From NCBI GenBank assembly GCA_937871715.1, contig CALMOE010000130.1:1-36640 (forward strand): a stretch of DNA of 36,640 nt, read 5' to 3'. Source of the DNA: an uncultured Geobacter sp. (lineage in GTDB: Bacteria > Desulfobacterota > Desulfuromonadia > Geobacterales > DSM-12255). The position numbers and the translations under genes are program-made. Positions 1 to 36,640 of the stretch are shown piece by piece. Below the pieces are notes generated by a model. That model saw only the letters and a program-made list of their open reading frames with translations. It did not search any database and had not been told where the DNA came from. Numbering within the stretch: the stretch's first letter is position 1; each line of letters opens with the position of its first letter.

Positions 1-311
1 CCCTCCCCCCCCCGGATGACGATGGCCGGATCGGTGAAGAACTCGATCTCCACGGTGGCGTGGATATGGGCGCCGTTGGTCACGTCCGGATCGTCCCCCG
101 CGTCCTTGACCACATAGCAGCTGGCGCCGCTTGATGTGAGCATCTGGCCGTGGAGGGGGAAGGTTACCGCCTCGCCGCTGGGGAGGCAGATCTCCACCTC
201 CTCCACGACATTCTGGTCGCGCAGCATCTGGGAAGCCCCCTTGGCCGCTGCCGCGGCGCAGGCGCCGGTGGTGTAGCCGTGGCGCAGCCTCTGCCCGGGT
301 GCGGAGTTCAC
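1..311 (-). CDS. cbiD: Cobalt-precorrin-5B C1-methyltransferase CbiD, N-terminal part, cut by window edge
   Basis: CbiD is the C1 methyltransferase step of the anaerobic corrin ring pathway, acting on cobalt-precorrin-5B with S-adenosylmethionine. The visible 103 residues start NSAPGQRLRHGYTTGACAAA after the initiator, which is the characteristic CbiD opening (RxGYTTGxCAAAA). Later come the expected DPDVTNGAHI and VIRGGEG segments. The start is taken as the GTG at 311-309, which overlaps the cbiC stop codon as GTGA, implying translational coupling. The gene runs off the left edge, so its 3' part and any further cbi genes are not visible. A run of nine G (minus strand; positions 5-13) encodes the Gly-Gly of the last visible motif. 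Confidence 0.93.
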   Translation of the reverse strand, partial: MNSAPGQRLRHGYTTGACAAAAAKGASQMLRDQNVVEEVEICLPSGEAVTFPLHGQMLTSSGASCYVVKDAGDDPDVTNGAHIHATVEIEFFTDPAIVIRGGE

Positions 312-958
312 CCCTGCTCCCCGGCCAAGATGAGGAGGGCATTGACCACCGCGGCGGCCACGTTGGACCCCCCCTTGCGCCCCAGGGAGGTGATGAATGG
401 TATTGCGTGGTCGGTGGCAACCTGCACCAGCTCCTCCTTGCTCTCCACTGCGCCGACGAAACCCACCGGCAGGCCGACGATCAGTGCCGGCCGAAAGCCC
501 TCTTCCCTCACCTGGCGAAGCAGCTCGAACAGGGCGGTGGGGGCGTTGCCGATGACGAAGATGCCGTTTCCCGGCTCGGAGGTGGCGCGGCGCATGGCGA
601 CGATGGAGCGGGTGACCCCCTCCCCCCTGGCAACCCTGGCGACCTCAGGGTCGGCGACGAAACAGGCGGCGCCACACCCATGTCGGGTGAGCCCCTGCTT
701 GTTGATGCCGGCGAGGGCCATGTTGGTGTCCGTGACCACCCCCACCCCCTGTCTCAGGGCGGAGATGGCAGCGCTGACCGCGTCCTTGGAGATGACCATG
801 GTGCGGCAGTAGTCGAAGTCGGCGCTGGTGTGGATCAGCCGGCGGACGACCTGCCACTCGGCCGGCAGCCACTGGTGGGGCCCCACCTCGGCATCGATGA
901 TGCGGAAGGACTCGGTCTCGATCTCCTCCGGACGGAGGTGAACCGACATCAGTTCCAC
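308..958 (-). CDS. cbiC: Cobalt-precorrin-8 methylmutase CbiC
   Basis: CbiC moves the C11 methyl group to C12, converting cobalt-precorrin-8 to cobyrinate in the anaerobic B12 pathway. The 216-residue product carries the family's LIHTSADFDY segment, whose His is the proposed proton-transfer residue of CobH/CbiC, and the glycine-rich IVGLPVGFVGA motif near residue 165-175. The length is normal for the family. Two starts are possible: GTG at 958 or, three codons on, ATG at 949, which forms a TGATG junction with the cbiX stop and follows a GGGGTGGA stretch. The ATG may be the real one. The gene sits between cbiX and cbiD and overlaps both. Confidence 0.95.
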   Translation of the reverse strand: MELMSVHLRPEEIETESFRIIDAEVGPHQWLPAEWQVVRRLIHTSADFDYCRTMVISKDAVSAAISALRQGVGVVTDTNMALAGINKQGLTRHGCGAACFVADPEVARVARGEGVTRSIVAMRRATSEPGNGIFVIGNAPTALFELLRQVREEGFRPALIVGLPVGFVGAVESKEELVQVATDHAIPFITSLGRKGGSNVAAAVVNALLILAGEQG

Positions 959-1332
959 CCCGCCGTGGCAAGCCCCTGGCCGATCCGCTCGACGACGATC
1001 TCCGCCAGCTTGCGGTGGGCGCCCAGGTGGCTCCCCATGGAAAACTCCACGTTAGGGTAGCGCTCCCTGGCCATGGCCATCTCCTCGGGGAGATCCTCCT
1101 GCACATGGGCGCCGACGAAGAGGAAGTAGGGGATGAGGAGAACCCGCTCCGCCCCCTGGGCAACGCAGGCGTCTATCCCCTGCTGGATATTGGGGAGATG
1201 CTGCTCGCGGAAGGAGACCTCGACAATCGGGTAGGAGCCGAGCTCCCTCACCATGGCGGCAATCTCCCTAACGGCGTCATTGGCCTCGGGGATGCGGCTG
1301 CCGTGGGCCATTAAAAGTACTGCTGTCTTCAT
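949..1332 (-). CDS. cbiX: Sirohydrochlorin cobaltochelatase, short CbiX type
   Basis: This is a class II chelatase that inserts Co2+ into sirohydrochlorin, the entry step of the anaerobic cobalamin branch. The product is only 127 residues, matching the small single-domain CbiX(S) form that works as a dimer rather than the two-domain form. Visible active-site elements are the N-terminal LLMAHGSR (His10) and PYFLFVGAHV, which supplies the second metal-handling His. The start ATG overlaps the cbiO stop as ATGA. The position directly downstream of the cobalt importer cbiMNQO is functionally sensible, because cobalt is used as it enters. Nickel chelatase activity for F430 (CfbA) is an alternative for the family, but the context is cobalamin. 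Confidence 0.93.
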   Translation of the reverse strand: MKTAVLLMAHGSRIPEANDAVREIAAMVRELGSYPIVEVSFREQHLPNIQQGIDACVAQGAERVLLIPYFLFVGAHVQEDLPEEMAMARERYPNVEFSMGSHLGAHRKLAEIVVERIGQGLATAGWN

Positions 1333-2195
1333 GATTCCTCCTGATTGCTGCGAATTTTCATCATCATCTCCACCAGCTCCCGCCTCGCCTCCCCCACGGT
1401 AAGGGGGAGCCTTTTGAAGGGGAGCTTCTCCCCCTGCCTGAGCTGCCAGATCAGCTCGGCTATCTGGGGGAGCCTGAGGCGTACGCTCTCCATCTCCTCC
1501 GGGGCGGTGAAAACCTCTTCCGGTGTCCCCCCCCGCACCAGCCTCCCCCTGCTCAGGATATGCAGGCGGCTGAGGAAGAGCGGTACCAGGTCGACGCTGT
1601 GGGTGGCCATGACGATGGTCACCCCCTCCTCCCGGTTGAGGCGGGTGAGGAGCTCAAGCATGCGGTGCTCCCCCATGGGGTCGAGGCCGGCGGTCGGCTC
1701 GTCCAGGAGGAGGATTTCGTGCCCCATGGCCAAAAGGCCGGCGATGCAGACCCGCTTCTTCTGGCCGTAACTTAAGGCATGGATGTTCTTGGCACCGCAG
1801 TCGGAGAGCTCAACCTGGGACAAGGCCGACTCTACCCGCCGCCGCACCTCATCCTCGGCGAACCCCATGTTGCGCGGGCCGAAGGCCACGTCCTCGAACA
1901 CCGAATGGGCAAAGAGCTGGTCGTCAGGGTTCTGAAACACCAGCCCCACCTGGCGGTAGATATCGCGGGGGTGGAGCCGGGCGATATCCCGGCCGTCCAG
2001 GAGCACCTCCCCCCGGTAGTCGCGGATCAGCCCGTCCATCACCTTCAGGAGGGTGGTCTTCCCCGAGCCGTTGGCCCCCAGGAGGCCGCAGAACTCGCCG
2101 CGCCCCACCTGCAGGCGGATATCCTCCAGGGCGAGGGAGCCGTCCGGGTAGCGGAAGGAGTCGATGGAAACGGAGATCCTCTCTAGATCCGCCAC
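1329..2195 (-). CDS. cbiO: Cobalt ECF transporter ATP-binding subunit CbiO
   Basis: CbiO is the ATPase of the CbiMNQO energy-coupling-factor transporter that imports Co2+. The 288 residues contain Walker A GANGSGKTT (about 40-48), a Q-loop (VFQNPDDQLF), an ABC signature in the LSYGQKKR form usual for cobalt/nickel ECF ATPases, Walker B ILLLDEPTAGLD and the switch His in MATHSVDLV. The start is a GTG at 2195 with a G-rich Shine-Dalgarno-like stretch. It overlaps the end of cbiQ by 13 bases. The C-terminal ~60 residues after the ABC core are a charged tail ending KIRSNQEES. Confidence 0.93.
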   Translation of the reverse strand: MADLERISVSIDSFRYPDGSLALEDIRLQVGRGEFCGLLGANGSGKTTLLKVMDGLIRDYRGEVLLDGRDIARLHPRDIYRQVGLVFQNPDDQLFAHSVFEDVAFGPRNMGFAEDEVRRRVESALSQVELSDCGAKNIHALSYGQKKRVCIAGLLAMGHEILLLDEPTAGLDPMGEHRMLELLTRLNREEGVTIVMATHSVDLVPLFLSRLHILSRGRLVRGGTPEEVFTAPEEMESVRLRLPQIAELIWQLRQGEKLPFKRLPLTVGEARRELVEMMMKIRSNQEES

Positions 2196-2938
2196 AAGAC
2201 CCCCATGAAAAGGACTACCCCGGCCGCCGGGAGCACCTCGGCGACGCGGAAGGGGCGATGCTGCATGAGCGGCAGGGTGCCGTCGTAACCCCGCTGCACC
2301 ATGGCCGTGGTCATTGCCTGGCTGCTGTCGAAGGCCTTGATCACCAGGGCGCCGGCCAGGGTGCCGAAGGAGCGGAGGCCGCGACGGAATCCCACGTACC
2401 CCAGGCGGTTTCTCTGGGCGGCATGGATCACCTGGGCATCGTCTGCCAGGACGAAGAGGTAGCGCCAGGCGAAGATGGTCACCTCCACCAGCCCCCTGGG
2501 GACCCGGAGCCAGGCCAGGGCGGCGAGGAGCTCGGTGAAGGGGGTGGCGAAACCTACGGCGGCCACCACCGCCACAGCACCGGCAATGCGGGAGGCGATG
2601 CGCACCCCTTCCATCAGGCCGTCCCGATAGAGGGTAACATTAACCCCGGCGAAACTCCCACCCCAGAGAGGCTCGCTCCCGGAGAAGAACCCTTTAAGCA
2701 GCAGGACCATCACGGCCAGGAGAAGCGGCTCGGCGAAACGGAGGAGGAGCAGGCGCGGCCGCACCCCAATGGAGAGACAGAGTCCGCCACCGATGAGCGC
2801 CGCCACCATGGGGAAGGCTATGCCGCGATGGCTGACCACCATCAGCAGGAGCGCCAGGGAGGTGAGGAGCTTCACCCTGGGATCCACCCCTGCCAGCAGA
2901 TGGGTGGCGCGGGGTATGTGGGAATGGAGGTTGCGCAT
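2183..2938 (-). CDS. cbiQ: Cobalt ECF transporter transmembrane subunit CbiQ
   Basis: CbiQ is the membrane-embedded T component that couples CbiO ATP hydrolysis to CbiM. The product has an amphipathic N-terminus (HSHIPRATHLLAGVDPRVKL, where DPRxK is a family hallmark), then several hydrophobic segments. The cytoplasmic coupling motifs of EcfT proteins are recognisable around AQRNRLGY and SSQAMTTAMVQRGYDG (the xRG motif). The reading frame is open from a GTG at 2941, but the ATG at 2938 forms a TGATG junction with the upstream cbiN-like stop and is preceded by AAGGGG, so it is preferred (251 residues). Confidence 0.92.
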   Translation of the reverse strand: MRNLHSHIPRATHLLAGVDPRVKLLTSLALLLMVVSHRGIAFPMVAALIGGGLCLSIGVRPRLLLLRFAEPLLLAVMVLLLKGFFSGSEPLWGGSFAGVNVTLYRDGLMEGVRIASRIAGAVAVVAAVGFATPFTELLAALAWLRVPRGLVEVTIFAWRYLFVLADDAQVIHAAQRNRLGYVGFRRGLRSFGTLAGALVIKAFDSSQAMTTAMVQRGYDGTLPLMQHRPFRVAEVLPAAGVVLFMGVLWRI

Positions 2939-3234
2939 CACCCCTTGGGCCCCTTTTTCTCGCCGATCAGTTGCCGCCAGAAATAGCCGGCCACGAACCC
3001 TCCCACCGCGCCGCCGGCAAGGAAGACGAAGAGGAGGAGGTCACCCTGGTCGGTGTTGACCAGGGGAGGTTTCGCCTCCCGGCCGTGCTCCTTGGCAACC
3101 TTCTCCACCACCGCCTCGTCCACACCTGTCCAGGTCTTGGGGGCGAGGGTAAAGAAGGAGTAGACGTAGAGCAGCGTCGGCAGCAGGATCGCGTGCAGCA
3201 GCAGGATTTTCAGGCGGCGTTTCCTGTCAGGCAT
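2938..3234 (-). CDS. cbiN: CbiN-like small membrane subunit of the cobalt transporter
   Basis: This 98-residue protein has two predicted membrane segments, at about residues 9-28 and 68-88, with a hydrophilic loop between them. That is the topology of CbiN, which assists cobalt loading of CbiM. The second segment follows a D/E-G-D-LLFVFLAGGAVGG pattern resembling the GEIESLLFALQAALGAG region of CbiN proteins, but overall similarity looks low, so the assignment rests mainly on size, topology and its place between cbiM and cbiQ. It overlaps both neighbours (8 bases with cbiM, one base at the cbiQ ATG). The loop lacks an obvious metal-binding His/Cys cluster. Confidence 0.72.
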   Translation of the reverse strand: MPDRKRRLKILLLHAILLPTLLYVYSFFTLAPKTWTGVDEAVVEKVAKEHGREAKPPLVNTDQGDLLLFVFLAGGAVGGFVAGYFWRQLIGEKKGPKG

Positions 3235-3964
3235 GTCCGCTCACCTCCCTGATCGTCATCAGTTTCATCTTCACCAGCAGGTCAGGCCGTTTGCGGGCCA
3301 GCAGGGTGACCATCCCCGCGGTCATCGCCCCCTCAAGGAGCCCCAGGGGGAGCTGGGTGGGGACGAAGGCCAGCACGATCTTCGTCACCAGGGGGATAAG
3401 CGGCTCGCTGCCGCGGATGCCGCTGGCCAGCTCGAAGGAGGTCGTCAAATAGGTGGCCCAGTCGGTGGCCACCCCGGCGGCGAAGGCGGCCGGACCCAAC
3501 CCCAGTCCGGCGGAGCGCAGGGCTCGGAAGGCCCCCCAGCCGGCGAAGGAGCCGACGACCCCCATGGAGACGATGTCCGCCCCCAGGGTGGAGAGTCCGC
3601 CGTGGGCCATGACCAGCGCCTGGATGAGAAGGGCCACGGTGCTGATCACCACCGACACCAGTGGCCCCACCAGGATGGCGGCGATCCCGGTGCCGCATGG
3701 GTGGGAGCAGGTGCCGGCGGTGGGGACCGGAACCGGCATGCAGGAGATTATGAACACCACCGCCGCCATCAGCCCCACCAGGGGCTTGAAGGAAAGATCC
3801 CCATGGGACAGCCGGTTCAGCTGCCTCACCCCTGCCACCACGAACGGCGCGGCTAGAACGAACCAGAGAGCCGCCCAGTCAAGGGGGAGGATCCCCTCGG
3901 AGATGTGCATGGCATGGGCGGGGGCCGCCGCCAGCAGGAGGAGCAGGGAAACCAGGAGACCCAT
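3227..3964 (-). CDS. cbiM: Cobalt ECF transporter substrate-capture protein CbiM
   Basis: CbiM is the S component that binds Co2+ through an N-terminal MHI(P/S)EG loop exposed after signal processing. Here a hydrophobic signal (about residues 1-18) ends in PAHA followed directly by MHISEGILPL, so cleavage after AHA would place Met1-His2 of the mature chain in the classical metal site. Further conserved segments are PVPVPTAGTCSHPCGTG (about 75-92; second His ligand) and LGADIVSMGVVG. The 245-residue length is typical. It starts one base after the end of the upstream thiC-like gene. Confidence 0.94.
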   Translation of the reverse strand: MGLLVSLLLLLAAAPAHAMHISEGILPLDWAALWFVLAAPFVVAGVRQLNRLSHGDLSFKPLVGLMAAVVFIISCMPVPVPTAGTCSHPCGTGIAAILVGPLVSVVISTVALLIQALVMAHGGLSTLGADIVSMGVVGSFAGWGAFRALRSAGLGLGPAAFAAGVATDWATYLTTSFELASGIRGSEPLIPLVTKIVLAFVPTQLPLGLLEGAMTAGMVTLLARKRPDLLVKMKLMTIREVSGHA

Positions 3965-3965
3965 C

Positions 3966-5276
3966 TCAGCGTTTCTCGGGCGAAAGGTCGGCAGAGAACA
4001 GCTTGCCGGCGCCGCGGGAGGCGCAGAAGTCGCCGCACATGGTGCAGGTGGCCTCGTCCTCCGGGACGCGGCTGGCGCGGATCGCCCGGGCGTCCTCCGG
4101 GTAGAGGGCGAGCTGGAACTGCTTCTCCCAGTTCAGGTCCCGGCGGGCCTTGGACATCTCCTTGTCACGCTCCCTGCCGCGCTCCGGGTACTTGTTCATG
4201 TCGCCGATGTAGGCGGCCACCTTGGCGGCCTTAACCCCCTGGCGCACGTCCTCCTCGTTGGGGAGGGCAAGGTGCTCGGCCGGGGTGATGTAGCAGATGA
4301 GATCGGCGCCGAAACGGCTAGACTGGGCCGCGCCTATGGCGGCTGTGATGTGGTCGAAGCCGGGGGCCACGTCCGTGCTGATGGGGCCGAGCATGTAGTA
4401 GGGGGCGCCGCCGCTCATCCTCTTCTGCAGCTGGATATTGCCGGCAACCTCGTCCAGGGGGACGTGCCCCGGCCCCTCCACCAGCATCTGGCACCCCATC
4501 TCCCGGCCGAGCTCAGCCAGCTCGCAGTTGATGAGGAGCTCCTGGATCTGGGCCCGGTCCGAACTGTCGTGGATCGCCCCGGCCCGCAGGCCGTTCCCCA
4601 GGGAGAGGACGGTGTCGTACTTCTTCAGGATCGAAACCACCCGGTCGAACTTCTCGTAGAGGGGGTTCTCCCGCTTGTTGGCCAGCATCCAGGCCACCAT
4701 GGAGACCCCCCCCTTGGAGACCAGGCCGCCGTAGCGGTACCCCTGATTCCTGAGGCGCTCTATGGTGTAGAGGTTGATGCCGCAGTGCACCGCCATGAAG
4801 GCCATGCCGTCGGCGCACTGCTGCTCGATCAGGTCGAAGAGCATCTCCTCGTCCAGCTTGTTGGGGTCGCCGTACTTGCGGGCCGCCTCGCAGAAGGCCT
4901 GGTAGAGGGGGACGTTACCAACGGGGAGATCAACGGCGGCGATCACCTCGCGCCGCACCCTGTCCAGGTCGCCGCCGACGGAGAGCTCCATCAGGGTGTC
5001 GGCCCCCGACTCCTGGGCGGCGATCGCCTTGGCTACCTCGGCGGCGTAGTCGACGATGTCCGAGGAGGTGCCGATGGAGGCGTTCACCTTGGTGGAGAGC
5101 CCCTTGCCGATGCCGGCGATTCTGGAGGGCTTGCGGTTATGATTCCAGGGGATGACGATCTTCCCCTCGGCCACCATGCGGCGGATGTACTCCGGGCTCT
5201 GCTGCTCGTCCTTGGCTACCTTCTCCATCTGGGGGGTGATAACCCCCTCGCGGGCCTGTTCGATCTGGGTCTTCAC
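3966..5276 (-). CDS. bzaF: ThiC-like radical SAM protein, probable 5-hydroxybenzimidazole synthase BzaF
   Basis: The protein (436 residues) belongs to the ThiC radical SAM superfamily, which rearranges aminoimidazole ribotide. Family landmarks are ITPQMEKVA at the N-terminus, VNASIGTSSD, MAVHCGIN, MLVEGPGHVP, GPISTDVAPGFDHI and TPAEHLALP. It departs from thiamine-type ThiC at several signatures: the C-terminal cluster reads CTMCGDFC (CX2CX3C) instead of CX2CX4C, LGDGLRPG is LGNGLRAG, and the RSRGG segment is VSKGG. BzaF/HBI synthase is known from anaerobic deltaproteobacteria and makes the benzimidazole lower ligand of cobamides. The location between cbiM and cbiA in a B12 operon supports that role over thiamine synthesis. 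The start is a GTG with AAAGGAG upstream. Confidence 0.85.
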   Translation of the reverse strand: MKTQIEQAREGVITPQMEKVAKDEQQSPEYIRRMVAEGKIVIPWNHNRKPSRIAGIGKGLSTKVNASIGTSSDIVDYAAEVAKAIAAQESGADTLMELSVGGDLDRVRREVIAAVDLPVGNVPLYQAFCEAARKYGDPNKLDEEMLFDLIEQQCADGMAFMAVHCGINLYTIERLRNQGYRYGGLVSKGGVSMVAWMLANKRENPLYEKFDRVVSILKKYDTVLSLGNGLRAGAIHDSSDRAQIQELLINCELAELGREMGCQMLVEGPGHVPLDEVAGNIQLQKRMSGGAPYYMLGPISTDVAPGFDHITAAIGAAQSSRFGADLICYITPAEHLALPNEEDVRQGVKAAKVAAYIGDMNKYPERGRERDKEMSKARRDLNWEKQFQLALYPEDARAIRASRVPEDEATCTMCGDFCASRGAGKLFSADLSPEKR

Positions 5277-5292
5277 TCGATGCTCCTTTGCC

Positions 5293-6669
5293 TTAGCTGT
5301 TTTTGAATTTTTCGCAGGCCCCTACCAGGGCCGCTGCCATCTGCGGATTGCTGCCGAAGTGGAGGTGGATGTAGGAGGCCAGGCAGTTCCTGTATAGGTA
5401 CCCCTCCCTGCCAAGGTCGCTCTGCCCCCTGCTCACCTGGTAGAGCATCCCGATCTCCTCGGGCATCGCCTCCATCTCCGAGTAGTGGAACTCGTGGCCC
5501 CGGGCCACCGATCCAGCGGGGCCGAGGATGCTCTCCTTCTGCAGTTTCACCTCCCGGTACCCCAGGGCCTTGCGCCTCTCCAGGAGCCGGGTGGTTACGG
5601 GGAAGATGCCGACGAATGGCTGCAGCTCATCCCCCCCTCCGCTGCCGCCGATCACCCCCCTGGTCAGGTAGATGAAGCCGCCGCACTCGGCATAGACCGG
5701 CATCCCCGCCTCCACCGCGGCGGCCACGGACTCTATCATCCCCCTGTTGGCGGCAAGAGGGCCGGCATGGAGCTCCGGGTAGCCGCCGGGTAGGTAGATG
5801 CCGGAGATACCCTCCGGCAGGGCGCCGTCTTTCAGGGGGGAGAACTCCACCAGCTCGGCCCCTGCCTCCGCCAGGAGGCGCAGGTTGCTCTCGTAGACGA
5901 AGCAGAAGGCCTCATCCCTGGCAATTGCCAGTCGCACCCTCTTGCCAACGGGCACGGGAGCAGGGGGGAGATCGAGAAGCTTGCCCGAGCCCGCCGCCGC
6001 CCAGAGGGCGCCCAGGTCGATGGAGCTGCGGATCAGCTCTTCGAGGCGGTCCAGATAATCCTCGGAAAGTGGTTGCTCCCCTGCGGTCACCAGCCCCAGG
6101 TGGCGGGAGGGGAGCCCTATCCCCTTGTCGCGCTGGATGCAGCCAAGGACCCTAAGCCCTGGGAGGGTGGACTCCACCGCCTCCCGCAGGATGCGGGCAT
6201 GACTCTCGCCGGAGACGTTGTTGAAGATGACCCCGCCGATACGCAGCTCGGGATCGAACTCCACAAACCCCTTCACCACCGCGGCGATGCTGCGGGCATA
6301 CCCCTTGGCGTCGATCACCAGGAAGACGGTGGAACCGGTCAGCTTGGCGATCTGGGCGGAGCTCCCCTCCTCCGACCTGCCGCCGAATCCGTCGAAAAGC
6401 CCCATTACACCCTCGATGACGGCGATGTCAGCCCCCCCAGCCGCCTCGGAGAAGAGCTCCTCCACGCTCCCGGGGGAGCAGATCCATGAATCCAGGTTGA
6501 TGGAGGGGCGGCCGGTGACCAGCCGGTGGTAACCCGGGTCGATGAAGTCTGGGCCGACCTTGAAGGGGGCTACCTTGAGCCCCCTGCGACGCAGGCACTC
6601 CATCAGGCCGATGGTGACGGTGGTCTTGCCGGAGCCGCTTACCGGGGCGGCGATCAGGATTGATTTCAT
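5293..6669 (-). CDS. cbiA: Cobyrinate a,c-diamide synthase CbiA
   Basis: CbiA amidates the a and c side chains of cobyrinate using glutamine and ATP. The 458-residue product has an N-terminal dethiobiotin-synthetase-like ATPase domain with P-loop APVSGSGKTT (residues 8-17), LDSWICSP and VIEGVMGLFDG, followed by a class I glutamine amidotransferase-like domain. The latter has nucleophile Cys about 329 (YAECGGFIYL), HEFHYSE, and SYIHLHF near the C-terminus, whose His completes the site. The open frame extends upstream to 6984, but the ATG at 6669 begins at the conserved MKSILIAAPVSG and is preceded by GGAGAGAACC, so it is chosen. A 16-base gap separates it from the thiC-like gene. Confidence 0.95.
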   Translation of the reverse strand: MKSILIAAPVSGSGKTTVTIGLMECLRRRGLKVAPFKVGPDFIDPGYHRLVTGRPSINLDSWICSPGSVEELFSEAAGGADIAVIEGVMGLFDGFGGRSEEGSSAQIAKLTGSTVFLVIDAKGYARSIAAVVKGFVEFDPELRIGGVIFNNVSGESHARILREAVESTLPGLRVLGCIQRDKGIGLPSRHLGLVTAGEQPLSEDYLDRLEELIRSSIDLGALWAAAGSGKLLDLPPAPVPVGKRVRLAIARDEAFCFVYESNLRLLAEAGAELVEFSPLKDGALPEGISGIYLPGGYPELHAGPLAANRGMIESVAAAVEAGMPVYAECGGFIYLTRGVIGGSGGGDELQPFVGIFPVTTRLLERRKALGYREVKLQKESILGPAGSVARGHEFHYSEMEAMPEEIGMLYQVSRGQSDLGREGYLYRNCLASYIHLHFGSNPQMAAALVGACEKFKNS

Positions 6670-6698
6670 GGTTCTCTCCGTGCGATCAGGTAAGGGGG

Positions 6699-7301
6699 TC
6701 AGCCGTTGAGCAGGTTGACGACTGCCCTGCCGTCCTCGTAGTAGTCGACCAGGTTGACGCAGGCATAGCGCTGCTCGATGTTGAACAGGGATGAGAGGGG
6801 GGCGCCGATGGCATCCAGGAGGAGCACCCGGTTCATGCCCCCATGGGCGACAACGAGGACGCTCTCCCCCCGGTGGCCGGCGACAATTTGACGCAGGGCC
6901 GGCACCCCACGGGCGGCAAGATCCAAGAGATTCTCCCCGCCGGGGACCCGGTAGTTGACCAGGTCGTCCAGGCGCGCCTGCCACTCTTCGGGGTAACGCT
7001 CCACTATCTCCCTCCAGGTCATCCCCTCCCAGATGCCGATGTTCATCTCACGCAGCTCACTCTTCAGCACAGGCTCGATGCCCAGATGTCCGGCGATGAT
7101 GCGCGCGCCCACGGCGCAGCGGGAGAGGTCGCTGGAGTAGCAGGCGGTTATCCCCTTGTCCGCCAGTCGCTCCTTCAGCTCATGGTACTGGGTCACCCCG
7201 CGCTCGGTGAGCGCCACATCTGCATGGCCGTTGTAGCTGGGGGTCTCGTGCCCCATCACCTCGCCATGCCTGATCAGGTAGATGCGCGTCCTGGCAACCA
7301 T
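6699..7301 (-). CDS. cobC: Histidine phosphatase, probable alpha-ribazole phosphatase CobC
   Basis: This 200-residue member of the phosphoglycerate-mutase-like histidine phosphatases carries the catalytic YLIRHGE (His12) and the second His in VVAHGGMNRV (about residue 150), plus LREMNIGIWEG typical of CobC. The predicted role is dephosphorylation of alpha-ribazole phosphate or adenosylcobalamin 5'-phosphate in nucleotide-loop assembly. The ORF is open to 7340, but the ATG at 7301 lies just after the cobS stop, behind a GGGGGTG stretch, and gives the normal family N-terminus. Substrate identity is inferred from the operon, since histidine phosphatases are hard to distinguish by motif alone. 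Confidence 0.85.
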   Translation of the reverse strand: MVARTRIYLIRHGEVMGHETPSYNGHADVALTERGVTQYHELKERLADKGITACYSSDLSRCAVGARIIAGHLGIEPVLKSELREMNIGIWEGMTWREIVERYPEEWQARLDDLVNYRVPGGENLLDLAARGVPALRQIVAGHRGESVLVVAHGGMNRVLLLDAIGAPLSSLFNIEQRYACVNLVDYYEDGRAVVNLLNG

Positions 7302-7302
7302 G

Positions 7303-8061
7303 TCAAAGCACCCCCGTAAATTGAACCCTGCCGGCGGCAACCACCGTCAGAAGGGTGATGATCTCCACCAGCTCGCTGACGCAGCCGATGATGTCCCCGC
7401 TCACCCCGCCGAGACGGCGGTGGAAGTACCCCTTGGCGAGGAGCGTGAAGGCAGCGGCCAGTATACAGCATAATATGCCGATTCCGCCGAGAATTATGGC
7501 TGCGGCGGCAACTGTTGTCACCCCGGCGATGGAGAGCTCCATTGGGCCGACCCCGGCGACGAATACCGCCCCCAGGCCGTCCCCCCTTGCCCTCTTCGCG
7601 CCGCTTGCCATCAGCACCTGGGCGAAGCGGGCGATTGCGGGGAAGATGACAATAGCCCCGTACTTCTGCGCAAGGGGGAGCCCGGCAATCCCCTGGTATT
7701 TGAGCATCAGGCCGAGCACCACTCCGACTACGCCGATCGCCCCTACGGATGAGTCCTTCATCACCGCCAGGAACCGCTCCCTCCCCCCCCTGGCGCCGAA
7801 GCCGTCGCAGACGTCGGCCAGGCCGTCCAGGTGCAGGCAGCCGGTCACCAGGGCAAGCAGCGACACCACCAGCAGGTCGGCAACTCCGGACGGCAGCAGG
7901 AGGGAGGCCCCGCCATGGGCCAATGCCAGCATCCCGCCGATGGCGAGGCCGACGAGGGGGAACCAGCGCATGGAGCGCCCCATGTCATCCTCCTGCCAGC
8001 TGCTGGCAGCGGGGAGGGGGATGATGGTCAGGAACTGGCAGGCAATCAGAAAAAGTCGCAT
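7303..8061 (-). CDS. cobS: Adenosylcobinamide-GDP ribazoletransferase (cobalamin synthase) CobS
   Basis: CobS is an integral membrane enzyme joining adenosylcobinamide-GDP to alpha-ribazole (phosphate), the final assembly of the lower loop. The 252 residues open with RLFLIACQFLTIIPLP, a CobS hallmark, and contain HLDGLADVCDGFGARGGRER (about residues 78-97), the acidic Mg2+-binding region, and VMKDSSVGAIGVVG. Multiple hydrophobic helices follow. The start is the ATG at 8061, four bases after the cobT stop; an upstream in-frame TTG at 8085 lies inside cobT and is unlikely. The downstream cobC start lies two bases after the cobS stop. Confidence 0.93.
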   Translation of the reverse strand: MRLFLIACQFLTIIPLPAASSWQEDDMGRSMRWFPLVGLAIGGMLALAHGGASLLLPSGVADLLVVSLLALVTGCLHLDGLADVCDGFGARGGRERFLAVMKDSSVGAIGVVGVVLGLMLKYQGIAGLPLAQKYGAIVIFPAIARFAQVLMASGAKRARGDGLGAVFVAGVGPMELSIAGVTTVAAAAIILGGIGILCCILAAAFTLLAKGYFHRRLGGVSGDIIGCVSELVEIITLLTVVAAGRVQFTGVL

Positions 8062-8065
8062 GGTG

Positions 8066-9130
8066 TCACGCCACGGTTTCTCCAATAACCCCCGCCTCGT
8101 CGAAGCTGGCCATTTCGGTCAGCACCTTCACCCCCGCCTCGATCAGGGTCATGGCCAGGGCAGCGCCGGTCCCCTCCCCGAGGCGAAGCTGCAGGTCGAG
8201 GATCGGCTCGGCACCGATCCGCTCCAGCATCACCCGGTGGCCGATCTCCACCGACCTGTGGGCGGCGAAGATGTACTCCCGCACAGTTGGGTGCAGCTCG
8301 CTGGCGATCAGGGCACCGGCGGTGGAGATGAAGCCGTCCACCACCACCGGCAGGCCTGCAGCGGCCCCCCCCAGGACAAGTCCGGCGATGCCGGCAATCT
8401 CCAGTCCACCAACCTTGGCCAGCACGTCCAGGGGGTCTGCCGGGTCTGGCCTGTTGATCTCCAGGCCGGCCTCGATGGCCTGTATCTTCCGCTCCAGGGC
8501 GGCATCGCCGATGCCAGTCCCACGATGGGTCAGATCACGCACCCCCATGCCGGAGAAGGCGGCGATTATCGCCGAAGATGGGGTGGTATTGCCGATCCCC
8601 ATCTCTCCAGTGCCGAGCATGGTCACCCCCTCGTCCTTGGCCTCCAGGGCAAGCTCGATGCCGACCTCCAGGGCCCGGACAGCTTCCTCCCTGGTCATGG
8701 CCGGCCCCTTGGCAAGATTGGCCGTCCCCCTGGCGACCTTGCGGTCGATCAGCCCCGGCAGGCCGCCGAAGTCAAAGTCCACCCCCATGTCCACGACCCT
8801 CACCTCTGCACCGCCGTGGCGGGCGAGGACGTTCACCCCGGCGCCCCCCTTAAGGAAATTGAAAACCATCTGGGGGGTGACCTCCTTGGGGAAAGCGGAG
8901 ACCCCCTCCTCCACCACCCCGTGGTCGCCGGCGAAGGTGAAGATCACCTTCTTCCCCGGCCTCGGGGATAGCGTGCCGCTGATAGCGGCAACACGGCGAC
9001 CGAACTCCTCCAGGCGGCCGAGGGCGCCGAGGGGCTTGGTCTTGTTATCCAGCTTTGCCTGGGCCCTGCTGAGCAGATCGCTATCCACCGGGGATATGCG
9101 CGCCAGGGTTGCTTCGAGAAGTTTCATCAT
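8066..9130 (-). CDS. cobT: Nicotinate-nucleotide:dimethylbenzimidazole phosphoribosyltransferase CobT
   Basis: CobT activates the lower-ligand base by transferring phosphoribose from nicotinate mononucleotide, giving an alpha-ribazole phosphate. The 354 residues show [39 protein letters not shown] and, near the C-terminus, LGEGTGAA, whose Glu (about 319) is the catalytic base. CobT enzymes accept several benzimidazoles, so the enzyme would fit a 5-hydroxybenzimidazole product from the ThiC-like protein in the same operon. Two consecutive ATG codons follow AAGGAGCAG; the second (9127) has the better Shine-Dalgarno spacing. Confidence 0.95.
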
Positions 9131-9165
9131 CTGCTCCTTAACATAAAATTCGGCTCAAGGCGTCC

Positions 9166-9214
9166 GGCTAAGGGCCAAGGGGAAAAGACCGCCTTTAGCC
9201 CTGCGCCTTTAGCC
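9166..9214. repeat. Short repeat cluster between cobU and cobT
   Basis: Two direct copies of CGCCTTTAGCC (9190-9200 and 9204-9214, three bases apart) are preceded by an inverted copy GGCTAAGGGC (9166-9175). The inverted copy can pair with either direct copy over 10 bases with one G-U pair, so two alternative hairpins are possible in the cobU-cobT intercistronic RNA. There is no T tract, so this does not look like an intrinsic terminator. An mRNA-stability or processing element is possible but unproven. The first repeat abuts the cobU stop codon. Confidence 0.5.
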
Positions 9215-9735
9215 TATTTCAATCTGATCGGCAACCCGGAAAAGAGCGCCCAGGCCTCGTCCGCGGCTGCTGCGAGAATTTCGTTGGCCTCACCGGCCAG
9301 GTCGCGGAATTTCCTTGCCAGCCGGTTGTCGGGGACGATCCCCATCCCCACCTCGTTGGTGACGAGGATGACCGGCGTGCCCAGGGAGGGGAGGAGCGCC
9401 GCCAGTCGCCGCACCTCCGCCAGCACCGGTGCCGGCTCTTCCGCGTGGTGGAAGAGGAGGTTGCTGAGCCAGAGCGTGACGCAGTCCACCAGGGTGGCGC
9501 TAAAAAAGCCGTCATGACCCTGGAGCACCCCGACCAGGTCGAGGGGCTCCTCGATGGTCTGCCAGTCGTCGCCGCGCCGCGCACGGTGGCGCACGATCCT
9601 CTCGGCCATCTCCCCGTCCCCGGCAGAGCCGGTGGCAACGTAGAGAAGCGGTGCACCGCGGGAGAGGGCCAGCTCCTCAGCCAGGCGGCTCTTGCCGCTG
9701 CGCGCCCCGCCGGTAATGAATATGGTTTTTGCCAT
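9214..9735 (-). CDS. cobU: Adenosylcobinamide kinase / guanylyltransferase CobU
   Basis: CobU phosphorylates adenosylcobinamide and then guanylylates it to adenosylcobinamide-GDP. The 173-residue product has P-loop GGARSGKS (residues 9-16), RIVRHRARRGDDW with His50 at the position of the guanylylated His of the Salmonella enzyme, VDCVTLWLSN (Walker B-like), and VTNEVGMGIVPDNRLAR. It is the first gene after the cobalamin riboswitch. The ATG at 9735 lies one base after a T6 tract that ends the leader terminator, so the ribosome-binding site must be inside the terminator's 3' arm (AAGGCGGGG). An in-frame extension into the leader exists but is not conserved-looking. Confidence 0.95.
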   Translation of the reverse strand: MAKTIFITGGARSGKSRLAEELALSRGAPLLYVATGSAGDGEMAERIVRHRARRGDDWQTIEEPLDLVGVLQGHDGFFSATLVDCVTLWLSNLLFHHAEEPAPVLAEVRRLAALLPSLGTPVILVTNEVGMGIVPDNRLARKFRDLAGEANEILAAAADEAWALFSGLPIRLK

Positions 9736-9736
9736 G

Positions 9737-9768
9737 AAAAAACCCCGCCTTCGCAAGTAAGACGGGGT
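9737..9768 (-). terminator. Intrinsic terminator / expression platform of the cobalamin riboswitch
   Basis: On the minus strand ACCCCGTCTT (9768-9759) and AAGGCGGGGT (9751-9742) form a 10-base-pair stem, including one G-U pair, with a 7-base loop, followed by T6. The 3' arm contains the only plausible Shine-Dalgarno sequence of cobU, so folding should stop transcription and also hide the ribosome-binding site. A second, exact copy of ACCCCGTCTT lies just upstream (9785-9776) and could pair with the same 3' arm. Confidence 0.8.
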
Positions 9769-9820
9769 CCATATAAAGACGGGGTGCCCGGCGCCTCTCC
9801 TGCGGAGGTCCTTCAGCATA

Positions 9821-9985
9821 CAGCCGGGCAGGTTTCCTGACTTGCGGATCGCTTTACTCGCCGCGCCTTCCCGATAAGATCAGTGGCATCATTTGCGGCT
9901 TTCATCACCGTTCACAGTTGCGGGACAGTGGGGGATTCGCACCCCCTTCCCTTTTAACCGGCGTGGAGACGCCGGCACCTGGCTG
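9821..9985 (-). promoter_or_regulatory. Cobalamin riboswitch (adenosylcobalamin aptamer)
   Basis: Reading the minus strand, the element contains a closing helix CAGCC/GGCTG (9985-9981 with 9825-9821), a local hairpin CCGGCG-loop-CGCCGG, the core GGGAAGGGGGTGCGAATC with CCCCCACTGTCCCGCAACTGTG, and the B12 box AAGTCAGGAAACCTGCC (9844-9828). This order and these conserved blocks match the cobalamin riboswitch class. It lies between a promoter and the terminator at the start of the cob/cbi operon, so binding of adenosylcobalamin is expected to reduce expression of all twelve-plus downstream genes, including cobalt import. Confidence 0.95.
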
Positions 9986-10009
9986 GATAACTATTCGAAT
10001 GTGCGTTAT

Positions 10010-10038
10010 TTTCTAGCAGAGGCGCAGAAAATTGTCAA
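10010..10038 (-). promoter_or_regulatory. Promoter of the cob/cbi operon
   Basis: On the minus strand a perfect -35 TTGACA (10038-10033) is followed after 17 bases by TAGAAA (10015-10010) as the -10. Transcription would begin near 10003, about 20 bases before the first conserved helix of the cobalamin riboswitch, which is the expected arrangement. Confidence 0.75.
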
Positions 10039-10078
10039 TCTGATTGTGTGCCGCTATCTTCGGGCCAACCATTCCCCC

Positions 10079-10660
10079 CTAAGGGAGCAGAGCCTCAATC
10101 CTTGCCCACACCCCTTCCACCCCCTCACGGGAGAGGGCTGAAAAACAGCAGAGTTCGCCCCTTGCCACGCCGAGCACCCCGGAGATGGCCTCCAGCTGCT
10201 TGGCACGCTCGTTCTTCGACACCTTGTCGCACTTGGTGATGACGATGATGGGGGTGATGCCATAGGCCCGGAGCCAGGAGAGCATCTGCAGGTCCTCCTC
10301 ACCGGGGGTGCGGCGCACGTCGATGATGAGCACCACCCCCTTGAGGTTCGGCCGGCGGGAAAGGTAGGTTTCCATCATCGGCCCCCACTCCTTTTTCACC
10401 GCCAGGGGGACCTTGGCAAAGCCGTAGCCGGGGAGGTCCACCAGGGTAAAGGTGCCGTTCACGTCGAAGAAGTTGATCAGCTGGGTACGCCCCGGAGTCG
10501 AGCTGGTGCGGACCAGGCTCTTGCGGTTCACCAGAACATTGATAAGGGACGATTTCCCCACGTTGGAGCGCCCGGCAAAGGCTATTTCCGGCTGGTCACC
10601 CTCCGGATAGTGGGACGGCTTCGTGCCGCTCTTTATGAACGTGGCTGTCTTGACATGCAT
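10079..10660 (-). CDS. engB: Ribosome biogenesis GTPase EngB (YsxC/YihA)
   Basis: EngB is a small TRAFAC GTPase needed for maturation of the large ribosomal subunit. The 193 residues contain G1 GRSNVGKS (30-37), the G2 region [14 protein letters not shown]3 [11 protein letters not shown]4 TKCDK and G5 FSALSREG. The open frame runs upstream to 10735, but the ATG at 10660 follows a GGAG with nine-base spacing, gives the usual N-terminus, and lies 16 bases from a predicted transcription start. The stop lies close to the cob operon promoter (10010-10038), and both are on the minus strand, so readthrough into the riboswitch leader is conceivable. Confidence 0.94.
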
Positions 10661-10682
10661 GTTTTCTTTCTCCAGTCGCGCC

Positions 10683-10710
10683 ATTATACCGGTTTGCCCC
10701 GGCGAAGCAA
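10683..10710 (-). promoter_or_regulatory. Promoter of engB
   Basis: On the minus strand a perfect -10 TATAAT (10688-10683) lies 16 bases after TTGCTT (10710-10705). Transcription would start near 10676, leaving a short leader containing the GGAG ribosome-binding site of engB. Confidence 0.65.
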
Positions 10711-10725
10711 CCGGCAACTTTTCCC

Positions 10726-10757
10726 TTGACAGCAACGGGGGGCTTCTGCCATATAGC
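10726..10757 (+). promoter_or_regulatory. Candidate promoter of the aroF leader
   Basis: A perfect TTGACA (10726-10731) precedes either CATATA (10750-10755, 18-base spacing) or TATAGC (10752-10757, 20-base spacing). Either would start transcription around 10762-10764, that is, at or next to the ATG of the aromatic leader peptide. The -10 element is weak, so the exact start is uncertain. Confidence 0.45.
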
Positions 10758-10763
10758 AGACAT

Positions 10764-10856
10764 ATGACTATCAGGGGCTTCTTTAACTTTGCAAACTTTT
10801 ACTTTTGGTGCGGCTTTTATTTTGGGCCGTCCGCCCGGGTACAAGGTTTGTCCTGA
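10764..10856 (+). CDS. Aromatic-rich leader peptide, probable attenuator of aroF
   Basis: A 30-codon frame encodes a peptide whose residues 6-20 read [15 protein letters not shown]: seven Phe, two Tyr and one Trp in fifteen positions. Six of the seven Phe codons are TTT, while the adjacent aroF gene uses almost only TTC, so decoding here should be unusually sensitive to charged tRNA supply. The stop (10854-10856) lies 25 bases before a terminator hairpin upstream of aroF, the first enzyme of aromatic amino-acid synthesis. This is the layout of pheL/trpL-type attenuation. No good Shine-Dalgarno sequence is visible; the predicted transcription start at about the ATG suggests leaderless translation. 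The frame is open further upstream, so openness alone is not evidence. Confidence 0.75.
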
Positions 10857-10881
10857 GAAGCAGTGCCAGATCAACAGACCG

Positions 10882-10920
10882 AAAGCCGAGGGTGGACCGA
10901 CAAGTTCCCTCGGCTTTTTT
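10882..10920 (+). terminator. Attenuator terminator upstream of aroF
   Basis: AAAGCCGAGGG (10882-10892) pairs with CCCTCGGCTTT (10907-10917), and the T run extends to 10920. The upstream segment GTCCGCCC (10829-10836), located between the last aromatic codon and the leader stop, can pair with GGGTGGAC (10890-10897) over eight bases with one G-U pair. That overlaps the 5' arm and would act as an antiterminator when a ribosome stalls on the aromatic codons. Confidence 0.75.
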
Positions 10921-10934
10921 CATGCTACATCGTT

Positions 10935-10964
10935 AAAGGGCCGGGGGAAACCTCCGGCCCTTTT
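10935..10964 (+). terminator. Second terminator-like hairpin before aroF
   Basis: AAAGGGCCGG (10935-10944) and CCGGCCCTTT (10954-10963) form a perfect 10-base-pair stem with a nine-base loop, followed by a short T run. It lies between the attenuator terminator and the aroF ribosome-binding site (AAAGGAG at 10985). It may be a second attenuation hairpin or a backup terminator. Confidence 0.55.
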
Positions 10965-10999
10965 CATTGGCTTTCCTATTTCACAAAGGAGAGAACAGA

Positions 11000-12019
11000 A
11001 TGATAATCGTCATGAAAGCAGGTGCGGGAAAGAAAGAGAAGGACGAAGTATTGAAACGAATCAGGGAGCTTGGCTACACCCCCCATGTAATCCACGGCAC
11101 AACACGGGATGTCATCGGCGCAATCGGCGACGAGCGGGGGAAACTGGTGCTCCAGTCCATCGAGTCCATGAACGGGGTGGAGAGCGTCGTCCCGATCCTC
11201 CAGCCCTACAAGCTCGCCTCCAAGGAGGTCATGAAGGATTCCAGCATCATCCGCATCAGTGAAAACCTTAGCATAGGCGGCTCCAAGATCGTGGTCATGG
11301 CCGGCCCCTGCTCGGTGGAGAGCGAGAAGCAGATCATCGAGAGCGCCGAAGCGGTCAAGGCAGCCGGGGCAGACATGCTCCGCGGCGGGGCCTTCAAGCC
11401 GCGCACCTCCCCCTACTCCTTCCAGGGGCTGGAAGAGGATGGGCTAAGGCTCCTGGCCAAGGCCAGGGAGATCACCGGCCTCCCCTTCGTCACCGAGGTG
11501 ATCAACCCGGAAACGGCCGACCTTGTGGCCGAGTACGCCGACATGCTGCAGATCGGCGCCCGCAACTCCCAGAACTTCGCCCTTCTGAAGAAGGTGGGGC
11601 AACTGCGCAAGCCGGTCCTCCTCAAGCGGGGGATGGCCATGACCATACAGGAGCTCTTGATGAGCGCCGAGTACATTCTGGCAGAGGGGAACCAGTCAGT
11701 CATCCTCTGCGAGCGCGGCATCCGCACCTTCGAGACCGCGACCCGCAACACCCTGGACCTCTCCGCCATCCCCGCGCTACGCAGCAAGACCCATCTCCCC
11801 ATCGTCATCGACCCTTCCCACGGCACCGGCAACCACCACTACGTCGGCCCCATGTCCCTGGCGGCCGTGGCGGCAGGGGCTGACGGCCTGATCATCGAAG
11901 TCCACCCCGATCCGGAGCACGCCTCCAGCGACGGCCCCCAGTCCCTCAAGCCTGCCAAGTTCGCCGAGCTGATGAACAAGATGCGCCGGGTTGCCGAGGC
12001 CGTGGACAAAACCATCTGA
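11000..12019 (+). CDS. aroF: 3-deoxy-D-arabino-heptulosonate 7-phosphate synthase (AroF/AroG type I-beta)
   Basis: This enzyme condenses phosphoenolpyruvate and erythrose 4-phosphate, the committed step of the shikimate pathway. The 339 residues consist of an N-terminal ferredoxin-like regulatory domain (about 1-70, [20 protein letters not shown]) as in Thermotoga-type enzymes, then the TIM barrel with AGPCSVES (101-108), [13 protein letters not shown] (129-141), LLKRGM and DPSHGTG. The N-terminal domain is the known site of feedback inhibition by Tyr or Phe in this subfamily. The start ATG follows AAAGGAG with good spacing. The aromatic leader peptide and terminators upstream suggest that transcription is also controlled by aromatic amino-acid supply. 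Confidence 0.95.
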
Positions 12020-12059
12020 AGATGTAATGTATCATTGTAATTTAATCCAAGGAGGGATC

Positions 12060-12533
12060 ATGAAACGTCTAACCGTAACATTGATGGCTCTCATTCTGCT
12101 CCTCACCGCCACCTTCATCTGGGGCGGCCAGCAGCCTGCCGATGCCGAGGCGGTGCGCAGCGAGGCGGTCAAGGGGTTCGAAGAGATCCTTGACCTGTGG
12201 CGGGACGGGAGATTCGACGAGCTCTACAACCGGACCCTGATCAGCGGCAAGGATACCAAGGAGTCTTTCACCAGGAGGATGTCCTCCGCCAGGCTGAAAC
12301 CCTCCTGCTGCTGGGAGAAGATGCAGGATGTGGGGGTAAGCGTGAGAAGCGGGTCTAGCGTGGTGATCAGGGCCAGGCTGGGCCTGGACGGCCCCGGTGA
12401 TATGGAGTTCAAGACAAAGTCTTTCAAGCTTTCCAAGGAGGACGGGATCTGGAGGATCGCCAGGAGCGAGATACTCGCCCTGGCCGAGGCCAGGAAGAAG
12501 GGTGGCAAACAGCGCCGCAGCAAGGTCAAATAG
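12060..12533 (+). CDS. Small secreted protein of unknown function
   Basis: I do not recognise this 157-residue protein. It starts with a clear Sec signal (KRLTVTLMALILLLTATFIW, cleavage probably near ADA-EA at about residue 29) and has no lipobox Cys. The mature part begins with a helix-rich segment (VKGFEEILDLWRDGRFDELY), has a CC pair in SCCWEKMQ, and ends in a strand-rich part (DMEFKTKSFKLSKEDGIWRI) and a basic tail. This pattern suggests an NTF2-like or DUF4878-like fold, but that is a guess. AAGGAGGGATC precedes the ATG. It lies 40 bases after aroF and may be co-transcribed; convergent to it is a histidine kinase gene. Confidence 0.75.
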   Translation: MKRLTVTLMALILLLTATFIWGGQQPADAEAVRSEAVKGFEEILDLWRDGRFDELYNRTLISGKDTKESFTRRMSSARLKPSCCWEKMQDVGVSVRSGSSVVIRARLGLDGPGDMEFKTKSFKLSKEDGIWRIARSEILALAEARKKGGKQRRSKVK

Positions 12534-12568
12534 GGTAAGTTTGGGGGGATGGCCGGGTCCCCCTGCTC

Positions 12569-14017
12569 TCAGCTGTAAACCGGCAGTGAGAAGGAGAAGA
12601 CGCTCCCCTTTGGAGCCCGCGGCTCAACCCATATTCTGCCTCCGTGGGCCTCGACTATCTCCTTCACCAGGGCAAGCCCAAGTCCGGTGCCGCCAACCAT
12701 GCGGCGGTCGGTATTATCCACCCGGAAGAACCTCTCGAAGACCTTCTCACGCACCTCTGCAGGGATGCCGATCCCCTCGTCAGCCACGGTGATGACTACC
12801 AGGTCATCGACTTGGGAGGCGCCGACCACTACGGCACTCCCGGGTGGTGAGTATTTGCAGGCATTTGAGAGAAGGTTAATCATCACCTGGTGGAGCTTCT
12901 CACTGTCCCCCTTTACCGGGGGGAGGTCCGGAGGGCACTCCACGCTGACCCGGTGCATCCCCCTGTTGATGGTGAAGAGCTGCACCCCGTGCCGCAGCAG
13001 CCCCTCCACCTCAACCATTTCGTAGCGCCCCGTCCCCGCCTGCCCCCTTAGCCTCTGCATGTCAAGGAAGTTGCCGATCAGTTCGTTCAGCCGCTCGGTC
13101 TCCTTGTGGATGGTCTGCAGAATCTCCTTCGTCTTTTCACAGTCCAGTTCGTTTTCCAGGAGAAACTCGGTAAAACCGAGCATGGCGGTCAGGGGGGTGC
13201 GCATCTCGTGACTCACCGCGGAGATCATCTCGTCCTTGAGTCTCTCCATCTCCTTGATGTCGGTGATGTCGATGGCGATCTGCAGCCTTACCAGGCGGCC
13301 ATCGGTCCACTCGATGGCCCTGTCCGTCCACTGATACCATCTGCCGTTACGGCTGTTAAGATGCTCGCTGGTAACCACCGCCTGGGGATGGCCGTCACTC
13401 ACCAGCTGTTGGTTGGTGCAGAAGTCGCACGGCCCCAACTGGTCGTCTTGGAAGAAATGGTAGCAACGCCGCTCCTTCCAGTCATCCCCGAAGATCATCG
13501 CCGCATAAGGGTTCATGTAGAGGATTTCGTAGCTATTCATGTCAGCGACGTAAACCACTGCGCTCATGGAGTCGAATATGGTTTTGAACTGGGCGAATTG
13601 CCGGTTGAGGGCAACCTCCGCCTCCCGTCGCCTCCGACGCTCGTCAGCCTCCCTGATCTCCCGCTCTATGGCCGGAGTAAGCCGGGAGAGATTCTGCTTC
13701 ATGACGTAATCGTGGGCGCCGGCCTTCATGGCCGCCACAGCCTGGTCCTCGCCGATCTTGCCTGAGACGACTATGAACGGCAGATCCCGGCCGCTCTCCT
13801 GGAGGATCTTCAGGGCCGCAAGGGCGCTGAAGCCTGGCATGTTGTAATCGGAGGAGATAACGTCCCACTGACGTTCGGAGAGGGCTAACCGCATGGCATC
13901 GGCGGTGCATACCGCTGCGTATTCCGGCTCGTAACCACCCTTGCGCAGCTCGTGGAGCAGGAGAAAGAGGTCGTCGTCCGAATCCTCGACTATGAGTATC
14001 CTCAGGGGATTTGCCAT
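12569..14017 (-). CDS. REC-PAS-histidine kinase
   Basis: This 482-residue protein begins with a response-regulator receiver domain (acidic pocket E11-D12, phosphoacceptor D57 in ISSDYNMPG, K107). A linker helix (residues 118-140) leads to a PAS domain (about 141-255) and a histidine kinase core with H270 (SAVSHEMRTPL), N box HQVMINLLSNACKYS, DEGIGIPAEV and GGTGLGLALV. The PAS domain contains Cys185 and the pair GPCDFC (Cys197, Cys200), which could bind metal or respond to redox. No membrane segment is present, so it is cytoplasmic. A receiver in front of a kinase suggests that it is the target of another kinase, with the output kinase passing on the signal. No partner regulator is adjacent. 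Confidence 0.9.
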   Translation of the reverse strand: MANPLRILIVEDSDDDLFLLLHELRKGGYEPEYAAVCTADAMRLALSERQWDVISSDYNMPGFSALAALKILQESGRDLPFIVVSGKIGEDQAVAAMKAGAHDYVMKQNLSRLTPAIEREIREADERRRRREAEVALNRQFAQFKTIFDSMSAVVYVADMNSYEILYMNPYAAMIFGDDWKERRCYHFFQDDQLGPCDFCTNQQLVSDGHPQAVVTSEHLNSRNGRWYQWTDRAIEWTDGRLVRLQIAIDITDIKEMERLKDEMISAVSHEMRTPLTAMLGFTEFLLENELDCEKTKEILQTIHKETERLNELIGNFLDMQRLRGQAGTGRYEMVEVEGLLRHGVQLFTINRGMHRVSVECPPDLPPVKGDSEKLHQVMINLLSNACKYSPPGSAVVVGASQVDDLVVITVADEGIGIPAEVREKVFERFFRVDNTDRRMVGGTGLGLALVKEIVEAHGGRIWVEPRAPKGSVFSFSLPVYS

Positions 14018-14120
14018 CTGTAACCGCTTTCATGGGATTTTGCTACCGAATGAGTTTAACAGCAAAAAGATGCAACAACAAGCATTACGGGATTAAAACC
14101 GCCACCTTAGATGATGGAGC

Positions 14121-14150
14121 TTGACTCCCCGAAACCCTTTCCGCTAACCT
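14121..14150 (+). promoter_or_regulatory. Promoter of the U32 peptidase-family gene
   Basis: TTGACT (14121-14126) and TAACCT (14145-14150) are 18 bases apart. Transcription would start about 14157-14158, exactly at the ATG of the downstream gene, which has no Shine-Dalgarno sequence. Together these suggest a leaderless transcript. The -10 is a weak match. Confidence 0.45.
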
Positions 14151-14157
14151 GCCTGAT

Positions 14158-16539
14158 ATGAAGAGTAACACTACAAAAATCAACAGGGCCGAGCTACTCG
14201 CCCCTGCCGGCTCCCTGGAGGCATTCTTCGCCGCCATGGAAAAGGGGGCGGACGCGGTCTACGCCGGGCTCAAGGAGTTCTCCGCCAGGGCGAAGGCAAA
14301 GAATTTCACCCTGCAGCAGATGGAGAAGATGATCGCCTACGCCCATGGCATGGAGCGGAAGCTCTACGTCACGCTCAACACCCTGGTGAAGGAGAACGAA
14401 CTGCCGCAGCTGGTGGACACCCTCTCCTCCCTGGAAGCCATGGGGGTCGATGGGGTCATCATCCAGGACATGGCCGTGGCCCGCATCGCCAGGCGCTTCT
14501 TCCCCTCAATCCCACTGCACGCCTCCACCCAGATGACCGTGCACAACTCGGCCGGGGTGCAGCAGCTGGCAGAGCTGGGGTTCGAGCGGGTGGTCCTCTC
14601 CAGGGAACTGCATATTGACGAGATCAGGGAGATCGTTGCCAAGAGCTCCATCGGCATAGAGTGCTTCATCCACGGCGCCCTCTGCTTCTCCCTCTCAGGG
14701 CAGTGCTACTTCTCCTCCTTCCTCGGCGGCCACAGCGGCAACCGTGGTCGCTGCGCCCAGCCCTGCCGCCGCCAGTACAAGTACCGTGGCAAGGAGGGGT
14801 ACTACTTCTCCACCAACGATTTCTCCAGCATCGACCTTATTCCACAGATGGTGGCAGCAGGGGTTGAGTCCCTCAAGATCGAGGGGAGGATGAAATCGGC
14901 GGAGTATGTTGCCGCCGTGGTCGGAGCCTACCGCAAGGTGCTGGATGCCGGACAGGACGCCATACCGGCGGCCATAGCCGAGGCGAAGGAGCTGATCAAG
15001 CTCTCCTTCGGCAGGGTGCCGACGCGCGGGTTCCTCGACAGCCATGCGCCGGCGGACATAGCGACCCCCTCCCTGCGGGGGGCAACCGGCAGATTCCTCG
15101 GCGAGGTGAAAGCCGTCCGCGGTGGGAGGATCTTCTTCGAATCCCGCGACAAACTGCATGTGGGGGACAGGATCAGAATCCAGCCGAAGAGCGACATGGC
15201 CGGCAGAGCCTTCACCGTCAGGGAGATCTTCGTTGACAACCGGCCGGTGAAGAGCACCCGGGAGAAGACAAGGGTGGCGGTCAGCTCCCCATTCCCGGCC
15301 ACTGCCGGGGACGCCATCTTCAAAGTCTCCTCGGAAACCGCCTTCACCATGAGCGAGAGCGCTTGCAGCAAGAGACTGGAAGGGGTCAGGCCGGGCAAAA
15401 TCCCCTGCGACCTGGAGATCTCCCTGCAGGACAAGATGCTGCGCATAGACTCCGCGGCAGCAGGCATAGTCGCGAGCTTCTCCTTTCCGCTCCCCGACCT
15501 GGAGCCGTCCCACACCAGCGACATGGCAGCCGTCTTCAGGGGGCAGTTTTCCAAGTCGGGGGAGACCAGCTTCACCCTGCGCTTGCTCAGGGCCGACGGC
15601 TTCCCGCCGGTCATGATCCCACCGGCAATGCTCAAGGAGATCCGCCGCTCATTTTACCTGCAACTGGCTGACAAAGTTCTGAGACAGGTTGAGCGCGACA
15701 GGGCCGAGCGGCGCGACAGGGCAAAAGGCGCCCTGCTCCCGAGCCGCCCCCCCCAAGCATCGCGGCGTACGGAACTGACCCTGCGAATCGAACGGGGCAA
15801 TGATCTGCACCTGCTGCATAGAGACGGCGTCAGCCGCCTTGCCATGCCACTCTCCCGCGCCAACATCCACCAGTTGCAGCAGATATGCCGCCGCGTAAAG
15901 GGGAGGGAAGAGAAGATAACCTGGCGCCTCCCCTTCATAATCTTCGAACATGACCTCCCCTGGTACCGCGAGGCTCTAGCCAGCCTGCACGCTGCCGGTT
16001 TCCGCAGCTTCGAAACAGCCAACATCTCCCACTTCCCCCTGCTGCGGGAGCTGGCTTCCACTTCCCTGGAGATCTCCTGCGACTACCGCCTCTTCTCACT
16101 CAACAGCCAGGCCCTGCTCGCCTGGCACGACCTTGGTGCAGATGCTGCCACCCTCTACATAGAAGATGATAGTGACAACCTCTACCGACTGCTGTCCACG
16201 GATCTTCCCCTGCGGCGCCAACTCCTCGCCTACGGAGAGGTTCCGGCAATCACCTCGAAAATAGCGATCAAGGGGGTGAAGAGCGACGCTCCCCTCCTCT
16301 CGGACCGTGGGGAGGGGTACCGGGTTACGGTTCACGACGGCCTGACCCAGGTCACCCCCCTGAAGAAATTCTCCCTGATGCAGTTCCGGGAGAAACTTCA
16401 ATCCATGGGGTGCAGCCACTTTATCCTCGACCTCTCAGCCGCGGACAAGGCCGAGCATGAGCAGATTCTGGCAGCCTACTCCTCTTCCCGGGAGATCCCC
16501 AACACCTCCCCATTCAACTTTCTGCAGGGTCTTGTATAA
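14158..16539 (+). CDS. U32 peptidase-family protein with DUF3656 (RlhA-like)
   Basis: The protein (793 residues) has the N-terminal U32 TIM-barrel domain (AELLAPAGSLEAFFAAMEKG at 11-30) with the U32 signature around 168-204: ECFIHGALCFSLSGQCYFSS followed by NRGRCAQPCRRQY. Cys176, 183, 199 and 203 match the cysteines that hold a 4Fe-4S cluster in RlhA/TrhP/UbiU-type proteins. The remaining ~400 residues correspond to the DUF3656-containing large form. E. coli RlhA of this architecture hydroxylates C2501 of 23S rRNA, and related members modify tRNA, so RNA hydroxylation is more likely than proteolysis. The ATG lacks a ribosome-binding site; the conserved domain begins immediately after it, so no later start is possible. 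Confidence 0.88.
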   Translation: MKSNTTKINRAELLAPAGSLEAFFAAMEKGADAVYAGLKEFSARAKAKNFTLQQMEKMIAYAHGMERKLYVTLNTLVKENELPQLVDTLSSLEAMGVDGVIIQDMAVARIARRFFPSIPLHASTQMTVHNSAGVQQLAELGFERVVLSRELHIDEIREIVAKSSIGIECFIHGALCFSLSGQCYFSSFLGGHSGNRGRCAQPCRRQYKYRGKEGYYFSTNDFSSIDLIPQMVAAGVESLKIEGRMKSAEYVAAVVGAYRKVLDAGQDAIPAAIAEAKELIKLSFGRVPTRGFLDSHAPADIATPSLRGATGRFLGEVKAVRGGRIFFESRDKLHVGDRIRIQPKSDMAGRAFTVREIFVDNRPVKSTREKTRVAVSSPFPATAGDAIFKVSSETAFTMSESACSKRLEGVRPGKIPCDLEISLQDKMLRIDSAAAGIVASFSFPLPDLEPSHTSDMAAVFRGQFSKSGETSFTLRLLRADGFPPVMIPPAMLKEIRRSFYLQLADKVLRQVERDRAERRDRAKGALLPSRPPQASRRTELTLRIERGNDLHLLHRDGVSRLAMPLSRANIHQLQQICRRVKGREEKITWRLPFIIFEHDLPWYREALASLHAAGFRSFETANISHFPLLRELASTSLEISCDYRLFSLNSQALLAWHDLGADAATLYIEDDSDNLYRLLSTDLPLRRQLLAYGEVPAITSKIAIKGVKSDAPLLSDRGEGYRVTVHDGLTQVTPLKKFSLMQFREKLQSMGCSHFILDLSAADKAEHEQILAAYSSSREIPNTSPFNFLQGLV

Positions 16540-16555
16540 AATTTTCCCTCCCCCC

Positions 16556-16584
16556 TTGATTTTTCACTAGAGGCTGTTTATATT
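16556..16584 (+). promoter_or_regulatory. Promoter of groES-groEL
   Basis: TTGATT (16556-16561) and TATATT (16579-16584) with a 17-base spacer form a strong sigma70-type promoter. The predicted start (about 16591) lies just before the CIRCE operator, so bound HrcA would block initiation or early elongation. Confidence 0.8.
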
Positions 16585-16593
16585 GCTGGACAG

Positions 16594-16620
16594 TTAGCAC
16601 TCAGATACTTTGAGTGCTAA
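16594..16620 (+). promoter_or_regulatory. CIRCE operator (HrcA-binding site)
   Basis: TTAGCACTC - nine bases - GAGTGCTAA is a perfect 9/9/9 CIRCE inverted repeat, the operator of the heat-shock repressor HrcA. It lies in the 5' leader of groES, so it may also act at the RNA level. The hrcA gene is not in this window. Confidence 0.97.
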
Positions 16621-16671
16621 TTTTTTCCAGCTAACCATTTTATTTAACTCAAAGAAAGGAGAAGCAAACAG

Positions 16672-16959
16672 ATGGCACTCAGACCGCTGCAGGACCGCAT
16701 CATCGTCAAGAGACTGGAGGAGGAGACCAAGACCGCCGGCGGGATCTTCATCCCCGAAACCGCCAAGGAGAAGCCCCAGAGAGGTGAAGTCGTAGAAGCC
16801 GGCAAGGGGAAGAAGACCGAAGACGGCAAGGTCCTCCCTCTGGACGTCAAGAAGGGTGATCAGGTTCTTTTCGGCAAATATGCCGGTACCGACATCAAGA
16901 TCGACGGCCAGGAGTACCTGATCATGCGTGAAGACGACATCCTGGCAGTAATCGAGTAA
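16672..16959 (+). CDS. groES: Co-chaperonin GroES
   Basis: GroES caps the GroEL folding chamber. The 95 residues start [17 protein letters not shown] and contain the mobile loop [17 protein letters not shown] (about 20-36) with the GGI(F)IP contact motif for GroEL, the roof-loop region, and the end EDDILAVIE. The length is standard. The ATG follows AAAGGAGAAGC. It is the first gene of the CIRCE-controlled operon; a 93-base gap with a small GC-rich hairpin (16971-16991) separates it from groEL. Confidence 0.98.
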
Positions 16960-18696
<1,737 letters not shown>

Positions 18697-18734
18697 GCAA
18701 CCCACACTGCGGGACTTCCGCACTGCATAACCAC

Positions 18735-18778
18735 AAATGAAAAAGGGAGCGGCCGATTGGCTGCTCCCTTTTTCATTT
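18735..18778 (+). terminator. Terminator after groEL
   Basis: A perfect 16-base-pair stem (18735-18750 with 18763-18778; sides AAATGAAAAAGGGAGC and its complement) encloses a 12-base loop. The stem carries A-rich and T-rich ends, so it can terminate in both directions. Confidence 0.85.
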
Positions 18779-18823
18779 ATACCGGTTATTTGTGAAAAAC
18801 TCCCACGACAACAATCTCCCAAC

Positions 18824-18854
18824 AAAAAAGGCGGCCCTTGCGAGCCGCCTTTCA
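18824..18854 (-). terminator. Terminator after trxA
   Basis: On the minus strand AAAGGCGGC (18852-18844) pairs with GCCGCCTTT (18835-18827), and the T run continues to 18824. It follows the trxA stop by about 20 bases. Confidence 0.85.
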
Positions 18855-18874
18855 GAAACCGTGGCAGATTAACC

Positions 18875-19204
18875 TTACAGTGCCTTGTTGATCATCGCCT
18901 CCAGCTGGCTCTTGGGCACGGCGCCGACGACCTGATCCAGGACCTTGCCGTCCTTGAAGAGGATCACGGTGGGGATGCCGCGCACACCGTATTTTGCAGG
19001 GGTGCCCGGGTTTTCGTCCACATTCACCTTGCCGACCCTGACCTTGCCTTCGAACTCTTCCGCCAGGGCATCGATAGTCGGGGCGATTGCCTTGCACGGA
19101 GCGCACCATGTAGCCCAGAAGTCCACCAGAACAGGAACGGGTGACTGCAGCACGTCTGCATCGAAATTACCGTCACCCAGGGTCAATACTTTTTCACTTG
19201 CCAT
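18875..19204 (-). CDS. trxA: Thioredoxin
   Basis: This is a 109-residue thioredoxin, a general disulfide reductase. The active site reads [14 protein letters not shown], that is WCAPC rather than the textbook WCGPC; the cis-proline loop is [24 protein letters not shown] is standard. The ATG at 19204 follows CAAAGGAGAAGC; a longer frame upstream adds a non-conserved extension. The gene is monocistronic, with its own promoter and terminator. The Ala in the CXXC can shift redox potential or partner choice, but such variants are common among bacterial thioredoxins. Confidence 0.96.
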
Positions 19205-19277
19205 AATCAGCTTCTCCTTTGTCCACGGCCGGAACTCCATGCCAAGCAGGGACCGTGCTCGCAGTTAATGTCTTACC

Positions 19278-19305
19278 AATATAGTCATGCAGTGGAAAAA
19301 ATCAA
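19278..19305 (-). promoter_or_regulatory. Promoter of trxA
   Basis: On the minus strand TTGATT (19305-19300) and TATATT (19283-19278) are separated by 16 bases. The two hexamers are identical to those of the groES promoter, but no CIRCE element is present. Confidence 0.7.
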
Positions 19306-19337
19306 GGGTAGAGGAGCCCCTCCCCCGCTCCGGGGGC

Positions 19338-20465
19338 TCAAACTCCCAGGGGGAGCATGACTGTTACCTCGGTACCCCGGCACGGCTCACTGGCGATGAC
19401 GATCGAACCGCCGTGCATCCGGACGAACTCACGCGCATAGTAGAGCCCCAGGCCGAACCCCCTGACCTGGCCGGTATTGTGGGGATCGACCTGGTAGAAC
19501 TTTTCGAACACCTTGGGGAGATCTTCCGGCAATATCCCGCAACCGTTGTCCCTGACCACCAGGACGAGGCTCTCCCCCTCCCGGCGCAGAGAGATGACAA
19601 TCTCTCCACCTACGCCGCAGAACTTGTAGGCATTGTCCACTATCTGCTTGATGGCAAAGGATATCTTTTCCCGGTCCGCGTCGACAGCCGGTACCTGCTG
19701 CAGATCCAGTTTCGCCGCTACCTTGGGGTGACTTGCCACTTCCCGGGATTCGGCAATGACGCAGCCGATGATCTTCTGCAGGGAACAGGGCTCCAGCTTA
19801 AGAGCCTCGCCGCTGTTCATCATCCTGCTGAAGACGAGCAGGTCTGCCACCAGCTGCTCCAGGTAGGCAGCCTCATCGGAGACGAGGCGGAGATTCTCCC
19901 TGAATAGTTCGTCCTCCGGCGAGAGCACCCCCGCGGAGAGGTTCTGCATGAAGAGGGAGATGGAGGTGAGGGGGGTCCTGAATTTGTGGGAGATTATGGA
20001 GAGAAAATTGGACTTCAGCCTGTCCATGGACTTCAGGCTGGCGATCTCCTCCTTGAGGGCTTTCTTGACCAGGGCCTTGTCCACCGCGCTCTTCAGCTGC
20101 AGCAGGTTGATCGGCTTGGAGATGAAGTCGTCCGCATCGGCCTTGAGGGCGCTGAGGATTACATCCTTCTCCGCCAGCCCGGTCATGACGATGACGACAA
20201 CCGTCGGCTCCACCTCCTTGAGGCGGCGAAGGAGTTCGATGCCATCCATCCCCGGCATCATGACGTCGGTGAGGATCACGTCGACCCCCCCCTTGGCAAA
20301 AACAGCGAGGGCCTCCTCGCCGCTACTGGCTTCGATTATGCTGTAACCCTTGAGCGCACGGATGCAGAGATCACGGAGGATCGCCTCGTCGTCGACAATG
20401 AGGATCTTCTTCTCAACCTTCTCCTGAAGCAAGGTCGCCTGTGGTCTTTGCGCCAGCTCGAGCAT
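19338..20465 (-). CDS. REC-histidine kinase without PAS domain
   Basis: This is a 375-residue cytoplasmic protein with an N-terminal receiver (D25-D26 pocket, phosphoacceptor D67 in ILTDVMMPGMDG, T95, K117). A short coiled linker (130-150) leads to a histidine kinase core with H160 in the variant H box SIISHKFRTPLTS (Lys-Phe in place of the usual Glu-Leu/Met), an N box DNAYKFCGVG, RDNGCGILPEDL and GFGLGLYYAREF. The replacement of the conserved H-box Glu, which normally acts as a base for phosphotransfer, could weaken autokinase activity. The ATG at 20465 is chosen because the receiver follows at a normal distance; an in-frame TTG start at 20519 would overlap alaS. It lies 34 bases after alaS and could be co-transcribed. 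Confidence 0.87.
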   Translation of the reverse strand: MLELAQRPQATLLQEKVEKKILIVDDEAILRDLCIRALKGYSIIEASSGEEALAVFAKGGVDVILTDVMMPGMDGIELLRRLKEVEPTVVVIVMTGLAEKDVILSALKADADDFISKPINLLQLKSAVDKALVKKALKEEIASLKSMDRLKSNFLSIISHKFRTPLTSISLFMQNLSAGVLSPEDELFRENLRLVSDEAAYLEQLVADLLVFSRMMNSGEALKLEPCSLQKIIGCVIAESREVASHPKVAAKLDLQQVPAVDADREKISFAIKQIVDNAYKFCGVGGEIVISLRREGESLVLVVRDNGCGILPEDLPKVFEKFYQVDPHNTGQVRGFGLGLYYAREFVRMHGGSIVIASEPCRGTEVTVMLPLGV

Positions 20466-20499
20466 AATGTTCCGATCTTTGGCGAGCTTGCTTCCCCGC

Positions 20500-23133
20500 C
20501 TATCCACCCATGAGGGCAACCAGCTTGTTCAGGGCGGCAGCGATCCCCTCTGGACTGCTGCCACCCGCCTGGGCCAGTTCGGGCTTGCCGCCGCCGCTCC
20601 CCCCTACCTCAGGCGCCATCTCCCTGACCAGATCCCCCGCACGGAAGCGTCCGGTGAGGTCACTACTCACCGCTACCAGCAGGGTCGCCTTGCCGCCGAT
20701 GTTCGCCCCGAGGGCGAGGACCCCTGAGCCGAGCCGGTCCTTGAGAGTATCGGCCAGTTCGCGCAACTTCTTGACGTCATCCACCGCGACTTGGGCAGCA
20801 AGGAGCTTCACCCCGCCGATCTCCCGAGCATTGGCAAGGAGATCTGCGGACTTGCCCGCATTCAGCTGCCCCTGCAGGGCATCTATCTCCCTCTGCAGCT
20901 CCTTCTGCCTGGCGACCAGCCGCTCAACCTTGTCAAGTATAGCACCCCCCTCGGCCCTTACAAGGGAAGCCAGCTTGCGCTGTTCCTCCTCAATGCCGCG
21001 CACGTAGGCGAGCGCGCCGCTGCCTGTTACAGCCTCGATCCTCCTCACCCCTGCGGCGATGCCAGCCTCGGATGCAATCTTGAAGAAACCGATGTCCCCT
21101 GCCGCCCCCACATGGGTGCCGCCGCAGAGCTCCAAGCTCACGTCGCCGACTCGGACGACCCGCACTGTTTCACCGTACTTTTCCCCGAACAGGGCGGTGG
21201 CACCGCTGGAGATGGCTTCGGCAGCAGCCATCTCCCGTGAATCCACCCGCTCGTTGGCCATGATGTGGCTGTTCACCAGCTCCTCAACCCTTGCCAGCTC
21301 CTCGTCGGATACGGCCGAGAAGTGGGTGAAATCGAAACGGAGGCGGTCCGGCTCCACCAGAGAGCCGGCCTGCTTAACGTGATCGCCAAGCACTTCCCGC
21401 AGGGCCGACTGCAGCAGATGGGTTGCGGTGTGGTTGCGGGCCGTTGCCAGGCGCTCGGGGGTGTCGACCTTCATGTCGATGGCCTCCCCGATGCGGACAA
21501 CTCCGTCCTCAACCTGGCAGCGGTGGACGATGAGGTCCGGGAAGGGGCGGCTCGTCTCCACTACCCTCAGGTGGGCGTTGCCGGTGGAGATGACGCCAGT
21601 GTCGCCGGCCTGTCCACCGGAAGCACCGTAGAACGGGGTTGCGTCGCTAACCAGATCGACCCTCTCCCCGGCAGTTGCCTCCTCCACGCCATTGCCGGCA
21701 ATGACCAGCGCCCTTACAACCGAGTAGCCGCTATGCCCCTCGTAGCCGGTGAACTGGGTGCGCAGGCCGTTGCTATGTAGATTCTTGAAGATGTCGGCGA
21801 TCCCCTCCTCACCGGAACCTTTCCAGTGCTCCCGCGCCTGGCTCCGCTGCCGCTCCATGCAGAGGGCGAAGCCGTCCTCATCCACTGTCATCCCTTCGGC
21901 GGCCATGATATCGGCCGTCAGGTCAACAGGGAAGCCGTAGGTATCGTAGAGGCGGAACACCGCATCTCCGGGGAGCACGGTTTCGCCGGAGCTCTTCAGG
22001 GAAGCGATCTCGTCGTTCAGGATGGCCAGGCCACGGTCGAGAGTTTCGGAAAAGCGCTCCTCCTCGGCCAGAATAACCTTCTTCACGTACGACTCCCGCT
22101 CCAACAGTTCGGGGTACGCATCGGCCATTATGCCGTTGACCGCATCAACGGTGCGGTAGAGCACGGGCTCGGAGAAGCCTAGCATCTTGGCGTGGCGGGC
22201 GGCGCGCCGCATGATGCGGCGCAGCACGTAGCCGCGACCCTCGTTGGAGGGGAGGACCCCGTCGCTGATGAGGAAGGTTATCGCCCTGGAGTGGTCGGCA
22301 ATGACCCGCATGGAGACATCGTCGTTACTGTCCTGGCGGTACTTCTTGCCGGCAAGCCCGGCAACGAACTGAATGATCCCCTGGAGGAGGTCTGTGTCGT
22401 AGTTGGACTTGACCCCCTGCATGACAGTGCTGATCCGCTCCAGCCCCATGCCGGTGTCAACGGCAGGCTTGGGGAGAGGGGTAAGGGTGCCGTCCGCGGA
22501 ACGGTTGAACTGCATGAAGACGTTGTTCCAGATCTCCATGTAGCGGTCGCAGTCGCAACCGACCTCACATGTGGGGCTGCCGCAGCCGACCTCCGGGCCG
22601 TTGTCCCAGAAGATCTCGGTGCATGGTCCGCAGGGGCCGGTGTCGCCCATGGACCAGAAGTTATCCTTTTCGCCGAAGCGGTAGATCCTCTCCCTGGGGA
22701 CCCCTTCCTGCTCGTGCCAGATGTCGGCCGCCTCGTCGTCGTCGGTGAAGACGGTCACGTAGAGTCTATCCTTGTCGAGCTTCAACTCCTCCGTGAGGAA
22801 GCGCCAGGCAAGGGCGATCGCCTCCTTCTTGAAGTAGTCCCCGAAGGAGAAATTTCCCAGCATCTCGAAGAAGGTGTGGTGACGGGCGGTGCGGCCTACG
22901 TTCTCCAGGTCGTTGTGCTTCCCACCCGCCCTGACGCACTTCTGCGAGGTAGCGGCCCGGACGTAGTCACGCTTCTCCATGCCGAGGAAACAGTCCTTGA
23001 ACTGGTTCATCCCCGCATTGGTGAAGAGGAGGGTCGGGTCATTGTGGGGTATCAGCCCGGAGCTGGCCACTACAGTGTGGCCGTTCTCCTGGAAGTAGTC
23101 GAGAAATTTCGCGCGCAGCTCTTTACCTGTCAT
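20500..23133 (-). CDS. alaS: Alanine-tRNA ligase
   Basis: The enzyme charges tRNA-Ala. The 877 residues show the class II catalytic domain ([42 protein letters not shown]), the editing domain with HTATHLL and CGGTH zinc/editing motifs (about 565 and 667), and a C-terminal coiled-coil and DHHA1 region ([18 protein letters not shown]) that corrects misacylated Gly and Ser. The length is full. The ATG at 23133 follows GAGGGACCA. Confidence 0.98.
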
Positions 23134-23166
23134 TGGTCCCTCTTGATTCTTAAAATATGGTCAGCC

Positions 23167-23194
23167 TCTATAATTAAACGCTGTAAATCGTCAA
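23167..23194 (-). promoter_or_regulatory. Promoter of alaS
   Basis: On the minus strand TTGACG (23194-23189) is followed after 16 bases by TATAGA (23172-23167). Transcription would start near 23160, about 27 bases before the alaS ATG. Together with the 92-base gap after recX, this gives alaS its own transcription start. Confidence 0.65.
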
Positions 23195-23225
23195 ATCACT
23201 TATAAACCTGGAGAGGATTTCGTAC

Positions 23226-23732
23226 CTATTCGTCCTCATCAACGCCGCTTAAGCCCCCCCTGATGGCGGCAATGGAGAACCCCTTCCGCTGCAGATAGGC
23301 AAAAACCCTGCGCTGCTCCTGCAGGGAAGCGGTAGAAGGGTCGAAGGATGAAAACCTCTTTGCCAGGAGGGCGGCGAGCACCCGGCTCTCCCCCTGCTCG
23401 GCAGAGGCCTCGGCTACAGCCTCGTCGGCAATCTGCCGCGATATCCCGCGGCGCTGCAGCTCCAGGATGAGCCTCTTCCCCACATACCTGCCGCTTCGCA
23501 GGGAAGATTCGGTAAAACGCCCGGCAAAGCGCCGGTCGTCAATAAACCCTTGGCCGGTCAGCCTCCCGAGAACCTCGCCGATTGCTTCCGGCGTAAATCC
23601 CCTGGCAGACAGCTTCCTCTCCAGCTCTGCAGCCGAGTGGTCACGGCGCGTCAGGAGGGCCAGAGCTCGCTGGTAGACCTGCTCCCCTGCGACGGGTTCA
23701 GAACCGCTCAATCGAGGAGTTCCCATCACCAT
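23226..23732 (-). CDS. recX: Regulatory protein RecX
   Basis: RecX binds RecA filaments and limits recombination. The protein (about 168 residues) shows the repeated three-helix RecX modules: LLTRRDHSAAELERKLSARG, GFIDDRRFAGRFTESSLRSG and GRYVGKRLILELQRRGI, then a C-terminal module ending YLQRKGFSIAAIR. The start lies within the end of pilT: ATG at 23732 or the in-frame ATG at 23726. The frame is open further upstream, but only within pilT. The 35-base overlap with pilT implies co-transcription and probably coupled translation from recA-pilT. Confidence 0.9.
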   Translation of the reverse strand: MVMGTPRLSGSEPVAGEQVYQRALALLTRRDHSAAELERKLSARGFTPEAIGEVLGRLTGQGFIDDRRFAGRFTESSLRSGRYVGKRLILELQRRGISRQIADEAVAEASAEQGESRVLAALLAKRFSSFDPSTASLQEQRRVFAYLQRKGFSIAAIRGGLSGVDEDE

Positions 23733-24852
23733 CCGCAGCCGAGGGCTCGGCGGCAAACTGGTCCCAGGTACTGTTGGAGGTGGAGGAGATGCCTGAAACC
23801 TTGAGGGCGAAATCATCCGGGTTGGTCGACTGGCGCAGTGCCTCCTCGTAGCTGATCAGCTTGCTTGAGTAGAGCTGCATCAGGGACTGGTCAAAGGTCT
23901 GCATGCCGTAGGTGGTGAAGCCCTGGGCGATGGCGTCGGGAATCTGCTTGGTCTTGTCCTTGTCGTCGATGCACTCCCGCACCCTGGCGGTCCCCACCAT
24001 GACCTCCACCGCGGGGACCCTCCCCTTGCCGTCGATGCGCGGCACCAGCCTCTGGGAGATGACCCCCTTGATGACGCTGGAGAGCTGCATCCTCACCTGG
24101 CGCTGGTGGAAGGGGGGGAATACGGAGATGATCCGGTTGACCGTCTCCGCCGCATCCAGGGTGTGCAGGGTGGACATGACCAGGTGGCCGGTCTCCGCAG
24201 CGGTCAGGGCCGTCTCGATGGTCTCCAGGTCGCGCATCTCGCCGACGAGGATGACGTCAGGATCCTGGCGCAACGCGCCTTTCAGGGCGGCTGCGAAGGA
24301 GAGGGTGTCGAATCCGACCTCCCTCTGACTGAGGATGCTCTTCTTGTCCCGATGGAGGAACTCCACAGGGTCCTCGACGGTGATGATGTTGCAGGTGCGG
24401 TTCTCGTTGATATAGTCGACCATGGCCGCCAGGGTCGACGACTTGCCGCTGCCGGTGGTGCCGGTGACCAGGATGAGACCCCGCTCCTCCAGGGCGATCT
24501 TCTTCAGCACCTGCGGCAGGTTGAGGGATTCCAGGTTTGGAATGTTGAAGGAGATGGCCCGGAAGACTATGGCCACGCTCCCGCGCTGGTGGTAGGCGCT
24601 GACCCGGAAGCGGCAGACCCCCGGAACACCGTAGGAGAGGTCGATCTCGTAGTTCTCCTCGAACTGGCGCTTCTGGCGCTCATTCATCATGGAGTGGGCC
24701 ATGGCCATTACCGCCTCGCTGGAGAGGCGATGGGCATTGGGTATGGGGCGGAGCTTGCCGTCGATCCGTACCACCGGCGGCAGGCCGGTCTTGATGTGAA
24801 TGTCCGATGCCCTGGCCTTGACGGCTATTGTCAGTATCTCGGTGAGTTCCAT
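23698..24852 (-). CDS. pilT: Type IV pilus retraction ATPase PilT-like
   Basis: This is a hexameric secretion-type ATPase that drives pilus disassembly. The 384 residues include the N-terminal PAS-like domain (SDIHIKTGLPPVVRIDGKL), Walker A GTTGSGKSS (131-139), the Asp box TVEDPVEF, Walker B DPDVILVGEMRD and the His box GHLVMSTLHT. The retraction signature AIRNLIRE of classical PilT is replaced by ARVRECIDD, so it is a divergent PilT or PilU-like paralogue. The C-terminal ~40 residues are Ser/Asp-rich and variable. It begins three bases after recA and overlaps recX, so it belongs to the recA transcription unit. Confidence 0.93.
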   Translation of the reverse strand: MELTEILTIAVKARASDIHIKTGLPPVVRIDGKLRPIPNAHRLSSEAVMAMAHSMMNERQKRQFEENYEIDLSYGVPGVCRFRVSAYHQRGSVAIVFRAISFNIPNLESLNLPQVLKKIALEERGLILVTGTTGSGKSSTLAAMVDYINENRTCNIITVEDPVEFLHRDKKSILSQREVGFDTLSFAAALKGALRQDPDVILVGEMRDLETIETALTAAETGHLVMSTLHTLDAAETVNRIISVFPPFHQRQVRMQLSSVIKGVISQRLVPRIDGKGRVPAVEVMVGTARVRECIDDKDKTKQIPDAIAQGFTTYGMQTFDQSLMQLYSSKLISYEEALRQSTNPDDFALKVSGISSTSNSTWDQFAAEPSAADGDGNSSIERF

Positions 24853-24855
24853 GGA

Positions 24856-25869
24856 TTACCCCTTGGCAGCAGCTGCGGCTCCGGGTAGCCCCAGGGTTGC
24901 CAGCAGCTTTTCACGGATTTCTGCGACCATCTCCGGGTTCTCCTTCAGGTAGATGCGGGTATTCTCCCTCCCCTGGCCGATCCGCTCCTTGCCGTAGGAG
25001 AACCAGGCGCCGCTCTTGTCGACGATCCCCTTGTCAACCGCCAGGTCGAGCAGATCCCCCTCCTTGGAGATCCCCTCGCCATAAAGGATGTCGAACTCCA
25101 CCTCTTTGAACGGCGGAGCGACCTTGTTCTTCACCACCTTCACCCTGGTGCGGGAGCCGATGACGTCGTTCCCCTGCTTGAGGGAAGCTATCTTCCTGAT
25201 GTCCATCCGCACCGAGGCGTAGAACTTGAGGGCGTTGCCGCCGGTGGTGGTCTCCGGGTTGCCGAACATGACGCCGATCTTCATCCTGATCTGGTTGATG
25301 AAGATCACGCAGCAGTTGGACTTGGCGATGATGCCGGTCAGTTTGCGCAGGGCCTGGGACATGAGGCGGGCCTGGAGCCCCATGTGGGAGTCCCCCATCT
25401 CCCCCTCGATCTCCGCCTTGGGGACAAGGGCGGCCACCGAGTCGATGACCAGCACGTCGATGGCTCCGCTGCGCACCAGGGTCTCGGCGATCTCCAGAGC
25501 CTGCTCGCCGGTGTCCGGCTGGGAGACGAGCAGGTCGTCGGTCTTCACCCCCAGCTTGCGGGCATAGCCGATATCCAGGGCATGCTCGGCATCGACGAAG
25601 GCGGCGATACCGCCGAGCTTCTGGGCTTCGGAGACTATGTGCAGGGCAAGGGTGGTCTTGCCCGAGGACTCGGGTCCGAAAACCTCGATGACCCGGCCAC
25701 GGGGAACACCACCCACCCCAAGCGCCATGTCAAGGGAGAGGGCGCCTGTGGGGATGGCGGGGACATCCGGGAGCGGCTGGTCACTCCCCAGGCGCATGAT
25801 CGCCCCCTTGCCAAACTGTTTCTCTATCTGACTGACCGCCAGGTCAATTGCTTTTTCTCTCTCCTGCAT
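24856..25869 (-). CDS. recA: Recombinase RecA
   Basis: RecA catalyses strand exchange and triggers LexA self-cleavage. The 337 residues have [13 protein letters not shown], Walker A GPESSGKT (65-72), the L1/L2 DNA-binding region around [20 protein letters not shown], and a C-terminus [21 protein letters not shown] at 25869 follows AGGAGGAGCGATCCCC; the longer frame from 25914 is not conserved. In the 97 bases upstream, a possible -10 TATTAT is visible near 25885-25890, but no convincing -35 and no clear LexA operator were found. Confidence 0.98.
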
Positions 25870-25966
25870 GGGGATCGCTCCTCCTGAAATAATAGTAGCT
25901 CCGGCACAAAACAAATTTGCAGAGTTTTAACACATAAGTATCAGCAGTTTCAAGCTATTCGGGGGA

Positions 25967-26488
25967 TCATGGGCAATTGTTTTTCAGCTCCTCCTCGAGG
26001 TAAAAACAGAGGAGTTCCAGGGCAGCAGTGGCGGTCTGCTCCCTCACCTTGTCACGGTCCCCGCCGAACTGGTAACGGTGCACCCGGCAACCCCTGGCGT
26101 CCATCAGGGCGATGTAGACCGTCCCCACTGGTTTCTCCCTGCTCCCCCCATCGGGTCCGGCTATGCCGGTGGTTGCCAGGGCCAGGTCGCTGCCGGAGAT
26201 ACCCCTCGCCCCGCTGGCCATAGCCATGGCCACCTCCTCACTGACCGCCCCGTGCCTGAGGAGGAGCTCCGCCGGCACACCCAGGACGGACATCTTGGCG
26301 CTGTTGGCATAGGTCACTGCGCCGAGGAGAAAATAGGCCGAGCTGCCGGGGATGTCGGTGATCCGCTTGGAGATCAGGCCGCCGCTGCACGACTCGGCCA
26401 GGGCCAGGCTAAAACCGCTCTGGCGCAGCAGGGAGGCGACGGCTAGGTCCACCCCTTCCGGGCCCCAATTGGTATCACTCCGCTCCAT
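25967..26488 (-). CDS. pncC: Nicotinamide-nucleotide amidohydrolase PncC (CinA C-terminal domain)
   Basis: PncC deamidates nicotinamide mononucleotide to nicotinate mononucleotide in NAD recycling. The 173-residue protein consists only of the CinA C-terminal domain: SLALAESCSGGLISKRITDIPGSS split by the catalytic Ser33 (AESCSGG), AVTYANSAKMSVLGV, ATTGIAGPDGGSREKPVGTV. The N-terminal COG1058 pyrophosphatase domain of full CinA is absent. Its ATG shares the A with the pgpA stop (TGATG), so it is translationally coupled. The product, nicotinate mononucleotide, is the phosphoribose donor for CobT and the precursor of the LarB substrate. Confidence 0.93.
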   Translation of the reverse strand: MERSDTNWGPEGVDLAVASLLRQSGFSLALAESCSGGLISKRITDIPGSSAYFLLGAVTYANSAKMSVLGVPAELLLRHGAVSEEVAMAMASGARGISGSDLALATTGIAGPDGGSREKPVGTVYIALMDARGCRVHRYQFGGDRDKVREQTATAALELLCFYLEEELKNNCP

Positions 26489-26937
26489 CAGAAGAACCTC
26501 CCCAGCAGCCAGAGACAGAGCCAGGCATAGCAGCCGGCCGCCACGTCGTCCAGCACCACCCCGTAGCCGTTCTTCAGCTCCCGGTCGAACCAGCGGGCCG
26601 GCGGGATCTTGACGATGTCGAAGAAGCGGAAGAGGAAAAAACCGGCAACAACCCAGCGCCACTCCAGGGGAAAGGCAGCCATGGTCACCAGGTAGCCGAC
26701 CACCTCGTCGATGACGATCTTGCCGCTGTCCTTCTCGCCGAAGAGTATCTCAGCCCTTCCCGACACCCAGCAGGCGAGGAAGAAGAAGGCGACCAGGGTG
26801 ATAAGGTAGAGATGAAGGGGGAGCCTGGCCAGCACGAGGTAGAAGGGGATTCCGGCCAGGGTGCCGAAGGTGCCGGAGGCGAACGGAGCATAACCGCTCC
26901 CCCCCCAGGTGGCCAGCAGCTTGACAAAGTTGTTCAT
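26488..26937 (-). CDS. pgpA: Phosphatidylglycerophosphatase A
   Basis: PgpA removes phosphate from phosphatidylglycerophosphate in the inner membrane. The protein (149 residues) has four hydrophobic stretches, the N-terminal GYAPFASGTFGTLAGIP motif (11-31 region), GKIVIDEVVGYLVTM and the conserved YGVVLDDVAAGCYAW near the C-terminus, whose Asp residues are typical of the family. The ATG at 26937 overlaps the larC stop as ATGA; the longer open frame to 27015 lies inside larC. Codons 14-16 sit in a run of eight G (minus strand), a possible slippage spot. Confidence 0.94.
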   Translation of the reverse strand: MNNFVKLLATWGGSGYAPFASGTFGTLAGIPFYLVLARLPLHLYLITLVAFFFLACWVSGRAEILFGEKDSGKIVIDEVVGYLVTMAAFPLEWRWVVAGFFLFRFFDIVKIPPARWFDRELKNGYGVVLDDVAAGCYAWLCLWLLGRFF

Positions 26938-28106
26938 TGCTCCCCGGCCTCCCTCTCCACCCGGCGGTAGACCTCCAGGAGAGGCATGCCGTGCTCCAGG
27001 GCGAGGCGTCGGCAATCTTCGAACTCGGGGGTCATACGTAGAACCTCTCCATTCTCACCGATCACCTTGACCCGCACCTCACCCAGGCTGGTCATGCGGC
27101 TCTCAACCCGCCGGGGAAGAACGAGTCGGCGCACCGGGTAGTAGCGCACCCCGATGGCCGTAGACTCGGTCACAACCAGACGTGCCAGTTCCTCCAGCTT
27201 CTCGGGTTCTGCCAGGAGGGTGAGGCGGAAGCCGGGGCGGTTCTTCTTCATCTGCAATGGGGAGAAGGCCGCATCCAGGGCGCCGGCGGCAAGGAGCCGC
27301 TCCAGGAGGAAGCCGGCCACCTCCGGAGTCATGTCATCGATGTGGGTCTCGATGACGTATACCTCGTCGCCTTCTGCCTGGAGGATAGGGCTACCCAGGA
27401 CGAGGCGCAGGATGTTGGGCCGGTCAGGGAAATCCTTCGTCCCCGCACCATGCCCCACCCCCAGGACGGTCATTGCCGGCATGGTACCGCTGCGACCTAA
27501 GGCGGCAACGATGGCCGCACCGGTGGGGGTCACCCTCTCCCCGGGGCCGATACCCCCGTGCACCTCCAGACCGGCCATGAGCTCCGCCGTTGCCGGCGCC
27601 GGCACCGGCATCCTGCCGTGGGCACTCTCCACCCAGCCGCTCCCCCAGGGGAGGGGTGAGGCGATGATCTCGCCGACCCCCAGGTACTCTAGGCCGATGG
27701 AGGTGGCAACGATGTCGATGATGGAATCCACCGCCCCCACCTCGTGGAAGTGGACCTTTTCCACTGATACGCCATGAACTTTGGCCTCAGCCTCGGCCAG
27801 GCGGCGGAAGATCCTTTGCGCCCGCTCCTTTGCCCCCCCCGGGAGCACGGCGACATCGATCATGGCAACGATGTCGGAGTAATGGCGGTGGCTCTTGTCG
27901 TCGGCAGCAGCCGCGTCAAAGAGCACCCCCCGAACCCCCTGGCGCAGACAGCTCTCCGTCGACAGGCGATAGGAGCCTGCCGGGAGCGGAAGCCTTGCCA
28001 GCTCTTCCCGCAGATGCTCCAGCGGCACCCCCAGGTCGATCAGGGCCGCCACGGTCATGTCCCCGGCAATGCCGGCGCTGCACTCCATGTAGAGGGTTTT
28101 CATCAT
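26934..28106 (-). CDS. larC: Nickel pincer cofactor biosynthesis protein LarC
   Basis: LarC is the CTP-dependent nickel chelatase that inserts Ni into the pyridinium-bisthiocarboxylate precursor of the nickel-pincer cofactor. The 390 residues show [20 protein letters not shown], the [15 protein letters not shown] motif (about 118-132), [25 protein letters not shown], and the C-terminal domain with [14 protein letters not shown]. It is a single uninterrupted frame, unlike the Lactobacillus gene, which needs ribosomal frameshifting. It overlaps the larB stop (ATG at 28106 or 28103). Confidence 0.94.
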
Positions 28107-28855
28107 AACTCCCGGTTCATCAGGCTCGCGGCATAGCCTGCGCCGAAGCCGTTGTCGATATTGACCACCGTCACCCCCGAGGCGCAGGAGTTGAGCATCC
28201 CCAGGAGGGCGGCCACCCCGCCGAAGGCGGCGCCGTAGCCGACCGAGGTGGGGACGGCAATCACCGGCCGGCTGACCAGCCCCCCCACCACCGAGGGGAG
28301 GGCCCCCTCCATGCCGGCGACGACGATGATCACAGACGCGGAGAAGAGAAGCTCCCTCCTGGCGAGGAGACGGTGCAGCCCGGCTACCCCCACGTCGCAG
28401 AGCTGCTCCACCCGGTTCCCCATGATCCGGGCGGTGACCACCGCCTCGGCGGCCACAGGGAGATCGGAGGTGCCGGCGGAGACCACCAGGATGGTGCCGC
28501 GGCCGACGGTCTCCACCTGTTTCTGTTCGATGGTCAGGCAGCGGGCCTCCCGGTGCCAGGCGGCTGCCGGGAAAAGCTCCTGCAGCCTGCCACCCTTCTC
28601 CTCGTCCAGGCGGGTGGCGAGGATATTGTTCCCCTTGGCAAGGAGGGAGGAGATGATCCTCTCGACCTGCTCCACGCTCTTGCCGGCGCCGAAGATGACC
28701 TCCGGGAACCCCTGGCGCAGGCCGCGGTGATGATCCACCACCGCATCACCCAGGTCCTCGAAGGGGAGATGGCGCAGCCTATCCATGGCGGAGTCGATGG
28801 ACTCCTCCCCCTGCCTGACCCTTTCCAGGAGCTGCTTCAGATCTGTTTGGTCCAT
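28103..28855 (-). CDS. larB: Pyridinium-3,5-biscarboxylic acid mononucleotide synthase LarB
   Basis: LarB carboxylates and hydrolyses nicotinate adenine dinucleotide, the first step to the nickel-pincer nucleotide. The 250 residues combine an N-terminal helical part ([23 protein letters not shown]) with a C-terminal PurE-like domain containing [15 protein letters not shown] (about 125-139), [24 protein letters not shown], and [16 protein letters not shown] follows AGAGGCACCC. larE (sulfur transferase) and larA (lactate racemase or another nickel-pincer enzyme) are not in the window, so they must lie elsewhere if the pathway is complete. Confidence 0.94.
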
Positions 28856-28889
28856 GGGTGCCTCTTTAGCGGTAGCGTAATGCGGTGGC

Positions 28890-28898
28890 AGTATAGCA
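28890..28898 (-). promoter_or_regulatory. Extended -10 promoter of the lar operon
   Basis: On the minus strand TGC-TATACT (28898-28890) is an extended -10 element; no good -35 is present, as is common for this promoter class. It would start transcription near 28883, 28 bases before larB, and follows a terminator of the upstream gene. Confidence 0.55.
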
Positions 28899-28918
28899 TG
28901 ACGTGGAGGAAAGGAAAG

Positions 28919-28948
28919 CCGGATGTTGCCGCTCCGGGCGACATCCGG
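28919..28948 (-). terminator. Hairpin after the radical SAM gene
   Basis: On the minus strand CCGGATGT (28948-28941) pairs with ACATCCGG (28926-28919), with inner GC pairing, followed by a pyrimidine stretch CTTTCCTTT. It lies ten bases after the radical SAM stop and probably separates that gene from larB. Confidence 0.6.
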
Positions 28949-28957
28949 AAGAGGGGG

Positions 28958-29839
28958 TCAGTAATACTCCTCGCCATAGTCGGGGACCTGGTCAAGGAAG
29001 CCGGGGATCCTTTCCGCCCTTGTCAGGGCCAGATCCACCTGCTCCACCAGCCGCTCCCGGTCCCTGGGGTAGCTGCCGGCGAGCTCCAGGAAGTTGGAGA
29101 CGTGGTTGGAGCGGAGAATGGTCTTCTGCGGCGCCAGATGCAGCAGCATCTCCCGCGCCTCCTGCATCAGCTCCCGCCGGCTGCACTGCTCCAGGGAGCG
29201 GACGAAGTCATCGTTGTGGCGGTGGAAAAGGGTAAGGAGGGAGAAGTACTCCGGGCTGACACGGTTCACCCAGGCTGCCGTCCCCCGGGCATGCTCCATG
29301 CTCCTCCCCCGCCCTGCCAGGCCGAGGATCGCCGTCACCGAGAGCTTCATCCCCTCACCCCTCGCCTTCAAGGCCAGCTCGGCCATGGCGTCCGGGTCGA
29401 ACCCCTTGTTGATTGCCGCCAGGGTTGCCCCGTCCCCGGACTCCAGGCCGAAGTAGAGGATGCGCAGCTTCCTTTCCCGCAGCGCGGCCAGCTCGGGGGC
29501 GCTCTTGCCGGCGAGACTGGCCGGGGAGGCGTAGGCCCCGATCCTGGCCAGAAGCGGAAAGGCTTCCCCAAGGGCATCGAGGATGGTCACCAGCCCGGCA
29601 AAGGGGTAGACCAGGGCATCGCCGTCCGCCAGGAAGACCCGGTCGATGCGGCTGCGGTAGTGGCGTGGGATGGCGGCGATCTCCGCCAGGATCTCCTCCA
29701 CCGGCCGGACGCGAAAACGTTTCATCTTGTACATGCCGCAGAAGGTGCAGTGGTTCTGGGAACAGCCGACGGTGATCTGGAAGATGAGGCTGCGGGCCTC
29801 GCTCGGCGGGCGGAAGAGCGGTTCTACATAGCTTGGCAT
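28958..29839 (-). CDS. Radical SAM protein of unknown substrate
   Basis: This 293-residue protein has a radical SAM cluster motif with unusual spacing: GCSQNHCTFCGM (Cys26, Cys31, Cys34; CX4CX2C instead of CX3CX2C). Supporting family features are LADGDALVYPF (about 70-80, a SAM-binding strand), YFGLESGDG (the ribose-binding GxE-like element), and VTAILGLAG. It resembles the HemN/Elp3-like barrel group with GCSxNxCTFC motifs in anaerobes. No extra Fe-S or B12-binding domain is visible. The substrate is unknown; neighbours (lar genes downstream, cupin upstream beyond a repeat) do not settle it. AAGG about 15 bases upstream is the only ribosome-binding candidate for the ATG. Confidence 0.83.
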   Translation of the reverse strand: MPSYVEPLFRPPSEARSLIFQITVGCSQNHCTFCGMYKMKRFRVRPVEEILAEIAAIPRHYRSRIDRVFLADGDALVYPFAGLVTILDALGEAFPLLARIGAYASPASLAGKSAPELAALRERKLRILYFGLESGDGATLAAINKGFDPDAMAELALKARGEGMKLSVTAILGLAGRGRSMEHARGTAAWVNRVSPEYFSLLTLFHRHNDDFVRSLEQCSRRELMQEAREMLLHLAPQKTILRSNHVSNFLELAGSYPRDRERLVEQVDLALTRAERIPGFLDQVPDYGEEYY

Positions 29840-29867
29840 GGATTAGCAGTACCTTTGTTCGTAGGCT

Positions 29868-30042
29868 GCAGCTGAATGTGCTTTACTCCGCTCGGCTTCC
29901 CCTCATCTGTGGCTCTAAGGCTCATTTCGCCGCAGCCGGAAACTCGCCCTGCGGGCTCAAACAGTCCGGCTGCTTTGCGCTCCATTTCGCCAAGAGCCAC
30001 GACACTTCGGGGAAAGTCGCTGCGTAAAACACATTCATCTGC
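29868..30042. repeat. Palindromic repeat element (~175 bp)
   Basis: The outer arms GCAGCTGAATGTGCTTTAC (29868-29886) and the complement at 30024-30042 match at 17 of 19 positions. Inner arms also match: GTGGCTCT (29909-29916) with AGAGCCAC (29993-30000), and GCAGCCGGA (29932-29940) with TCCGGCTGC (29965-29973). A small GCCC/GGGC hairpin sits at the centre. The whole fills the space between the radical SAM start and the cupin stop. It is non-coding in appearance and looks like a mobile palindromic repeat or MITE-like element, or a large bidirectional hairpin. Copy number in the genome cannot be seen here. Confidence 0.75.
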
Positions 30043-30393
30043 TCAATGCTTGACTTCTTTCAGGTCGGCCAGATGCACAGCCAGCCAGACGGTCTGCACT
30101 TGCGGGTCGGTCCACTCAACCCGGTGGCGGCAGTGGGCCGGGAGGAAGAGGTAGTCACCAGAGCCGAGGAGGCGTGCTTCTCCCTCCCCTTCTAATAGGA
30201 GCCTGGCGGAGCCTGCCAGGAGGAGGACCCACTCGTCCCAATCCTGGTCGTACCACTCCCCCTCGGGTGTTACCTGGCCGCTGGAGACGATCCGCTCGAT
30301 CCTCACCCCCGGGCGACGCAGGATTTCATAGAAGAGCTCCTCCCCGCCTGGCGAGGGGAGTTGGGCCAGGATGTTGCCTCCGGAGGCGATCAC
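30043..30393 (-). CDS. Cupin-domain protein
   Basis: The protein is a 116-residue single cupin. Motif 1 appears as the region DWDEWVLLLAGSARLLLEGEG (about 52-72) and motif 2 as GSGDYLFLPAHCRHRVEWT (77-95), with His86, His89 and the preceding acidic residue as candidate metal ligands; motif 1 lacks the usual HxH pair. The function (enzyme, sensor or storage) is not predictable. It starts with GTG overlapping the YkgJ-like gene's stop as GTGA, so the two are translationally coupled. Its stop codon directly abuts the palindromic repeat. Confidence 0.85.
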   Translation of the reverse strand: MIASGGNILAQLPSPGGEELFYEILRRPGVRIERIVSSGQVTPEGEWYDQDWDEWVLLLAGSARLLLEGEGEARLLGSGDYLFLPAHCRHRVEWTDPQVQTVWLAVHLADLKEVKH

Positions 30394-31127
30394 CCCCCCT
30401 CCAGCTGAAGCAGCAGGGGGTTGTCCAGCCCCAGGGAGGCCAACAGGCGCTCAACGGCTCCCCGCCCCTCGACAACGACCCGCGGCAGCTCATGGCGCCT
30501 CACCAGATGCACCATGAGCGGCATGTTGCCGTAGATCGAGAAGCCGAAGGTCGCGGCCATGACCATGGTGAGACGGTTTTCCAGGCCGGTGCCGGCATCG
30601 CGGCTGGCAGCCAGGTAGTGCATGGGGAAGGCGACCGCTTCCCGATCCAGGCTCTCCACGAAAGCCCGTTTCTCCTCCTGGGAGAGAGCGGCGAAATCCG
30701 CCGCGCACCAGCTGCTCTCCCTGGTGGAGAGGAGAGCCCTGCAGGAGAGGGGCCTGAGCGCATAGATCCCGCAGGCGCCATCCCCCTGCAGGAGCGGGCA
30801 GCCGTTTGTGGAACGACGATGCAGGCTAAGGTACTCCTTGAGATCGCTCACCCCCTGCATAACCCCCCGCAGCCTCTCCACGTACCCATCCACCTCTCCG
30901 GCCTGCCCCTCGTCCAGGACAGCGGCAATGGCAACCGCCTCGGTAAGGGTACAGTTCACCACCAGGTTGCAGCAACCGCTGCACCCCCTGGAGCAGAATA
31001 TCTCCCCACCCCTGGAACGGTAGTCGTTTGCCAGGCTCCTGGTGAGCGCCTCCATGAACTGCATCTGCATGGCGAGTTCGCCGGTGAGCCTTTCCCATAG
31101 ATGGATTGCAGGTATGCTCCCAATCAT
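30390..31127 (-). CDS. YkgJ-family cysteine cluster protein
   Basis: The protein (245 residues) carries the YkgJ signature CSRGCSGCCN (Cys45, 49, 52, 53; CX3CX2CC), followed by GCPLL, ACGIYALRPLSCRALLS and SSWC, further cysteines that probably complete a zinc or iron-sulfur site. The biochemical function of the family is not established. It is longer than minimal YkgJ proteins, with ~120 extra C-terminal residues containing FPMHYLAASRDAG. It overlaps DUF4149 upstream (ATGA) and the cupin gene downstream (GTGA), indicating a three-gene coupled unit. Confidence 0.87.
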   Translation of the reverse strand: MIGSIPAIHLWERLTGELAMQMQFMEALTRSLANDYRSRGGEIFCSRGCSGCCNLVVNCTLTEAVAIAAVLDEGQAGEVDGYVERLRGVMQGVSDLKEYLSLHRRSTNGCPLLQGDGACGIYALRPLSCRALLSTRESSWCAADFAALSQEEKRAFVESLDREAVAFPMHYLAASRDAGTGLENRLTMVMAATFGFSIYGNMPLMVHLVRRHELPRVVVEGRGAVERLLASLGLDNPLLLQLEGG

Positions 31128-31564
31128 GGCAGCACCACCAGTATTATCCCGCCGGCAAGGACGCTCAGGTTGCAGGAGGCGGAGATGCCGTGCAGGCGGG
31201 AGAACTCGCGGCGCAGGGGGTGCTCCCTGCCGGTCTCTTCGAAGGAGCCGATCTGCCGCTTAAGCTCCGCGGCACGGGGCTCGATGTACAGGGCCTGGAA
31301 GGAGGTGATCGCCAGCATGGCTATCAGCAAGACTAGTGGGAGGCGGCGCAAGCTACCTGCGGCCGCAATCCGGCAGATGAGGGCAACCAGGCCGCAGGCT
31401 ATCCCCCAGCGAAAGTAGCCGGGGAAGAGGTTCCCCACGATGCGGGCGGCCGTGTCCCGCCCCTCGGTCCTGAAGAGTATGGGGGTGAGGAGCAGGGTGA
31501 ATATGGCATTCCCTCCGGTCCAGAGGGCTACTGCCAGGTTGTAGATTGCAGATGCTATTTTCAT
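31124..31564 (-). CDS. DUF4149 (TMEM205-like) membrane protein
   Basis: This 146-residue integral membrane protein has four hydrophobic segments (about 8-28, 46-68, 74-92, 126-145). It contains the family-like pattern WTGGNAIFTLLLTPILF near the N-terminus and EPRAAELKRQIGSFEE in the loop before the last helix. The function of the family is unknown. The ATG follows AGGAGAAGAGAGACA. It is the first gene of the coupled unit with the YkgJ-like and cupin genes. Confidence 0.82.
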   Translation of the reverse strand: MKIASAIYNLAVALWTGGNAIFTLLLTPILFRTEGRDTAARIVGNLFPGYFRWGIACGLVALICRIAAAGSLRRLPLVLLIAMLAITSFQALYIEPRAAELKRQIGSFEETGREHPLRREFSRLHGISASCNLSVLAGGIILVVLP

Positions 31565-31613
31565 TGTCTCTCTTCTCCTTGGCCCGGGGGCGACCGGAAG
31601 CGATGCGGCTAAC

Positions 31614-32801
31614 TCACAGGAACCAGTTTACCGGCGCCATCAACCTCTCCACCAACCGGAGCATAACTCCGCGACTCTCGTGCTCCTCCAGTGAAATTCT
31701 CCTGGAACAGGCAAGGTCATGGGCGAACATCTCCTCCACCTGCCTGCCGAACCCCTGGCTGGCGACGATGATGTTCACCTCGTAGTTGCGGTGGAAGCTG
31801 CGCTGGTCCAGGTTCGCCGAGCCGACCACCGACCAGTGGCCGTCTATGAGCATGACCTTGGCGTGCAGGATCGCCTCTTCCCTCTCGAATACCTCTATCC
31901 CCCCCTTGATGAGCGTGGCATAGGAGCTGCGGTTTACCAGCCTGGCCACCGGGATGTCGCTGCGGGCCGGCAGGATCAGCTGCACCCTTACCCCGCGGCG
32001 CACAGCCCTGAGCATGGCCCGGATGAAGCGGGGGCCGGGGACGAAGTAGGGCGTCTGGATCATGATCCTCTCCGTGGCCGCTGCAATGGCCAAGCGGAAG
32101 ACGGCACGGATTCTGGAACGGGTATGGTGGGGGCTGCCGCTGACAATGGCAACGTCGTCTTCCCCTTCCGAGGCGGCAAACTCTCCTGGAGAGCTGTCCG
32201 CAAGGGGCAGGGAGCACTCCCCCTGCCAGCTCTCGCGGAAAAGGGCATGGAGATCGCCAACAGCCCTCCCCTCGATGCGGATTCCCACGTCACGCCAGTG
32301 TATGCTCTCCTCTCCTCCGGCGTACTCATCCCCTATGTTCAGTCCGCCGGCAAAGGCCAGCATGTTGTCGATGATGACTATCTTGCGGTGATCGCGCTTG
32401 TCGAACCAGCTGATGCCGTTGCGAAACGGGGGGGGATTGAATGGCACGCACCTGACGCCGCTCGCTTCCAGGGAGCGGAAGTAGGATGCGGGGGTATCGA
32501 AACAGCCGATGTAGTCGTAGAGAATGCAGACCTCCACCCCCCTCTGGGCAGCCCGTTTGAGGATGTCGGCCAGACGGCCCCCTGTGCCGTCGTCATGAAT
32601 GATGTAGAACTCCAGGTAGATGGAGCGCCTTGCCCCTTCCAGAGCGGAAAAAAGCTCGGCGAAGAACTCGCTGCCGCTGCGGAGCAGGGCGAGGGAATTC
32701 CCCCGGGTGAACTCGGCAGCGACATTCCTCCGGAATCGGTCGATGAGTCTCACCCCGAAGGGGCGCCGGTATCTGCGCAGAGGACGGATAAGGGACATCA
32801 T
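31614..32801 (-). CDS. Cardiolipin synthase-like phospholipase D family protein
   Basis: The protein (395 residues) has two HKD motifs: HRKIVIID at 138-145 with GGLNIGDEYAGG after it, and HAKVMLIDG at 313-321 with GSANLDQRSF. This is the catalytic pair of PLD-type cardiolipin synthases. It lacks the two N-terminal membrane helices of ClsA, resembling the ClsB/ClsC form. It may join phosphatidylglycerol units or use phosphatidylethanolamine; this cannot be decided from sequence alone. Start at 32801 (or the next codon) follows GGGGGAGA. The nearby pgpA makes the phosphatidylglycerol substrate, though in a separate operon. Confidence 0.9.
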   Translation of the reverse strand: MMSLIRPLRRYRRPFGVRLIDRFRRNVAAEFTRGNSLALLRSGSEFFAELFSALEGARRSIYLEFYIIHDDGTGGRLADILKRAAQRGVEVCILYDYIGCFDTPASYFRSLEASGVRCVPFNPPPFRNGISWFDKRDHRKIVIIDNMLAFAGGLNIGDEYAGGEESIHWRDVGIRIEGRAVGDLHALFRESWQGECSLPLADSSPGEFAASEGEDDVAIVSGSPHHTRSRIRAVFRLAIAAATERIMIQTPYFVPGPRFIRAMLRAVRRGVRVQLILPARSDIPVARLVNRSSYATLIKGGIEVFEREEAILHAKVMLIDGHWSVVGSANLDQRSFHRNYEVNIIVASQGFGRQVEEMFAHDLACSRRISLEEHESRGVMLRLVERLMAPVNWFL

Positions 32802-32831
32802 TCTCCCCCAGGAGTAGCTCTCCTAAAGCAA

Positions 32832-32854
32832 GGGGGCGGCAGAACGCCGCCCCC
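32832..32854 (-). terminator. Terminator after the NifU-like gene
   Basis: GGGGGCGGC (32832-32840) and GCCGCCCCC (32846-32854) form a perfect 9-base-pair GC stem with a 5-base loop. On the minus strand it follows the NifU-like stop by five bases and is followed by a weak T-rich stretch (TTGCTTT). It separates that operon from the cardiolipin synthase gene. Confidence 0.65.
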
Positions 32855-32859
32855 CGCTG

Positions 32860-33081
32860 TCAGGCAGAAACCACCTCTTTCACCCCAGGGACCTTCTCCT
32901 TCAGGGTTCTCTCGATCCCCATCTTCAGGGTCATGGTGGACATCGGGCAGTGGCCGCAGGCCCCAACCAGCCTCACCTTCACCACGCCGTCTTCGCTCAC
33001 CTCCACCAGCTCCACATCGCCGCCGTCCGCCTGCAGGGCGGGGCGTACCATATCAAGCACCTTCTGTACCTCTTCTATCAT
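32860..33081 (-). CDS. NifU-like C-terminal domain protein (Fe-S scaffold)
   Basis: This small protein (73 residues) is a stand-alone NifU C-terminal domain: [21 protein letters not shown] and the cluster-binding [18 protein letters not shown] (CXXC at about 42-45). Such proteins assemble and transfer 4Fe-4S clusters. ATG at 33081 overlaps the HAD gene's stop (TGATG) behind GGAGGAGAG; a GTG at 33084 is the alternative. It is the last gene of the operon with the methyltransferase and HAD genes. Confidence 0.93.
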
Positions 33082-33734
33082 CACTCTCCTCCTCTATTGT
33101 CACCGAATCCACAGTCGGCAAACCCTTCAAGCCTGAGCAGCTCGTCGATGCTCTTGGTAAGATATGATCGGCACCCCATCTCTTCCGGGAGGCGGAGATC
33201 CACGTCGTACCTGTCGCCGACGAAGAGACACTCCCGGGGAGCGACCCCTATCTCGGCGAAGATGTTCTCAAGCACACCCCTGTCAGGCTTCGATCTCCAG
33301 CAGTACTCGATGGTGAACAGCCTCTCCATGTGAGAGTCCACCCCTATTGCCGCCATTATCCTGCCGGCCAGTTGACGGTTGTTGTTGGTGTACACCAGGA
33401 GGGAGTAGTCCCGGGCCAGCCTGGCAAGCATGTCCAGCACCCGCTCATCCCGCTTGAGGAAAGGTTCCGGCTCCACATTCTCGGCCAGGTAGGAGTGCAG
33501 CGCTCTTATGTCGCAGCCGAGCTCCTGGCAGGCGGCGCTCAGGGTCGCCTCCCGGCCGCTGCGTGCCACCAGGGCCCTCTTGGCAACCGCCAGGCGCGCC
33601 TCTGCCTCCTCGAAGCAGGCACCCAGCTGCAGGGCAATGGCGCTGCAGGCGACCCGGTGGATTTCGGCTGCCAGCTCCCTGCTGGTATAAAGGGTTCCGT
33701 CCAGGTCGAAGACGATTGCTTTCAGCTTCCCCAT
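33081..33734 (-). CDS. HAD-family hydrolase
   Basis: This 217-residue haloacid-dehalogenase-type phosphatase has motif I FDLDGTLY (Asp10 nucleophile, Asp12), motif II VYTNNN (about 116-121), motif III Lys in RSKPDRG, and motif [19 protein letters not shown]. The cap between residues 15 and 90 is helical (C1 type), as in phosphoglycolate or pyrimidine 5'-nucleotidases. The substrate is unknown. Start ATG at 33734 follows AGGAGAGG; a GTG three bases earlier is possible. It is coupled to the downstream NifU-like gene. Confidence 0.9.
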
Positions 33735-33742
33735 CACCTCTC

Positions 33743-34900
33743 CTAAAATCTCGTCGTCCAGTCTCCCAGGCAGAGGAGGTCGGGCTTATCGACCCCCTTC
33801 CCCTGCACCAGGACCTTGAAGGTATCCCCCATGCCCCCGTCCGGGAGCATCAGCTTCTTCAGGGCGAGCCTGTCCTTGAGTCGCTCTTCCTCGGAAACGG
33901 GGCGAGCCTCCAGGGCAAGCAGCTCCTCCATCATCCCCGCTGCCATGAGGAAACGGTACTGCTCACCATACCAGATAGTGCTCAGCCCCTCCTCCTCGCC
34001 GCATTTCGCCAGGGAGGTGAAGTCCACGTGGCTGGTGATATCCTGCTGGCCGACGCGGATGTAGGGGTCCTCCTCAACCTGGTGACGATAGTAGCAGAGG
34101 AGCGTGCCGTTCTGGCGCATGGGTCCGTAGAGCTCGTCGGCCTGGTAGCCGTAATCGATGGTAATGACAAACCCCCGGACCAGGGAGCGGGCAACCCCGC
34201 GCAGCCAGCGATCAGCTGCCAGCCGGATCTCCGCCCGCTGGCCAGCCTGGAGGGTCACCCCCAGACGCTGCAGGTAGCGGCCTATCTCCCCGGTGGAGAG
34301 CGGGGCCAGCTCCTCGCGAAACTCATCCCCCGAAGCAGTGATCATCACCTCCTTGAGGCCGTCGGAAGTCATCTCCACCAGATGAACAGGCAGGGCATCG
34401 ACAAGCTCGTTGCTCAGGAGGCAGCCTGTGATCCCCAGGGTTCCGGAGGCGAGCTCCTCCGGGGTGCTCCAGGCGACGCGGGGGAGATGGCCTTTCAGCA
34501 TCTCCCGCTGGATCTCGGCCAGGGATGGCTCGGCCTCGATCAGCCTGCAGGTGACGGTTGCGTACAGATCGGGTTCGAGCTCGGCAATGGCATCAAGAAT
34601 ATCTGCAGACAGCCTGCCGCTGGCCGCCCCTGCCTCGACTATCTGGAACTCCGCCGGTCGCCCCATGGTGCGCCACATGCTGGCGATCTCCCGGGCGATG
34701 AGGCGACCGAAGACCCGGTGCACGTTGCTGCTGGTGTAGAAGTCCCCCTCCGCCCCCACCTTGCGCCCGGAAGAGGTGTAGTACCCCAACCCTGGTTCGT
34801 AGAGGCAGGCCCCCATATAATCCGCAAAGGTCATGCTTCCCGCCGCAGCCATCCGCTGCAGCAGTATCTGTCTCAAGGCTCTGTCGTCTGCTCTCTGCAC
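33743..34900 (-). CDS. MidA/NDUFAF7-like SAM-dependent methyltransferase (DUF185)
   Basis: The protein (385 residues) belongs to the family of mitochondrial NDUFAF7/MidA, the arginine methyltransferase that acts on a complex I subunit. Landmarks are MTFADYMGACLYEPGLGYY (23-41), GDFYTSSNVHRVFGRLIA, the SAM-binding VEAGAASGRLSADIL (about 88-102; the usual GPGRG is GAASGR), SNELVDALPVH, and VITIDYGYQADELY. In bacteria the substrate is not certain. The GTG start follows AGGAG. It heads the operon with the HAD and NifU-like genes, five to eight bases upstream of HAD. Confidence 0.9.
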   Translation of the reverse strand: MQRADDRALRQILLQRMAAAGSMTFADYMGACLYEPGLGYYTSSGRKVGAEGDFYTSSNVHRVFGRLIAREIASMWRTMGRPAEFQIVEAGAASGRLSADILDAIAELEPDLYATVTCRLIEAEPSLAEIQREMLKGHLPRVAWSTPEELASGTLGITGCLLSNELVDALPVHLVEMTSDGLKEVMITASGDEFREELAPLSTGEIGRYLQRLGVTLQAGQRAEIRLAADRWLRGVARSLVRGFVITIDYGYQADELYGPMRQNGTLLCYYRHQVEEDPYIRVGQQDITSHVDFTSLAKCGEEEGLSTIWYGEQYRFLMAAGMMEELLALEARPVSEEERLKDRLALKKLMLPDGGMGDTFKVLVQGKGVDKPDLLCLGDWTTRF

Positions 34901-34945
34901 GCTCTTCTCCTGTCCCGGAAGTTATAGTGCAACGGGTCTGTTTTG

Positions 34946-35953
34946 TCAATGCGGGGGGGAGGCGTAAGCCCGCGCCATGGCTGCGGAAGCCCTTGCCAGT
35001 TCGGCGCGAAGTTCCGCCGGTTCAAGGAGCTCGGCCATGGCACCATAGGAAAGGACCCAGGAGAGGATCTCCAGCCGTCCGCCGGCCGTGAATGACAGTT
35101 CAACCCCGCCGCCGGGGAGCCACTCCAACCGCTGGCTGGGGTGCCAGCTCCGCTCGGCGATGGCGTGTGATATGGCTGATGCAAACCTCACCCTTATATG
35201 GAGAGGCTCCTCCTCCACTATGCCGAACGCCCCCCTGAAGCGCTCTTCCGGCTCGTATCCCGCTGGCATCTCGAAGCGCTCCTTCTCCAGCGTCAGGGAG
35301 ATGATCCGTTCCACGGCGAAGGTCCTTATTGCCTGGCGGTTGTGGGCGAACCCCAGCAGGTAGAGGCCGCCGCGGTAGAAGAGGAGGGTGTAGGGGTCAA
35401 CGCTGTAGCTCTCCCCCTCCTGGCGGGAAGGGGTGCGATAGGTGAGGGTCACCCGGTTCTGGAAGAGGAGCGCCCGGCGCAGCTCCCCGAGAATGGCCGC
35501 GGCTCGGCCGTACTCTCTCCTCCCCTGAAGCAAGGGGACGGTGATGCGGGAGATCCTCTCCAGATGGGCGGCATACCGGGGTGGCAGGACGGAGTTGACC
35601 TTGCGGAAGATGGCCTCCAGGTCGTCGTGGAATGGGGTACCATGGAGGAGATCCAGGCTGGAGCGGAGGAAGTAGAGGGTGAGGAGCTCTTGCAGGGAGA
35701 AGCTGATGGGCGGCACGTCGCGGAAACCGGTGATGAAACGGTAGAGCTTGCGCTCCCCTGACCACTCGGCGGTTATGGGGTAGCCGGCATCGCTGATGGC
35801 ACCCAGGTCCCGGTGGATGGTGCGCCGGTTCACACCGCACTCCTGGGCCAGCTCCTCTACGGAGATGCCGTGGCGCGACTCGATCAGGCGGATGACGTCG
35901 TGCAGGCGGGCCGCCTGGGAGTATTTCTTCGCCGGTTTGCCTGGTCGGTTCAT
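34946..35953 (-). CDS. WYL-domain transcriptional regulator
   Basis: This is a 335-residue regulator with an N-terminal winged helix-turn-helix (ISVEELAQECGVNRRTIHRD, residues 30-49), a WYL domain (about 145-220; VTLTYRTPSRQEGESYSVDPY then LLFYRGGLYLLGFAHNRQAIRTFAVERI) and a C-terminal WCX-type extension. WYL domains sense nucleotides or nucleic acids, and many such proteins respond to DNA damage. No partner gene is evident: downstream, also on the minus strand, lies the methyltransferase operon. ATG at 35953 follows GGGGGATGC. Confidence 0.92.
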   Translation of the reverse strand: MNRPGKPAKKYSQAARLHDVIRLIESRHGISVEELAQECGVNRRTIHRDLGAISDAGYPITAEWSGERKLYRFITGFRDVPPISFSLQELLTLYFLRSSLDLLHGTPFHDDLEAIFRKVNSVLPPRYAAHLERISRITVPLLQGRREYGRAAAILGELRRALLFQNRVTLTYRTPSRQEGESYSVDPYTLLFYRGGLYLLGFAHNRQAIRTFAVERIISLTLEKERFEMPAGYEPEERFRGAFGIVEEEPLHIRVRFASAISHAIAERSWHPSQRLEWLPGGGVELSFTAGGRLEILSWVLSYGAMAELLEPAELRAELARASAAMARAYASPPH

Positions 35954-35970
35954 GCATCCCCCGAAAAGTG

Positions 35971-36002
35971 ACCGGGCCGGGAGCTGCTGCTCCCGGCCCG
36001 GT
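35971..36002 (-). terminator. Strong hairpin between rlpA-like gene and WYL regulator
   Basis: ACCGGGCCGGGAGC (35971-35984) and its exact complement (35989-36002) form a 14-base-pair stem with a TGCT loop. On the minus strand it follows the rlpA-like stop and is trailed by CACTTTTCGG. It probably terminates rlpA and also lies just upstream of the WYL ribosome-binding site. Confidence 0.7.
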
Positions 36003-36022
36003 CCGGTTTCGCCCTGATTTTT

Positions 36023-36475
36023 TTAGCTCGGCTCCTCGTCCAGGGGGATGATGCGAACCCTGGCTATCCCCTTTCCGAGGAATCCCAGCTGTTTTGCCGC
36101 CGCCCGGGAGAGGTCGATGAACGGCTCCTTGCGGGAGCGGCAGCGGTCGTTGATGGTTACGATTACTTCCTTGTCGTTGGCCAGGTTGACCACCTTCACC
36201 CTGGTCCCGTGGGGGAGCGAGGGGTGGGCGGCCGTCAGCTTGTTGGGGTCGTAGCGACGCCCCGAGTTGGTTCGTCTGCCGTTGTAGCGTTTGGCATAGT
36301 AAGAGGCGACCCCTTCAACTCCATCCGTCTCTTCTGCCTGCGGTGCAACGGGTCCTAGTGTGGTGCTTGCGAGGCCTTTTTCTTCGGCCAGCAGGGGGAG
36401 CGTCAGGACCGGGGAGAGAAGCTGTGCGGCGATGAGACAGCCGAGCAGCGCGCCTCTCAGGTTCAACGATGCCAT
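36023..36475 (-). CDS. RlpA-like secreted protein (double-psi beta-barrel)
   Basis: The protein (150 residues) has an N-terminal signal (ALLGCLIAAQLLSPVLTLPLLA, residues 9-30; Cys13 lies inside the hydrophobic core and is not a clear lipobox) and an RlpA-type double-psi barrel: GVASYYAKRYNGRRTNSGRRY, LTAAHPSLPHGTRVKVVNL, VIVTINDRCRSRKEPFIDLS and AAAKQLGF. Such proteins are septal lytic transglycosylases or barrel homologues. There is no SPOR domain, so septal targeting is doubtful. The usual NDRGP segment is NDRCRSRKEP, with the Gly replaced by Cys. ATG follows AAAAGGAGGTGCC. Confidence 0.9.
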   Translation of the reverse strand: MASLNLRGALLGCLIAAQLLSPVLTLPLLAEEKGLASTTLGPVAPQAEETDGVEGVASYYAKRYNGRRTNSGRRYDPNKLTAAHPSLPHGTRVKVVNLANDKEVIVTINDRCRSRKEPFIDLSRAAAKQLGFLGKGIARVRIIPLDEEPS

Positions 36476-36501
36476 GGCACCTCCTTTTCGGGCGAGCCGG
36501 T

Positions 36502-36531
36502 TTTATAGCACAAACCTGGCCGGCCGGTCAA
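36502..36531 (-). promoter_or_regulatory. Promoter of the rlpA-like gene
   Basis: On the minus strand TTGACC (36531-36526) and TATAAA (36507-36502) with an 18-base spacer form a good sigma70-type promoter, starting transcription near 36495, 20 bases before the ATG. The sequence right of it (36541-36640) shows no gene I can support. Confidence 0.75.
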
Positions 36532-36640
36532 GGAAAAGAGCCACGCACAGCACCTAACCACTTGTAACTACTAGCTTATCTATCGAAGCAGGCTGTTCAA
36601 AAATGGTCAGATCGTTGCACCCGCAGAAAGCCCCACGGAG

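Follow-up and report, generated by a model that had tools for sequence, protein, structure and literature searches.

B12-elements have been known in Geobacter since 2004 (PMC545781), and their aptamer is described by the Rfam model RF00174, which excludes expression platforms. In the metE riboswitch of Priestia megaterium, mutations have demonstrated that, without corrinoid, the terminator 5' arm is paired to the P13 3' strand; when corrinoid is bound, the L5-L13 contact stabilizes P13 (PMC10653944). Escherichia coli btuB and env8HyCbl are translational cobalamin riboswitches, in which the ligand causes occlusion of the ribosome-binding site via P13/L13 (PMC10653944). Terminators in 5' leaders that also sequester the ribosome-binding site were proposed in 2010 by Naville and Gautheret, as yet undemonstrated at that time (PMC2965389), and the pT181 repC attenuator, with its ribosome-binding site in the terminator 3' arm, provides an engineered and probably also a natural concerted terminator (PMC5435934).

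Here we analyze the cobU riboswitch found in the window, that is, the whole stretch of 36,640 nucleotides of DNA from an uncultured Geobacter sp. The RF00174 model was searched against 141 genomes of the order, with matches in 133, and 81 expression platforms, including the one from this genome, were oriented, parsed and compared. Those relatives that carry a name are Geobacter-like organisms. In the literature, we found no experiment on the cobU riboswitch of this lineage. The features of the locus are as follows.

10010..10038, minus strand: probable promoter, TTGACA (10038-10033), a 17-nt spacer and TAGAAA (10015-10010), from the sequence
9810..9997, minus strand: cobalamin riboswitch aptamer, RF00174, 127.5 bits in cmscan
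9797..9808, minus strand: P13 hairpin CCUCC-GCA-GGAG, with L13 (CGCA) at 9804-9801, from the sequence, positioned by analogy with PMC10653944
9752..9804, minus strand: predicted antiterminator, CGCAGG-A-GAGGCG-CC-GGG (9804-9787) with CCC-CGUCUU-A-CUUGCG (9767-9752), from folding
9776..9785, minus strand: copy 1 of ACCCCGTCTT, in a variable spacer and private to this genome
9759..9768, minus strand: copy 2 of ACCCCGTCTT, which forms the conserved terminator 5' arm, from comparison with relatives
9742..9751, minus strand: terminator 3' arm AAGGCGGGGT, from the sequence
9737..9742, minus strand: T6 tract of the terminator, which doubles as the spacer between the Shine-Dalgarno sequence and the start codon, from the sequence
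9214..9735, minus strand: cobU, adenosylcobinamide kinase / guanylyltransferase, 173 aa, NCBIfam NF004469, 187.6 bits

The RF00174 match at 9997-9810, the sole one in the genome, spans the full length of the model (positions 1-189) and scores 127.5 bits against a gathering threshold of 31.5. The full-length aptamer and the control of cobalamin synthesis genes are common to this locus and the RF00174 family, and the aptamer itself shows no difference. About 75 bases on the minus strand separate its end from the ATG of cobU, the first gene in the order cobU-cobT-cobS-cobC-cobB(cbiA)-thiC-like established by the NCBIfam scan; the riboswitch lies directly 5' of cobU, and the cobalamin synthesis genes cobU, cobT, cobS, cobC and cobB/cbiA follow it in the same orientation. 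It is a riboswitch of the adenosylcobalamin class, with ligand binding and response predicted from its sequence. The probable promoter, TTGACA-N17-TAGAAA, was not listed by a strict consensus promoter scan because its -10 element lacks the final T; the pattern TTGAC-N16..19-TA[GTC]A precedes the aptamer in 35 of 55 loci of relatives.

Upstream of its start codon, the cobU frame remains open through the terminator and into the aptamer, up to an ATG at 9819 (a 201 aa ORF at window positions 9214-9819, minus strand), and automatic annotation could misplace the cobU start inside the riboswitch. The cob part of the cluster is closed by a ThiC-like gene (window 3966-5276, minus strand), which scores above the NCBIfam cut-offs for ThiC and below that for BzaB (548 versus 700 bits), and may encode either ThiC or an enzyme for the lower ligand (benzimidazole). 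In several relatives (loci L019, L147, L168, L169 and L176), a cobalamin riboswitch with its own terminator and a separate Shine-Dalgarno sequence lies directly 5' of a gene starting with M(L/P)TQIE(A/V)AR(K/Q)G, which resembles the N-terminus of the ThiC-like protein.

On the minus strand, the expression platform consists of P13, GCCGGGC, copy 1, TATATGG, copy 2, ACTTGCG, AAGGCGGGGT, the remaining part of the T6 tract and C. The preliminary description had reported two occurrences of ACCCCGTCTT (9785-9776 and 9768-9759), a single AAGGCGGGGT (9751-9742) able to pair with either copy, and a T tract ending one base before the cobU ATG, and all these coordinates check on the minus strand. Ten base pairs, including one G-U pair, are possible between AAGGCGGGGT and either copy; the stem ends with T9742, which also opens the T tract (9742-9737), and C at 9736 and the ATG at 9735-9733 follow. 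The intrinsic terminator, located 3' of P13, has a computed energy of about -15.9 to -15.5 kcal/mol when formed with copy 2, plus the T6 tract, and the hairpin of copy 1 with AAGGCGGGGT, which has an open loop, -13.8 kcal/mol. No second identical terminator was found elsewhere in the genome. The copy 2 core, ACCCCGT or CCCCGT, is present in all eight aligned members of family f1, and compensatory changes occur in 8 of the 12 stem pairs among 22 loci in which the terminator abuts the start codon, the CC/GG core pairs being invariant.

The last stem base and the cobU ATG are 5-9 nt apart in all 33 loci of family f3, six of the nine in f1 and both in f2, but in none of the 15 in f4, where the gap is 19-81 nt and a separate Shine-Dalgarno sequence lies 3' of the terminator (the value of 81 comes from L030, in which the terminator was misplaced by the parser). 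The start codon is welded to the terminator in 41 of the 44 loci assigned to f1, f2 and f3, and three f1 relatives have a separate Shine-Dalgarno sequence, as in f4; judged from this comparison, the weld is a conserved trait of the lineage. Among the 42 abutting loci (this genome and relatives), which represent many genera, the gap is exactly 6 nt in 33, and the GGG core is nearly constant while the inner stem pairs vary. Four loci belonging to f1 or unassigned (L016, L020, L023 and L054) have 24-48 nt 3' of the terminator, with a separate Shine-Dalgarno sequence, and hence there may have been more than one gain or loss of the welded terminator.

The ribosome-binding site of cobU lies within the terminator 3' arm, as no other Shine-Dalgarno sequence fits before the start codon: the best match is GGGGT (9746-9742), 6 nt 5' of the ATG, although GGGGU is a weak Shine-Dalgarno sequence (-4.5 kcal/mol). 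In 21 of the 42 abutting loci, the best match is located at a distance of 6 nt from the AUG; in some others, a better one, such as AGGAG, is found at 11-15 nt, which is within the stem as well. The buried site that the preliminary description had deduced is supported by the conservation of the 5-9 nt gap in 42 loci, which leaves no room for another Shine-Dalgarno sequence; of its further suggestion that one hairpin controls both termination and translation, termination control and overlap with the ribosome-binding site are very probable. The footprint of an initiating ribosome would span the terminator 3' arm in any case, so that the hairpin would block initiation whatever the exact Shine-Dalgarno contact. 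A concerted off-switch of termination and translation, conserved in the lineage, is plausible on these grounds. More specifically, we tentatively propose, as a real possibility still short of an even chance, that in the cobU riboswitches of the Geobacter-like families f1, f2 and f3 a single hairpin acts as terminator and as lock of the ribosome-binding site, with the U tract as a fixed 6-nt spacer, making up a conserved two-level off-switch controlled by a small molecule.

The arrangement might alternatively be that of a purely transcriptional attenuator, in which the hairpin abuts the AUG merely as a result of compact leaders, without any contribution from ribosome occlusion. The terminator is strong and has a T tract, a separate Shine-Dalgarno sequence is kept in f4 and in the three f1 relatives, and the transcriptional effect of pT181 was long regarded as the main one (PMC5435934). 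Compactness does not readily explain why 33 loci of many genera share a gap of exactly 6 nt or why the GGG core is nearly constant amid changing inner pairs, and the ribosome footprint would cover the 3' arm regardless; we consider this alternative possible but rather doubtful. The concerted hairpin resembles pT181 repC (PMC5435934) and the proposal of Naville and Gautheret (PMC2965389) in that a single hairpin can terminate transcription and cover the ribosome-binding site, but differs from pT181 repC in its predicted control by a small molecule rather than an antisense RNA, and in its conservation across three families within a single bacterial order. With btuB and env8HyCbl it would share ligand-driven occlusion of the ribosome-binding site through P13/L13, but whereas the occluding structure there is a ribosome-binding site hairpin, here it is an intrinsic terminator as well.

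How the ligand would reach this hairpin is suggested by folding and by analogy; whole-RNA minimum-energy folds do not recover the aptamer, and no conclusion about the ligand-bound state was drawn from them. With P1 locked and the RNA folded up to 9752, before the 3' arm is made, the predicted antiterminator has a probability of about 0.8 and lies 6 kcal/mol below P13; once the 3' arm is included, the terminator formed with copy 2 wins, and the decision must therefore be kinetic, as we infer. In 80 of the 81 platforms truncated before the 3' arm (99%), at least five pairs link the P13 3' strand and the terminator 5' arm, compared with 76% for shuffled and 89% for swapped arms; this is only moderate evidence because base composition helps. 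Cognate duplexes were better than permuted ones, with p=0.001 in wide windows and p=0.10 in narrow windows (L030 was left out of this test because its misplaced terminator spoiled the averages), and in this genome alone, the pairing was no better than in shuffles (z -0.4 to +0.6). The CCTCCG of P13 is conserved in most relatives. The aptamer loop L5 (UGCG, 9941-9938, minus strand) is complementary to L13 (CGCA) in this genome, suggesting a kissing loop between the two; across relatives, the pairing is inconsistent and covariation is weak.

The riboswitch probably works like P. megaterium metE, the likely switch partner being the P13 3' strand, which the preliminary description had overlooked. 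In the absence of ligand, copy 2 (the terminator 5' arm) and the terminator loop would be paired with the P13 3' strand and L13, RNA polymerase would read through, the G-rich 3' arm would be left single-stranded, and ribosomes would load on GGGGU, 6 nt 5' of the AUG. With ligand bound, the L5-L13 contact would hold P13 and free copy 2, which would pair with AAGGCGGGGU, and transcription would end in the T6 tract; in any full-length RNA carrying the terminator hairpin, the ribosome-binding site would be closed too. As read here from sequence and folding, an L5-L13-stabilized P13 whose 3' strand serves as antiterminator would be common to both systems (PMC10653944), but the antiterminator predicted in this genome also takes in the terminator loop as well as L13, and the start codon, unlike in metE, directly adjoins the terminator.

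A different ligand-free fold would sequester P1 instead of P13. The P1 3' strand UGCCCGGC (9830-9823) is perfectly complementary over 8 nt to GCCGGGCA (9792-9785, minus strand), which follows P13, and when the P1 3' strand is free, this anti-P1 helix and the antiterminator are about equal in energy (-26.9 versus -27.4), with the former winning in some folds. The anti-P1 helix is preferred in unconstrained folds of this genome's RNA before the 3' arm is made, and similar complementarity exists in several f1 relatives and in genus g7 of f3. However, it was not predicted in most of the f3 platforms tested (L017, L028 and L029), its energy here does not set it apart from the antiterminator, and it would leave copy 2 free and hence favor the terminator without ligand, so that we regard it as unlikely to replace the P13-strand antiterminator. 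As a separate observation, the anti-P1 helix may be a second switching element.

The duplication of the terminator arm, to which the preliminary description had tentatively assigned a decoy, switch partner or backup role, is specific to this genome. In the 36.6-kb window, ACCCCGTCTT is present at two positions only, compared with 0.09 occurrences expected, and no shuffle yielded two; shuffling the 45 nt upstream gives a 10-nt copy of the arm with a probability of about 3.5e-5, which makes a chance repeat unlikely as its origin. The longest upstream copy of the terminator arm is 10 nt here and no more than 5 nt in the 80 other platforms of the order, none of which, including that of the congener G001, has a comparable copy 1; this absence from riboswitches of relatives, which the preliminary description itself had regarded as telling against a role, leaves the decoy or backup role unsupported. 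When eight f1 members are aligned, copy 1 is seen to lie in the variable stretch that separates GCCGG from the terminator. This spacer is 18 nt long in this genome, compared with 17-21 nt in G008, G010 and G001, and G010 carries AACGTCTTATAT at the position of copy 1. A tandem duplication by insertion is ruled out by the unchanged spacer length and by AACGTCTTATAT in G010; most likely, copy 1 arose from a AACGTCTTATAT-like sequence by small changes.

Copy 1 is also a poor candidate for the main antiterminator partner: copy 2 forms the more stable duplex with the P13 3' strand (-9.8 versus -7.6 kcal/mol), and its loop lengthens the helix. The hairpin of copy 1 with the 3' arm accounts for 0.5-5% of the ensemble in most models. 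That copy 1 functions as a backup or decoy 5' arm for the same 3' arm or for the P13 3' strand, tuning termination or the ligand threshold, is quite improbable, despite its improbable 10-nt identity, its capacity to pair with the P13 3' strand and the 34% of the ensemble reached by its hairpin in one context (with the P1 3' strand included), as it is missing in all relatives, its shuffling leaves the computed antiterminator-P13 difference at -6.0 kcal/mol, copy 2 is favored by about 3.4 kcal/mol once P13 has formed, and in the full antiterminator copy 1 would sit in the loop, with the 3' arm following without a linker, so that their pairing would require a sterically implausible pseudoknot. 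Copy 1 is lineage-private and probably neutral, with at most a minor effect on termination, and nothing indicates a conserved function.

Taken as a whole, we consider it fairly probable that the adenosylcobalamin riboswitch represses the cobU operon through a switch between P13 and copy 2, in which the hairpin both terminates transcription and closes the ribosome-binding site, with copy 1 contributing little if anything. The locus is an ordinary cobalamin riboswitch with an expression platform of an experimentally supported kind, and the duplicated arm as such matters little. For concerted terminators, which were proposed in 2010 (PMC2965389) and later engineered from pT181 (PMC5435934), the lineage offers a natural comparison set, in which the same riboswitch-gene pair occurs with a welded terminator (41 of 44 loci in f1, f2 and f3) or, in f4 and three f1 relatives, with a separate ribosome-binding site. 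This set would allow measuring the share of ribosome-binding site occlusion in a transcriptional riboswitch.
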